Below, in pieces: positions 1 through 64,000 of a stretch of 64,000 nucleotides of DNA. The stretch comes from Burkholderiales bacterium (GTDB lineage: Bacteria; Pseudomonadota; Gammaproteobacteria; Burkholderiales; Casimicrobiaceae). The stretch is from the NCBI GenBank assembly GCA_025354165.1, contig JANXNI010000038.1:31484-95483 (forward strand). Direction: 5' to 3'. A program made the translations under genes and the position numbers. Positions within the stretch are counted from its first letter, which is position 1; each line of letters begins with the position of its first letter. The notes below the pieces were generated by a model. The model was given only the letters and a program-made list of their open reading frames with translations. It did no database searches and was not told where the DNA came from.

Positions 1-189
1 GAAAAAAATCCGCAAAATCAGGTCGCTGAATTTACGTTGTCCCCGTTGGCGGGCCGCGCCCGTGTAGCAACGCGCATCCGCCTTGCGCTGTCGCAGCAAC
101 TGGTTGCGGTCGCCAAAATGAACGACGGCAGTTGCTGGACGCACACCGTCGAAGTCCTCGTCACCATTGCTTCGTGCATCGAGGAGTAA
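1..189 (+). CDS. C-terminal part of a SoxY-type sulfur carrier protein (truncated by window start), ending ...VEVLVTIASCIEE
   Basis: Open frame 1 from base 1 to TAA at 187-189; immediately upstream of SoxZ; C-terminal Cys-containing arm (ASCIEE) in place of the classical GGCGG. Confidence 0.7.
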   Translation, partial: EKNPQNQVAEFTLSPLAGRARVATRIRLALSQQLVAVAKMNDGSCWTHTVEVLVTIASCIEE

Positions 190-194
190 CGGCA

Positions 195-539
195 ATGGCG
201 CGCGCACTCATCACTGTCCCAAGAACTGCCAAACGCGGCGAAATTCTCGAAATTCGCGCACTGGTGCAACACCCAATGGAGACCGGCTATCGGCGCTCCA
301 GCGAAGGCGATTTACTGCCACGCGATCTGATCCGACGATTCTCCTGTCGCTTTGTGGAAAGCGGCAAAACCGACGATACGGGCGTGATTGTGATCGCGGC
401 GACACTGCACGCCGCCATCGCCGCCAACCCCTATCTGTCGTTCAACCTGCGTGCCGCTACGAGCGGCACACTGGCGTTTAACTGGGAAGGCGACAATGGT
501 TTCAGTCATCGCGAACAAGTTGCGCTGATCGTGACCTGA
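195..539 (+). CDS. soxZ: Thiosulfate oxidation carrier complex protein SoxZ
   Basis: MARALITVPRTAKRGEILEIRALVQHPMETGYRRSSEG... typical SoxZ sequence (RALVQHPMETGYR); ATG at 195 inside the longer ORF 132-539. Confidence 0.9.
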   Translation: MARALITVPRTAKRGEILEIRALVQHPMETGYRRSSEGDLLPRDLIRRFSCRFVESGKTDDTGVIVIAATLHAAIAANPYLSFNLRAATSGTLAFNWEGDNGFSHREQVALIVT

Positions 540-540
540 T

Positions 541-1314
541 ATGCGGAAGATCGGTGTTGCCACGCGGGTGATCGCGCTCGCAATGCTGGGGTTTGTGTCA
601 TTGGCCGTAGCGCAAAGCACCCGCCAATCTGGCTTCGATTTCATGCAACCCGCGACGCAGGCATTGCAAAAGGATGACACGCAAAATCCCGCGATGCTCT
701 GGGTGAAAGACGGACAAGCCATCTGGGCGCAGCGCGACGGTGCGACCCAAAAATCCTGCGCTGACTGCCACGGGGACATCAAGCGCACGCGCGGCGTAGC
801 AGCACGCTATCCGCAATACTCAGCTGAGGCCAAAGGCGTCATCAACCTGAGCCAGCAAATCAATCAGTGCCGCACCACGCACCAGCAGGCGAAAGCATGG
901 CCCGCTGAAGACGCATCGCTGCTCGGTGTCGAGACCGCAATCGCCGTCGAATCTCGTGGCCAACCCCTCGCGCCACCCGCGCAATCGCAACTGGTCGATG
1001 CGCAGAAACGCGGCGAAGCAGCCTTTGACCGACGCATCGGCCAAGTGGATCTAAGCTGTCGTGATTGCCACGAATCACTCGCGGGCAAGCGCCTCGGTGG
1101 CAACATCATCCCGCAGGGCCACCCGACGGGTTATCCGATCTATCGCCTTGAATGGCAAGCCGTCGGTAGTCTGCAACGACGACTGCGCAACTGCATGACA
1201 GCCGTGCGTTCGGAGCCGTATCCGTACGGCGCAAGCGAACTGGTCGACCTTGAGGCTTATCTGGCCAACCGCGCAGCCGGGATGCAGCTCGAATCGCCGG
1301 GCGTGCGGCCTTAA
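541..1314 (+). CDS. soxA: Sulfur oxidation c-type cytochrome SoxA (diheme type)
   Basis: Signal-like N-terminus; two CxxCH heme motifs (CADCH, CRDCH); C-terminal LRNCMTAVRSEPYPYGASELVDLEAYL resembles the SoxA active-site Cys region. Confidence 0.85.
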   Translation: MRKIGVATRVIALAMLGFVSLAVAQSTRQSGFDFMQPATQALQKDDTQNPAMLWVKDGQAIWAQRDGATQKSCADCHGDIKRTRGVAARYPQYSAEAKGVINLSQQINQCRTTHQQAKAWPAEDASLLGVETAIAVESRGQPLAPPAQSQLVDAQKRGEAAFDRRIGQVDLSCRDCHESLAGKRLGGNIIPQGHPTGYPIYRLEWQAVGSLQRRLRNCMTAVRSEPYPYGASELVDLEAYLANRAAGMQLESPGVRP

Positions 1315-1322
1315 GTTTCTGC

Positions 1323-1442
1323 ATCAGCTTTTATGTTAAATGACGGCTGCATAGGGGCTATATCCACATATTGTCAAATATCGACTTGTTGAATTATATG
1401 AGTCTAGCCCTTGATCAGAGGCGGTTTCAGCATCAAGCTGAT
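1323..1442. repeat. 120-bp palindromic dispersed element, copy A
   Basis: Arms ATCAGCTTTTATGTTAAATGACGGCTGCATAGGGGCTA / TAGCCCTTGATCAGAGGCGGTTTCAGCATCAAGCTGAT separated by 44 nt with central ATCGAC. Overlaps the 3' end of the minus-strand dppF-like gene. Confidence 0.8.
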
Positions 1443-2485
1443 GTGGCGAGTGTGGGTGAACTCACTGCCGCTGAAGCTGCAAAACAAGCCACTTGCCTTC
1501 CCTTCAAACGCAGCAATTCGGGGCGCGACTGGTCACACGGTTCGAACCTGCGCGGACAGCGCGGATTGAACGCACAGCCCGCTGGCGGATTTAGCGGATT
1601 CGGCACTTCACCGGCGACCGGTGTGCGTGCTTTGCCCGTCATGTGCAAGTCGGGAATCGCGTCGAGCAGCATGCGCGTGTACGGATGTTGCGGGTCACCA
1701 AAAACTTCTTTTTTGTCGCCAATCTCTACCAGGCGTCCGAGATACATCACGCCCACACGATCTGCGATGTGATGCACGACTTGCAGGTTGTGCGAGATGA
1801 AAAGGTAGGTGAGCCCCATTTCACGCTGCAAATCTTTCATGAGGTTCAGCACCTGCGCCTGTACCGAAACATCAAGCGCGGACGTCGGTTCATCGCAGAT
1901 CAGAAATTCCGGATTGCTCGCTAACGCGCGCGCAATCGAGATGCGCTGACGCTGTCCGCCAGAGAATTGATGCGGATACTTTTCACCGTCTTTCGCTGTG
2001 AGCTTGACGAAGCCGAGCAGCTCGGCGACGCGCTTGTCGAGCGCTGCTCCGTTGGCAATGAGCTTGTGCGTGCGGATCGGTTCGGCCACGATGTCGGCGA
2101 CGCGCCAGCGTGGATTCAGGCTCGCGTACGGATCCTGAAAAATCATCTGCACTTTGCGGCGTAGCGCACGAGCCGCATCGTTGTTCGAAGTCAGCGCGAT
2201 TTTCATGTCCTGACCATCGATGGTCACGCTGCCGGTGGACGATGCGTAAAGACCCACGATCAGCTTGGCAACCGTCGATTTGCCGCAGCCAGACTCACCG
2301 ACCAGCGCCAGTGTTTCACCGCGCTGAATGTCGAAACTCAGATCACTCACCGCATGCAAAAAGCTCTGCGGCTTGCGCTCGATGACGCGGTTAAGCCACG
2401 GTGCGGAAACGTCGAAGGTCTTGCTGACGTTCTTTAACTGCACAAACGCGTCAGTCGTTTGACGTCTTACCGAAGGCGTCGTCAT
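1433..2485 (-). CDS. Dipeptide/oligopeptide ABC transporter ATP-binding protein (DppF/OppF family)
   Basis: Walker [10 protein letters not shown], signature [15 protein letters not shown], Walker [20 protein letters not shown]-terminal oligo_HPY-type Cys region. Confidence 0.93.
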
Positions 2486-3480
2486 TGCGCGAGTCTCGAT
2501 TCATTGTGCACGAGTCGCGATTCATGCAACCAGCAAGCGGCGCGCGATGCGGCGGCCAGCATCAATTCAGGGCGCGAGGTTTTGCACATGTCGAACACCT
2601 GCGCGCAACGCGGATTGAACGCGCAGCCTTTCGGAATCGCATCAAGTCGCGGCATCGCGCCGTCGATCTGGATCAGGCGTTCACGATCACTTTCAAACTC
2701 AGGAATCGAGCCCATCAAACCAATCGTGTACGGATGCTGCGGCTTGTGAATCACGTCGGCGACTGGGCCAATTTCGGCAATGCGACCGGCATACATCACG
2801 GCCACTCGATCCGCCGTTTCGGCGATCACACCCATGTCGTGTGTGACCAGCATTACGGCGGTGCCGTGGTCACGACAGAGCCCTTTCAGCAAGGTGATGA
2901 TCTGCGCCTGAATCGACACATCGAGCGCCGTCGTCGGTTCATCGGCAATGATGACTTTAGGTTCTGCGGCCAGTGCCAGTGCAATCACAACGCGTTGACG
3001 CATGCCGCCCGAAAATTGGTGCGGATAGTGATTGATGCGTTCCCGAGCAGCCGGAATACCCACCTCTTCCAGCAATTTGACGGCGCGATCTTTCGCCGCC
3101 GCCGCACTCAAATCGAGGTGCGTGGTGATCGTTTCAACGAGCTGGCGACCCACGGTGTAGAGCGGGTTAAGGGAGGTCAACGGATCCTGAAAAATCGCAC
3201 CGATCTGACGGCCACGAATCTTCCTCATCGCCTCATACGGAAGGTTGTCGATGCGTTGGCCATCGAGCAGAATTTCGCCACCAGCGATGCGTCCCGGCGG
3301 TTCCAGCAAACCAATAATCGCCGCACCGGTAAGCGATTTGCCCGCACCTGATTCGCCAACGACGCCCAGCACTTCACCGGGAGCAATCGAAAAAGACACG
3401 TCATCAACCGCTGTCAACAAGCCACGCCGGTTCGGAAATTCGATACGCAGATTCTTTACTTCTAGCAGGGGCTTTGACAT
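2482..3480 (-). CDS. Dipeptide/oligopeptide ABC transporter ATP-binding protein (DppD/OppD family)
   Basis: [51 protein letters not shown]. Confidence 0.93.
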   Translation of the reverse strand: MSKPLLEVKNLRIEFPNRRGLLTAVDDVSFSIAPGEVLGVVGESGAGKSLTGAAIIGLLEPPGRIAGGEILLDGQRIDNLPYEAMRKIRGRQIGAIFQDPLTSLNPLYTVGRQLVETITTHLDLSAAAAKDRAVKLLEEVGIPAARERINHYPHQFSGGMRQRVVIALALAAEPKVIIADEPTTALDVSIQAQIITLLKGLCRDHGTAVMLVTHDMGVIAETADRVAVMYAGRIAEIGPVADVIHKPQHPYTIGLMGSIPEFESDRERLIQIDGAMPRLDAIPKGCAFNPRCAQVFDMCKTSRPELMLAAASRAACWLHESRLVHNESRLAQ

Positions 3481-3518
3481 TGGCGATCTGTAGGAATTGA
3501 GGCGCGGTTTTCGAATGC

Positions 3519-3986
3519 TTAAGTGCGCTTCGGCATCGGGATCGCGCGCGGAGGCTCGATTAACGACGTGTCAGACGGAACGATCACGGGCTGCGCTGGC
3601 GCACCGCTTGTAGGCTGACAGCCCGGTACCGCTTCGGCATGATCAATCACCAATTCGAAATCACGCGAATAGTCGCTTTTGCGCTGCGCGGCGAGCCAAT
3701 AACGCACGCACTTTTCGGTCTTGAAGGTGAACGCTTTGCGATCCGGCAAATAGCTGGCGATGGTCGGCGCCGCATCAATCACCAGTTCATGCACGCCCGC
3801 GTCAACGCGACGCGGCGTGATCGTGCTGTATTCGCCATCAACGGCCACGATGCTGACCGGGTATCGATGCAGGTGGGTGCGCGTGTAAAGGCGACCATCC
3901 AGCACCGTTTCCCACTGATGTGCGCATGCCGTCAACCCGACAACTGACGCAGTGGCCAAGATCAAACTACCGAGAAGTTTTTTCAT
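3519..3986 (-). CDS. Hypothetical lipoprotein
   Basis: MKKLLGSLILATASVVGLTACAHQ... lipobox LTAC; ATG at 3986 is more plausible than the longer ORF that overlaps dppC. Confidence 0.65.
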   Translation of the reverse strand: MKKLLGSLILATASVVGLTACAHQWETVLDGRLYTRTHLHRYPVSIVAVDGEYSTITPRRVDAGVHELVIDAAPTIASYLPDRKAFTFKTEKCVRYWLAAQRKSDYSRDFELVIDHAEAVPGCQPTSGAPAQPVIVPSDTSLIEPPRAIPMPKRT

Positions 3987-4006
3987 CGCACGCTCCCACG
4001 AAAAAG

Positions 4007-4918
4007 CTATTGGAGTTTCGGATTTAACGCGTCGCGAAGCCAGTCTCCGACCAGATTCACCGACACCACCATGACGATTAATGCAATCCCCGGAAATACC
4101 GTAATCCACCACTCGCCGGAGAACAAGTAGTTTTGCCCCTCGCTGATCAGGGTGCCGAGCGACGGTTGTGTAGGCGGCATGCCGACACCAAGAAATGACA
4201 GAGTGGCCTCGGCAATGATGGCGTTAGCGATGTTCAACGTCGCGATCACCAGCACCGGGCCGAGCACGTTCGGTAGCACATGGCGAACCATGATGGCCAT
4301 CTTCGACACGCCGATGACACGCGCCGCCTGCACATATTCCTTGCTCTTTTCAACCAGCGTCGAACCGCGTACGGTACGCGCATATTGCACCCAGCCGGTC
4401 AAGCCAATCGAAAAAATAATCACGTACAAAGCCAGCGAATCCTGCAAGTCGCGCGGCACGAACTGTCGACCAATGCCACTGATCAAAAGCGCCACCAGAA
4501 TGGCTGGAAACGTGAGCTGAATGTCCGCGATTCGCATGATGATGCTGTCGACGCGGCCGCCGACATAGCCCGCGAGCAAACCGAGTCCGACCCCCATCAC
4601 AATGGACATCGCCACAGCACACAACGCCACCAGAAGCGATATACGGCTGCCGTACATGATGGTCGACAAAATGTCCCGGCCCTGCTGATCCGTGCCGAGC
4701 GGAAAATCTGCATTGCCGCTGGTGTTCCACATCGGTGGCAGGTTGGAATCCAGGAGCGATATTTGCGCGAGGTCGTACGGGTTATGCGGCGCGATGAGCG
4801 GCGCGAGCACCGCACCGAGAATGAACAGCAATGCCAGCACGGCGGCGATCATCGTCGCCGGTGAGCGCTTGAAGCTCCACCAGATATCGCTGTCAAAAAA
4901 ACGGGACATTGCTTCCAA
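4007..4918 (-). CDS. Dipeptide-type ABC transporter permease (DppC family)
   Basis: Hydrophobic; PFGTDQQGRDILSTIMYGSRISL and EAA-loop-like YVQAARVIGVSKMAIMVRHVLPNVLGPVLV. Confidence 0.93.
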   Translation of the reverse strand: MEAMSRFFDSDIWWSFKRSPATMIAAVLALLFILGAVLAPLIAPHNPYDLAQISLLDSNLPPMWNTSGNADFPLGTDQQGRDILSTIMYGSRISLLVALCAVAMSIVMGVGLGLLAGYVGGRVDSIIMRIADIQLTFPAILVALLISGIGRQFVPRDLQDSLALYVIIFSIGLTGWVQYARTVRGSTLVEKSKEYVQAARVIGVSKMAIMVRHVLPNVLGPVLVIATLNIANAIIAEATLSFLGVGMPPTQPSLGTLISEGQNYLFSGEWWITVFPGIALIVMVVSVNLVGDWLRDALNPKLQ

Positions 4919-5002
4919 AATTTACCTGTCAATTATCGTACTAACGATTGTCGTAAGCTGGCACTACCCGCCCTATGTTTACCTCTTACGCGGAGCCTGC
5001 AA

Positions 5003-6178
5003 TCACAGCGGCAACCCCCGTTCAGCCAACCGCGAAAAATACCGAACACCATTCGGAATGATTTCATCGCAAAAATCGTACCGCGTGTTATGCAACGGCA
5101 ATATCTCCGCCGTATTTTTCTGACCGATCACGGCGTAACAACCGGGTCGCTTCTGAAGCATGAACGAAAAGTCCTCGCCACCCATAGACGGCGTGTAATT
5201 ACCGTCGGCATTTTCTTCACCCCACACTTCGGCAGCGGCCTGACGCGCAAATTCAACTTCCGCAGCCGTATTGATGACCGACGGATAAAGCCGGTCGTAT
5301 TTGAGAGTCCCCTTGGCGCGATGTGCGTCGCAAATGCCTTGCACCATTTCTGCCAGACGCGCTTCAATCAGGTCGCGCGTCGCCGCGTCATAGGTGCGCA
5401 CCGTTCCAGTCATCTTTACACTATCAGGCACCACATTGAATGCGGGCAAATTGCCGCCTTCAATTGCGCTAATGCCGACCACCGCGGTTTCCAGCGGGCT
5501 CACATTGCGCGACACAATCGTCTGCGCGGCGAGCACGATATTCGCCGCCACGGTCATCGGATCACAGAGCAAATGCGGCCTTGCAGCGTGCCCACCTTTG
5601 CCGCTCACTTCAATCGTAAAGCCGTCCGCCGACGCCATAAACGGCCCAACGCGCGTGCCCCATTTGCCCAGTTCCAGATCAGGGCGATTGTGAACTGCAA
5701 AGATGCGATCACAATCAAAGCGATCAAACAGACCTTCTTTCACCATTAAATCGCCGCCACCACCGCCTTCTTCTGCGGGTTGAAAAATCACGTGTACGGT
5801 ACCGGCAAAATTTCGTGTTTCGGCAAGGTAGCGCGCCGCACCGAGGAGCATCGTGGTGTGCCCATCGTGGCCGCAGGCGTGCATAACTTTTGACGCTTTT
5901 GAAGCATGAAGAAACGAGTTTTTTTCCTGCATCGGCAACGCATCCATATCGGCGCGGAAGCCAATGGTGCCGCCACTGCGTTTGCCTTTGATAACGCCCA
6001 CCAAACCGGTTTTGGCGATGCCGGTGTGCACTTCATCAACGCCATAGGCGCGCAGCCTCTCTGCAACCAAAGCAGACGTTCGCGTTTCCAGATAGCCGAG
6101 TTCCGGATTGGCGTGAATGTCGCGACGAATCGCAACGAGATCGCTGACGAATGAATCGGGAAGGTCGTTCAATTTCAT
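5003..6178 (-). CDS. M20 family metallo-amidohydrolase (hippurate hydrolase-like)
   Basis: RRDIHANPELGYLETRTSALVAERL, GFRADMDALPM, MHACGHDGHTTMLLGAARYL, FQPAEEGGGG. Confidence 0.92.
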   Translation of the reverse strand: MKLNDLPDSFVSDLVAIRRDIHANPELGYLETRTSALVAERLRAYGVDEVHTGIAKTGLVGVIKGKRSGGTIGFRADMDALPMQEKNSFLHASKASKVMHACGHDGHTTMLLGAARYLAETRNFAGTVHVIFQPAEEGGGGGDLMVKEGLFDRFDCDRIFAVHNRPDLELGKWGTRVGPFMASADGFTIEVSGKGGHAARPHLLCDPMTVAANIVLAAQTIVSRNVSPLETAVVGISAIEGGNLPAFNVVPDSVKMTGTVRTYDAATRDLIEARLAEMVQGICDAHRAKGTLKYDRLYPSVINTAAEVEFARQAAAEVWGEENADGNYTPSMGGEDFSFMLQKRPGCYAVIGQKNTAEILPLHNTRYDFCDEIIPNGVRYFSRLAERGLPL

Positions 6179-7359
6179 TCAAGTTCCTTCTCGGCAATCG
6201 CCGCCAACAACCCGGCGCCATTCGGAATGATGCGGTCATCGAAGTCGTAGCAAGTGTGGTGAATCGGGAATCCACCCTCGCGCCCCTGCCCGACCCAGAT
6301 ATACGCACCGGGAACAGCCTCCAGAAAGAATGCGAAGTCCTCGCCGCCAGTGTTCGGGAAAATTTCTGTGATCACGTTCTCAGGCCCGAACACGCCGCGA
6401 CCGACTTCGGCGGAGAGCTCCGCCTCCCGTTTGTGATTGATGGTCGCCGGGTATCCTTGAATGAAATTTACTTTGCCGGTCGAGCCGAACGCAGCGCAGG
6501 TGTGATCAACGATGAGATTTAACTTCTCAATCACCATCTTTTGCGCCTCTTTGCGATAGGTGCGCACGGTGCCGATCAGTTTCACTTCGCGAGGAATCAC
6601 GTTGTACGTGTTCATAACACCCGCTTCCATCGCACAGATAGAGACGACCACCGAATCAGCCGGATCAGCGTTGCGCGAGGCAATCGATTGGATCGCCGTG
6701 ATCACATGACCCGCCGCCAGCACCGGGTCAGAAACGAACTGCGGCATACCACCGTGACCGCCTTTGCCTTCAATCGTAATTTCGATGCGATCCGCCGCCG
6801 CCATCATGGCACCGTTCCTCACCGCCATTGACCCCAGCGGCACCCAGGGTGCGTTGTGCAGGCCATAAAAAGCATGAATCGGGAAGCGCTCAAACAGGCC
6901 GTCCTCCATCATCGCCTTAGCGCCTGCAGCGCCCTCTTCTGCAGGCTGAAAAACGGCGTAAACCGTGCCGGAGAAATTGCGGGTCTTGGCTAGATAGCGT
7001 GCGGCGCCGAGCAGCATCGTTGTATGCCCGTCGTGCCCACAAGCGTGCATGTAGCCCTTGTTTTGCGAGGCGTACGGAAGCCGCGTTTCTTCGGTCATTG
7101 CGAGGCAATCCATGTCGGCGCGCAAACCGATATTGCGCGTGCCTGGACGATTGCCGCGAATGACGCCGACCACGCCGGTGCGACCGACACCGGTATGCAC
7201 CTCGTCAACGCCGTACGCCGTCAGTCGCTCGGCGACCAGCGCAGCGGTCCGTGTCTCTTTGTACGCGTGCTCGGGGTTGTTGTGAATATCACGTCGAATC
7301 GCAGTGAGATCACTGTGAAATTCGCGGATCGCTTCGGAGACTTTGCTAGGGTTGTACAT
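6175..7359 (-). CDS. M20 family metallo-amidohydrolase (hippurate hydrolase-like), paralogue of the neighbour
   Basis: RRDIHNNPEHAYKETRTAALVAERL, MHACGHDGHTTMLLGAARYL, FQPAEEGAAG. Confidence 0.92.
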   Translation of the reverse strand: MYNPSKVSEAIREFHSDLTAIRRDIHNNPEHAYKETRTAALVAERLTAYGVDEVHTGVGRTGVVGVIRGNRPGTRNIGLRADMDCLAMTEETRLPYASQNKGYMHACGHDGHTTMLLGAARYLAKTRNFSGTVYAVFQPAEEGAAGAKAMMEDGLFERFPIHAFYGLHNAPWVPLGSMAVRNGAMMAAADRIEITIEGKGGHGGMPQFVSDPVLAAGHVITAIQSIASRNADPADSVVVSICAMEAGVMNTYNVIPREVKLIGTVRTYRKEAQKMVIEKLNLIVDHTCAAFGSTGKVNFIQGYPATINHKREAELSAEVGRGVFGPENVITEIFPNTGGEDFAFFLEAVPGAYIWVGQGREGGFPIHHTCYDFDDRIIPNGAGLLAAIAEKELE

Positions 7360-7391
7360 CTTAATCTCGGGGTAAAACTGGCAATTAAAAA

Positions 7392-8375
7392 TTAGTGGGC
7401 CGGCGAGGTTTGCTCAATACGCAACCGCGGATCCACCACGTAGTAAAGCAGGTCAACGATCAGGTTGATGCTGACGAACACGAACGAAATCAACACAAGG
7501 TAAGCTGCCATCACCGGGATGTCGGCAAACTGCACCGACTGAATGAAAAGAAAACCCATGCCGGGCCACTGAAAGACCGTCTCAGTGACGATGGCAAACG
7601 CAATGATGGTCCCCAGTTGCAGGCCCATAATCGTCATCACCGGAACCAGCGTATTTTTGAGCGCATGACCGAAGTGCACCGCGTTATTGGTCAAGCCGCG
7701 AGCGCGTGCAAACTTGATGTAGTCAGTGCGTAGCACTTCAAGCATTTCGCTACGCACCAGGCGCATGATCAGTGTCATCGTACCCAGTGAAAGCGTGACC
7801 GACGGCAGCACCAGCGCCTTGATGCCGCTCCAGGTCAACAGTCCCGTGCTCCACCAGCCGATTTGGGTGACATCGCCGCGAGAATAGGAAGGCAAAATTT
7901 GTAGCGTGACCGCGAACACGAGGATCAGCAGAATGCCGATAAGAAACGTCGGCAGGCTGACGCCAATCAACGAGACCATCAGCAGAAACTGTGAGAAAAC
8001 ACCATTACGCCGCAGCGCCGTGTAAACGCCCAAAACCACGCCGCCGACCAACGCCAGAATAGCGGCACAAAAAGCAAGTTCCAGAGTCGCAGGCAATCGC
8101 TCCTTAATCAATGTCGAGACCGGACGCGCCTGACGTAGCGAAAGCCCGAACTCACCGCTCACGGCATTGCCCACAAATGCGCCAAACTGAACATAAAATG
8201 GCTTGTCCAAACCGAGCGATTCGCGCAGCTCAACCTTTTGCTCTGGCGTCGCGTCTTGCCCGAGCATCATGTTGATCGGGTCGCCGACGTAGTTGAATAA
8301 GGAGAACGCAATAAATGCGACCACCAGCATGACGAGAGCAGCCTGAAACAGTCTTCGTAGTACGAACGCGAGCAT
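7392..8375 (-). CDS. Dipeptide-type ABC transporter permease (DppB family)
   Basis: MLAFVLRRLFQAALVMLVVAFIAFSLF..., DYIKFARARGLTNNAVHFGHALKNTLVPVMTIMGLQ EAA loop. Confidence 0.93.
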   Translation of the reverse strand: MLAFVLRRLFQAALVMLVVAFIAFSLFNYVGDPINMMLGQDATPEQKVELRESLGLDKPFYVQFGAFVGNAVSGEFGLSLRQARPVSTLIKERLPATLELAFCAAILALVGGVVLGVYTALRRNGVFSQFLLMVSLIGVSLPTFLIGILLILVFAVTLQILPSYSRGDVTQIGWWSTGLLTWSGIKALVLPSVTLSLGTMTLIMRLVRSEMLEVLRTDYIKFARARGLTNNAVHFGHALKNTLVPVMTIMGLQLGTIIAFAIVTETVFQWPGMGFLFIQSVQFADIPVMAAYLVLISFVFVSINLIVDLLYYVVDPRLRIEQTSPAH

Positions 8376-8416
8376 GTGAGGAGCGCCAATCAGGAAGCGC
8401 TAATAGTACCCCGGTT

Positions 8417-8440
8417 AACGTAGGCGTCAGCGCCTGCGTT
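8417..8440 (+). terminator. Possible hairpin/terminator between dppB-like and rlmB
   Basis: AACGTAGGCG TCAG CGCCTGCGTT (one internal mismatch) followed by TCTCTCT on the plus strand. Confidence 0.3.
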
Positions 8441-8467
8441 TCTCTCTATGCGATCGCGCGAGTTTCG

Positions 8468-9223
8468 CTAGGCTTTCGCTCGCGCAGCCTGCGTTGCGTA
8501 CAAGCAAACTGCCGTTGCCACCGACACGTTCAGGCTCTCTACGGCGCCCACCATCGGTATCGCTACCAGCGCGTCGCAGCGCTCACGCGTGAGTCGTCGC
8601 AACCCTTTGCCTTCGTTGCCCAAGACCCATGCCAAAGGGCCGGTTAGTTTGGTGTTGAAGAGCGTCGCCTCAGTCTCCATCTCGGCACCGAGTACCCAAA
8701 CACCCGCGGCTTGCAACGCTTCGATGCACTGCACCAAATTGCTGACCTGACAAATCGGTGTCGTCTCGGTTGCACCACTCGCCGCTTTCAACGCCACGGC
8801 GGACAGCGGCGCAGAACCATGCTTTGGAATGATCACGGCGTCCGCACCAAATGCATCGGCACTGCGAATGCAGGCCCCCAGATTGTGTGGATCCTGAATT
8901 TGGTCGAGTAACAGGAATAGCGGCGGCGTTGTTTTTTTGAGGCTTGCAGCCAGCACCGTTTCAAAGTCCGCGCCCGCCGAACCATCAGCCAGCACCTCGA
9001 CCAGTGCCACGACCCCCTGATGCTGGTCGGACTGCGCCAGGGCGGTCAAACGCCCAGCGTCGACGGTTTGAACCTCAATATCAAGCGTCGCCGCCAGCGT
9101 GTGCAGCTCGCTGATGCGCTCGTCGCGCCGCGCTTCCCACACGAATAGTTCGACCACCGTTTCCGGTCGCCGCTGCAAGCGAGCGGTAACGGCATGAAAG
9201 CCCATGATGCGAGCGAGCTTCAT
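8468..9223 (-). CDS. rlmB: 23S rRNA (guanosine-2'-O-)-methyltransferase RlmB (SpoU family)
   Basis: LLLDQIQDPHNLGACIRSADAFGADAVIIPK, LGNEGKGLRRLTRERCDALVAIPM, SLNVSVATAVCLY: SpoU motifs. Confidence 0.93.
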   Translation of the reverse strand: MKLARIMGFHAVTARLQRRPETVVELFVWEARRDERISELHTLAATLDIEVQTVDAGRLTALAQSDQHQGVVALVEVLADGSAGADFETVLAASLKKTTPPLFLLLDQIQDPHNLGACIRSADAFGADAVIIPKHGSAPLSAVALKAASGATETTPICQVSNLVQCIEALQAAGVWVLGAEMETEATLFNTKLTGPLAWVLGNEGKGLRRLTRERCDALVAIPMVGAVESLNVSVATAVCLYATQAARAKA

Positions 9224-9340
9224 TGCGGCAACACAAAATGAAAGAAATTTTTAGCCATGGCATAATTATGGGCTAGACAGTGCAAACTGTTTTGAAAGCG
9301 TGATGAGTGGAAGCAATTTCCTCTCAAACGTCATGCAAGT

Positions 9341-9416
9341 GCCGGTGTAGCTCAGTTGGTAGAGCAGCTCATTCGTAATGAGAAGGTCGGGTGTTCGATT
9401 CATCTCTCCGGCACCA
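9341..9416 (+). tRNA. tRNA-Thr (anticodon CGT), CCA encoded
   Basis: GCCGGTGTAGCTCAGTTGGTAGAGCAGCTCATTCGTAATGAGAAGGTCGGGTGTTCGATTCATCTCTCCGGCACCA folds as a cloverleaf (one acceptor-stem mismatch). Confidence 0.95.
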
Positions 9417-9439
9417 ATCGCGACCCTAGTCGCGATTGG
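9414..9439 (+). terminator. Hairpin starting at the tRNA-Thr CCA end
   Basis: CCAATCGCGAC CCTA GTCGCGATTGG: perfect 11-bp stem, 4-nt loop; no strong U-tract. Confidence 0.5.
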
Positions 9440-9589
9440 GTCAAATATGAGCCAATTAAGGCTTATTCTCCCAAGCCGTTCCCAGGCAAATCAGTAGTTC
9501 GAGATTCACGTCGAGTGATTGAAGTGAGTTGCGGCGAGTGGGAACCAGCACAAAGCTCAAGGCTTCGTGCTGTCTGGTCAACGGGCCAA

Positions 9590-11464
9590 CTAGCCTTCCT
9601 TCTTCCCCGCCATTTCCATCGCCTTCGCCGGATTCAGCAGCATGCGCCGCCCGTCTGCGGTTTTTTCTGAAGTGTCGCGAATGATTGCGATTAGTTTGTC
9701 CGGCGTGAGCTTCGGATTCACTGCCAGCATTTTCGCGGCGAGGTTCGCGACCTGAGGCGAAGCCATCGACGTGCCGGATAGCGCCACGCGATCTCCGCCG
9801 GGGATAAAGCTTTCGACCTGATAGCCATTGGCGTGAACCACTACGGTGGGTCCGTAGCTCGTGAACGACGCTTCATCGCCTGCGAGATCGACCGCACCGA
9901 CTGTGATCAGGTTGGGCAGAACGATACCAGCGGGTATGAACTCAGCAAACGTCGAATCCTGATTGCTGTTACCCGACGCCGTGACAAACAGGACGTCCGG
10001 TGCGCTGGCGAAAGCTTTGGTCAACGCATTTTTGTCCATGTCGAAAAGCTCGCGCGCCAGCGCCTTGCGCTCGTCGCGTGATTTGCCAATACCGCACTCT
10101 TCAAGCGCGCCCTCCACGCTGAGCACGTCGCCACCCCAGCTCATGTTGACTACACGAATGTGGTTTTTCTTCAGAAAATCGACGTAGGCTTGCGTAGCGC
10201 GCGCGTCTTTTTCGCTTTGCTCGCGGCTCGGGCACGGCTCTGGCAATAGCTTTTCGTTGAACGATATCCGGGCAATCGCGAGGCGTGCATAAGGATTGCC
10301 AGCCATGGCAATACCCGCCACGTGCGTGCCGTGCTCGTAATTGCCGGTCAGCGAGATCTCTTCGATCGCACTCTTGTATTCGTTCGCATTGAGGTTCGAC
10401 AAGTATTGCTTGATCTCGCTTGCTTCAGCACTGTCAATGTTGGAGCGCAGATCGGACAAACCCTTACTGCGCGACTTCATTTTTGGCAGTTGGCTCTGGA
10501 GCGCGGCGGGGATCGGAAACAGCTCGCCCGTAGTTGGATTCGACCATTTGTCGAACGCAATCAAAGCAGGCTTTCCGCTGGCGTCGAGCAACATCTGGTT
10601 GCGGAACAACGCGGAATCGACACCACTGTCCCAAACGGCGACAGGCACTGGCGCGTAGCCGCGTCCTGCCGGCAAATCAACGTTGCGCGCAGCCCAAATG
10701 TCCTTCTTCTCGACTTTGTTCGCGTTCAGATACGCCGTGTAAACGTTGATCAGCGTTGCCTTAAGGGGCAGCTGCACCAGCAGGCCGTATCGCGCACCAA
10801 TCAGACGCGGCACCTGCTCGGAACCCAATACGCCGGTCTTGTCGACGGTCGGTTGCAGCACTTCACGCACGCCGCCGAGAACCACGGTCTCACCCGCCGT
10901 TTCAACGCGACCTTTGCTGCTCTTCACGTCGTTCGAAATAACGGCGTAAGGCATTGCGTTCAGCTCCGCAGCCATTTTTTCGGCGATAACGCGTCGAAAC
11001 GCATCAGCCGCAGTCTGTCCGGACAGCCTTGCCGCCACCATCGCGCGCATTTGCATGCCAAACAGCAACTTGTCAGCCGGTTTTTCCTGCAACGCGCGAA
11101 TTTGCGCCGTGCGTTTGAGCGCTTCTTCGTATTTGCCTTCGAGATAGTCGAGCTGCGTTAAAACGCCCAGCAACTGCCGCTCAGAAGCCTTGTCCGCAAT
11201 GTCGTAATCCGCGAGCACCGATTCAATATCGCGGCGCACAGTGACGGCAAGCTTGGCAAACGCGATGTCGTCGCGCACCAGTTGCTCCAGATTTCCACTG
11301 ACAGGGTAGGAAAAGCGCGGCAGATCAGCCGCACGTTCGATACGTTTTTTGTTTTGCGCTGAAACGGTCAGGCTTGTGGCCCCCATCAGCAGCGCCAACG
11401 CAATCACCAGATAACGATTAAACACGTCGCTTGCTCCAAAAAAAGAGTCGGCAGCGCCGACCAA
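9590..11464 (-). CDS. S8 (subtilisin-like) serine peptidase
   Basis: Catalytic triad contexts AVWDSGVD, YEHGTHVAGIAM, SGTSMASPQVANLAAKML; signal-like N-terminus (exact start uncertain). Confidence 0.88.
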   Translation of the reverse strand: MVGAADSFFGASDVFNRYLVIALALLMGATSLTVSAQNKKRIERAADLPRFSYPVSGNLEQLVRDDIAFAKLAVTVRRDIESVLADYDIADKASERQLLGVLTQLDYLEGKYEEALKRTAQIRALQEKPADKLLFGMQMRAMVAARLSGQTAADAFRRVIAEKMAAELNAMPYAVISNDVKSSKGRVETAGETVVLGGVREVLQPTVDKTGVLGSEQVPRLIGARYGLLVQLPLKATLINVYTAYLNANKVEKKDIWAARNVDLPAGRGYAPVPVAVWDSGVDSALFRNQMLLDASGKPALIAFDKWSNPTTGELFPIPAALQSQLPKMKSRSKGLSDLRSNIDSAEASEIKQYLSNLNANEYKSAIEEISLTGNYEHGTHVAGIAMAGNPYARLAIARISFNEKLLPEPCPSREQSEKDARATQAYVDFLKKNHIRVVNMSWGGDVLSVEGALEECGIGKSRDERKALARELFDMDKNALTKAFASAPDVLFVTASGNSNQDSTFAEFIPAGIVLPNLITVGAVDLAGDEASFTSYGPTVVVHANGYQVESFIPGGDRVALSGTSMASPQVANLAAKMLAVNPKLTPDKLIAIIRDTSEKTADGRRMLLNPAKAMEMAGKKEG

Positions 11465-11491
11465 TGGCCTCGATTATCGTCTGGCAGCGAC

Positions 11492-12472
11492 GTGTGGGTC
11501 AAAGGCGTCGTACGGTTGCCGGTTCCGCCTGGCGCAATCTCGTTCCAGTCTGGCACACGATTGGATAAACTGCCTTCCCCTCTTCCAGCAACGATTTCTC
11601 CCATGCCGCCACGCGTTGCCTCCCCTTCCCCGTCCGACTCGGCCAACCCCAGCATTGCGCTCAAGCGGCGCGGCAAAATCGATGTCGCCGGCGCGAGTGG
11701 CAGCGGTGGCGTGCAGAGCCTTACGCGGGGTCTGACGCTACTTGAAAAGCTGGCGGAATCCGAAGGCGGAATTACGCTCACTGAAATTTCCAGTCGTGCC
11801 GATTTGCCGCCGTCCACGGCACATCGCCTGCTGAACACGCTGGCCGATATGGGCTTCGTGACTCAGGCCAAGGATTCCGGACTTTGGTACGTCGGTTTGA
11901 AGACTTATCGGGTCGGTTGCGCATTTGTTTCTAACCGCGATTTTGTCGGTGAGAGTCATGCTTATTTGCGCAGACTCATGGAGGCTTCGGGCGAGACGGC
12001 GAACCTCTCCATCCTCGACGGCACCTTCGCCTGCTTCATCGGCCAGGTGCAATGCCATGAGGTGATGCGCATGCTGGTGCGACTGGGCTCGCGCATTCCG
12101 GCGCATGCGAGCGGCTCGGGTAAGGCCATGCTCTCCGCGCTGCCAGAGGACGAGTTGGCCATCGTGCTGCGGGATTCCGATTTGGTGCAGCTCACCACAA
12201 AAACGATCACCGATCCGCAGAAATTGCGCGCCCAATTCGCGACGATTCGGGCGCGTGGCTACAGCTACGATGATGAGGAAAATGCAATGGGTCTGCGCTG
12301 TGTGGCCGCGCCGATCTACGATGAATTCGCGGAGCCGATTGGCGCCATTTCGCTGGCGGGGCCGATCGCGCGATTGACCGACGAACGCATTTTGAAGCTT
12401 GGCCCGCTTGTTGCTCATACCGGACGAGAGATCACCGAAAAGTTGGGGGGCGTGGTGCCCGTTTCGGTGTGA
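11492..12472 (+). CDS. IclR family transcriptional regulator (true start possibly 11603)
   Basis: SLTRGLTLLEKLAESEGGITLTEISSRADLPPSTAHRLLNTLADMGFV HTH and IclR effector domain (AHASGSGKAMLSALPEDEL). Confidence 0.9.
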   Translation: MWVKGVVRLPVPPGAISFQSGTRLDKLPSPLPATISPMPPRVASPSPSDSANPSIALKRRGKIDVAGASGSGGVQSLTRGLTLLEKLAESEGGITLTEISSRADLPPSTAHRLLNTLADMGFVTQAKDSGLWYVGLKTYRVGCAFVSNRDFVGESHAYLRRLMEASGETANLSILDGTFACFIGQVQCHEVMRMLVRLGSRIPAHASGSGKAMLSALPEDELAIVLRDSDLVQLTTKTITDPQKLRAQFATIRARGYSYDDEENAMGLRCVAAPIYDEFAEPIGAISLAGPIARLTDERILKLGPLVAHTGREITEKLGGVVPVSV

Positions 12473-12503
12473 GTTTCAGGATCGTTTGAGATTGTTGCTT
12501 GGC

Positions 12504-12624
12504 AACAACTTTGTGCTGAAATGACGACTGCACTTGGGCAAGCGTCTATTATCGGTTGAAGTCGGTTTACCGCATAAAACGGCCCATAGCCCTTACGCAG
12601 TGGTCATCTCATGAAAAAGTTACT
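12504..12624. repeat. ~120-bp palindromic dispersed element, copy B
   Basis: AACAACTTTGTGCTGAAATGACGACTGCACTTGGGCAA ... TAGCCCTTACGCAGTGGTCATCTCATGAAAAAGTTACT; 45-nt core with central GTCGGT. Confidence 0.75.
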
Positions 12625-12656
12625 CAATTTCAATGCGCCCAAAAAGCTAAAAAATC

Positions 12657-12767
12657 TATACGGGTCGCCCACCATGACGGACGCGAACATTGTTGCTACC
12701 ATCGCCGCTTAAGCAAAAAAATCCGGAGCTAGCTGCCAGACAGCCGCTTCCAATACAAAAAACTGAT
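12657..12767. repeat. Possible degenerate copy of the same palindromic element (copy H)
   Basis: Right arm TAGCTGCCAGACAGCCGCTTCCAATACAAAAAACTGAT matches the family right-arm consensus; left arm only partly recognisable (ATGACGGACG...). Confidence 0.35.
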
Positions 12768-12781
12768 CGAAGGACACACAC

Positions 12782-14572
12782 ATGAATGAACAGAATATTC
12801 GCGGTCTGATTGAGGAAGTCCGCGAGGGCAAACTGGCACGTCGCGACTTCATGACGAAGATGGTGAGCCTCGGCCTCGCCGCTCCGTTGGCGGGCCACCT
12901 TTTGTTGAACGCGGGTATCGCTCAGGCGCAAACGCCCTCCGCTTACAAGGCGACCAAACGCGGTGGCGGCGGCGCGCTCAAAGTGCTGTGGTGGCAAGGC
13001 GCAACACTGCTCAACCCGCATTTCGCGACGGGCACCAAAGACCAGGACGGCTCACGCGTTTTTTACGAACCACTTGCCAGCTGGGACAAAGACGGTAATC
13101 TGACCGCTAATCTGGCCGCTGAAATTCCGTCCGCCACCAATGGCGGGCTGTCAAAAGACGGCAAGACCGTCATCTGGAAACTGAAGCGCGGCGTGACCTG
13201 GCACGACGGCAAGCCGTTTACCTCTGCCGACGTCGTTTTTAACTGGGAATACGCGTCCGACCCGGCGACGTCAGCGGTGACCATCGGCTCGTACAAGGAA
13301 ATGAAGGTTGAGGCCGTTGACAGCCACACCGTCAAGATCACCTTCAACAAAGTCACGCCGTTCTGGGCAACGCCATTTGTGGGCGTGCAGGGCATGATCA
13401 TTCCGAAACATTTATTCGAAGCCTACAAAGGTGCGAAATCGCGCGAAGCGCCGAACAATCTCAAACCTGTTGGCACTGGTCCCTACAAATTCACGGACTT
13501 CACGCCCGGCGACATGGTTCGCGGCGCGATCAACACGACTTACCATCAGGCGAACAAGCCGTTCTTCGACACCTTTGAGATGAAAGGCGGCGGCGACGCT
13601 GTGTCCGCCGCGCGCGCCGTGTTGCAGACTGGCGAATACGATTTCGCGTGGAACCTGCAGGTGGAAGACGAAATTCTGGTCAAACTCGAAGTTGGGGGTA
13701 AAGGCAAAGTCGTCGTGATTCCGAGCGGTGATATCGAGTTCATTCAGTGCAATTTCACTGACCCCAACGTCGAGGTCGATGGCGAACGCTCAAGCATCAA
13801 AACAAAACACCCTGTTCTCACCGACCCGGCCGTGCGCCAGGCGCTATCGCTGTTGATTGATCGTGCATCGGTGCAGCAATTTATCTATGGTCGCGCTGGC
13901 GTGGCCACAGCAAACTTTGTTAACAACCCGCCGCGCCTGCGCTCGACGGCCAACAAACCCGAGTTCAACGTGGACAAGGCCATTGCCGTGCTTGAAGCGG
14001 CTGGCTGGAAAAAGGGCAGTGACGGCACTCGCGAAAAAGGCGGCAAAAAGCTCAAGTTCGTCTACCAAACCTCGGTCAATCAACCGCGCCAAAAGACACA
14101 GGCGATTGTGAAACAGGCTTGCCAAAAAGCAGGCATTGATGTCGAACTCAAAGCGGTAACGGGAGCAGTGTTTTTCTCCTCTGACGAGGGCAACCCGGAC
14201 ACCTACACCAAGCTCTACGCTGACTTGCAGATGTACACCACGACCATGAACGCGCCGGACGCTGAAATTTTCATGAATCAGTTTTGCTCGTGGGAATTCG
14301 CGACCAAGGCCAACAAATGGCAAGGCCGTAACAGCACACGCTGGTCGAACCCGGAATACGACAAGGCATTCCGTGCTGCGGAGGGTGAGCTTGATCCGGT
14401 TAAACGAGCCGCGCTGTACATCAAGATGAACGATATGGTGGTGCAGGATCACGCGGTCATTCCCGTCGTGTCTCGTCCACGTGCCCGCGGTGCCAACCTG
14501 AAACTCAGATTCTCCGAGAGCGGTTGGGACAGTGATTTTTGGGCACTGCAAGACTGGTATCGCGAAGCCTAG
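12782..14572 (+). CDS. Peptide/dipeptide ABC transporter substrate-binding protein (SBP family 5), Tat-like signal
   Basis: ARRDFMTKMVSLGLAAPLAGHLLLNAG signal; VIWKLKRGVTWHDGKPFTSADVVFNWEY is a classic SBP_bac_5 motif. Confidence 0.93.
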   Translation: MNEQNIRGLIEEVREGKLARRDFMTKMVSLGLAAPLAGHLLLNAGIAQAQTPSAYKATKRGGGGALKVLWWQGATLLNPHFATGTKDQDGSRVFYEPLASWDKDGNLTANLAAEIPSATNGGLSKDGKTVIWKLKRGVTWHDGKPFTSADVVFNWEYASDPATSAVTIGSYKEMKVEAVDSHTVKITFNKVTPFWATPFVGVQGMIIPKHLFEAYKGAKSREAPNNLKPVGTGPYKFTDFTPGDMVRGAINTTYHQANKPFFDTFEMKGGGDAVSAARAVLQTGEYDFAWNLQVEDEILVKLEVGGKGKVVVIPSGDIEFIQCNFTDPNVEVDGERSSIKTKHPVLTDPAVRQALSLLIDRASVQQFIYGRAGVATANFVNNPPRLRSTANKPEFNVDKAIAVLEAAGWKKGSDGTREKGGKKLKFVYQTSVNQPRQKTQAIVKQACQKAGIDVELKAVTGAVFFSSDEGNPDTYTKLYADLQMYTTTMNAPDAEIFMNQFCSWEFATKANKWQGRNSTRWSNPEYDKAFRAAEGELDPVKRAALYIKMNDMVVQDHAVIPVVSRPRARGANLKLRFSESGWDSDFWALQDWYREA

Positions 14573-14587
14573 ACAGGTACGCCTCGC

Positions 14588-15556
14588 ATGACATTGTCCG
14601 GGACCTACGTCCTGCGCCGGGTGCTGATTGCCCTGCCCAGTTTGCTGGGCATCAGCCTCGTGTTATTCACGGTGCTCGCACTGGCTCCCGGCGATCCATT
14701 CGGCGATATTGTTTCCAACCCGAACATTCCCGCCGAAGTCGCGGCAAACCTGCGCAAAAAATTCGGGATGGACGACCCGGTGATGGTGCGCTATTTCCGC
14801 TGGTTGCTGGCGATGCTGCAAGGCGATTGGGGCTTCTCGTTCGCCAGCCGCATCAACGTGGACACGCTCATTTTGCAGCGCCTGCCGACGACGTTACTCG
14901 TGGTGGGATCATCGCAAATTCTGGCGCTTTTAATTGCGCTACCTGTGGGCGTTTATGCCGCCACACGTCCTTACTCGCTGTTTGACCAAATCGCGAACAC
15001 GCTGACCTTCGTCGGTTTTTCGCTGCCGACGTTCTTCACGGGCCTCATGCTGATTCTCGTGTTTTCGATTCAACTGGACTGGCTGCCTTTCGTTTATCGT
15101 GCCGACATCGCATCGACGGGCTGGCATTTTTATTGGGATCACTTAAAGCAGACCATCATGCCGGTGACCGTGCTGGCGCTGTTTCAGGCGGCATCGTGGA
15201 CGCGTTATGTGCGCTCGGCCGCACTCGACGTCGTGAAGCTCGATTACGTAACGACTGCGCGCTCGAAGGGCCTCAAGGAAAGCGTGGTGGTGCTGAAGCA
15301 CGTGGTGCGCAACGCGATGATTCCGGTGGTAACTTTGGTCGCGCTACAGGTTCCGGCGATTTTCGGCGGCGCGATTGTCACCGAACAAATTTTCCGCGTT
15401 CCCGGCATCGGCTCGCTGCTCATCAGCGCTATTCTCGCAAACGACACGCCTGTCATCATGGCCGTCACGTTCGTGTTTTCTTGCCTCGTGATTTCGTTTA
15501 ATTTGCTCGCCGATATTTTGTATGCGTGGCTTGATCCGCGCATTGCGCTGAGCTAG
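14588..15556 (+). CDS. Dipeptide-type ABC transporter permease (DppB family)
   Basis: MTLSGTYVLRRVLIALPSLLGISLVLFTVLALAPGDPF..., YVTTARSKGLKESVVVLKHVVRNAMIPVVTL. Confidence 0.93.
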   Translation: MTLSGTYVLRRVLIALPSLLGISLVLFTVLALAPGDPFGDIVSNPNIPAEVAANLRKKFGMDDPVMVRYFRWLLAMLQGDWGFSFASRINVDTLILQRLPTTLLVVGSSQILALLIALPVGVYAATRPYSLFDQIANTLTFVGFSLPTFFTGLMLILVFSIQLDWLPFVYRADIASTGWHFYWDHLKQTIMPVTVLALFQAASWTRYVRSAALDVVKLDYVTTARSKGLKESVVVLKHVVRNAMIPVVTLVALQVPAIFGGAIVTEQIFRVPGIGSLLISAILANDTPVIMAVTFVFSCLVISFNLLADILYAWLDPRIALS

Positions 15557-15560
15557 CGGT

Positions 15561-16499
15561 ATGGCGACATCACTATCTCCCAACACTGCTGATTCGGTCG
15601 CCGAGGCGGCTCGCCCAAAACCCATCTCTCTCGCTCAGGACATCTGGCGTCGCTTCAAGCGTCACCGCCTGGCGCTCATAGGCATGGTCATCCTGATCGT
15701 GATCGTGGTTGGCGTCATCATCGGCCCGTGGTTATGGACGGTTCCGATTAACGAAATCGACTTTGGTTCGCGACTTAAACCGCCATCGGCGGCTCACCCT
15801 TTCGGTACCGATGATTTGGGACAGGATTTGCTGGCGCGCATGCTTTACGGCGGCCGCATATCCATGGCCGTCGGAATCGCGGCGATGTTGATCGCCATTG
15901 TCGTGGGCACCATTGTTGGCTCGATTGCTGGAATGTCGCGCGGCATCGTCGATACCGCTCTGATGTGGATGACGGATCTCTTCCTTTCGTTGCCGCAACT
16001 GCCGCTTTTGCTGCTGATCATCTACCTGTTCCGCGACTCGCTCAAGAAAATCGTCGGGCCGGAAGTCGGCGTATTTGTGATGGTAGTCGTCGTGATTGGT
16101 GGGTTCCGATGGATGCCCGTCGCGCGGCTGGTACGAGCACAATTTCTGTCGTTGCGCGAGAAAGAGTTCGTTGAAGCTGCGCGCGCGCTCGGCGCTAGCC
16201 GCACGCGACAAGTCGCGCGTCATATCCTGCCCAATGCGCTCGGCCCCGTGATCGTCGCCGGCACGATCGACGTCGCCGCCGCCATCATCGCCGAGTCGAC
16301 GCTGTCGTTCCTTGGACTTGGTTTTCCGCCGGACATTCCGACCTGGGGGCGCATGCTGTTCGACGCCAAAGACTATCTCGACATCGCGCCGTATTGGGCG
16401 CTGTTTCCCGGCATGCTGATCTTTTTGACGGTGCTGTCGATCAACTACATCGGTGACGGCCTGCGCGATGCGCTCGATCCACGGCGGGTGCTCGGATGA
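15561..16499 (+). CDS. Dipeptide-type ABC transporter permease (DppC family)
   Basis: HPFGTDDLGQDLLARMLYGGRISMAVG..., FVEAARALGASRTRQVARHILPNALGPVIV. Confidence 0.93.
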   Translation: MATSLSPNTADSVAEAARPKPISLAQDIWRRFKRHRLALIGMVILIVIVVGVIIGPWLWTVPINEIDFGSRLKPPSAAHPFGTDDLGQDLLARMLYGGRISMAVGIAAMLIAIVVGTIVGSIAGMSRGIVDTALMWMTDLFLSLPQLPLLLLIIYLFRDSLKKIVGPEVGVFVMVVVVIGGFRWMPVARLVRAQFLSLREKEFVEAARALGASRTRQVARHILPNALGPVIVAGTIDVAAAIIAESTLSFLGLGFPPDIPTWGRMLFDAKDYLDIAPYWALFPGMLIFLTVLSINYIGDGLRDALDPRRVLG

Positions 16500-17488
16500 T
16501 CACCGCGACCAAAGAGCGCATGCTCGAAATCAAAGATCTGAAAGTGCATTTCGACACCGAAGATGGCGTGTTGCACGCAGTCGACGGCGTGAGTTTTGGC
16601 ATTGATGCCAGCGAAACACTCGGCGTAGTTGGTGAATCGGGATGCGGCAAAAGCGTCACGGCAAAAACGATCACGCGCTTGCTCGACATGCCGCCCGGTC
16701 GCATTGTGGGCGGCGAGATTCGGTGGAAAGGTAACGATCTCATCAAGGCCAGTGACGAGGCGATTCGCGCGTTGCGTGCCCGCGAGATCGCGATGATTTT
16801 TCAGGAGCCGATGACCTCGCTGAATCCCGTCTATACGGTGGGCGAACAGATTGCCGAGGTCGTTCGCCTTCATGACAAATCAGGCCGACGCGCTGCGATG
16901 GATCGTGCAACCGAGATGCTGCGTCTGGTCAACATCCCGAATCCGCAGAAGCGCGTGAACGATTATCCGCACCAATTTTCGGGCGGCATGCGTCAACGCG
17001 TGATGATTGCGATGGCGCTCTCGTGCAATCCAAAATTGTTGATCGCCGACGAGCCAACCACCGCGCTCGACGTGACGATTCAGGCGCAAATTCTTGATCT
17101 CATGAACGAGCTCAAAGACAAGCTCGGCATGTCCATCATGCTCATCACGCACGCGATGGGCGTCGTCGCCGAGACTGCGCAACGCGTGGTCGTGATGTAC
17201 GCCGGCAAAGTGATTGAGGAAGCGAACGTCGAGGACTTGTTCCGCACGCCGCTGCATCCGTACACGCAGGGCCTGATCCGCTCGATTCCGCGGATCGACC
17301 TCGCAGCCACGCACAAGCAGCGTCTGGAAGCCATTGGCGGCTCGGTGCCCAAGCTCATCAACCCTGCGCCCGGATGCCGCTTTGCGTCGCGCTGCGCGCA
17401 TGTTCGCGCTGACTGCAAAGCGGCCACACCACCGCTCATAGAAGTCGCGCCCGGCCACAAGGTCGCCTGCGTGTTGCACGCCGCATGA
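16496..17488 (+). CDS. Dipeptide-type ABC transporter ATP-binding protein (DppD family)
   Basis: [47 protein letters not shown]. Confidence 0.93.
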
Positions 17489-18480
17489 AAGACGCCGCCA
17501 TGTCCGAGCCGCTGTTGCGAGTAAAAAATCTGGTCAAACATTTCCCGGTCAAGGGCGGATTGTTGGGTCGAACGGTCGATAAAGTTCACGCTGTGGATGG
17601 CGTGAGTTTTGAACTCGCCAAAGGCGAAACGCTTGGAGTTGTGGGCGAATCCGGTTGCGGAAAATCGACCACAGGGCGATGCATTCTGCGGCTGATTGAA
17701 CCAACCTCAGGCGAGGTGTGGTTCGAAGGCAAAAACGTCACCGAGCTTGACCGCGAAGGTCTGCGCGCGACGAGCCGCGACATGCAGATCATCTTTCAGG
17801 ACCCGTACGCATCGCTCAATCCGCGTATGACGGTGGGCGCAATCATTGGCGAGCCGCTGACCATTCACAAGCTCACGAAATCGTCCGCCGAGTATGAGGA
17901 TCGCATCGTCGAATTGCTCGAAACGGTGGGCCTCAACGCCGATCACCTGCGCCGCTACCCGCATGAATTCTCGGGTGGTCAACGCCAGAGAATCGGCATC
18001 GCGCGAGCGCTTGCGGTCAAACCCAAACTCATCGTCTGCGACGAACCCGTCTCCGCGCTCGATGTGTCGATTCAGGCGCAAGTCATCAACCTACTCGAAG
18101 ACCTGCAGGAGAAGTTTGACCTCACTTACCTCTTCATCGCGCATGATCTGTCGGTGGTCGAACACATCAGCGACCGCGTAGCCGTGATGTACCTCGGACG
18201 TATCGTTGAAATTGCTCCGGCGCGCGAGCTTTACACCTCGCCGAAACACCCTTACACCGAAGCGTTGTTATCCGCAGTCCCGATCCCGGAACCGGGCCTC
18301 CTGCGCACGCGAATTCGCCTAGTAGGCGACGTGCCCAACCCAATCAATCCACCCACAGGCTGTCACTTTCATCCGCGCTGCCCAAAAGCGTTTGATCGTT
18401 GCAAGGTGGAATCGCCGGTGCTCAAGCAAGCGGCGGACGGGCATTGGGCGGCTTGTCATTTGAATGACGTAGCGGCTTAG
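17485..18480 (+). CDS. Dipeptide-type ABC transporter ATP-binding protein (DppF family; start possibly 17500)
   Basis: [56 protein letters not shown]. Confidence 0.93.
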
Positions 18481-19181
18481 TTCTGATTTCTTGCGTCAAT
18501 TGCCTGAACGTAACTTCGCAACTCGTTGTCGAAGATGATGACAGCGTCCAACGTAGTGCTCAGATTGTGAGCCGCAGTGAGCAAGACGCGCCACTGTTGG
18601 TCGGAACGAAACTCTAAATCTCCAGACCTTTCGTTCAAAGTTAGATAGAGACCGGTAAGGCCGTCAGCATTCGGGTGCGCAACTTCAGACAAATTCTCGT
18701 AAATCGACCAAATCGCTGGCACTTCTTTTGCCATCCGCTGTAATCGAGTAGTGATGTTAGTGGCCTTAAAGATGTCCACGTTGTATCGACGTCCCCAAAG
18801 CGCCGTTCGCACCATGCGATCCATTTCGCTGACAGTCTCATCGCTTTGTTCAGAAGCAACTCGACCCACCGACAGCTTGAGGTCATATAGCAACGCGATC
18901 GATTCAACAGTTGCGCGAACAAGGGTAGCTGCTGCCGTCGGGTGTCGGTTCTCCAACGATTGAATGGACACGTCGGCTAGTTCTCGCGTGCGCGTAAGAA
19001 TTACTCCTCGCAATACGGCAACTCGAATGATCACCGCGTTGTCATCAATGAGCAGCTCTTTCGTGACTGATTTCGGTGGTTTCGACGCGATAAGGTCTAG
19101 TTTGCGTTTGGCCTCCAAAATCACAGGAGGCAGACTTTCTTCGGACTTGTTGTCTGCCACCATATCGCGAACCTCTATCAA
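18477..19181 (-). CDS. Hypothetical protein
   Basis: Uninterrupted 234-aa ORF, convergent with dppF-like; no family recognised with certainty. Confidence 0.6.
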
Positions 19182-19234
19182 TTAAATGAGTGCTAAGAGT
19201 GCTTATGACTTGCTTTGACACAGCATCAATCGCC

Positions 19235-20410
19235 CTACGTCGTCGGATAAGTCCCCTCCAAAAGAACGCTCTTATCCACCGTTTTTATATTCGTGTGCCC
19301 GCAAAACGCCATCGAGATATCAAGCTCTTTGTGAATGCATTGCAGCGCCTTGGTGACGCCTGCTTCGCCCATCGCGCCGAGCCCATAAACCATTGCTCGG
19401 CCGATGTAGGTGCCCTTCGCGCCTAGCGCGATAGCGCGCAGCACGTCTTGCCCGCTTCTGATGCCGCCGTCCATGTGGACTTCAATCTTGTCGCCCACGG
19501 CTTCAACGATGCGTGGCAGCGCGCGGATGGACGTCTCCGCGCCGTCCAGCTGACGTCCGCCGTGGTTGGAGACGACAATGGCGTCGGCGCCGCTCTCAAC
19601 CGCCAACTTGGCATCTTCAACGTCCTGAATGCCTTTGAGGATGAGCGGGCCGTCCCACTGCTTTCTGACCCACGCGATGTCGGGCCATGACAGGCGTGGA
19701 TCGAACTGCTCGTTGGTCCACGCGGCAAGCGAATTCATGTCGCTCACGCCTTTAACGTGGCCGACCAGGTTGCCGAAAGTGTGACGACGCGTGCCGAGCA
19801 TGCCGAGGCACCAGCGCGGTTTGGTCATCAGGTTGATGATGTTGGCGATGGTCGGTCGCGGCGGCGCGGTGAGGCCGTTCTTGATGTCTTTATGGCGCTG
19901 GCCGATGACCTGAAGGTCGAGCGTGAGCACGAGTGCGCTGCATTTCGCGGCTTTTGTGCGCTCAATCATGCGCACCATCGCGTCGCGGTCGCGCATCATG
20001 TAGAGCTGAAACCAGAACGGCGCACGGGTGTTCTCGGCGATGTCTTCGATTGAGCAAATGCTCATGGTGGAGAGCGTGAACGGAATGCCGAATTTTTCCG
20101 CCGCTTTGGCTGCCAGAATTTCACCGTCGGCGTGCTGCATTCCAGTGAGTCCGACGGGCGCAATGGCGACCGGCATCTTTGTCGCCACGCCAACCATCGT
20201 AGTCGCCGTCGTTCGGTTTTCCATGTTCACGGCGACGCGTTGACGGAACTTGATGCCCTGAAAATCCGCCTCGTTACCGCGATACGTGCTCTCAGTCCAC
20301 GAGCCCGAATCGGCGTAGTCGTAGAACATTTTTGGAACGCGCTTTTTCGCGAGCAGGCGCAGGTCTTCGACGTTGGTGATCACAGGCATTAGAGGCTCCC
20401 CCAGTGGCAA
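19235..20410 (-). CDS. FMN-dependent alpha-hydroxy-acid oxidase/dehydrogenase (L-lactate dehydrogenase LldD-like)
   Basis: FMN_dh features: FYDYADSGSWTESTYRGNEADF, VSNHGGRQLDGAETSIRALPRIVEAV, VHMDGGIRSGQDVLRAIALGAKGTYIGRA. Confidence 0.9.
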   Translation of the reverse strand: MPLGEPLMPVITNVEDLRLLAKKRVPKMFYDYADSGSWTESTYRGNEADFQGIKFRQRVAVNMENRTTATTMVGVATKMPVAIAPVGLTGMQHADGEILAAKAAEKFGIPFTLSTMSICSIEDIAENTRAPFWFQLYMMRDRDAMVRMIERTKAAKCSALVLTLDLQVIGQRHKDIKNGLTAPPRPTIANIINLMTKPRWCLGMLGTRRHTFGNLVGHVKGVSDMNSLAAWTNEQFDPRLSWPDIAWVRKQWDGPLILKGIQDVEDAKLAVESGADAIVVSNHGGRQLDGAETSIRALPRIVEAVGDKIEVHMDGGIRSGQDVLRAIALGAKGTYIGRAMVYGLGAMGEAGVTKALQCIHKELDISMAFCGHTNIKTVDKSVLLEGTYPTT

Positions 20411-20452
20411 ATTGAACTTATGTTCGCATCGTAGCGGGCGCGCGTTCGGAGT

Positions 20453-20572
20453 ATCAGCTTTTTCACAAAAGCGCGACGAATCAGGCGCTAAGAGCTGATT
20501 AAGCCATTTGTCGACTATCAGTTAAATCGACGTCTAGCCCCTTTGCAGTCAAGCTTTCAACTAAAAGCTGTC
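20453..20572. repeat. 120-bp palindromic dispersed element, copy C
   Basis: ATCAGCTTTTTCACAAAAGCGCGACGAATCAGGCGCTA / TAGCCCCTTTGCAGTCAAGCTTTCAACTAAAAGCTGTC; 44-nt core centred on GTCGAC. Confidence 0.8.
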
Positions 20573-20595
20573 GAATGCAATTTCGTGGATATCGA

Positions 20596-22026
20596 CTACT
20601 GCAACGCCTTCGCGCAAAGCGCGATGATTGCGCCCGGTAGCGCGCCGAGCACGAGAATCGCCAATGCGTTCACCGAGATCAAAACGGTTTCGGCACGACT
20701 TGGCATCGCGAGCGATCCTTGTTGTGCGTCGGCGAAATACATCACACGAACGACACGCAGGTAGTAGAACGCGCCAACCAGCGACGCCATCACAGCGATC
20801 ACCGCGATCCAAGTGTAACCAGCGTTGACAATAGACTCGATGACCGACAGCTTGGCCCAAAAGCCAATCGTTGGCGGGATACCTGCGAGCGAGAACATCG
20901 CCAGCAGCATCAGGAATGCGTACCAGGGGGAGCGGCTGTTGAGGCCCTTCAAATCGTCGATATTTTCGAACTCCACGCCACGGCCGGACAGCACCACGAG
21001 GATGCCGAACGAGACAAGCCCGGTGATCGCATAGGCAACGGCGTAGAACATCGCAGCCGCGTAACCATCCTTACCACCGCCAACGAAGCCGAGCAGCAGA
21101 AAACCCATATTGGCAATCGCCGAGTAAGCGAGCATGCGCTTGATGTTGGTTTGTGAGATGGCAATCAGGTTGCCAAGCACGACGGAGATTGTGGCGATCA
21201 CAGCGAAGATGATCGACCAGTCTGCATAGGCGGGCGTTAGCGCGGCACCAAACATACGGTAAGCCAGCGCGAACGCGGCAAGCTTTGCTGCGGTGCCAAG
21301 GAACAACGTGACGGCCGTTGGAGCACCGGTGTAAACGTCGGGCACCCACATATGGAACGGCACGACTCCGAGCTTGAACGCGACGCCTGCGGCAATGAAG
21401 ATCAGACTCAATGCGACCGCTGTTTTGTTCGCTTTGGCAAGAGCCAGAGAAATGGCGTTGAGGCTGATGCTGCCGGTTGCACCGTACAGAATCGACATAC
21501 CGAACAGTAGCAAACCCGACGCCAATGCGCCAAGCACGAAATACTTCATGGCGGCTTCAGTGGCAATGCGGTCGTTGCGTTTGAGCGCGACTAGCGCATA
21601 CATCGACAGGCTCAAGAGTTCAAGGCCAAGGTAGGCTGTGAGCATGCTCGCGGCACTGGCGATCACCATCATGCCGAGCGTGCCGAAGAGCACCAGCGCG
21701 ACGTATTCACCGTTGTCGAGGTCGTGCTTCTTGAGATAGCTCCATGAGTACGCGAGCGCAACTGCGGCTGAAAGCAGCATCGCGAGCTTTAACACAGTGG
21801 CTACGCCGTCGGCGACGAACAGACCCGAAAACGCGGTTTCGCGAACCACGCCAGCGATCGGCGTGAACGGAACAAATACGTAGAGCGCAGTCCACAGCAA
21901 TGCGCCAATACCGCAGGCGTAGGTGAACCACTTTTGTCCGCGGCTCACGAACAAATCGGCAACGAGGATGATGCCCGCGAGGCTGAGCAACACGATTTCG
22001 GGGAGAACGAGCGAGATGTCTTTCAT
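20596..22026 (-). CDS. nuoN: NADH-quinone oxidoreductase subunit N
   Basis: Multi-TM antiporter-like subunit; position in nuo operon; KLGVVPFHMWVPDVYTGAPTAVTLFLGTAAK. Confidence 0.95.
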   Translation of the reverse strand: MKDISLVLPEIVLLSLAGIILVADLFVSRGQKWFTYACGIGALLWTALYVFVPFTPIAGVVRETAFSGLFVADGVATVLKLAMLLSAAVALAYSWSYLKKHDLDNGEYVALVLFGTLGMMVIASAASMLTAYLGLELLSLSMYALVALKRNDRIATEAAMKYFVLGALASGLLLFGMSILYGATGSISLNAISLALAKANKTAVALSLIFIAAGVAFKLGVVPFHMWVPDVYTGAPTAVTLFLGTAAKLAAFALAYRMFGAALTPAYADWSIIFAVIATISVVLGNLIAISQTNIKRMLAYSAIANMGFLLLGFVGGGKDGYAAAMFYAVAYAITGLVSFGILVVLSGRGVEFENIDDLKGLNSRSPWYAFLMLLAMFSLAGIPPTIGFWAKLSVIESIVNAGYTWIAVIAVMASLVGAFYYLRVVRVMYFADAQQGSLAMPSRAETVLISVNALAILVLGALPGAIIALCAKALQ

Positions 22027-22044
22027 AGTGGTGTTCTCGTGCGC

Positions 22045-23556
22045 CTACAGTTTGCTGTGCGACACATGCGTGATGAGCGCTTCCACGCTCTTGTGCATCA
22101 CTTCGGTGAACGGCGCGGGGTAAAGGCCCATACCCAAGACGCACGCCGCGACGAGCATCAGCATCCAGAATTCGCGTGGTGATACGTCTTTCATTTCACG
22201 AACGTGATCGTTGCCGATATCGCCGAAGATCACGCGCTTGTACATCCACAACGTGTACGCCGCACCAAGGATCAACGCGAGCCCGGCGCATGCTGCGGTC
22301 CAGAACATGCCTTGCTTCACGGCGGCGAGCGTCACGGTGAATTCACCGATGAAACCGGATGTGCCAGGCAATCCGGCGTTCGCCATACCGAACAGCATCA
22401 TGAGCGCTGCGAACTTCGGCATCACGTTCACGACGCCGCCATAGTCCGCAATGTTGCGGCTATGCAGGCGGTCGTACATCACGCCGATGCAGAGGAACAT
22501 CGCGGCTGACACGAAGCCGTGCGAGATCATCTGCATCAAGCCGCCCTCAATACCAAGCGCACTGCCCTGCCCGCCCACAAAAAGGAAAAAGCCAAGCGTG
22601 ACGAAGCCCATGTGCGAAATCGACGAATAGGCGACGAGCTTTTTCATGTCGGTCTGGATCAGCGCGATGAAGCCGATATAGACGATAGCGATCAGCGAAA
22701 TGACGATGACAAACGGTGCCATCATGTGCGACGCATCGGGCACGATGGGCAGGATGAAACGCAGGAAACCGTACGCACCGAGCTTTAACGTGATCGCTGC
22801 CAAAATCACCGAGCCGCCGGTTGGCGCTTCAACGTGGGCGTCGGGCAACCAGGTGTGCACGGGCCACATTGGCACCTTCACCGCAAACGCCAGGAAGAAC
22901 GCGATGAATATCAAAATCTGCGGCGTTTTACCGAGCGGAACTTTGTGAAAATCAGCAATCGTGAAACTGCCGCCGGTGACGTTGTATAGGTACAAAAACG
23001 CAACCAGCATCAATAGCGAACCAAGAAGCATGTAGAGGAAAAACTTGATCGCCGCGTACAGGCGATTCGGACCGCCCCAGATGCCGATGATCAAATACAT
23101 CGGGATCAACATCGCCTCGAAGAATACGTAAAACAGCATCGCATCGGCCGCAGCGAATGCGCCGTTGATGAGCCCCGACATGACGAGGAAAGCCGCGAAA
23201 TACTGCGCAGGCTGTTTCTCGATAACGACCCAACCGGCGATCACAACAAGGATGGTTGTGAAGCTGTTGAGCATCACAAACCACATCGACAGGCCATCAA
23301 CGCCGAGGTAGTACCCAATCTTGTAGCGCTCAATCCACGGCACGTTTTCGACGAATTGCAGCGCGGCGGTCGACGGGTCGAAGCCGCTGTAGAGCGGGAT
23401 GGTGACGAGAAAGCCAGCGACGGCAACGAAGAGCGCTACCCAGCGCGTAAGATTGGCAGCGGCGCTGCGTTCGGCAATGTCGGCCTTGTCGCGTCCCGTG
23501 GTCATCACGGCGAGGCCGCCGAGAATCGGAATCCAGATAGAAAGTGAGAGCAGCAT
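22045..23556 (-). CDS. nuoM: NADH-quinone oxidoreductase subunit M
   Basis: VKVPMWPVHTWLPDAHVEAPTGGSVILAAITLKLGAYGFLRF. Confidence 0.95.
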   Translation of the reverse strand: MLLSLSIWIPILGGLAVMTTGRDKADIAERSAAANLTRWVALFVAVAGFLVTIPLYSGFDPSTAALQFVENVPWIERYKIGYYLGVDGLSMWFVMLNSFTTILVVIAGWVVIEKQPAQYFAAFLVMSGLINGAFAAADAMLFYVFFEAMLIPMYLIIGIWGGPNRLYAAIKFFLYMLLGSLLMLVAFLYLYNVTGGSFTIADFHKVPLGKTPQILIFIAFFLAFAVKVPMWPVHTWLPDAHVEAPTGGSVILAAITLKLGAYGFLRFILPIVPDASHMMAPFVIVISLIAIVYIGFIALIQTDMKKLVAYSSISHMGFVTLGFFLFVGGQGSALGIEGGLMQMISHGFVSAAMFLCIGVMYDRLHSRNIADYGGVVNVMPKFAALMMLFGMANAGLPGTSGFIGEFTVTLAAVKQGMFWTAACAGLALILGAAYTLWMYKRVIFGDIGNDHVREMKDVSPREFWMLMLVAACVLGMGLYPAPFTEVMHKSVEALITHVSHSKL

Positions 23557-23574
23557 GATTTTTTGTAATTCGCT

Positions 23575-25566
23575 CTAGCGCAACAGCAGCCAGGTGAGGA
23601 AGACGAGCACGCCCGCCAACATCACAAAGGCGTAGTGATAGATATAGCCGGTCTGCAGATGACGCATCACGCCTGAAAGCGCGCCGATGCCTTTGGCGGA
23701 ACCGTTCACAATCACGCCATCGATGATCGCGCGATCACCGGCCTTGAAGAACAGTTCGCCCAATTTGCGCGCACCACCGGCAAAGAAGAAATCGTTGAAG
23801 CGGTCGAAGTAGTATTTTTCTTCGAGGATTTTGACGATGAAGCTGAATTGTTTGCGCAACTTCGCGGGCAATGCAGGGTTCATCACGTAAAGATAGAACG
23901 CAAGCGCGACACCCAGCATGGCCAAAATGAACGGCAAGCTGGTCAGCCCATGAATCGCCATCGCCATCGCACCGTGGAACTCTTCGGTCAACGGCTTGAT
24001 CGTGTTGTGTTGGTCAGCCACCGCGATCACGCCCTTGAACCAGTCGCCATGAACGATTTGGCCGATGCCAAAGTAACCGAGGATCGCTGAGGGAATCGCG
24101 AGCAGAACGAGTGGCACTGTGACGACCCACGGAGACTCGTGCGGCTTGGCGTCGTGGCTTTGATCATGGTGATGATCGTCGTGAGCGTGGTCATCATGCG
24201 GTGCCTGGTTGTAGCGCTCCTTGCCGTGGAACACGAGGAAATACATCCGGAACGAATAGAAGGCCGTGACGAACACGCCTGCTAGCACCGCAAAATTCGC
24301 GTAAGCATGCCCGAAAATTGTGCTCTCGTGGACAGCCTCAATGATCGTGTCTTTCGAATAAAAACCAGACATGAAAGGAAAACCAATCAACGCGAGCGAT
24401 CCGATCAACGATGTGATCCACGTGATCTTCATGTACTTGCGCACACCGCCCATGTAGCGGATGTCCTGATTGTGATGCATGCCAATGATGACCGAGCCTG
24501 CACCAAGGAACAGCAAGGCTTTGAAGAATGCATGCGTGACCAGATGAAACATCGCGGCGCTGTACGCCGACACGCCCAAAGCGACCGTCATATAGCCCAG
24601 CTGCGAGAGCGTTGAATACGCAACGACGCGCTTGATGTCGTACTGAATGATGCCGAGGAAACCCATGAACAACGCCGTCGTCGCGCCAATGATCAGCACG
24701 AAGGACAGCGCGGTCGTCGACATCTCAAACAGCGGCGACATGCGCGACACCATGAAAATGCCTGCCGTGACCATCGTCGCCGCATGGATCAACGCGGAGA
24801 TCGGCGTTGGACCTTCCATCGAGTCTGGCAGCCAAACATGCAGAGGCACTTGAGCGGATTTTCCCATCGCGCCAATGAACAGCAGAATGCAGGTCGCCGT
24901 TGCCCACATCGGAATACCAAACGGCCCCATGTTCACGGCGATATTGGCAAGTGACGGCGCGGTTTTGAATACAGTCGCATAGTCGAGGCTCCCCGTGTAT
25001 GCAACCACCAGCGCGATGCCGAGCAGGAAACCCAAATCGCCAACGCGGTTTACAAGAAACGCTTTCATGTTGGCGAAAATCGCCGTTGGCTTGGTGTACC
25101 AGAAGCCAATCAGCAGGTACGACACGAGACCCACGGCCTCCCAACCGAAGAACAGTTGCAGAAAGTTGTTGCTCATCACAAGCATCAACATCGAGAACGT
25201 GAACAGCGAGATATAGCTGAAGAAGCGCTGATAACCGGGGTCTTCTTCCATGTAACCAATGGTGTAGATATGCACCATGAGCGAGACCGAGGTGACCACC
25301 AGCATCATGGTCACAGTCAACGTGTCGATCAGAAATCCGACTTCGAAGTGAATGCCACCGGACACCATCCATGTGTACAGCGGGCCGTTAAATGTGTTTC
25401 CGTTAAGTACATCAGCGAACACGGCGCATGACGCGATGAACGAGATGAGGACGCCGAGAATAGTGACCCAATGCGCGCCTTTGCGACCGATCTGTTTTCC
25501 GAACAGGCCCGCCAGAATTGCGCCAATCAGTGGCGCAAACGGGACGATGAGATAGGTGAGTTTCAT
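23575..25566 (-). CDS. nuoL: NADH-quinone oxidoreductase subunit L
   Basis: GKSAQVPLHVWLPDSMEGPTPISALIHAATMVTAG; 663 aa. Confidence 0.95.
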   Translation of the reverse strand: MKLTYLIVPFAPLIGAILAGLFGKQIGRKGAHWVTILGVLISFIASCAVFADVLNGNTFNGPLYTWMVSGGIHFEVGFLIDTLTVTMMLVVTSVSLMVHIYTIGYMEEDPGYQRFFSYISLFTFSMLMLVMSNNFLQLFFGWEAVGLVSYLLIGFWYTKPTAIFANMKAFLVNRVGDLGFLLGIALVVAYTGSLDYATVFKTAPSLANIAVNMGPFGIPMWATATCILLFIGAMGKSAQVPLHVWLPDSMEGPTPISALIHAATMVTAGIFMVSRMSPLFEMSTTALSFVLIIGATTALFMGFLGIIQYDIKRVVAYSTLSQLGYMTVALGVSAYSAAMFHLVTHAFFKALLFLGAGSVIIGMHHNQDIRYMGGVRKYMKITWITSLIGSLALIGFPFMSGFYSKDTIIEAVHESTIFGHAYANFAVLAGVFVTAFYSFRMYFLVFHGKERYNQAPHDDHAHDDHHHDQSHDAKPHESPWVVTVPLVLLAIPSAILGYFGIGQIVHGDWFKGVIAVADQHNTIKPLTEEFHGAMAMAIHGLTSLPFILAMLGVALAFYLYVMNPALPAKLRKQFSFIVKILEEKYYFDRFNDFFFAGGARKLGELFFKAGDRAIIDGVIVNGSAKGIGALSGVMRHLQTGYIYHYAFVMLAGVLVFLTWLLLR

Positions 25567-25575
25567 GTCGCTCGC

Positions 25576-25890
25576 TTATCCCTTCAACTTACCGATTTGG
25601 TTCACGTCAATGGAACCCACATTGCGGAAGAGCACGACGAGGATGGCAAGGCCAATTGCAGATTCAGCGGCCGCAACGGTCAGAATGAAGAAGACAAAAA
25701 CCTGACCACTTAGATCGCCAAGATAGCTTGAAAACGCGATGAAGTTCAGGTTCACTGCAAGCAGCATCAACTCAATCGCCATCAGCAAAATGATGACGTT
25801 GCGACGATTCAGGAAGATACCAATGACGCTGATGGTGAACAGCGCCGCGGCAACGATCAGATAACTGTCGAGAGTAGGTACAGGCAACAT
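25576..25890 (-). CDS. nuoK: NADH-quinone oxidoreductase subunit K
   Basis: [26 protein letters not shown]; 104 aa. Confidence 0.95.
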
Positions 25891-26553
25891 TTATTTCTTC
25901 GCCTCCACATTAACGACGGCTGCCGTAACAGGCGTTTCTGCTGACGTAGGCTTTTCGCTAGACATTTTGAGAATGCGCAGGCGATCATTGCGCTTGACCA
26001 ACACTTGCTCACCCGGATTCTGGTAGCGGGTTTCGCGACGATCACGCAACGTCAGGGCAATCGCTGCGACGATGGCGACCAGCAACAAAACGCCCGCGAT
26101 CTCGACGGCGTAGATGTATTTGGTGAACAGCTCAATGCCGAGAGCCTTTGTATTGCTGCCGTCCAGCAGGATCGCGTTTGTGGTTCCGGTAAGACCCGTT
26201 TGCTTTTTGAACGACAGGCTAAGCACCAGAATCATTTCAAGGAATATGGCCGCACCGACCAGCAAGCCGACTGGCAGATAGCTTCGGAATTGGGTGCGTA
26301 GTTCTTCGAAATTTACGTCAAGCATCATCACCACGAATAGAAACAACACCATCACGGCCCCGACGTAGACAAGCACCAGTGCTATGGCGAGGAATTCCGC
26401 TTTGAGGAGCATCCACAACGCGGACGCCGAGAAGAATGCGAGCACCAGAAATAGCGCGGCATGCACTGGATTTTTGACGCTGATGACGCGGCTCGCAGAG
26501 AGCAGCAGCACGAACGAAAATACGTAAAAGACGATTGTGGCTAGATCAGGCAT
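25891..26553 (-). CDS. nuoJ: NADH-quinone oxidoreductase subunit J
   Basis: NPVHAALFLVLAFFSASALWMLLKAEFLAIALVLVYVGAVMVLFLFVVMMLD. Confidence 0.95.
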   Translation of the reverse strand: MPDLATIVFYVFSFVLLLSASRVISVKNPVHAALFLVLAFFSASALWMLLKAEFLAIALVLVYVGAVMVLFLFVVMMLDVNFEELRTQFRSYLPVGLLVGAAIFLEMILVLSLSFKKQTGLTGTTNAILLDGSNTKALGIELFTKYIYAVEIAGVLLLVAIVAAIALTLRDRRETRYQNPGEQVLVKRNDRLRILKMSSEKPTSAETPVTAAVVNVEAKK

Positions 26554-26567
26554 AGGCTGTCTCCGCG

Positions 26568-27065
26568 TTAGCGGAACCTCGCGTCTGCGGCGCGATCCGC
26601 CGCAATTTGTTTTTCGTAACGGTCACCGACGGCGAGCAACATTTCTTTGGTGTAGTAGAGATCACCGCGTTTCTCGCCGTGATATTCGAGGATGCGCGTT
26701 TCGACGATGGAATCCACCGGGCAACTCTCTTCGCAGAAACCGCAGAAGATGCACTTGGTGAGATCAACGTCGTAGCGCGTGGTGCGACGCGAGCCGTCAT
26801 CGCGCACCGTCGATTCGATAGTGATGGCCATCGCCGGGCATACGGCCTCGCACAGCTTGCAGGCGATGCAGCGCTCCTCGCCATTCTCATAGCGACGCAG
26901 CGCATGCAGGCCGCGAAAGCGCGGGCTCTGCGGCGTTTTCTCCTCGGGAAATTGCACGGTGATTTTGCGAGCGAAGAGATATCGTCCCGTTAGAGATAAG
27001 CCCTTGAGCAGCTCCCACAACAGGAATGTTGAGAAAAAATGTTTGACTGAGGCAATCAAGATCAT
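26568..27065 (-). CDS. nuoI: NADH-quinone oxidoreductase subunit I
   Basis: Two 4Fe-4S motifs [12 protein letters not shown] and [12 protein letters not shown]. Confidence 0.96.
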
Positions 27066-27071
27066 TACCCC

Positions 27072-28133
27072 TTAGTGGAAAGCGACGCCCCACGGCGTCT
27101 GCATGATGATCGCGAGGAACACAATGTAGGCGAGCGTGACCGGGATAAATATTTTCCAGCCTAGCCGCATGATCTGGTCATAGCGATAGCGCGGGAACGA
27201 GGCGCGAATCCAAAGGAAGAAAAACAGAACGAAAAACACCTTGGCAGCCAGCCAGAAGAAGCCATCAGCGAACGGCTTCATGCCGAACACGAAAAGCTCA
27301 TTAGTGATAGGCAATGGTGATAGCCAGCCACCGAGGAACAACACGCTTACCAGCGTCGCGATCAAGATCATGTTGGCGTATTCCGCCAGGAAGAAAATCG
27401 CGAACGTTACGCCAGAATACTCAACGTGGAAGCCGGCGACGATTTCCGATTCCCCTTCGGCCACGTCAAAGGGATGGCGATTGGTCTCGGCCACGCCCGA
27501 GATGAAATAAACGATGAACAACGGGAACAGCGGTATGAAATACCACTGATGCACGCCACCCTGTTGCGCGTTGACGATGTCACTCAAATTCAAGCTGTTC
27601 GCGGCCATGAGCACACCGACCAGGGCAAAGCCCATCGCGATTTCGTAGGAGACGATTTGTGCAGCAGAACGCATACAACCGATGAATGCGTACTTTGAGT
27701 TCGATGCCCAGCCCGCGAGAATTACGCCATAGACGCCAACGGATGTCAGCGCGAGGACATAGAGCAGACCCGCATTGACGTTTGCCAACACGAGCGTTGG
27801 ATCAAACGGAATCACTGCCCAAGCAGCTAGTGCCGGGCCAATCGAAAGGAGCGGTGCGATGTAGAAGAGTGTTTTGTTCGCCCCCGTCGGAACGATAATT
27901 TCTTTGAGTAGAAGTTTCAGTACGTCGGCGAACGGCTGCAACCAGCCAAAACCCACACGGTTAGGCCCAATGCGCACTTGCATCCAACCGATAACTTTGC
28001 GCTCCCACAGCGTCAAGAACGCCACACACAGCGTGATCGGCACAACGATTACGAGAATTTTCAACAGCGTCCAGATCGCGTAGCTGATGCCGGGATAATC
28101 AGCGCCGAGAACGAGCTCTACAGGATTACTCAT
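27072..28133 (-). CDS. nuoH: NADH-quinone oxidoreductase subunit H
   Basis: [61 protein letters not shown]. Confidence 0.96.
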
Positions 28134-30451
28134 GCGGCCTCCAACGTAATCGCGGCGGTTGCATCACCCAGTTGCGCTGACACTTCGGTGGCTAGCGGAA
28201 CACGCACGGCGCCAACGGCCACGGTTGAATCGACGAATAGCGTTGCAGTTGCCGAAAAACCCCCTTGCGTCACGCGAACATTGTCTCCAGCCTTGAGTGC
28301 CAGACTGTCGGCCGTCGCATGTGAAACGCGAACCCGAGGTTGCTTGCCGTACGCCGACAGCGACAGCGCATGGCCACGGCGAACCAACGAGTCCGCGTGA
28401 TAAATCGGCAAATCAGCAACACGCTCAAGCGCACCCGTCGATTCAGAATCCGAGAGCGCCAACATACGCACACGAGCACCGAGCTGCGATTCACTGTAGC
28501 TCGCCAGCGCGAGCGCTTTCACGTCCTCGCTGGAATTCAGAGCAGCAAACTCCGCTCCGAACACATCGCCAATAACTCGAAGTACTTTCCATCCTGGACG
28601 CGCTTCTCCCAGCGGCCGAACGACACCGGTGAACGATTGAACCGTACCGTCTTGCGATACATAGGTGCCCGATGTTTCCGTGAACGGCGTGATTGGAAGC
28701 AATACGTCGGCGTAGTCGCGCATTGCATCGCTGGCGTATGGCGTGAGGCAAACAACTTTGTCCGCTGAACCTAAAGTTTCCAATGCCTTCGCGCCCATAG
28801 CACTATCGCGCTCGGGTTCACAACCAACCAGTATGAACGCCTTCGCTGCGCCACCGAGAGCCTGATGCGCCGTGACGCCACCGTCGAGCGGCGTGGCACC
28901 TGCAATATGACAGGACAGCGTCGAACTCGACAACGTGAGGCGACCGTAGGTGCCGCCGCAGACACCTGCGATTGCGTTAGCGAGAGATTCGATATGCGAC
29001 GCGTCCGATTGCGTCAGCGCGAGATCACCGAGCAACACGGCAACACGTTTCCCGGTGGCGAGAGATGCCGCAATTTGCTCGACCTCAGGGCTGATTTTTT
29101 CGACAGAAATCGGCGTCTCTTTTTCGAGTCGTTTGGCAAGCGCCGACAAAACCGCCGCCATCGTATCCCAAATCGCGGACGGCTTGACCATGACTTTTGC
29201 TGCGACCGCACACAGCGGATCGTCGCTGGTCGTCGTGATGAGAGACAGCGCAGCGCCTTTTTTGACGCGCTGACGAATGCGTTGCGCGATAAGGGGTTGC
29301 TCTTGACGCAGGTTTGAACCAATCACCAGGATGCGGTCATAGCTGGCTAGATCCGACACTTTCATACCGAGCCATGGTACGCCGCCGCCTTGATCAAGCG
29401 CCGCGTCTGTCACACGAAGTCGATGATCAATGATCGTACCGCCAAGCTGCACGGACAGCTTTTTCGCGAGCGTGGCTTCTTCAAGCGTAGTGTGCGCGCC
29501 GAGCAGTATCGCAACGTGGTCTGCGCTATGCGTTTTGACCGAAGAGGCGATCGCTTCACGCGAAGCCGCAAGCGCGTCCTGCCATGAGGCTTGATGCCAA
29601 ACGCCGTCAACCTTCACCATCGGCGAAGTCAGGCGATCAGCGGCGTACAAACCTTCGTAACTAAAACGATCACGATCAGAAATCCAGCACTCGTTGACCG
29701 CTTCGTTCTCATGCGGCAATACGCGCAGCACTCGGTCACCCTTGATCTGAACTTGCAGGTTCGCATTCAAGCCGTCATGCGGGCTAACCGTTTTGCGGCG
29801 TTGCAGCTCCCAAGTTCTGGCGCTGTAGCGGAAAGGCTTAGATGTCAGCGCCCCCACCGGGCACACGTCGATCATGTTGCCGGAGAGTTCGGAATCGACC
29901 GAATTACCAACGAACGAAAGAATTTCGGAATGCTCGCCACGACCACCCATTCCGAGTTCCATGATGCCCGCGACCTCTTGGCCGAAGCGAACACAGCGCG
30001 TGCAATGAATACAGCGACTCATCTCTTGCGCGCTCACCAGAGGGCCGAGATTTTTGTGGAAGACGACGCGCTTTTCCTCTTCAAAGCGTGATCCAGATTT
30101 ACCGTAACCAACGGCCAAATCCTGCAACTGACATTCACCACCCTGATCGCAAATTGGACAGTCCAGCGGATGATTGATCAGCAGGAACTCCATCACGCCC
30201 TGTTGTGCCTTTTTTGCTTGCTCAGAGGCCGTGAAGACTTTCATGCCTTCGGTGACCGGCGTTGCGCAAGCAGGTAGTGGTTTGGGCGCTTTTTCTACCT
30301 GAACGAGACACATTCGACAGTTCGCCGCGATGGAGAGTTTCTTGTGATAGCAGAAGTGCGGAACGTACGCGCCGACCTGGTTGGCGGCGTCCATCACCGT
30401 GCTGCCTGGCGCGACTTGTACTGCTTTACCGTCGATTTCTATGTTCAACAT
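28130..30451 (-). CDS. nuoG: NADH-quinone oxidoreductase subunit G
   Basis: 2Fe-2S domain, [28 protein letters not shown], molybdopterin-oxidoreductase-like C-terminus. Confidence 0.96.
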
Positions 30452-30482
30452 ATGCGAACCTCTACCAATTCATTTCTCGGGC

Positions 30483-30566
30483 GCAGTGCGTCGTTGCGCG
30501 GTGCTCGCAATCCTCATGTACCAGGACGTACATTGCGGTTGCTGCGCGTCGCGCGCCTAGCACTGC
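30483..30566. repeat. 84-bp imperfect palindrome between nuoG and nuoF
   Basis: GCAGTGC ... GCAATCCTCATGTAC CAGGAC GTACATTGCGGTTGC ... GCACTGC; lies in the only sizeable gap (176 bp) of the nuo operon. Confidence 0.65.
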
Positions 30567-30627
30567 ATCCCGATAAAGTGAATTGTTAGAAGTGCCCATG
30601 TGTGTTGATTTGGTTTCGGCGGTTCGG

Positions 30628-31926
30628 TTAAATGTAGGCGGGCACAAGGCAACGCTTATTATCGATGTGATACTGGAACTCGTCGCGATAGTGCTTTACA
30701 AACGCACGCACAGGCATAGCAGCGGCATCACCCAGCGCGCAAATCGTGCGCCCCTGAATGTTGTCTGCGACTGAGTTCAACATGTCGAGATCGTCGTTGC
30801 GGCCTTCGCCATGCTCGATACGATTGACCATGCGCCAGAGCCAGCCCGTACCTTCACGACATGGGGTGCACTGGCCGCAGGATTCTTCGTAATAAAAGTA
30901 CGACAGGCGCAGCAGCGACTTCACCATGCAGCGGGTTTCGTCCATGACGATCACCGCGCCCGAGCCTAGCATCGAGCCTGCTTTGGCAATGGAGTCGTAG
31001 TCCATGTTCGTCTGCATCATGATGTCACCGGGAATCACTGGCATAGACGATCCGCCCGGAATTACAGCTTTGCACTTTTTGCCGTCGCGCATGCCGCCTG
31101 CGAGTTCAAGTAACTTCGCGAATGGCGTACCGAGTGGAACTTCAAAGTTGCCGGGGCGCGCAACGTCACCGGACACAGAGAACAGCTTGGTGCCGCCGTT
31201 ATTCGGCAGACCCAAATTCAGGAATGCCTCGCCGCCTTTGCGCATGATCCACGGAACTGCAGCGAACGTTTCGGTGTTGTTGATCGTGGTTGGCTTGCCG
31301 TACAGGCCAAAGCTCGCGGGGAACGGCGGTTTGAAGCGCGGTTGGCCCTTTTTTCCTTCAAGCGATTCCAGCAAGGCGGTCTCTTCACCGCAAATGTACG
31401 CACCATATCCGTGGAATGCATGCAGCTGAAAGTCGAAGCCGCTACCTAGAATATTTGCGCCGAGAAAACCTGCGGCACGCGCCTCTTCCAGCGCTTCTTC
31501 AAACAACTCATATACCGAGAAAATCTCGCCGTGAATATAGTTGTAGCCCACCGTGATGCCCATCGCGTAGGCGGCAATCGCCATGCCTTCAATGACCATG
31601 TGCGGGTTATAGCGCAGGATGTCGCGATCCTTGAATGTGCCCGGTTCGCCCTCGTCAGAGTTGCAGACGAGATACTTCTGCCCCGGGAACTGGCGGGGCA
31701 TGAAGCTCCACTTCAGTCCGGTCGGAAAGCCCGCACCACCGCGTCCGCGAAGCGCTGATTTTTTAACTTCGGCGATAACCTGATCCTGTGGAATTTTTTC
31801 CTTGAGGATTTTGGTCAAAGCCTCGTAGCCGCCGCGCGTCTGGTAGGGGCCGATGCGCCAATCGTTAGCGTCGTCGACCTTGAGATCGGCGAAGATCGTT
31901 GCGTTGATGTGTGGGCCGAAATGCAT
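30628..31926 (-). CDS. nuoF: NADH-quinone oxidoreductase subunit F
   Basis: [49 protein letters not shown]. Confidence 0.97.
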
Positions 31927-31937
31927 ATTGATACCGC

Positions 31938-32420
31938 CTATGCTTTCTTTAGATCAGCGATGAGAACATCGAACTGATCCGGGGTGATTTTCGCGCGGAT
32001 GTCGTGATTGTTGACAGTAAAAACGGGCGCGTCGCCGCAAGCGCCAAAGCACTCGCCTTCCTTCAACGTGAACATGCCGTCCGCTGTGGTGTCACCGAAT
32101 TCGATGCCCAATGTTTTCTTGGCGTGCTCCGCGCAATTCATCGCGCCTTGCAATTGGCAAGGCAGGTTGGTGCAGAGCGTCAGCTTGAATTTGCCCATCG
32201 GCTTCAAGTTGTACATCGTGTAGAACGACGCGACTTCGTACACGGCAATCGGCGGCATGCCAATGTAGGTCGCGAGTTCCTGCATCGTTTCATTCGACAA
32301 CCAGCCCATTTCCGTTTGCGCAATGGTCAACGCAGCCATGACTGCGGATTGCCTTTGATCAGGCGGAAACTTCGAGAGTTCGCGATCAATCTTTTTGAAC
32401 GCTTCGGGTGAGAGACTCAT
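31938..32420 (-). CDS. nuoE: NADH-quinone oxidoreductase subunit E
   Basis: [12 protein letters not shown] and [15 protein letters not shown] 2Fe-2S motif. Confidence 0.95.
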
Positions 32421-32423
32421 GGC

Positions 32424-33677
32424 TTACCTGTCTATCTCGCCAAACACGATGTCTTGCGTGCCAATGATGGCGACCACGTCGGCGATCATGTGACCACGCG
32501 ACATTTCATCAAGTGCCGCCAGATGCGCAAAACCGGGCGCACGAATTTTCAGACGATACGGTTTGTTCGCACCGTCGGACACGATGTAAATACCGAACTC
32601 GCCCTTGGGATGTTCAACCGCCGCATATGCTTCGCCTGGTGGCACATGCATGCCCTCGGTGAAGAGTTTGAAATGATGAATCAGCTCTTCCATGTTCGAC
32701 TTCATGGATTCGCGAGCGGGTGGCGCGACTTTATAGTTCTCCGTGATCACCGGGCCCGGATTCGCGCGCAACCACGCGATGCACTGCTTGATGATCTTGT
32801 TTGATTCACGCATCTCTTGCACGCGAACCAGATAGCGGTCGTAACAGTCGCCGTTGACGCCAACGGGAATATCAAAGTCCATGCGGTCATAGACTTCGTA
32901 CGGCTGCTTCTTGCGCAAGTCCCATCCGATACCCGAGCCACGAAGCATCGCACCCGTGAAGCCCAGCGCCATAGCGCGTTCCGGGCTCACGACGCCAATG
33001 CCCACCGTGCGCTGTTTCCAGATGCGGTTGTCGGTGAGCAACGTTTCGTATTCATCGACATAAGTCGGAAAACGATTCGTGAAATCTTCAAGAAAATCGA
33101 GGAAAGAACCCTGCCGGTTCTCGTTCATTTTCTTGATCGCAGTAGCGTTGTGAATCTTCGACGCTTGATACTGCGGCATGCGATCCGGCAGGTCGCGGTA
33201 AACACCGCCCGGTCGATAGTATGCAGCGTGCATGCGTGCACCGGACACCGCTTCGTACATATCGAAAAGGTCTTCGCGCTCACGGAACGCGTAGAGGAAA
33301 ACCGTCATTGCACCGACGTCCAGCGCATGACAACCGAGCCACAGCAGGTGATTCATCAGGCGCGTGACTTCATCAAACATCACGCGGATGTATTGAGCCC
33401 GTTCTGGCACCGGCAATTGCAACAGTTTTTCAATCGCCATGCAGTACGCATGCTCATTGGACATCATCGACACGTAGTCGAGGCGATCCATGTAGGGCAA
33501 CGACTGGATGTAGGTCTTGCTCTCGGCGAGCTTTTCGGTCGCACGATGCAAAAGTCCGATATGAGGATCGGCGCGTTCGATGGTTTCACCGTCAAGCTCA
33601 AGCACGAGGCGCAGTACGCCGTGCGCCGCCGGATGCTGCGGCCCGAAGTTCATGGTGTAGTTACGGATTTCAGCCAT
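32424..33677 (-). CDS. nuoD: NADH-quinone oxidoreductase subunit D
   Basis: [40 protein letters not shown]. Confidence 0.97.
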
Positions 33678-33688
33678 GTCTTTTCTGC

Positions 33689-34264
33689 CTAGCTCGCGTA
33701 ACTATTATCACGAATCACTCGCGGCACATTTTCGCGCGGCTCGATGGTGACCGGTTGATACAACACACGGCGCTGCTCGGGGTCGTAACGCATTTCTACG
33801 TAGCCCGACGTCGGGAAGTCTTTGCGGAACGGATGTCCAACGAAACCGTAGTCGGTGAGCAAGCGACGTAAATCAGGATGCCCTTCAAAAATCACGCCAA
33901 AGAGGTCGAACGCTTCACGCTCGAACCAGTTGGCGGACGGCCAGACATCAACCAGCGAATGAACAACAGGAAACTCGTCATCCTGCGCGTAGCAACGAAC
34001 GCGAACACGTTGATTGAGTGTTACCGAAAGCAGATGCACGACAACCGCGTACTTTTGCGATTCACGTCCTGCTTCGCCGTAAGCAGAATAGTCGACGCCA
34101 CACAAATCGACCATCGTGTCGAAACGACATTTCTGATGATCGCGAAGCAGCGTGCACGCCGCCAGCCAATCCTGTGCCGCAACTTCAACCGTCACCTCGT
34201 CAAGCGCAGCGACGATCCGCGCAACTTTGTCGGCCAGCGCTTCGGCAATGATGTCTTTCAACAT
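33689..34264 (-). CDS. nuoC: NADH-quinone oxidoreductase subunit C
   Basis: [39 protein letters not shown]. Confidence 0.96.
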
Positions 34265-34270
34265 GGTTGC

Positions 34271-34750
34271 TTAGGCCCGTGCGATGGTGTTGGTGCGTTT
34301 GATCTTGTTCTGCAATTGCAGAATGCCGTAGATCAAGGCCTCAGAGGTGGGCGGACAGCCTGGGACGTACACATCCACGGGAACGATGCGGTCACAGCCG
34401 CGCACAACCGAATAGCTATAGTGATAGTAGCCACCACCGTTAGCGCAGGAACCCATCGAAATCACCCAGCGCGGTTCGGCCATCTGGTCATAAACCTTGC
34501 GTAGTGCCGGAGCCATTTTGTTACACAGTGTGCCAGCGACAATCATGACGTCTGATTGGCGCGGGCTGGGGCGAAAGACGATGCCAAAGCGATCCAGATC
34601 GTAGCGGGCAGCACCCGCATGCATCATTTCAACGGCGCAGCAGGCAAGACCGAAGGTCATTGGCCACATCGATCCATTGCGCGACCAGTTGATCAGCGTA
34701 TCAAGGCTCGTGGTCACGAACCCTTTTTCGAGAACGCCTTCAAGACTCAT
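34271..34750 (-). CDS. nuoB: NADH-quinone oxidoreductase subunit B
   Basis: [65 protein letters not shown]. Confidence 0.97.
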
Positions 34751-34797
34751 AAATCAGTGCACTCCAAATTTCAGCATTCGAGACTACTTGAGCAGGA

Positions 34798-35157
34798 TCA
34801 CTCCCAGTCAAGCGCGCCTTTTTTCCACTCGTAAATGAAGCCTACGGTGAGGATGCCAAGAAAAACCATCATCGTCAGAAAACCGGGAAATCCGATTTGC
34901 TTGAGCGCTACCGCCCACGGAAAAAGGAAGGCAATTTCGAGATCGAACAGGATGAACAAAATAGCGACGAGGTAGTAGCGAACGTCAATGCGCATACGAG
35001 CATCTTCGAAGGCCTCAAACCCGCATTCGTAAGGAGCTAATTTGTCGGGATCAGGTTTGGACGGTGAGATCAGCCAGCCGACTGCGAGCAACACGCAGCC
35101 AAAAGCGAGCGCCACGATCATGAAGATCAGTACCGGGACGTATGTTTCTAGCGACAT
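34798..35157 (-). CDS. nuoA: NADH-quinone oxidoreductase subunit A
   Basis: [42 protein letters not shown]. Confidence 0.96.
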
Positions 35158-35172
35158 GTCTCAACAATCCCC

Positions 35173-35206
35173 AAAAAAAAGGCGGTGCAAACTGGTGCTC
35201 CCCGCC
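35173..35206 (-). terminator. Possible intrinsic terminator/attenuator just upstream of nuoA
   Basis: On the minus strand: GGCGG-GGAGCACCAGTTTGCA-CCGCC-TTTTTTTT, ending about 16 nt before the nuoA ATG. Confidence 0.4.
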
Positions 35207-35263
35207 CTCCTCGTCCCTGAACTTCGTCGGGTTACAAACTTGTACCGGACTTATTATTCTTAA

Positions 35264-35348
35264 TGGTGCCGTCGGCGAGACTCGAACTCGCACAGCTTTC
35301 GCCACTACCCCCTCAAGATAGCGTGTCTACCAATTTCACCACGACGGC
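35264..35348 (-). tRNA. tRNA-Leu (anticodon GAG), CCA encoded
   Basis: Reverse complement GCCGTCGTGGTGAAATTGGTAGACACGCTATCTTGAGGGGGTAGTGGCGAAAGCTGTGCGAGTTCGAGTCTCGCCGACGGCACCA folds as a class II tRNA. Confidence 0.95.
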
Positions 35349-35375
35349 TAAATCTAACTAAAAACTTACTACAAA

Positions 35376-35723
35376 CTACTTTGGAATATCGGACTTCGGT
35401 GCCACCGGAGTGATCGGCGACGACGGAACAGTTGACTCGGTTTTCACCGGTTCACCAGTCACGCTTTGCATTACACCACCGCCGGTCGACACTTTATGCG
35501 AACTAACATAGGTCAATCCTATGCTCGTCACAAAAAAGATCGTGGCAGCGATACCCGTCGCACGGCTTAAAAAATTGGCTGAGCCAGCCGCACCGAACAC
35601 GCTACCAGCAGAGCCGGTGCCGAACGACGCGCCCATGTCAGCTCCCTTGCCGTGCTGAAGCAGCACGAGAACCAGGATCGCAGCGGCTGCAATCACATGA
35701 ATTGAGAGGATAAAAATTTCCAT
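35376..35723 (-). CDS. secG: Preprotein translocase subunit SecG
   Basis: VLVLLQHGKGADMGASFGTGSAGSVFGAAGSANFLSRATG. Confidence 0.93.
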   Translation of the reverse strand: MEIFILSIHVIAAAAILVLVLLQHGKGADMGASFGTGSAGSVFGAAGSANFLSRATGIAATIFFVTSIGLTYVSSHKVSTGGGVMQSVTGEPVKTESTVPSSPITPVAPKSDIPK

Positions 35724-35766
35724 AGCCCATGATTATACATAGCGGAACAGCTTCACGTAAGTCCCC

Positions 35767-36543
35767 TCAAGCCGCAGAAACTATCGCGAGAAAATCTTCC
35801 GCGATCAATGACGCGCCGCCGATGAGTCCGCCATCAATGTCGGACTGCGAAAACAGCTCCCGCGCATTTGCTGCCTTGACGCTACCGCCGTAAAGAACGC
35901 TGATATCTGCCGCTGCGGCACTTAACTTTGCGAGTTCTGAACGGATGAATGCGTGCATCGCTTGCGCCTCCGCAGGTGATGCGGTCTTGCCGGTGCCGAT
36001 AGCCCAGACGGGCTCGTACGCGATCACGATATTTTTTGGCGAACTGGCCATAAGCGCGGCGCACGGGGCGAGCTGCCTCGCGACGGTAGCCTCAGCCAGC
36101 CCTGACTCTCGCTCAGCCAGCGTTTCGCCCACACAGATGACGGGTGTCAACCCTGCCGCAACCGCCGCTGCTGCCTTCGCAGCAACCAACGCGCTGGTTT
36201 CCGCGTTGTAAAGTCGCCGCTCCGAGTGCCCCACGAGCACAATCGTTGCTCCAAATTCACCAAGCATCGCCGCGCTAACCTGCCCGGTATAAGCGCCACT
36301 CGTGTGTTCCGACACGTCTTGAGCACCGTAGGCAATCGCGGTGCCACCTAGCGTGCGCTGCAACTGCGTCAGGTACGGAAACGGTGCACATACCGCCACC
36401 CTGGACGCTCCGACGCCGGATGATTCATCTCGGGCGGCAACAATTGCTTCCAGCAAAGTCGCGTTTGCAACCAGCGAACTGTTCATTTTCCAGTTGCCAA
36501 TCACCCAGCGGTTACGTTTGTACATTTCGGAATCACATTTCAT
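35767..36543 (-). CDS. tpiA: Triose-phosphate isomerase (start possibly 36525)
   Basis: [48 protein letters not shown]. Confidence 0.96.
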
Positions 36544-36705
36544 TCGCTTGCGAACAAGATTTAAGACAATGCGTCAGTCACTATATGCCGTTCATGCGCT
36601 ACGCTTGTCGTCTGGGACACACAGCGCGGGCCTGACGGTCAGCACAGTATGTCAACCTGAGCATTGTAGACAGCGTTTTTTGTTAGTACCGTAGCTAGTA
36701 GATCC

Positions 36706-36719
36706 GAGCAAATTTGCTC
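36706..36719. promoter_or_regulatory. Perfect 14-bp palindrome GAGCAAATTTGCTC upstream of the crystallin-like gene
   Basis: Exact palindrome in the divergent tpiA / crystallin-like intergenic region. Confidence 0.35.
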
Positions 36720-36755
36720 CCACACATCGCCCACAATTCGGGCACAGGAGGACGA

Positions 36756-38054
36756 ATGAAGCCTTTCACATTTTTCGCGTACGCACAAATCATCTCGCGA
36801 GCAGCGCTTGCCGCCGCCCTCGTCATCGGCTCAGTGGTCGCCTCTGCCTCCGATCTATGGCTCTATAGCGGACGCGACTTTACGGGCGCAACCGCACGTA
36901 TTTCGCGCTCCGAGCCCAACCTGCCCATCGGCGCAGCGCGCTCGATTCGCGTTGGTACGGGTGTCTGGGAAGCCTGCACGGGGGCCAATTTCACGGGCGA
37001 ATGCCGTCGGTTGACAGCGGGCGATTACCGCGAACTCGGTGGTCGTTTTGGCGACACCATCCTGTCCGCGCGCGACGTGACGTACGACTCAAGTGCCGGT
37101 TCGGGCGCCGTTGGATATTCGCCGCCGCGAATTCAGCTCTTCGAAGCACCTGGCTTCCGCGGACGCACTATGGCGTTTGATGACAGCTCACCGAACATTG
37201 AAGGTAGCTGGGGCCTCACCAACGCCTCGTCGGCCATCGTGTCCGGCGGGACGTGGGAAGTTTGCACCGAGTACAACTACGGCGGCCGTTGTCAGGCGCT
37301 TCCTCCGGGGCAATACAACGATTTAGGGCCACAGCTTAATTTCCGCATCGTCAGCGCGCGGGCGCTGGACGTCAATCGACCGCCCGTGTCCACCATCCGT
37401 CCGCCCGTTCTGTCGCAATATCCGCCACCTGTGGTCGTAGCGCCTTCGCCCGTTCGTCCGCCAGCCTGGAACGGGGATCGCTTCCGGATAGAGGTCTTTA
37501 CGGAGACCGATTTCCGGGGTGCGGCGTACACACTGGACAGCGACACCGACAACCTGCGCAATAGCGGCTTTAATGATCGAATTCGCTCCATGCGCATCTC
37601 TGGCGGCAACTGGGAGGCGTGCGAAGACCGCGACTACGGCGGGGTTTGCATGGTCTATGGCCCCGGTGATTACCGCCGCCTGCCGCCACAACTTGATCGA
37701 GCAATTTCATCGCTCCGGAAAATTGGGGGCGAACCGAACTGGGGTGGCATTACACCGGGTGGACAAAACTATGTGGTGATGGATCCTAACGCGCCGCGCT
37801 CGCGACATCCGGTGTGGCTCTATGAGCACAGCAACTTTGCCGGCCGCACAGTGCGCGCTACCGGTGATGTGAACGATCTCTCCGGCTCTGGCATGAACGA
37901 CACAGCCTCGTCGATCTTCATCACGCTTGGTACATGGCAATTCTGCGCAGACTCCAATTACCGGGGCCGCTGCGTAACGCTTGGGCCAGGTCAGTACAAC
38001 GAAATGCCGCCGGGCATGAACGACGAGATTTCGTCATTCCGACGAGTGCGATAG
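36756..38054 (+). CDS. Secreted beta/gamma-crystallin-family protein with four crystallin-like units
   Basis: RBS AGGAGG before ATG at 36756; signal peptide; repeating (L/F)(Y/F)(E/S)xxxFxGRTxxx...(G)xWExCxxxNYxGxCxxLxPGxYxxL units. Confidence 0.85.
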   Translation: MKPFTFFAYAQIISRAALAAALVIGSVVASASDLWLYSGRDFTGATARISRSEPNLPIGAARSIRVGTGVWEACTGANFTGECRRLTAGDYRELGGRFGDTILSARDVTYDSSAGSGAVGYSPPRIQLFEAPGFRGRTMAFDDSSPNIEGSWGLTNASSAIVSGGTWEVCTEYNYGGRCQALPPGQYNDLGPQLNFRIVSARALDVNRPPVSTIRPPVLSQYPPPVVVAPSPVRPPAWNGDRFRIEVFTETDFRGAAYTLDSDTDNLRNSGFNDRIRSMRISGGNWEACEDRDYGGVCMVYGPGDYRRLPPQLDRAISSLRKIGGEPNWGGITPGGQNYVVMDPNAPRSRHPVWLYEHSNFAGRTVRATGDVNDLSGSGMNDTASSIFITLGTWQFCADSNYRGRCVTLGPGQYNEMPPGMNDEISSFRRVR

Positions 38055-38066
38055 CGCTCGCCGGTC

Positions 38067-38477
38067 ATGGATTTGAAAGCACTGTTCGCTGGGTCGAAAA
38101 CGATTGCCATCGTGGGCATGTCCACACGACCTGAGCGCCCAAGCCACGGGGTTGCCAGCTACATGCAGCATGCTGGCTATCGCATTGTGCCGGTGAATCC
38201 TAACTATGTTGGGCAGGAGATTTTGGGCGAGACCTGTGTGGCGGCACTCGCCGACGTGACGGCGCCCATTGACATCGTGGATTGCTTTCGACGCAGCGAG
38301 GATATGGCCGAGGTCGCGCAAGCGGCGGTTCTGATGCGGCCGTTGCCGAAAGTGCTGTGGATGCAGCTCGGCGTTGAAAATGAAGAAGCCGCGAAGATCG
38401 CGCGTGACGCTGGAGTCGACGTCGTTCAAAACCAGTGCGTTGAGATCGAATTCATGGCCTTGCAGCGAAATAAATGA
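38067..38477 (+). CDS. CoA-binding domain protein (YccU-like)
   Basis: KTIAIVGMSTRPERPSHGVASYMQHAGYRIVPVNPNYVGQEILGE. Confidence 0.88.
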   Translation: MDLKALFAGSKTIAIVGMSTRPERPSHGVASYMQHAGYRIVPVNPNYVGQEILGETCVAALADVTAPIDIVDCFRRSEDMAEVAQAAVLMRPLPKVLWMQLGVENEEAAKIARDAGVDVVQNQCVEIEFMALQRNK

Positions 38478-38878
38478 CGAGAATTTCCATGTTGACGATG
38501 AACATCAGAAAATGGCTGGCACTCGGACTGACCGCGCTGGTTGCGTGTGCATCACCGTTGACTTCGGCGCGCACCTTTGCCTGCGCGGTTGGGCAATCTA
38601 TTGCCGTGCAAGAGCTGCCCAGACAAGGCCAGGACACGCTCGCATTAATTGCGTCGGCTGGCCCATTTTCGAGCAATCGTGACGGTATTAGCTTTGGCAA
38701 TCGCGAGCGTGCCTTGCCAAAAGCACCGCGCGGGTTTTATCGGGAATACACAGTGCGCACGCCCGGTGTGAGAAATCGTGGTGCGCGCCGTATTGTTTGC
38801 GGTGGTGATCAGCGTGCGGCAGACGCGTGCTACTACAGCGACGATCATTACCAGTCCTTCAAGTGCATTCAACGTTAA
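38474..38878 (+). CDS. Secreted guanyl-specific ribonuclease, N1/T1 (barnase-like) family
   Basis: Signal peptide; FSSNRDGISFGNRERALPKAPRGFYREYTVRTPGVRNRGARRIVCGG...CYYSDDHYQSFKCI resembles microbial RNase N1/T1 (FxNRExxLPxxxxxYxEYTV...RRIV...YY(T/S)xDHYxSF). Confidence 0.85.
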   Translation: MTRISMLTMNIRKWLALGLTALVACASPLTSARTFACAVGQSIAVQELPRQGQDTLALIASAGPFSSNRDGISFGNRERALPKAPRGFYREYTVRTPGVRNRGARRIVCGGDQRAADACYYSDDHYQSFKCIQR

Positions 38879-38894
38879 GCGGCGCGAGCAACTC

Positions 38895-39218
38895 ATGAAA
38901 AATTCGGTTCACGATCTGCGGGCAGACACGGTGTTGACACTCGATTTGAAGGGCGTCCGTTCAAAAAAGGGCCTGCTGGAAGCTCTAGGCACGAGCCTCA
39001 AATTGCCGAAGCATTTCGGCCACAACTGGGACGCGCTGGCCGATTGCCTGATGGACGACGGCTGGGCCAAACGCACGGGCTACACGATTGTTGTACTGGA
39101 CGCAGCGGCCGCAGCGAAACGCTTCGGTGACGACTGGAATACGCTCACGGATATCTTCGGCGACGCCTGCATCTGGTGGAGCGAGCATGACAAACCGTTT
39201 CATGTCGTGCTCGCGTGA
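38895..39218 (+). CDS. Barstar family (ribonuclease inhibitor) protein
   Basis: LDLKGVRSKKGLLEALGTSLKLPKHFGHNWDALADCLMD: typical barstar motif; directly downstream of the RNase. Confidence 0.87.
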   Translation: MKNSVHDLRADTVLTLDLKGVRSKKGLLEALGTSLKLPKHFGHNWDALADCLMDDGWAKRTGYTIVVLDAAAAAKRFGDDWNTLTDIFGDACIWWSEHDKPFHVVLA

Positions 39219-39703
39219 GCGCCGAATCGCACGTCGCCAAACCGCTTAAAATCCCGCGCTCTGCCCTCGTCATCGCCTTCACGCCTGCACGTGAAGTGCT
39301 GCTCATTGAGCGCGCCGATTTCTCCGGTTTTTGGCAATCGGTCACCGGTTCGCAAGAGGGCGGCGAGTCTTGGGCGGACACGGCACAGCGCGAACTGATG
39401 GAAGAAACAGGGTTTGACGCGGCGCTCTACGGCGGCGTGATTGATCTCAATTACCGCAATGTTTATTGCATTTACCCACGCTGGCGGCACCGCTATCCGC
39501 CCCGCGTCACGCACAACGAAGAGCGCTGTTTCGCCGTCTGCGTCCCCACCGCGATCACGCCACGTCTTGCACCGCATGAACACCTCGCCTTTGAGTGGAT
39601 GCCGCTCGAAGCAGCGGCCCGCAAAGTGACGTCATGGAGTAATGTTGCGGCGCTGCGCCATTTGCAATCAAGCTTTGCATTGGTCGTTGGCAACCGCTTA
39701 TGA
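39215..39703 (+). CDS. nudB: Dihydroneopterin triphosphate diphosphatase (Nudix, NudB-like)
   Basis: Nudix box GSQEGGESWADTAQRELMEETGFDA; NudB-like WQSVTGSQE. Confidence 0.85.
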   Translation: MSAESHVAKPLKIPRSALVIAFTPAREVLLIERADFSGFWQSVTGSQEGGESWADTAQRELMEETGFDAALYGGVIDLNYRNVYCIYPRWRHRYPPRVTHNEERCFAVCVPTAITPRLAPHEHLAFEWMPLEAAARKVTSWSNVAALRHLQSSFALVVGNRL

Positions 39704-39715
39704 GATATTTTTGGC

Positions 39716-39835
39716 AATAGCTTTTTGCTGTAATGACGGCTGAATAGGGGCTACCACCAAAATTGACTTAAAGTCGACTTAATTACTTTTGCCGCTTTAG
39801 CCCAATATCAGACGTGACATATGCAAAAAGCTGTA
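39716..39835. repeat. 120-bp palindromic dispersed element, copy D
   Basis: AATAGCTTTTTGCTGTAATGACGGCTGAATAGGGGCTA / TAGCCCAATATCAGACGTGACATATGCAAAAAGCTGTA; 44-nt core centred on GTCGAC; contains the gph ATG (39821). Confidence 0.82.
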
Positions 39836-40516
39836 GTTTCAAAACCCCGCGCTGTCCTCTTCGATTTCGACGGTACATTAGTCGACAGCGCGCCAGATCT
39901 GGCGGGCGCTGCGAACGATTTGCGACTAGAGCTTGGGCTTGAGCTGATGCCGTACACCGTCCTTCGCCCCTACGCCACTTACGGCGCGCGCAGCCTGTTG
40001 AAACAGGCGCTTAATCTGTCGCCCGGCGACGCGGATTACGAGCCGAATCGCCAGCGTTTTCTGGCGATTTATGACGAACGGAAGCTGCAAAAAAGCCACC
40101 TCTTCCCTGGCGTGCTGGAGCTCTTAATCGCGCTCGAACGACAAAAAATTACTTGGGGCATTGTGACCAACAAGCACTCAAGGCTGGCCGAGCCAATGAT
40201 TCACGAGTTGCTTCGGGATCGCGCGTTCATGCCCGCGACGGTTGTTTGCGGCGACACGACCGCGACGCCGAAACCTCATCCCGCACCCGTGCTACACGCC
40301 GCAAACACTATGCAGATTGACCCGAATCATTGCTGGTTTGTCGGCGACGGCGAGAGCGACGTCAAGGCGAGCATTGCCGCAGGGATGACGCCCGTGCTCG
40401 CCGCGTACGGCTATGTGCCCGATCTCGACCACGCCCGGGCATGGGGCGCGGCGCACGAGATTGATCAGCCGCTGGCTTTGCTGGAGCTTTTGGAATTGGC
40501 GGGTTCGCCCACCTGA
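39821..40516 (+). CDS. gph: Phosphoglycolate phosphatase (HAD family)
   Basis: VLFDFDGTLVDSAPDLAGAANDLR; GIVTNK; CWFVGDGESDVKASIAAGM. Confidence 0.88.
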   Translation: MQKAVVSKPRAVLFDFDGTLVDSAPDLAGAANDLRLELGLELMPYTVLRPYATYGARSLLKQALNLSPGDADYEPNRQRFLAIYDERKLQKSHLFPGVLELLIALERQKITWGIVTNKHSRLAEPMIHELLRDRAFMPATVVCGDTTATPKPHPAPVLHAANTMQIDPNHCWFVGDGESDVKASIAAGMTPVLAAYGYVPDLDHARAWGAAHEIDQPLALLELLELAGSPT

Positions 40517-41310
40517 GGCGCCGCTGCGCAGGCCGACGGGGCATAGACCCAGCGGCGCGGCGCGCCTTTGCTTTCGCCTTCAACCACCACGGACGCACCG
40601 CGCTCAAGTCGCGCCAAAAGCTCCGAGGTAATCGCCGCCGAGGATCGGATCAGATTGCCGTCTACGCGCATCAATACGTCGCCATCAGCAATGGCGAACA
40701 TCGCCGTGGTACCGCCAGTTCCCTTCGCACGAATGCCACCCGCTGCACCCGGCAACGGCTCGAACATGCGAGCAAACGTGGCATTTTCCGACATCAGCGC
40801 CCTGACCATGCTTTCGGCCATAAAAATGGCGCTGGCGCGGTCACCGCCAGTCAGGCGACACGCAGCCGCAACCGGCAAAACCACTTTTTTCGCGGGGTCA
40901 ACGCGCGGCACCAGCACGGTCACGCGATTTTCGGTTCCGCCTGATGCGAACACCACAGCATCCCGATCAACGCGCACGATCTTTTCCCCAGACGGCAATG
41001 ATTCACCAGCCGCGAGCGACAGCCCGCGTGTAGCGGCGCCGCTCGCGCCGACAAAGTAAGCGCGGTCTCCGGCAACACCGACGAGCTTCATGGCACCGAC
41101 GGTCACCGATTGAGCGGCGGGCCCGGCACCTTCAAGCGTAGGGGCTCGCAGCGCAAACGGTCGCCACGCTGGCAATTTCGCCGTCTGCGTGTCGCCCCAA
41201 AGCCCAAGGAGAAGCGCACAAGCCCAGCCGAACAGGCCGGCAGCAACGGTCACGGCAAGCGCGGTGGCGACCTGCTCCAGCCTATAATTTGAGCTTATTC
41301 CCTGCTTCAC
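40465..41310 (-). CDS. Type II secretion GspC-like protein (N-terminal TM, HR and PDZ-like regions)
   Basis: Single N-terminal TM; MKLVGVAGDRAYFVGASGAATRGLSLAAGESLPSGEKIVRVDRDAVVFASGG; C-terminal GDVLMRVDGNLIRSSAAITSELL. Convergent overlap with gph. Confidence 0.6.
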   Translation of the reverse strand: MKQGISSNYRLEQVATALAVTVAAGLFGWACALLLGLWGDTQTAKLPAWRPFALRAPTLEGAGPAAQSVTVGAMKLVGVAGDRAYFVGASGAATRGLSLAAGESLPSGEKIVRVDRDAVVFASGGTENRVTVLVPRVDPAKKVVLPVAAACRLTGGDRASAIFMAESMVRALMSENATFARMFEPLPGAAGGIRAKGTGGTTAMFAIADGDVLMRVDGNLIRSSAAITSELLARLERGASVVVEGESKGAPRRWVYAPSACAAAPQVGEPANSKSSSKASG

Positions 41311-41337
41311 CTAGCGTCGCCTTGTCTGAAAATTCGC

Positions 41338-42627
41338 GTGCGAATTTTTCGAGTGTTTTTCAGTTCTAGCGCCGATTTTGCCTTGAATCCCTATCTCGCC
41401 GATCTCAACGAATTTACGTTCACACGACTTGCACGTCTGCTGCAACCGCTCACGCCGCCTGCCGGGCTAAAACCGATCAATTTATCAATTGGTGAGCCAA
41501 AGCATCCGACGCCGCAATTCATTCGCGACGCCGTCGCGCAAAACACCGACGGTCTGGCGCAATACCCGCCCACCAAAGGGTCGCCGGCGCTGCGGCAAAC
41601 TATCGCGACCTGGCTCGAGCGTCGCTACGCACTGCCCGCGCTCGATCCGGAAACCCAATTGCTGCCAGTGCTTGGTAGCAAAGAAGCGCTGTATTCCTTC
41701 ACCCAAACCGTCATCGACCCGCGCGCCGCGCAGCCCACGGTGCTGGTGCCAAATCCGTTCTACATGGTCTATGAGGGCGCGGCGCTGCTGTGTGGAGCGA
41801 AACCGCATTACGTCAATTTCGATGCTAAATCCGGTGAATACGCGTGGGATGCGATACCTGAGAGCGTATGGAAAAACGTACAACTCGTGATCGTTTGTTC
41901 GCCCGACAATCCGACGGGAGCCGTCACCACGCGTGCGCGCTGGCAATGGCTGTTTCAGCAAAGTGATCGATACGGTTTCGTTGTGCTCGCCGACGAGTGC
42001 TACAGCGAGATTTATTTTGAAGAAGGCAAGCCGCCCGTTGGCGCGCTGCAAGTGGCCGCAGAAATGGGTCGCACGGATTTCAAACGACTGGTTTCCATGG
42101 GTAGCCTGTCGAAGCGCTCGAACTCTCCGGGCCTGCGTTCGGGTTTCGTGGCCGGTGACGCCGAGCTGATCGCCAAGTTCCTGCACCTACGTTCGTTCAA
42201 CGGATCGGCGATGGCAGGGCCAGTGACCGCCGCGAGTATTGCTGCGTGGAACGATGAGGGGCATGTCGTGGCCAATCGTGCCGAGTACGCGAAGAAATTT
42301 CGCGAGCTGTCGCCAATGTTGGCTAAGCATTTGGCCGTTACTGTGCCAGAAGCGGCGTTCTACTGGTGGGTGCCGATTCCTGCTTCATTTGGCGGCGACG
42401 ACGACGAGCGCTTCGCACGCGAGCTTTTTGAAGCGACCGCGATCACCGTGATTCCCGGCTCTTATCTGTCGCGCGTCGCGTCTGACGGCGTGAATCCCGG
42501 TCGCGGCTACATCCGCATCGCGCTGGTGTCCGAATTTGACGAATGCCTTGAGGCGGTCACCCGCCTCTGCAATTTTTTGAGCAGGACGGCGCCATTGGCC
42601 GTTGCTGCGCAGCCCGTTACCGCGTAA
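41338..42627 (+). CDS. dapC: Succinyldiaminopimelate transaminase (start likely TTG 41380)
   Basis: Class I/II aminotransferase; LNLSIGEPKHPTP-like start; VCSPDNPTGAV; SLSKRSNSPGLRSGFVAGD. Confidence 0.9.
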   Translation: MRIFRVFFSSSADFALNPYLADLNEFTFTRLARLLQPLTPPAGLKPINLSIGEPKHPTPQFIRDAVAQNTDGLAQYPPTKGSPALRQTIATWLERRYALPALDPETQLLPVLGSKEALYSFTQTVIDPRAAQPTVLVPNPFYMVYEGAALLCGAKPHYVNFDAKSGEYAWDAIPESVWKNVQLVIVCSPDNPTGAVTTRARWQWLFQQSDRYGFVVLADECYSEIYFEEGKPPVGALQVAAEMGRTDFKRLVSMGSLSKRSNSPGLRSGFVAGDAELIAKFLHLRSFNGSAMAGPVTAASIAAWNDEGHVVANRAEYAKKFRELSPMLAKHLAVTVPEAAFYWWVPIPASFGGDDDERFARELFEATAITVIPGSYLSRVASDGVNPGRGYIRIALVSEFDECLEAVTRLCNFLSRTAPLAVAAQPVTA

Positions 42628-42642
42628 TTAGAAAAGAAAAAT

Positions 42643-43467
42643 ATGTCCGAAGCCTTACAAAATATCATCGACGCCGCCTGGGAAAACCGCGCGAGTCTGT
42701 CTCCGGCAAATCCTCCGAAACAAATCGCGGACGCAGTTGAATCCGTCATAGCCGATCTCAACAAGGGCCGCAAACGCGTCGCCGAAAAAATCAATGGCGA
42801 GTGGGTCACACATCAATGGCTCAAGAAGGCCGTGCTGCTGTCGTTCCGCCTGCAGGACAACGCGATTGTTAAAGCAGGTGATCTCGCGTTTTACGACAAA
42901 GTGCAAACCAAATTTGCGCACATGACGGCCGAACAAGTCGGCGCAACGGGCGTTCGCGTCGTCCCGCCCGCAGTGGCCCGTCGTGGCAGCTACCTCGCAA
43001 AAAACGTCATTCTGATGCCCTCGTTCGTGAACATCGGCGCGTATGTGGACGAAGGCACGATGGTTGATACGTGGGCCACCGTCGGTTCCTGCGCTCAAAT
43101 AGGCAAAAACGTTCATCTGTCCGGTGGCGTCGGCATCGGCGGCGTGTTGGAGCCGCTGCAGGCGAATCCCACGATCATCGAAGACAACTGCTTCATCGGC
43201 GCGCGCTCGGAAGTTGTCGAGGGCTGCATCGTCGAAGAAAACTCGGTGCTTGGAATGGGCGTCTACATCGGCAAAAGCACCAAAATCTACAACCGCGCGA
43301 CCGGTGAAGTAAGCTACGGACGCGTGCCGTCGGGCTCGGTGGTCGTTGCCGGCAATTTACCCTCTGCCGACGGCAAATACAGTCTGTATTGCGCGGTTAT
43401 CGTCAAGCAGGTTGACGCGCAAACGCGCTCCAAGACCAGCATCAACGACCTATTGCGCGGCGATTAA
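42643..43467 (+). CDS. dapD: 2,3,4,5-tetrahydropyridine-2,6-dicarboxylate N-succinyltransferase
   Basis: [91 protein letters not shown]. Confidence 0.97.
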
Positions 43468-43479
43468 GAAAGATTTGTA

Positions 43480-44274
43480 ATGTCCGTCTCTATCAAAACC
43501 CCAGAAGATATCGAAGGCATGCGTCTGGCGGGTCGCCAGACCGCCGAGATCCTTGATTTCATTGGCCCGTACGTCAAGCCCGGCGTGACGACCGATGAGC
43601 TGGATGCACTGTGTCACAAATTTATGGTGGAGACGCAAAAAGGCATCGCGGCGAACATCAACTACACGCCGCCGGGCCATACTCCTTTTCCGAAATCGAT
43701 CTGCACCTCCGTCAATCATGTCGTTTGTCACGGCGTACCCGGGGACAAGAAGTTGAAGGATGGCGACATCGTCAATATCGACGTTGCGATGATCGTTAAC
43801 GGATACTTCGGCGACACCAGCCGCATGTACTACGCAGGAAAACCGACCATTGCCGGCAAGCGTCTGTCTGAGGCCACTTACGAGGCTATGTGGCGAGGTA
43901 TCCGTGTCGTGAAACCGGGCGCGACCCTGGGCGACGTAGGCCACGCCATACAAAGCTACGTGGAGCCGATGGGATACTCCGTTGTTCGCGAATTCTGTGG
44001 TCATGGCATCGGCAAGAAGTATCACGAGGAGCCACAGGTGCTGCACTACGGCAAACCGGGTACTGGCATGCGTTTGCTGCCCGGCATGATGTTCACTATT
44101 GAACCGATGATCAACGCTGGTCGATCGGGCATTCGGACACTGGCCGATGGCTGGACGGCGGTTACTGCTGACCACAGTTTGTCCGCGCAGTGGGAACACA
44201 CGATTCTCGTCACCGAGACCGGTTACGAGGTTACGACCCAGTCTGCAGGCACGCCGCCGCCGCCGGCGCTTTGA
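43480..44274 (+). CDS. map: Type I methionine aminopeptidase
   Basis: SICTSVNHVVCHGVPGDKKLKDGDIVNIDV; EFCGHGIGKKYHEEPQVLHYG. Confidence 0.97.
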   Translation: MSVSIKTPEDIEGMRLAGRQTAEILDFIGPYVKPGVTTDELDALCHKFMVETQKGIAANINYTPPGHTPFPKSICTSVNHVVCHGVPGDKKLKDGDIVNIDVAMIVNGYFGDTSRMYYAGKPTIAGKRLSEATYEAMWRGIRVVKPGATLGDVGHAIQSYVEPMGYSVVREFCGHGIGKKYHEEPQVLHYGKPGTGMRLLPGMMFTIEPMINAGRSGIRTLADGWTAVTADHSLSAQWEHTILVTETGYEVTTQSAGTPPPPAL

Positions 44275-44308
44275 CGCAGTGACGGCGACGCCATAACCCG
44301 GCGACGAC

Positions 44309-46921
44309 ATGACCGCGATCAGCTCGCCGCCAGTGGCGTTCAGCTCCACGCCGCCCTCCACTGAGGCCGCCGCACAGTTGCCTTCGCTCGCAGAATTGCG
44401 ACGCACTTACAAATCGCACTACGCGCTGATATTTGATGCACTGGATAGCAACTTCCATATCGATGCCGCGTTGCGCGCGCACGCATTGGCGGTGGACGAC
44501 GTGCTCATCCAGCAATGGCATCGTCATCAACTGCACAAACAGCCGATAACGTTATTAGCGGTGGGTGGCTATGGCCGCTTCGAACTGTTTCCGCACTCCG
44601 ACGTAGACATTTTGTTGCTTCATGACGAGGTCGATGCCGCCTCGATGGAAGGCATTGAAGCGTTCCTGAGCGAGGCGTGGGACTTGGGCTTTGAGATCGG
44701 CCACAGCGTGCGCTCTGTGGAGGATTGCATCGCGCAAGCCGAAGCTGACATCACCGTCGCGACGTCAATTTTGGAGCGCCGTGTGATCGTCGGCGCCGCA
44801 GGCATTCCGCATCGACTCGACCAGCGCTGGCAGCAAACTTTTGACGTCGATCACTTCGTCAAAGCGAAAAGGTTTGAGCAGCAACAACGCTACGTCCGCT
44901 TCGAAGACACTGCCTACAACCTTGAGCCCAACGTCAAAGAAAGTCCTGGCGGTTTGCGCGATATTCAAATGGTTTTGTGGCTAGCGCGAGCGATCACCGG
45001 TGCGTCGTCGCTCGAAGCATTGGTCGCGCAGGGTTACATCAATCGTCATGAATGCGATGGTCTCTCGGAGGCTTATCGCCAGATCAAGTTCCTGCGTGCA
45101 CGGCTGCATTTGCTAGCTCATCGGCGCGAGGATCGCCTGGTTTTCGAGCTGCAAAATTCATTGGCTGAAGCACTTGGCATCACCGCTGCGGCTGGCCTGC
45201 GCGCCAGCGAAGTTTTGATGAAGCGCTACTACCAGTCGGCACGGCAACTGCGACTGTTTAACGACATCCTGATTGATGCGCTGACCAGTGATCGCAATGC
45301 ACGGCAGACGCCAATTGCGGACACGCCGTTTTCGGCACGCGATGGCAAACTGGATCTGACCACGCGTGGCTCGAATTTGTCAGCGCTGGAGACGTTGCGA
45401 GCCTTTCAGATATTGCACCGCGATCGCACCCACCAAGGGTTCACGCCAGAGTTGCGGCGCGCCATCCTGCGCGCTGTGGACGCGCTGCCCGAGGGTGCGT
45501 TTGGAACCGATGAATGTCGCGCCCTGTGCCTTGATTTTTTGCGTGGAGGTCATGGCGTCTATCACGCACTTAAAGCAATGAGCGAGCTAGGCGTTCTGGG
45601 TAAACTGGTACCGCCATGGGCCCGCATCGTCGGGCAAATGCAGCACGACCTGTTCCATGTTTATACAGTGGATCAGCACATTCTGATGGTACTGCGGAAT
45701 ATGCGGCGCTTTGCAGATCCCGTGCACTCTCACGAGTACCCACTGTGCAGCCAGCTCATGCAGGAATTCCCCGAGCGCGAAGTGCTGTATCTCGCCTGCG
45801 TCTTTCACGACATCGCCAAGGGGCGGGGCGGCGATCACTCGCAGCTCGGCATGATGGATGCGCGTGAATACTGCACCATGATTGGCCTGTCACCCGAGAA
45901 TGTCGAGTTCGTGGCGTGGCTGGTTGAACACCATCTCACGATGTCTGCTTTTGCGCAGAAACGCGACATCGCCGACCCGAATGTTGTGCGCGAATTCGCA
46001 CAACTGGTGGGTAATGAAAAACACTTGCTCGCACTTTATTTGCTCACGGTTGCCGACGTTCGTGGCACCAGCCCGAAGGTCTGGAACAACTGGAAGGCGC
46101 GCCTGCTGGAGCAGCTTTTCCGGTCGACGCGGTGGCATTTCAATGCAGCGGGCGAATCGAGTGTGTTCGATTTGCTGGCTGATCGTCTGGTCGAGGCGCG
46201 GCGATTGCTCGCGCTCTACGCCATTGATGTTGAGCGGGCAGAAAAATTCTGGCGAACGCTGGATTCGGTCTATCTGCAACGCCATAGTGCTGACGAGATC
46301 GCTTGGCATGCGAGGAACCTCTTCTTCCGTATGGATACCGAAAAACCCGTTGTGCGGACGCGCCTCATGCCGTCGGGCGAGGGCCTGCAAATCATGGTGT
46401 ATGTCAAAGACCGTGCGGAGTTGTTTGCGCGCATCATGAACGTGTTTGCCCGTCTGAACTTCTCGGTTCTGGATGCGCGCGTTCACACGTCAAAGATGGG
46501 CTATGCACTCGACACGTTCACTGTAGTCAATCCGGGTTCGATCAGCGCCGCTTACCGCGATGTCACGCAGCTGGTCGAACATTCGCTGATCGAAGTTCTG
46601 ACCGAAGACAAAGTGTTACCCAAAACACCGCTGGGTAAACCGACGCGTCAGCAACGACATTTCCCCATCACCCCGGTGATCGAAATCACTGGCGATGAAC
46701 AGGGACAACGGTTCGTGCTGGAAATCGTCGCCGCAGATCGCACCGGGCTCCTGGCGCGTATCGCCGACGTGCTATCGAAACGCGGCATCTCCATCCAGAC
46801 CGCACGGGTCAACACGCTGGGCGCTCGCGCAGAAGACGTATTCGTTGTTTCCGGCGGACGCCTCGCCGAAGAGGCTACGCGGATTACTCTGGAGACTGAG
46901 CTGGCCGAGGCGATTGCCTAG
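44309..46921 (+). CDS. glnD: [Protein-PII] uridylyltransferase / UMP-removing enzyme GlnD
   Basis: VGGYGRFELFPHSDVDILLL nucleotidyltransferase, HDIAKGRGGDHSQLG HD domain, two C-terminal ACT regions. Confidence 0.96.
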   Translation: MTAISSPPVAFSSTPPSTEAAAQLPSLAELRRTYKSHYALIFDALDSNFHIDAALRAHALAVDDVLIQQWHRHQLHKQPITLLAVGGYGRFELFPHSDVDILLLHDEVDAASMEGIEAFLSEAWDLGFEIGHSVRSVEDCIAQAEADITVATSILERRVIVGAAGIPHRLDQRWQQTFDVDHFVKAKRFEQQQRYVRFEDTAYNLEPNVKESPGGLRDIQMVLWLARAITGASSLEALVAQGYINRHECDGLSEAYRQIKFLRARLHLLAHRREDRLVFELQNSLAEALGITAAAGLRASEVLMKRYYQSARQLRLFNDILIDALTSDRNARQTPIADTPFSARDGKLDLTTRGSNLSALETLRAFQILHRDRTHQGFTPELRRAILRAVDALPEGAFGTDECRALCLDFLRGGHGVYHALKAMSELGVLGKLVPPWARIVGQMQHDLFHVYTVDQHILMVLRNMRRFADPVHSHEYPLCSQLMQEFPEREVLYLACVFHDIAKGRGGDHSQLGMMDAREYCTMIGLSPENVEFVAWLVEHHLTMSAFAQKRDIADPNVVREFAQLVGNEKHLLALYLLTVADVRGTSPKVWNNWKARLLEQLFRSTRWHFNAAGESSVFDLLADRLVEARRLLALYAIDVERAEKFWRTLDSVYLQRHSADEIAWHARNLFFRMDTEKPVVRTRLMPSGEGLQIMVYVKDRAELFARIMNVFARLNFSVLDARVHTSKMGYALDTFTVVNPGSISAAYRDVTQLVEHSLIEVLTEDKVLPKTPLGKPTRQQRHFPITPVIEITGDEQGQRFVLEIVAADRTGLLARIADVLSKRGISIQTARVNTLGARAEDVFVVSGGRLAEEATRITLETELAEAIA

Positions 46922-46964
46922 ATGCGGCTCGCTTGAAGGCGAGCGGGCCTTACTGGACATACAA

Positions 46965-47745
46965 AATGGATCAAAAGAAGCTGGCCCAAATCATCTTCAC
47001 ACTCATCGTAGCCGCCATCGGCGCGTGGCAATATATTGGGGCAAATCGTCATACTGAATCGAGTTTGCCGCCGCCCCCCTCCATGCCAATGCCGCGAGCA
47101 GAATCGCGAGACGGCAGTGCACGAGAATCCCAGTCACAAGCGCCGCGACACGAGCGCGGTGAGCGCGGCGACCGATCCGCGGGGCGCGTCGGTGATTTTG
47201 ACTACTACCTCGTCAGCCTGTCGTGGTCTCCGTCCTACTGCGTTCTGCACCCGGACGATCAGCGGCAATGTGGCAAAGGTTATGGCTTCGTACTGCACGG
47301 CCTGTGGCCGCAAAAGATGAGCGGTGGCTACCCGGAAGACTGCGAATCTACCGAAGCGCTTCCCGAATCGATTGTTCGAAAAACGCTACCTTTCATGCCC
47401 AGCGAAAAGCTCATTCACCACGAATGGACGAAGCACGGTACGTGCAGTGGACTCGGGGCAGAGTCCTACTTTTCGCTTGCTGATCGGGTATTTTCGGCGA
47501 TACGCGTGCCTGTCAAATTCGAGCAGCCGCAAACAGCATTCACAGTCTCTGTCGACGAAGTACTGCGTGATTTCGCCGCCGCCAACGCGCAATTTCCGAC
47601 TGACACTTTCACCGTGCAATGTTCAGGCAATGAGTTGCAGGAAGTTCGCGTGTGCATGAGCACGGACGGCAAAGCACAAACCTGCGGTCGCGGTGTGCGC
47701 TCGCAGTGCCGGGACGGACAAGTGCAGGTTCCCGCGTCGCGCTGA
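46965..47745 (+). CDS. Ribonuclease T2 family protein with N-terminal TM/signal anchor
   Basis: FVLHGLWPQ (CAS I) and HEWTKHGTCSGL (CAS II). Confidence 0.92.
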
Positions 47746-47763
47746 GCAAGCAAGGTTTGCGGT

Positions 47764-48297
47764 TTATGCCACCAATGCCGGAAACAGTACATCAGTAAAG
47801 CCAAATTTGGTCATATTCTGGATGCGGCGCGGATAAAGTACGCCGTCTAGATGGTCGCATTCATGTTGCACGACCCGCGCATGAAACCCATCAACAATAC
47901 GCTCAAACTCAGCACCTGTGGCGTCTCGCCCTGAATAGCGCAATTGCTCATAACGTGACACCTCACCGCGCAAACCGGGCACAGACAGGCAACCTTCCCA
48001 GCCAGCAGACACGTCATCGCTCAGCGGCTCCAGAACAGGGTTACAGAGCACAGTGAACGGAATATCAGGCGCATCAGGGTAGCGCGGATTTTTGCCGGTG
48101 CCGCCGAAGATCACCACGCGTAGATCAACGCCGATTTGCGGGGCGGCGATGCCTGCACCGTTGGCAGCTTTCATGGTATCGATCAGGTCAGCAACCAGCT
48201 CACGCATTTCTTCGGAGTCAAACATCGATTCCGGCACGGGCGGCGCGACACGCAGCAAGCGCGCTTCGCCCATCTTGAGGATTTCACGAACTGCCAC
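47764..48297 (-). CDS. def: Peptide deformylase
   Basis: [37 protein letters not shown]. Confidence 0.96.
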
Positions 48298-48299
48298 TA

Positions 48300-49052
48300 C
48301 TAGGGCCTATCCTTGTACACCAACGCCAGCGCCGCGATGATCCGCTGCACGCGACCAATGCTCGCGTCGAGCGTGCTGTCGATGTTCTCATGCGAAATCA
48401 TATTGATACTGTTGCCGCAGCCGGCCGCCCAGTTGGACACGACACACAAATGGGCGTAACGGAGCGTCAGCTCGCGCGCCAGCGCGGCCTCTGGCATGCC
48501 GGTCATACCCACGAGGGTCGCACCGTCGCGCGCAATGCGCGCAATTTCTGCCGCAGTTTCCAGACGTGGGCCCTGCGTAGCGCCGTACACGCCCGCTGCG
48601 ACCACGGGCTCACTCACTAACGCCGCGGCGCGCCCGATGGCATCCCGCAACTCATCGCTGTAGGGACGTGTGAAGTCCACATGCACGACATTGCGATCAC
48701 TACCGTCACAAAACGTGTGCTCGCGACCATAGGTGTAATCGATGATCTGATCCGGTACCGCAATCACGCCTGGTCCGGTGTTGTCGGCAATGCCGCCAAC
48801 CGCTGCGACGGCGAGCACGTCAGTCGCCCCAGCCTGCTTCAGCGCCCAGACATTCGCCCGGTAGTTGATGCGATGCGGCGCGTGAATATGGCCCGGGCCG
48901 TGGCGGGCGATAAACAACATCGGAACGTCGTTCATTTCACCAAAAGTGAGGGGGCCGGAAGGCTCGCCAAATGGCGTTCTTGCAATCTCCCGGCGGATCA
49001 CATTCATTTGTCCGAGACCAGCGAGGCCGCTGCCTCCGATTACTGCAAGCAT
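48300..49052 (-). CDS. S-methyl-5'-thioadenosine/-thioinosine phosphorylase family purine phosphorylase
   Basis: GGSGL start, [68 protein letters not shown]. Confidence 0.88.
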
Positions 49053-49125
49053 GTTTACTTGAGACCGTTACGTTAAAACGCTATTCTCGCAGTATTGACC
49101 CCGTGTCGCGTTCCCTCTCTTACCC

Positions 49126-52374
<3,249 letters not shown>

Positions 52375-52378
<4 letters not shown>

Positions 52379-53472
52379 AGCGAACGCTCGCGCTCATCGG
52401 CGGTGGTCATGCCCACGTCGAGGTGTTGCGGCAACTGGCCGAAAAACCTCCGTTTGACGCCGACGTAGCGCTGTTTAATCCTAGCCCAAGCGTCTGGTAT
52501 TCCGGCATGCTTCCGGGCGTCATAGCGGGGCATTACACGGCCAATGATGCCAAGGTAAACCTCTGGGCACTGTGTCAGCGAGCACGCGTGCGCTTCTTTG
52601 AAACGTCGGTAACCGGGCTCAATGGCGATAACGCATTGCTGGAAGCCGCGCACGGCGAGCGTCATCGTTTCGACTACGCCTCGCTCGACCTGGGCAGCTT
52701 GTCGCTCTCGATTCCGACGGCACCGGGCGCGTACGTCGTCACGGTAAAGCCGATCGAGCCCCTGCTCGCCGCCATCACCGAATTTGACAGCGTGCGTGCG
52801 TCCGGGCTCGTCGTTCGCGTGGTGGGCGGCGGTGCGGCGGCGGTCGAGGTTGCGCTCGCGCTTGCTTTCCGTTGGCGCAGCATGAAAAACCGCCGCGTGT
52901 CGATCGTCACCGCCACCGGATTGCTGGAAGCCTTTCCACGGCGCGTGCGGGCGCTGGCATTGCGCGCCTGCCGCAAAGACGGCGTTGAAGTGCTCGAAAA
53001 CAGCCCTGTCGAACAGATCGAACCTACGCGAATTCGCCTGACCAACGGACAGACCATTGACACGCAATTGACCGTCCTCGCAACTGGCTATGCCCCGGCT
53101 GCGTTGTTGGCAAAAACCGATCTGGCGCGCTCAACCGACGGCAGCGCGCACGTCACGCCAACGCTGCAAAGCTCGAATCACCCACATGTTTTTGCGGCCG
53201 GTGATTGCGCGCATTTGAGCGGCGCAGTGGTGCCGAAATCGGGCGTCTACGCCGTGCGGCAAGGGCCGCTGCTGGCGGCGAACTTGTTGGCGCGATTAAG
53301 CGACAAGCCTTTGGCCGAATATCAGCACAATCCAAATGCGCTGATGCTGCTCTCACTCGGCCGGAAACGCGCTATTGCCAGCCGCAATGGCTTCGCGCTC
53401 GGCGGCGACTGGGTATGGCGCTGGAAAGACAAAATTGATCGCGAGTGGATTCAGAAGTACGCGCCGCCATAG
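52375..53472 (+). CDS. Pyridine nucleotide-disulfide oxidoreductase-like protein resembling the N-terminal domain fused to SelD
   Basis: LALIGGGHAHVEVLRQLA...VWYSGMLPGVIAGHY; second GxGxxA motif VVGGGAAAVEVALAL; VFAAGDCAHL. No selD seen in the window. Confidence 0.8.
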
Positions 53473-53481
53473 TTCTGGCGG

Positions 53482-53600
53482 ATCAATTTATTCGTTAAAT
53501 GACGGTTGATTGGGGGCTAGAGCGCCGAATCGTCAATAGTCGAGTATTGCAAAATATCAGTTTCAGCCCGGTACAGCAGTGCGTTCAGATAAAAGCTGAT
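53482..53600. repeat. ~120-bp palindromic dispersed element, copy E (119 bp)
   Basis: ATCAATTTATTCGTTAAATGACGGTTGATTGGGGGCTA / TCAGCCCGGTACAGCAGTGCGTTCAGATAAAAGCTGAT; core contains GTCGAG at the centre. Confidence 0.78.
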
Positions 53601-53986
53601 CAGCTTTCGACCGCATCGACATATTGCCAGCGGCCGTCAGTGCGCGCAAATCGGCTCAACTCATGCAAACGATCCGCCGGACCACCTCCGGGCGGCTTGC
53701 TGCGGGCAACGAATTCCACGAAGCCCTCTGCGTCCGACGTCGTCCACGCGCGCTTGACGGTCAGACCAAGCCACTTCACGCCGGAATCAAAGCGCTCCAA
53801 CTTTTCTGGTCGCGTTGACGCATGCCAAGTGCCCAGCACGTAGTCACGCAGACCTAGCACATAGGCGCTGTAGCGCGAGCGCATGAGCGCCTCGGGCGTT
53901 GGAGCCAGCAAATACAGCAATCCTGCGTGATAGCGGCCACAGCACGCCTCGTACGCTGCCCCCGAACCGCACGGGCACACCACCAC
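53600..53986 (-). CDS. YchJ-family (SEC-C / UPF0225) protein
   Basis: CPCGSGAAYEACCGRYH; PEALMRSRYSAYVLGLRDYVLGTWHASTRP; W(V/L)GLTVKRAW. Confidence 0.88.
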   Translation of the reverse strand: MVVCPCGSGAAYEACCGRYHAGLLYLLAPTPEALMRSRYSAYVLGLRDYVLGTWHASTRPEKLERFDSGVKWLGLTVKRAWTTSDAEGFVEFVARSKPPGGGPADRLHELSRFARTDGRWQYVDAVES

Positions 53987-53992
53987 TGCTCG

Positions 53993-54895
53993 CTAGCCCG
54001 CGCGCAGCTTGGCTTTCAGCGATGCGCTGATCTCTGGTCGCTCGGCGAAAGGATCGGTTGGATTGCGCATTTCGGTGATGTCCGTCATGCGCGTGGCGAC
54101 GTTACCGAGTGCGTTCGGATGACTGAAAATGTAGAACTTTTCGTTCTCAATCGCGTGGAACACGCGCTCCGCGATCATCGGCGCCGTGATCTTGCCGGAG
54201 CTCACAGCCTTGCTGCTTTGTGCCTGTGCGACGAGTTGCGACAGGGTCGGGCCGGTATCGTTTTTCATGTCCGCCGGGCGATTGCGATGCGAATTGGCGA
54301 TGCCTGTCGCGACAAAATATGGGCACAACACGGCGGCCGTGACCTGATCGCTCACCAGCTTCAAGTCCTGATACAGCGTTTCGCTGATCGCCACCACTGC
54401 ATGTTTGGACGCGTTGTAAACACCCATCGTCGGCGCATTTAACATGCCCGCCATCGACGCCGTGTTGACGATACAACCGCGATAGTCAGCTTCCGCTTTT
54501 GCGCGCTCCAGCATCATCGGTGTGAACGCCTTGATGCCGTACACCACGCCCATCACATTCACGCCCATCACCCATTCCCAATCCTTGAGCGTGTTCTCCC
54601 AGATCAATCCGCCGGAGCCAACGCCAGCGTTGTTGAACACCCAGTTCGGCGCACCGAAACGGGCTTGGGTCGCGGCTGCTAGCGCCTCAATCTGCTCATG
54701 CTTCGACACGTCCACACGTTGCGCCAAAACCTGCACACCCGCCGCGACCATTTCGCTGGCTGCTGCATCGAGCGTAGCCTGCTCCACGTCAGCCAGCACA
54801 AGGTTGTAGCCACGTGACGCACCGAGTCGCGCAAACTCAAGTCCGAAGCCGGAACCAGCACCTGTGATGACCAGCGTTTTTACCGTTCCGCTCAT
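53993..54895 (-). CDS. SDR family NAD(P)-dependent oxidoreductase
   Basis: LVITGAGSGFGLEFARLGASRG; NNAGVGSGG; S...YNASKHAVVAISETL. Confidence 0.9.
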   Translation of the reverse strand: MSGTVKTLVITGAGSGFGLEFARLGASRGYNLVLADVEQATLDAAASEMVAAGVQVLAQRVDVSKHEQIEALAAATQARFGAPNWVFNNAGVGSGGLIWENTLKDWEWVMGVNVMGVVYGIKAFTPMMLERAKAEADYRGCIVNTASMAGMLNAPTMGVYNASKHAVVAISETLYQDLKLVSDQVTAAVLCPYFVATGIANSHRNRPADMKNDTGPTLSQLVAQAQSSKAVSSGKITAPMIAERVFHAIENEKFYIFSHPNALGNVATRMTDITEMRNPTDPFAERPEISASLKAKLRAG

Positions 54896-55902
54896 GCCAG
54901 TTTCACCAATTGTTTACCGAAGTTTTTGCCTTTGAGCAGATCGAAGAACGCCTGCGGTGCACTGGCCAAACCATCGGCAATCGACTCACGAAATTTGATC
55001 TTGCCGGTGGCGACGAGCCCACCCAATTCGCCTAACCCTTCGGGCCACAAATTCAAATGCTCGGAGACAATAAAACCCTGAATCTTCAGGCGTGACTGCA
55101 GGATCAGTTGCGGCGCAGCCATCGGAATCGGTGTGCCGTTGTAACCCGAAATCATCCCGCACAACGCGATGCGTCCGAAGCCATTCATACGCAGCAAAAC
55201 GGCGTCCATAATCGTGCCGCCGACGTTTTCAAAATGGCAGTCAATACCGCGTGGCGTCACCGCTTTTAGCGCCGCATAAAAGTCCGCTGGCTCGGGGAAT
55301 GCCTTGTAGTCAATGCATTCGTCAAAGCCCAGTTCATCGCGAACATAGGCGCACTTATCCGGACCACCGGCGATGCCGACGACATGCATGCCCTTCAGTT
55401 TCGCGAGCTGCCCGACGACTGATCCCACAGCCCCTGAAGCCGCATCCACGCAAACGGTTTCGCCCGCTTTTGGCTCGCAGATTTTCATGAGCCCGTACCA
55501 GGCCGTCATGCCCGGCATGCCGACACTACCTAGGTAAGCCGACAGCGGAATGTGCGTCGTGTCAACCTTGTTGACATCGCCTTTGCCGGTTGCCGTTGAG
55601 TACAGCTGCCAGCCGCCGAAACCGGTGACCTTGTCGCCAACCGCGTACTTCGCATTCTTCGACTCAACGACCTCGCCCACTGTACCGCCGAGCATTGTTT
55701 CGTTGAGCGCTTGCGGCTGCGCGTAGCTCTTGGCATCGCTCATGCGACCACGCATGTACGGATCAAGTGACAGGAAGTGATGCTTCACGCGAAGCTGGCC
55801 GTCTTCGAGCGGCGCGAGTGGCGCTTCTTCGAGGCGGAAATTGTCGGCACTTGGCGCGCCAACGGGACGGGATGCGAGTACGATGCGTTGATTGGTTGTC
55901 AT
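54892..55902 (-). CDS. NADP-dependent oxidoreductase, zinc-independent MDR family (CurA-like)
   Basis: HHFLSLDPYMRGRMSDAKSY; VDAASGAVGSVVGQLAKLKGMHVVGIAGGPDKCAYVRDELGFDECIDYK. Confidence 0.9.
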   Translation of the reverse strand: MTTNQRIVLASRPVGAPSADNFRLEEAPLAPLEDGQLRVKHHFLSLDPYMRGRMSDAKSYAQPQALNETMLGGTVGEVVESKNAKYAVGDKVTGFGGWQLYSTATGKGDVNKVDTTHIPLSAYLGSVGMPGMTAWYGLMKICEPKAGETVCVDAASGAVGSVVGQLAKLKGMHVVGIAGGPDKCAYVRDELGFDECIDYKAFPEPADFYAALKAVTPRGIDCHFENVGGTIMDAVLLRMNGFGRIALCGMISGYNGTPIPMAAPQLILQSRLKIQGFIVSEHLNLWPEGLGELGGLVATGKIKFRESIADGLASAPQAFFDLLKGKNFGKQLVKLA

Positions 55903-55908
55903 GATTTT

Positions 55909-56706
55909 CTACGCTCCGGTTACGACTGAAACGCCACCGTCCACGGCGAGCGTCTGGCCCGTGATGTGCTTGCCAGCGTCTGAGGCAAACAGGAGCGTAA
56001 CGCCCTTTAAATCTTCGTCGTCGCCAATGCGCTTCAATGGCGCATGCTTGGCAATTGCCTCGAATCCACCCGCCATTTCCGAGATACCTTTGGTCATCTT
56101 GCTGGGGAAGAAACCCGGCGCAACGGCGTTCACACGAATACCGTATTTACCCCATTCCGAAGCTAAAGTCTTGGTGAAGTTAACCACCGCGCCCTTGGAC
56201 GTGTTGTAAGCAATTGTGGTCATGAATTCCGGATTGCCGTTGAGTCCCGCAATCGACGCCACGTTAATCACACTGCCCGTTTTGCGCGGAATCATGCTCG
56301 CCTTACCGATCGCCTGCGTGAGCACGAAAATGCCGCGAATGTTTAAATTCATCACCTTGTCCCATGCTTCAATCGGATGATCTTCAGCGGGCGCACCCCA
56401 ACTCGCTCCCGCATTGTTCACGAGAATATCGACTTCGCCCAACACCTTAAGTGCCGCAGTCGCGAGCGCCTGCGCTCCTTCTGCGGTGCCGCAATCAGCG
56501 GCTATGGCGGAGGCGTTGATACCCGCCGCTCTAAGCTCCGCGACCGCCCCATCCAGCTCGCCTTGCTTCCGGGCTGAAATGACAATGGTTGCTCCAGCTT
56601 CTCCCAGCGAATGTGCCATTTGCAGCCCAAGCCCACGCGAGCTGCCGGTGACGAGGGCGCGTTTGCCGGTGAGATCAAACAGAGTTTTAATGTTGCGAGC
56701 GGTCAT
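55909..56706 (-). CDS. SDR family oxidoreductase (FabG-like)
   Basis: ALVTGSSRGLGLQMAHSLGEAGA; NNAGASWG; YNTSKGAVVNFTKTLASEWGKYGIRVNAVAPGFF. Confidence 0.92.
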   Translation of the reverse strand: MTARNIKTLFDLTGKRALVTGSSRGLGLQMAHSLGEAGATIVISARKQGELDGAVAELRAAGINASAIAADCGTAEGAQALATAALKVLGEVDILVNNAGASWGAPAEDHPIEAWDKVMNLNIRGIFVLTQAIGKASMIPRKTGSVINVASIAGLNGNPEFMTTIAYNTSKGAVVNFTKTLASEWGKYGIRVNAVAPGFFPSKMTKGISEMAGGFEAIAKHAPLKRIGDDEDLKGVTLLFASDAGKHITGQTLAVDGGVSVVTGA

Positions 56707-56718
56707 GGTGATGTCCTC

Positions 56719-58617
56719 CTAGAAACTGTCAATAGCCAGATTGGCACAAGTCAAATCGCGCGAACTGACCACCGCCAGCCACGCATCAATTTTCGGTAAT
56801 TCGTAATGGAAAAAGTAGCGCACGGCGGCGAGTTTGCCATCTTTGAATGCGCTTTGTTCGGCTGGCAAAGATTGCACGACATCCAGCCAGACCCACGCCA
56901 GAACTGTGTGCCCGAAAGCCTGCAAATAAGGCGTTGCGTTCGCCAGTGCTTCGGTCGGATTACCGGTTGACCACGCAGATTTGGTTGCAGCGCCAACGCG
57001 TTGCAGCGCACGTGCTAGCGCCTGGGCGTGATCTGCGAGCGCAGGCACATGCATCGCGCGCATGATCGTGTCGTTCATCTTGGTCGCGAGCAACGTAAGG
57101 CCTTTGCCGCCGTCCATCACCACTTTGCGCCCAAGCAAATCTAGCGCCTGAATGCCGTGCGTGCCTTCGTGAATCATGTTCAGGCGGTTATCGCGCCAGA
57201 ACTGCTCCACCGGAAAGTCCCGCGTGTAGCCGTAACCGCCGTGAATCTGGATCGCGAGCGAATTCGCCTCCAGACACCATTCGCTCGGCCAGCTTTTGAC
57301 GATGGGCGTCAGCACTTCAAGCAAGAGTTTTGCCTCCGCCGCAGCGTCAGTTTCGCCCGTGTGCGTCTCGTCAACCAATTTCGCGCAGTAAAGCGCCAGC
57401 GCCAGCGCACCTTCGCAATACGCCTTTTGCGCGAGCAACATGCGCTTGATGTCGGCGTGCTCGATGATGGGAACCGGGCGCTGTGCCGCGTCCTTGCCTG
57501 TGCCAGTGATTGGACGCCCTTGCGTACGCTGCTTCGCGTAATCAAGCGACGCTTCATAACCCGCCATACCCAGCATCGTGGCGGCGAGACCCACGCCAAT
57601 GCGCGCCTCATTCATCATATGAAACATGCAGGACAAGCCCGCGCCCGGCTTGCCGACGAGATAGCCAATCGCGCCTGCCTTGCCGTCCGGTTTGAACCTA
57701 CCTTCACCGAAATTCAGCAACGCATTCGTCGTGCCGCGCCAACCACATTTGTGATTGAGGCCCGCTAGCGAAACGTCGTTGCGTTCACCGAGCGTCACAC
57801 GTGTACCGATTGGTTCTGCCCCCTCTCCCCTCGCGGGAGAGGGTTGGGGTGAGGGGGCTGGTAGCGTCACCAAAAACTTCGGCACGATGAACAGCGAAAT
57901 CCCTCGCGTCCCCGGAACCAGTTTGCCATCCACATCAGGAATTTTGGCAAGCACCAGATGCACGATGTTCTCGGTGACTTCATGCTCGCCGCCCGAAATC
58001 CACATCTTGTTGCCAGTGAGGCGATAACGCGGACCGAGCGCATCGCCCGCATCCTCAAGCACAGCCTTCGTAGCAACATCCGAGAGCGATGAACCCGCCT
58101 GCGGTTCCGACAAACACATCGTGCCCATCCAGCGCCCGGAAAACTCGTTCTTCGCGAAGACTTCCTTCTGTTTTTCAGTGCCGTGCGCCATCAGCAAATT
58201 CGCGTTGCCAACGGTCAACATTGCCCAACTGATGCTCACCGACGCCATGCTGAAAATCGCGTTCGCCGAGGCTTCAACCGTGTACGGCAACTGCATCCCG
58301 CCCAACTCGTAATCCTGCGCCGCCGCCAACATACCCGAGCCCGCATACGCCGCGAACGCATCATGCGTCGCCTGCGGCAGGACCACCTTCTCGCCGTCGA
58401 AATGAGGCTCCTGCAAATCAACCAAACGATTGAACGGCGCGAACTTTTCTTTCGCGATTTTCTCGGCGGTGTCGAGCACTGCACCGAACGTCTCCGCGTT
58501 GTGATCAGCAAAACGCGGACGCTCGCACAGCGTCTCCACCTTAAGCCATCGATGAAGCAAAAAATCCAGTATTGCGCGCACCCGTTGTCTCCGTTCTGGG
58601 TAGTTGGGTTTGTTCAT
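56719..58617 (-). CDS. Acyl-CoA dehydrogenase, long form with C-terminal extension; carries an in-frame repeat-derived segment
   Basis: MCLSEPQAGSSLSDVATKA; NEARIGVGLAATMLGMAGYEASLDYAKQRTQGR; HGGYGYTRDFPVEQFWRDNRLNMIHEGTHGIQALDLLGRK. Confidence 0.93.
   Translation of the reverse strand: MNKPNYPERRQRVRAILDFLLHRWLKVETLCERPRFADHNAETFGAVLDTAEKIAKEKFAPFNRLVDLQEPHFDGEKVVLPQATHDAFAAYAGSGMLAAAQDYELGGMQLPYTVEASANAIFSMASVSISWAMLTVGNANLLMAHGTEKQKEVFAKNEFSGRWMGTMCLSEPQAGSSLSDVATKAVLEDAGDALGPRYRLTGNKMWISGGEHEVTENIVHLVLAKIPDVDGKLVPGTRGISLFIVPKFLVTLPAPSPQPSPARGEGAEPIGTRVTLGERNDVSLAGLNHKCGWRGTTNALLNFGEGRFKPDGKAGAIGYLVGKPGAGLSCMFHMMNEARIGVGLAATMLGMAGYEASLDYAKQRTQGRPITGTGKDAAQRPVPIIEHADIKRMLLAQKAYCEGALALALYCAKLVDETHTGETDAAAEAKLLLEVLTPIVKSWPSEWCLEANSLAIQIHGGYGYTRDFPVEQFWRDNRLNMIHEGTHGIQALDLLGRKVVMDGGKGLTLLATKMNDTIMRAMHVPALADHAQALARALQRVGAATKSAWSTGNPTEALANATPYLQAFGHTVLAWVWLDVVQSLPAEQSAFKDGKLAAVRYFFHYELPKIDAWLAVVSSRDLTCANLAIDSF
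57818..57862. repeat. Palindromic GC-rich repeat (CCCTCTCCC-CTCGCG-GGAGAGGG TTGGGGTGAGGG) inside the acyl-CoA dehydrogenase gene
   Basis: tgccccctctcccctcgcgggagagggttggggtgagggggctgg, translated on the minus strand as PAPSPQPSPARGEGA. Confidence 0.85.
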
Positions 58618-58735
58618 CAGCTTTTTCGTGAAAGCGCCGCTGTATTGGGGGTAAGGTCAGAAACGTGCATTGGTCGACTATTGATCATTTATGCCCCTAG
58701 CCCCAGTGCAATACACGTTTCAGAGAAATGTTGCT
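58616..58735. repeat. 120-bp palindromic dispersed element, copy F
   Basis: ATCAGCTTTTTCGTGAAAGCGCCGCTGTATTGGGGGTA / TAGCCCCAGTGCAATACACGTTTCAGAGAAATGTTGCT; 44-nt core centred on GTCGAC. Confidence 0.82.
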
Positions 58736-58736
58736 C

Positions 58737-58827
58737 GCGTAGGGTGGACACCCAACGGGGTCCACCATCGGTCGTACGCCACCCCCGTTCGGCGGAACCG
58801 CAAGCGTTCCACCTTACAGCGCTACGC
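58737..58827. repeat. GTAGGGTGG...CCACCTTAC-type inverted-repeat intergenic element
   Basis: gcgtagggtggacaccc...ggtccacc...gttccaccttacagcgctacgc: ends inversely repeated, plus internal GTGGAC/GTCCAC hairpin. Confidence 0.55.
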
Positions 58828-59427
58828 TTCCTTTTCCGTGGCGTAGCTTCCGCCGAAGGCGCTAATTTTGGGATACGCGAGCATCCGTTCGATCAAGCTT
58901 GGCAAATGTTGTGCAAGGAAGCTGCCAATCCATTCGACATCTTCGAGCACCAAGTACCTAAGCCATGTGTCTGCCCCCGGTTTGATGGGCTCGTCTTTCG
59001 GACCGTACGTCGCCGCATACAACCCAGGTTGATGTGCTTCAAATGTCCGCCAATGCAATCCATCTTTGTTAGGAGGCCAAGTCCTCAATGCAACGACATT
59101 GTTGGCTCGTCTGACCGCTTCAAGTTCGTCAATAGAAAGCAGGCTTGCCAGACGGCACCATTGCGGCTGCACGGTTGCCGTTGGCGCAAACACAATCGCC
59201 GCGGCAGTGGCCGTGGCCGATCTACTGAAATTGAAGGCCACTCGCGAGCCAGTCTCTTCGTTCCACCCATACTTGTCGAGTTGCGGCCAGAAGAGCACTT
59301 CTGAGCCATCGGCGGAGCGTTGCCAACCTTGTGCGTTTGCCTTGGATCGCTTAAATCCAAGTTCAACAAAAACAGGTTTGGTGCGCTCGTTAAAAATGCG
59401 ATAGAAGTCTTTAGCAACAATTTTCAT
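58822..59427 (-). CDS. Hypothetical protein (DUF4304-like?)
   Basis: 201-aa intact ORF; MKIVAKDFYRIFNERTKPVFVELGFKRSKANAQGWQRSADGSEVLFWPQ; family assignment tentative. Confidence 0.6.
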   Translation of the reverse strand: MKIVAKDFYRIFNERTKPVFVELGFKRSKANAQGWQRSADGSEVLFWPQLDKYGWNEETGSRVAFNFSRSATATAAAIVFAPTATVQPQWCRLASLLSIDELEAVRRANNVVALRTWPPNKDGLHWRTFEAHQPGLYAATYGPKDEPIKPGADTWLRYLVLEDVEWIGSFLAQHLPSLIERMLAYPKISAFGGSYATEKEA

Positions 59428-59437
59428 GACTGGATCG

Positions 59438-60613
59438 TCACGCTACTTCAAAAATCCCAGCAGCCCCCATCCCGCCACCAATACACATCGTTGCGCAAAC
59501 GAGTTTCGCGCCGCGACGTTTACCTTCGATCAGCGCGTGACCAACGAGGCGTTGGCCGCTCATGCCGTACGGATGGCCGACTGCGATGGCGCCGCCGTTG
59601 ACGTTCAGTTTGTCCATCGGGATTCCGAGCGTGTCAGCGCAGTAAAGCACTTGCACCGCGAACGCTTCGTTCAGTTCCCACAAATCAATATCAGCAACCG
59701 TCAGACCAAGGCGCTTCAACAATTTCGGTACGGCAAACACAGGCCCGATGCCCATTTCGTCCGGGTTGCAGCCCGCTACCGCGAAGCCACGGAAGATGCC
59801 AAGCGGTTTGATGCCGCGTTGCTCGGCGAGCTTCGCGTTCATGACAACACAAGCGCCCGCGCCGTCGCTGAATTGCGATGCGTTGCCCGCGCTCACTGAA
59901 CCACCGGGGACGACGGTGCGGATGCTGGCAACGGCCTCGTACGTCGTGCCGTCGCGCAGACCTTCATCTTTGCTCACGGTGACCTGTTTAGTCGTCATGC
60001 CGGTCTTCGGATCGGCGACGCCTGCGGTGACAGTGATCGGCACGATCTCGTCGTCGAACTTGCCCGCATCGCGCGCGGCGCACGCCTTCTGCTGGCTCTC
60101 TGCGCCGAAGTGATCCATGCGCTCTTTGCTCATGTTGTAGCGCTTGGCGACGTTCTCCGCCGTTTGCATCATGTTCCAGTAAATCGTCGGCTTGTTTTTC
60201 TCAAGCCACGAATCCTTGAACATGTGCAGATTCATTTCCTGCTGCACGCAAGAGATCGATTCAACGCCCCCCGCGACGAACACATCACCCTCGCCCGCAA
60301 TGATGCGCTGAGCGGCCATCGCGATCGTTTGCAGGCCTGACGAGCAGAAGCGATTGACGGTGACACCGGCAACGCTGTCGGGCATACCCGCGCGCAGCAG
60401 CGCCTGACGGGCAATGTTCCAGCCGGTCGCGCCTTCGGGATTGGCGCAGCCCATGAGCACGTCATCAACCTCGGCCGGGTCGATGCCCGCGCGCTTGACG
60501 GCGTGTTCAATGGCATGGCCGCCCAGCGTCGCGCCGTGTGTCATGTTGAAAGCGCCCTTCCAGCTTTTGGCGAGCGGGGTGCGGGCGGTGCTAACAATTA
60601 CTGCATCAGTCAT
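59438..60613 (-). CDS. Acetyl-CoA C-acyltransferase (thiolase)
   Basis: [19 protein letters not shown] active Cys; [42 protein letters not shown]. Confidence 0.95.
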
Positions 60614-60653
60614 TTATGTCTCCTTGAATTCGGTGGGGCGCTATTTGCGGTGC

Positions 60654-62747
60654 TTAGGCGAAGTTTTTGCCTTCAGCCACCAGCTTTTTAAGCAATGGCG
60701 CTGGCTCCCAGAAACTCGCGTCATCGAGCGGATTCTGCTGGAACTTCTTCATCATCTGCACTACGTTGAACAGACCCAACTGGTTGGCGTAGTTCATCGG
60801 GCCACCGCGCTGCGGTGGGAAGCCGTAGCCGAAGATGTAGACGATATCGATGTCGCTTGCCTTGTTGGCGATGCCTTCTTCGAGGATGCGGGCGGCTTCG
60901 TTTACGAGCGAGAGGACGAGACGATGCACGATCTCATCATCGGAAATTTTGCGTGGCTTGATGCCGAGCGTTTCACGGTGCTTGACGATCATGGCTTCGA
61001 CTTCAGCATTCGGAATCGCGTCACGTTTGCCCGGCAGGTAGTCGTACCAGCCCTTGCCCACTTTTTGTCCGAAGCGGCCCATTTCGCAAAGCAGGTCTGC
61101 TGTTTTGCTGTAGCGAAGATTTGGTTTTTCAACGTAACGACGTTTACGAATCGCCCAGCCAATGTCATTGCCCGCGAGGTCGCCCATGCGGAACGGGCCC
61201 ATCGCGAAACCGAATTTTTCGATGGCCTTGTCCACCTGCTGCGGCGTGCAGCCCTCTTCCAGCAAAAAGCCGCCCTGACGACCATATTGCTCGATCATGC
61301 GGTTGCCGATGAAGCCGTCGCAGACGCCAGAAATGACCGCCGTTTTCTTGATCTTTTTCGAGATCGCCATGACGGTGGCCAGAACATCTTTCGCTGTCTT
61401 TTCGCCACGAACCACTTCGAGCAGTTTCATGACGTTGGCGGGTGAGAAGAAATGCATGCCGACCACGTCTTGTGGACGTTTGGTAAAGCTCGCGATTTTG
61501 TTTACATCAAGCGTTGACGTGTTCGACGCGAGGATCGCACCGGGCTTGGCCACGGCGTCGAGCGCGTTGAAAACTTTCTCTTTCACGCCGATGTCTTCAA
61601 ACACCGCTTCGATGACGAGGTCGCAATCTTTCAAATCGGCGTAATCCAGCGTGCTGGTGAGCATGCCCATGCGCGTGTCGAGCACGTCCTGCTTGAGCTT
61701 TTTCTTCGTGACCTGTGCTTCGTAATTTTTGCGAATGACGCCGAAACCTTTGTCGATGGCTTCCTGCTTCATTTCGAGAATGATCACGGGAATGCCGGCA
61801 TTCAAAAAGTTCATGCCGATGCCGCCGCCCATCGTGCCCGCACCGATGATGCCGACCTTTTTGATGTCGCGCTTTGGTGTGTCTTCGGGTACATCGGGAA
61901 TCTTGGAAGCGGCGCGTTCAGCGATGAACAGATGACGCAGCGAAACGGACTCTGGCGTGAACATCAGGTTGGTGAAAATTTCACGCTCGGCTTTCATGCC
62001 GTCGTCGAATTTCATCTTCGTCGCGTTCTGGATCGCTTCGACGCATTTGAGCGGCGCGGGGTAGCCCTTCGCCATGACGCCGACCGTGTTGCGCGCAAAT
62101 GCAAAGTACGCATCTGCCTCAGGATGCCCGACTTTCATGTCGCGCACGAGCGGCAGCGGACGCACATCAGCCTTCTCCAGCGCATATGCAATCGCGCCCG
62201 CCATCAAGTCGTCCTCGATGACTTTGTCGAACAGTTTTTGTCCGGGGAAACTCGCGATGAATTCGCTCTTCACCGGTTCGCCTGAGACGATTATATTGAG
62301 CGCGGCTTCAACGCCAATGACGCGTGGCAGGCGCTGCGTGCCGCCTGCGCCGGGGATCAGGCCAAGCTTGACTTCCGGCAACGCGATGCTCGCGCCCGGA
62401 GCCGTCACTCGGTAATGGCAGCCGAGTGCAAGCTCAAGTCCGCCGCCCATTGCGACGCTGTGAACTGCGGCAACGACAGGTTTCGATGAGAGCTCGCATG
62501 CGCGAATCAGCGACAGCAGATTGGGTTCAGCCACCGCGCGCGGTGTTCCAAATTCCTTGATGTCGGCACCACCGGAAAACGCTTTGCCAGCGCCGGTGAC
62601 TACGATGGCTTTCACCGACGGATCAGCGTTGGCCTTGTCGAGTCCCTCCGCGAATGCGACGCGCAGAGCGTACGAGAGCCCGTTCACCGGAGGATTGTCG
62701 AGGGTTAAGATGGCAACGCCATCGCGTACTTCGTAGCGGGTAGTCAT
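60654..62747 (-). CDS. Bifunctional enoyl-CoA hydratase / 3-hydroxyacyl-CoA dehydrogenase (FadB/FadJ-like)
   Basis: Crotonase region ([38 protein letters not shown]) plus [27 protein letters not shown] and [17 protein letters not shown]; start ATG at 62747. Confidence 0.95.
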
Positions 62748-62970
62748 AGGTGATGAGTCCTCCAGGTAGAAATTCGTTTTTCGATGTTCCGGTATGGGCG
62801 CGCCCACCAGTCATCAGCACAGCCCGTGAGTTTACGTCCGTTCATCGCGCCACTCATGTGCATGACATGGTTTGGAGCCAAGGCTTCAAACAGCGCAGAT
62901 TGTCTAACGTGAACCGCAGCCCAATCGTTGAGCAGACTCTGGTTTAAAGTTGCGGGCAAAGAGAGTAATT

Positions 62971-63384
62971 ATGAAAACCGTTTTCAAAATTGATGTGCAA
63001 TTTGGTGACTGTGATCCGGCGGGGATTGTGTTCTTTCCAAACTTTTCGAAATGGATGGATGCTGCGTCGCTCAACTTTTTCGTGAGTCACGGCGTGCAAC
63101 CGTGGCGCGAACTCGTGAAGACCACCGGAATCATTGGTACGCCGCTTCTGGAAATCAACACCCGATTCATGAAGCCCGCGACGTACGGCGAAACGATCGA
63201 GATCAGCACCGACATTACCGAATGGCGACCCAAGGTTTTCATCATGCAGCACATCGTGACGCGCGACGAAACGCTGCTGTGTGAAGGCACGGAAATTCGG
63301 GCGTTTTGTGTGAAAGATCCCGTCACGGATCGCATTCGCGCCATCGAGATTCCAGCCGACATTAAGGCGAAGTGCCAGGCTTGA
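62971..63384 (+). CDS. Acyl-CoA thioesterase, 4-hydroxybenzoyl-CoA thioesterase-like hotdog fold
   Basis: MKTVFKIDVQFGDCDPAGIVFFPNFSKWMDAASLNFF. Confidence 0.88.
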   Translation: MKTVFKIDVQFGDCDPAGIVFFPNFSKWMDAASLNFFVSHGVQPWRELVKTTGIIGTPLLEINTRFMKPATYGETIEISTDITEWRPKVFIMQHIVTRDETLLCEGTEIRAFCVKDPVTDRIRAIEIPADIKAKCQA

Positions 63385-63463
63385 TATGAATCCGCTCCGC
63401 GCCCGATCTGGCGGCGGGATTAAGATTAGGGTATTGCGTTAGCACTTAATAGAGAGAAGAGCC

Positions 63464-63655
63464 TTGGCGACACCCAACTACGGATTCGAGAAGCGTCAGA
63501 AAGAGCTGGCGAAAAAGAAGAAAAAAGAAGAAAAACTGAAGCAGAAAGCGGCCGACAAGGCCGCTGGTATCGTCTCGCAGGACGACGGCAGTGACACGGA
63601 CACTGATTCCGAGGGCGACGAAGCGCCTCCAGCTAGCACTACGCCGCAGCCTTAA
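63464..63655 (+). CDS. Small Lys-rich hypothetical protein (TTG start)
   Basis: MATPNYGFEKRQKELAKKKKKEEKLKQKAADKAAG..., 63 aa, low-complexity. Confidence 0.55.
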   Translation: MATPNYGFEKRQKELAKKKKKEEKLKQKAADKAAGIVSQDDGSDTDTDSEGDEAPPASTTPQP

Positions 63656-63806
63656 TTCACCGCGGCTCCTTTCGACGGTCGCCACGCGGCCTGTCGACGT
63701 GGCGCGCTAAATTCTGCGCTGCGCCTGACGCGTTTGCGGACGCGGATGGCCCCTGACGGCGAGGCCGGTGACGACGGTTAGTCGTTGTTCGAATGTGTTT
63801 TGATGC

Positions 63807-63926
63807 ATTGGCTTTAGGCCAAAAGCACGACTAGTCTTGGGCTCGAAGTCAACATGCGACAAAGTCGACTCCTGATTAGCAAGCTGTCTCAGGAAGCCTT
63901 ATTTTGCGTAGTGGCTGAGGGCTTGA
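63807..63926. repeat. Degenerate candidate copy of the 120-bp palindromic element (copy G)
   Basis: Left arm ATTGGCTTTAGGCCAAAAGCACGACTAGTCTTGGGCTC aligns without gaps to copy C left arm (about 26/38 identical by eye) and AGTCGAC sits at the predicted centre; right arm strongly diverged. Confidence 0.4.
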
Positions 63927-64000
63927 GGCAACGGCGGCGTGCAACAGTCTGGGCAGCATCGCCTTCAGGTTTGATCGCCGATTGAATCGATAGGCGAACT

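Follow-up and report, generated by a model that had tools for sequence, protein, structure and literature searches.

A palindromic triplex-motif repeat translated in frame within an acyl-CoA dehydrogenase gene of a Burkholderiales bacterium, and its probable relation to DUF559 endonuclease elements

In E. coli MG1655 the G/C-rich intrastrand triplex motifs (TM or TM-ECO, formerly PIT) are always located in intergenic regions and have no associated transposase (Holder et al. 2015, PMC4666352). Hundreds of bacterial genomes contain motifs of this kind, to which the literature consulted assigns no enzyme. The Rickettsia palindromic elements (RPE; Ogata et al. 2000) are found in frame within many unrelated, often essential proteins and, according to PMC2229807 and PMC10969869, are apparently tolerated there as loops. 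In-frame insertion into proteins is already known from these elements; in the case reported here it is made of a repeat previously reported as intergenic. Work on the DUF559 protein VsrA of Caulobacter treats it as a repair nuclease of the Vsr-like kind (PMC12907096). No hint of a DUF559-bounded element dwelling in proteins was found in titles and abstracts of open-access papers on DUF559, an earlier notice elsewhere being possible, and literature searches for the encoded peptide or for DUF559 together with repeats returned nothing relevant.

The window, i.e. the whole stretch of 64,000 nucleotides analysed here, carries at 56719-58617 on the minus strand an intact ORF of 632 amino acids encoding a FadE2-like acyl-CoA dehydrogenase (ACAD). 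The codon score of the whole ORF is positive. Pfam domains PF02771, PF02770, PF00441 and PF12806 (acyl-CoA dehydrogenase N, M, C1 and Acyl-CoA_dh_C) lie on either side of the insert, and this set of an N-terminal, a middle and two C-terminal domains is, like the fold, that of a FadE2-type enzyme. The nearest PDB structures are FadE2 and FadE1 of Pseudomonas aeruginosa (Foldseek 8png, TM-score 0.85/0.90). Within the ORF we detected a G/C-rich palindrome of 35 nt at 57821-57855 (plus strand), CCCTCTCCC-CTCGC-GGGAGAGGG-TT-GGGGTGAGGG, in full CCCTCTCCCCTCGCGGGAGAGGGTTGGGGTGAGGG. It consists of a pyrimidine arm (CCCTCTCCC, 57821-57829), a purine arm pairing with it (GGGAGAGGG, 57835-57843) and a third-strand segment (GGGGTGAGGG, 57846-57855) in the triplex-motif geometry of PMC4666352, all read on the plus strand. 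The hairpin is single-copy in the window and did not occur in dinucleotide shuffles (0 cases); the 21-mer CCCTCACCCCAACCCTCTCCC has one match in the window compared with 0 expected. Of the single-strand folds, that of an outer palindrome GCCCCCTC...GAGGGGGC (57818-57858) is the most stable (z = -2.7 and -2.5 for the two strands in DNA folding), these being energies of the duplex hairpin, whereas the triplex form is predicted from the sequence. The original prediction of an in-frame palindromic repeat in this gene was borne out: the repeat lies inside an uninterrupted ORF, the translation quoted for it (GISLFIVPKFLVTLPAPSPQPSPARGEGAEPIGTRVTLGERNDV) is correct, the frame is kept and the family flanks are intact.

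By sequence class, the repeat is a TM. Its two pyrimidine/purine arms and the third, G-rich strand segment (33-37 nt) correspond to the table in PMC4666352. The copy number, which the prediction had proposed to count, is far above chance in the genome of the window (95% complete, 97 contigs): there are 56 perfect CCTCTCCC-N3..12-GGGAGAGG hairpins against 0 in a reversed-pattern control, and the 21-mer comprising arm and third strand occurs at 82 places against 1 in this control. The reported intergenic location does not apply to the window copy inside its intact ORF, nor to the copies held by about 20 other genes; membership by sequence stands, location being a reported property outside the sequence definition. 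The consensus of 83 complete copies from the genome is TGTC-[TM]-gtnnGGTGGa...; in many cases a second, inverted unit follows, which yields a doublet of about 105-110 bp. The window copy comprises one TM unit followed by the first part of the inner spacer, GGCTGGTAGCG (57856-57866, plus strand; consensus GG..GGTGG), and it looks like a truncated doublet. Within the order the distribution of TMs is patchy (56 of 150 genomes). Another repeat-like inverted sequence, GGGTGGACACCC...GGGGTCCACC...GGAACCGCAAGCGTTCCACC, was seen in the intergenic region upstream of the host gene (58737-58820).

Reading of the TM in its six frames indicates how it can be translated. One frame always contains a stop. 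Two more contain one only when GGGTGAGGG is preceded by A, as TAG or TAA depending on the strand, which means that five of the six frames are open or can be opened by a single base change. In intact genes using these two frames the critical base was G in 12 of 12 cases, compared with 16 G and 50 A elsewhere (p = 7e-7); since an ORF with a stop is not counted as coding, this statistic is partly circular and is meant as a description. The window copy has G at this position and encodes PSPQPSP. The comparison shows how a single base can make a TM that carries a stop readable.

The inserted stretch extends approximately from 57799 to 57871 (minus strand) and adds about 19 codons between SLFIVPKFL and GERNDV; its limits are taken from the alignment with orthologues of the genus having an empty site (L017, L018, L019, L021, L022, L025, L026). 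The net gain relative to the closest of these, 19 codons or 57 bp, exceeds the palindrome itself (35-41 bp), and the exact event may have been any of several (target duplication, filler, truncated doublet). The insert is flanked by an 8-bp direct repeat AGCGTCAC (57791-57798 and 57863-57870), possibly a target duplication or a product of chance. We do not claim a target-site duplication, because deleting the insert together with one copy of AGCGTCAC leaves a loop 5 amino acids shorter than those of the relatives and because one copy overlaps the inner flank of the repeat. In the AlphaFold model of the host protein (pLDDT 85.8 overall) confidence is lowest in the insert (residues 261-271 below 50, about 47), which forms a loop between two strands, while the FadE2 fold is otherwise intact. 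The model thereby supports a tolerated surface-loop insertion, as originally proposed: the extra residues would sit in a disordered surface loop with the fold kept. The enzyme presumably remains active and the insert would be nearly neutral.

The host gene was traced through 17 genomes of the genus, and 15 orthologues could be read at the loop between SLFIVPK and RND[V/I]. Seven of them have the short, ancestral loop (e.g. VDTNGKLSGERND) and eight carry repeat-derived inserts, a single TM in the window copy and TM pairs in the other seven. Outside the genus the loop segment measures 22-23 amino acids in 54 of 59 parsed sequences, and none of the 59 contains a TM in the loop. A conserved domain part shared with unrelated genera, named in the original prediction as the observation that would speak against an insertion, was not found among the parsed orthologues. 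On a gene tree built without the loops, presence and absence of the insert required 5 changes by parsimony (4-6 over bootstraps), at least 3 of them forced by well-supported branches; the insert has therefore been gained and/or lost repeatedly within the genus.

Other repeats were observed in the same enzyme. A second palindromic family (GTTCGCCCTGAG...CTCAGGGCGAAC and GGTTCGACAAGCTCACCACGAGCGG type) is present in frame in L029 and L030 (after QGRP[IV]) and in L024 (STSSPRAE), and the C-terminal loop before F-x-x-GK contains repeat-like inserts in L018, L021, L023 and L024. A subtype with an extra hairpin between purine arm and third strand was found in L023 (C-terminal and main loop) and L024 (main loop). 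In a distant orthologue, L049, tandem (V/A)RAGDAG-like repeats have expanded the main loop, which independently points to its permissiveness.

The phenomenon extends well beyond the single example of the original prediction. In a survey of all pattern hits of the genome with their flanks, the ORFs being scored for codon usage, 40 of 89 TM units lay in ORFs with a positive score. A conservative set comprises 23 complete units spread over about 19 genes, in most of which conserved domains surround the insert: the window ACAD and a second ACAD, the E2 and E3 subunits of PDH, IcmF, QueG, 5-oxoprolinase, UreC, a ligase-associated DEXH helicase, LeuS (a pair, in the editing domain), NnrD/E, EarP, DnaX and a GH31 enzyme, among others. 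Altogether about 20 genes of this genome hold in-frame TMs, including leuS, dnaX, dnaG, ureC, aceF, icmF, queG and earP. UreC could be aligned over its full length with a urease alpha subunit of solved structure, and the insert is the only large gap. The loops of LeuS, NnrD/E and UreC were hit recurrently in several species, each loop being filled in some members of the genus and empty in others. In G001 the loop of ureC contains a 35-mer identical to that of the window ACAD together with the same inner flank (GGCTGGTAGCG). In the single-contig genome G005, 17 of 27 hairpins are in coding-like ORFs; for G019, of the same family, the value is 6 of 6, and two genomes from other families gave 1 of 13 and 0 of 7 (coding-like being defined by codon score and ORF length, which may take in some N-terminal extensions). 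Pfam scans of the inserted hosts gave host domains and DUF559 only, with no Hint (protein-splicing) domain at the insert. In two genera HsdM of Type I restriction systems has been invaded in roughly the same loop, ahead of [YK]xDIPGFC (L298 of G005, L329 of G019), and HsdR of G019 holds two TMs.

DUF559 came into view through DnaG. In G005 the insert-bearing DnaG has a DUF559 domain beside a TM-encoded linker. Searching the genus with PF04480, we obtained 25 DUF559 loci, many of them within far longer ORFs. At 23 of the 25 a TM-type palindrome lies no more than 100 bp away on one side or both, and at 16 there is one on both; the two loci lacking a TM nearby form a separate DUF559 clade. The 30 best loci in the remaining families of the order gave a similar count with a limit of 250 bp: 28 have a TM on one side or both, and 17 on both. 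For comparison, a TM within 100 bp was recorded for 0 of 6000 random 320-bp segments from RAYT loci and for 36 of 16000 from ACAD loci outside the genus (about 0.2%). The flanks are inverted repeats exceeding all 100 shuffles at 20 of 22 testable loci in the genus and at 20 of 30 in the rest of the order. According to Pfam, DUF559 is embedded in MnmG (between two C-terminal domains), LipB (two species), DnaG, a HODM-like protein and Hydantoinase_B (HyuB), the last at an identical site in G014 and G004, and TM-DUF559-TM cassettes are in frame within dnaG, lipB, mnmG and hyuB. The DnaG of the window genome (L126) has a hairpin too, a solo TM (LPNPSPLKGEGLYQP) that matches the DUF559 cassette of G001 DnaG (L333) at its right end, which fits the expectation for a cassette remnant.

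The DUF559 domain between the TM ends measures 105-110 amino acids and keeps the residues of a Vsr-like fold: E14, D43, E54, D56 and H60 are invariant in alignment A2 (E, D, E-x-D-G-x-Q-H). Its profile matched the PDB entry 3hrl, "Endonuclease-Like Protein", strongly (1.6e-33) and 3r3p, "Mobile intron protein", weakly (E 0.064). Weak matches to unrelated small PDB proteins were treated as chance. Compact free-standing elements were found in the sister species G004 and G006; their ends are identical to the window TM at 33-34 of 35 positions, and the nuclease ORF stops at a TAA inside the right-hand TM. The difference from the window TM common to the ends in both species is the stop-determining base. 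At this codon the window copy has CAA, coding for glutamine (57844-57846, minus strand), in place of the TAA of the free-standing element and of the majority of intergenic copies.

We consider it likely that the window insert, translated in frame, is a half-decayed mobile repeat of palindromic type, the remnant of a DUF559-bounded element that DUF559 probably moves. For mobilisation by DUF559 as such, our confidence is moderate. The intact non-autonomous form would be the doublet of two inverted TMs around a short spacer; in the full-length form these two ends would enclose the DUF559 (Vsr-like) endonuclease domain. The DUF559 protein most likely recognises the palindromic ends or cuts at them and in this way spreads both full elements and short forms, the doublets being its non-autonomous derivatives. 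Copies arriving in a permissive loop with an open frame would survive as an additional loop rich in Pro, Gly, Glu and Arg, because five of the six frames are open or one base from open; other genic copies would be purged. In the window copy TAA would have become CAA, so that translation continues and adds the loop to the acyl-CoA dehydrogenase. We lean slightly towards a more general proposal: TM repeats may be the ends of an unrecognised class of mobile elements living in host proteins, with the Vsr-like DUF559 endonuclease as transposition or homing enzyme. The terminal repeat would provide the stop of the nuclease, and a one-base switch (TAA to CAA, on the other strand TAG to TGG) would turn it into a translated loop, allowing essential genes to be colonised without splicing.

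Co-location cannot tell a mover from a cargo. Alternatively it might be that an RPE-like, protein-invading TM is moved or copied by another agent (a transposase, or replication and repair at non-B DNA) and that DUF559 is cargo or a user of the same sites, which we regard as possible but unlikely. E. coli carries TMs and had no DUF559 hit in our control search, and neither did several TM-rich or TM-bearing members of the genus with PF04480: G015, despite 196 hairpins in a genome of 80% completeness, and G010, G003 and G009. Furthermore, the sole DUF559 gene found in the window genome (L337, G000:C14:4772-5080) has ends of a different subtype, CCCTCCCC-TTGAA-GGGGAGGG, a palindrome otherwise nearly absent from this genome (about 3 exact copies). 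Against a different mover speak the bracketing of DUF559, which is very tight, two-sided and orientation-consistent in many genera, and the near identity of the terminal repeats of the free-standing elements with the window repeat.

That the doublets are REPINs mobilised by a RAYT (TnpA-REP, Y1 tyrosine) transposase seems highly improbable. Their architecture is REPIN-like and a PF01797 search detected Y1_Tnp genes in 15 of 17 genus genomes, but none of the 30 RAYT loci in the genus (88 kb) has a TM nearby, even with a relaxed pattern. Still less probable is that the insert reflects an error of assembly or that the gene is a pseudogene in decay. The source genome is a draft, but the same phenomenon recurs in independent assemblies including the single contig of G005, the ORFs are intact over full-length domains and the codon score of the whole ORF is positive. 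As to a native, slowly evolving loop or low-complexity expansion resembling the repeat by chance, the loop does tolerate other expansions (the tandem AGD repeats of L049), but the exact multi-copy palindrome, its recurrence with the inner flank in G001 ureC, the nearly constant loop length outside the genus and the empty orthologues lead us to reject a native domain part for practical purposes.

A testable enzyme candidate would explain the spread of TMs and their patchy distribution. The genus is in addition a natural experiment in insertion tolerance, the repeatedly invaded loops of LeuS, UreC, ACAD, LipB and others providing a map of insertable sites in essential enzymes. Protein-coding palindromes, best known from Rickettsia, are thereby extended to another proteobacterial lineage.

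Compared with TM/TM-ECO (PMC4666352), the repeat is of the same class (CCCTCNCCC, short loop, GGGNGAGGG, 2 nt, GGGTGAGGG), multi-copy and often in inverted pairs. In contrast to the E. coli TMs, which are intergenic with no mobile enzyme reported, many copies here are translated in frame and the family brackets DUF559. With RPE it shares the in-frame insertion into many unrelated protein genes; it is set apart by its Burkholderiales host (tree outgroups), shorter units and the linked candidate autonomous enzyme DUF559. REPINs with RAYT (PMC3116915, PMC2817692) are likewise inverted doublets of a short palindrome, non-autonomous and with a separate enzyme proposed, but here TMs have no RAYT near them, the candidate is a PD-(D/E)XK/Vsr-type endonuclease instead of a Y1 enzyme, and insertion is in frame into proteins. 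Like Vsr-like/EDxHD homing endonucleases and inteins, DUF559 is a small Vsr-fold nuclease encoded in host genes at recurrent sites; those in LipB, HyuB, MnmG and DnaG are at most suggestive of a site-specific cleavage of the empty allele. Unlike in these systems, there is neither intein nor intron, and DUF559 stays translated in the host protein, flanked by palindrome-encoded linkers.
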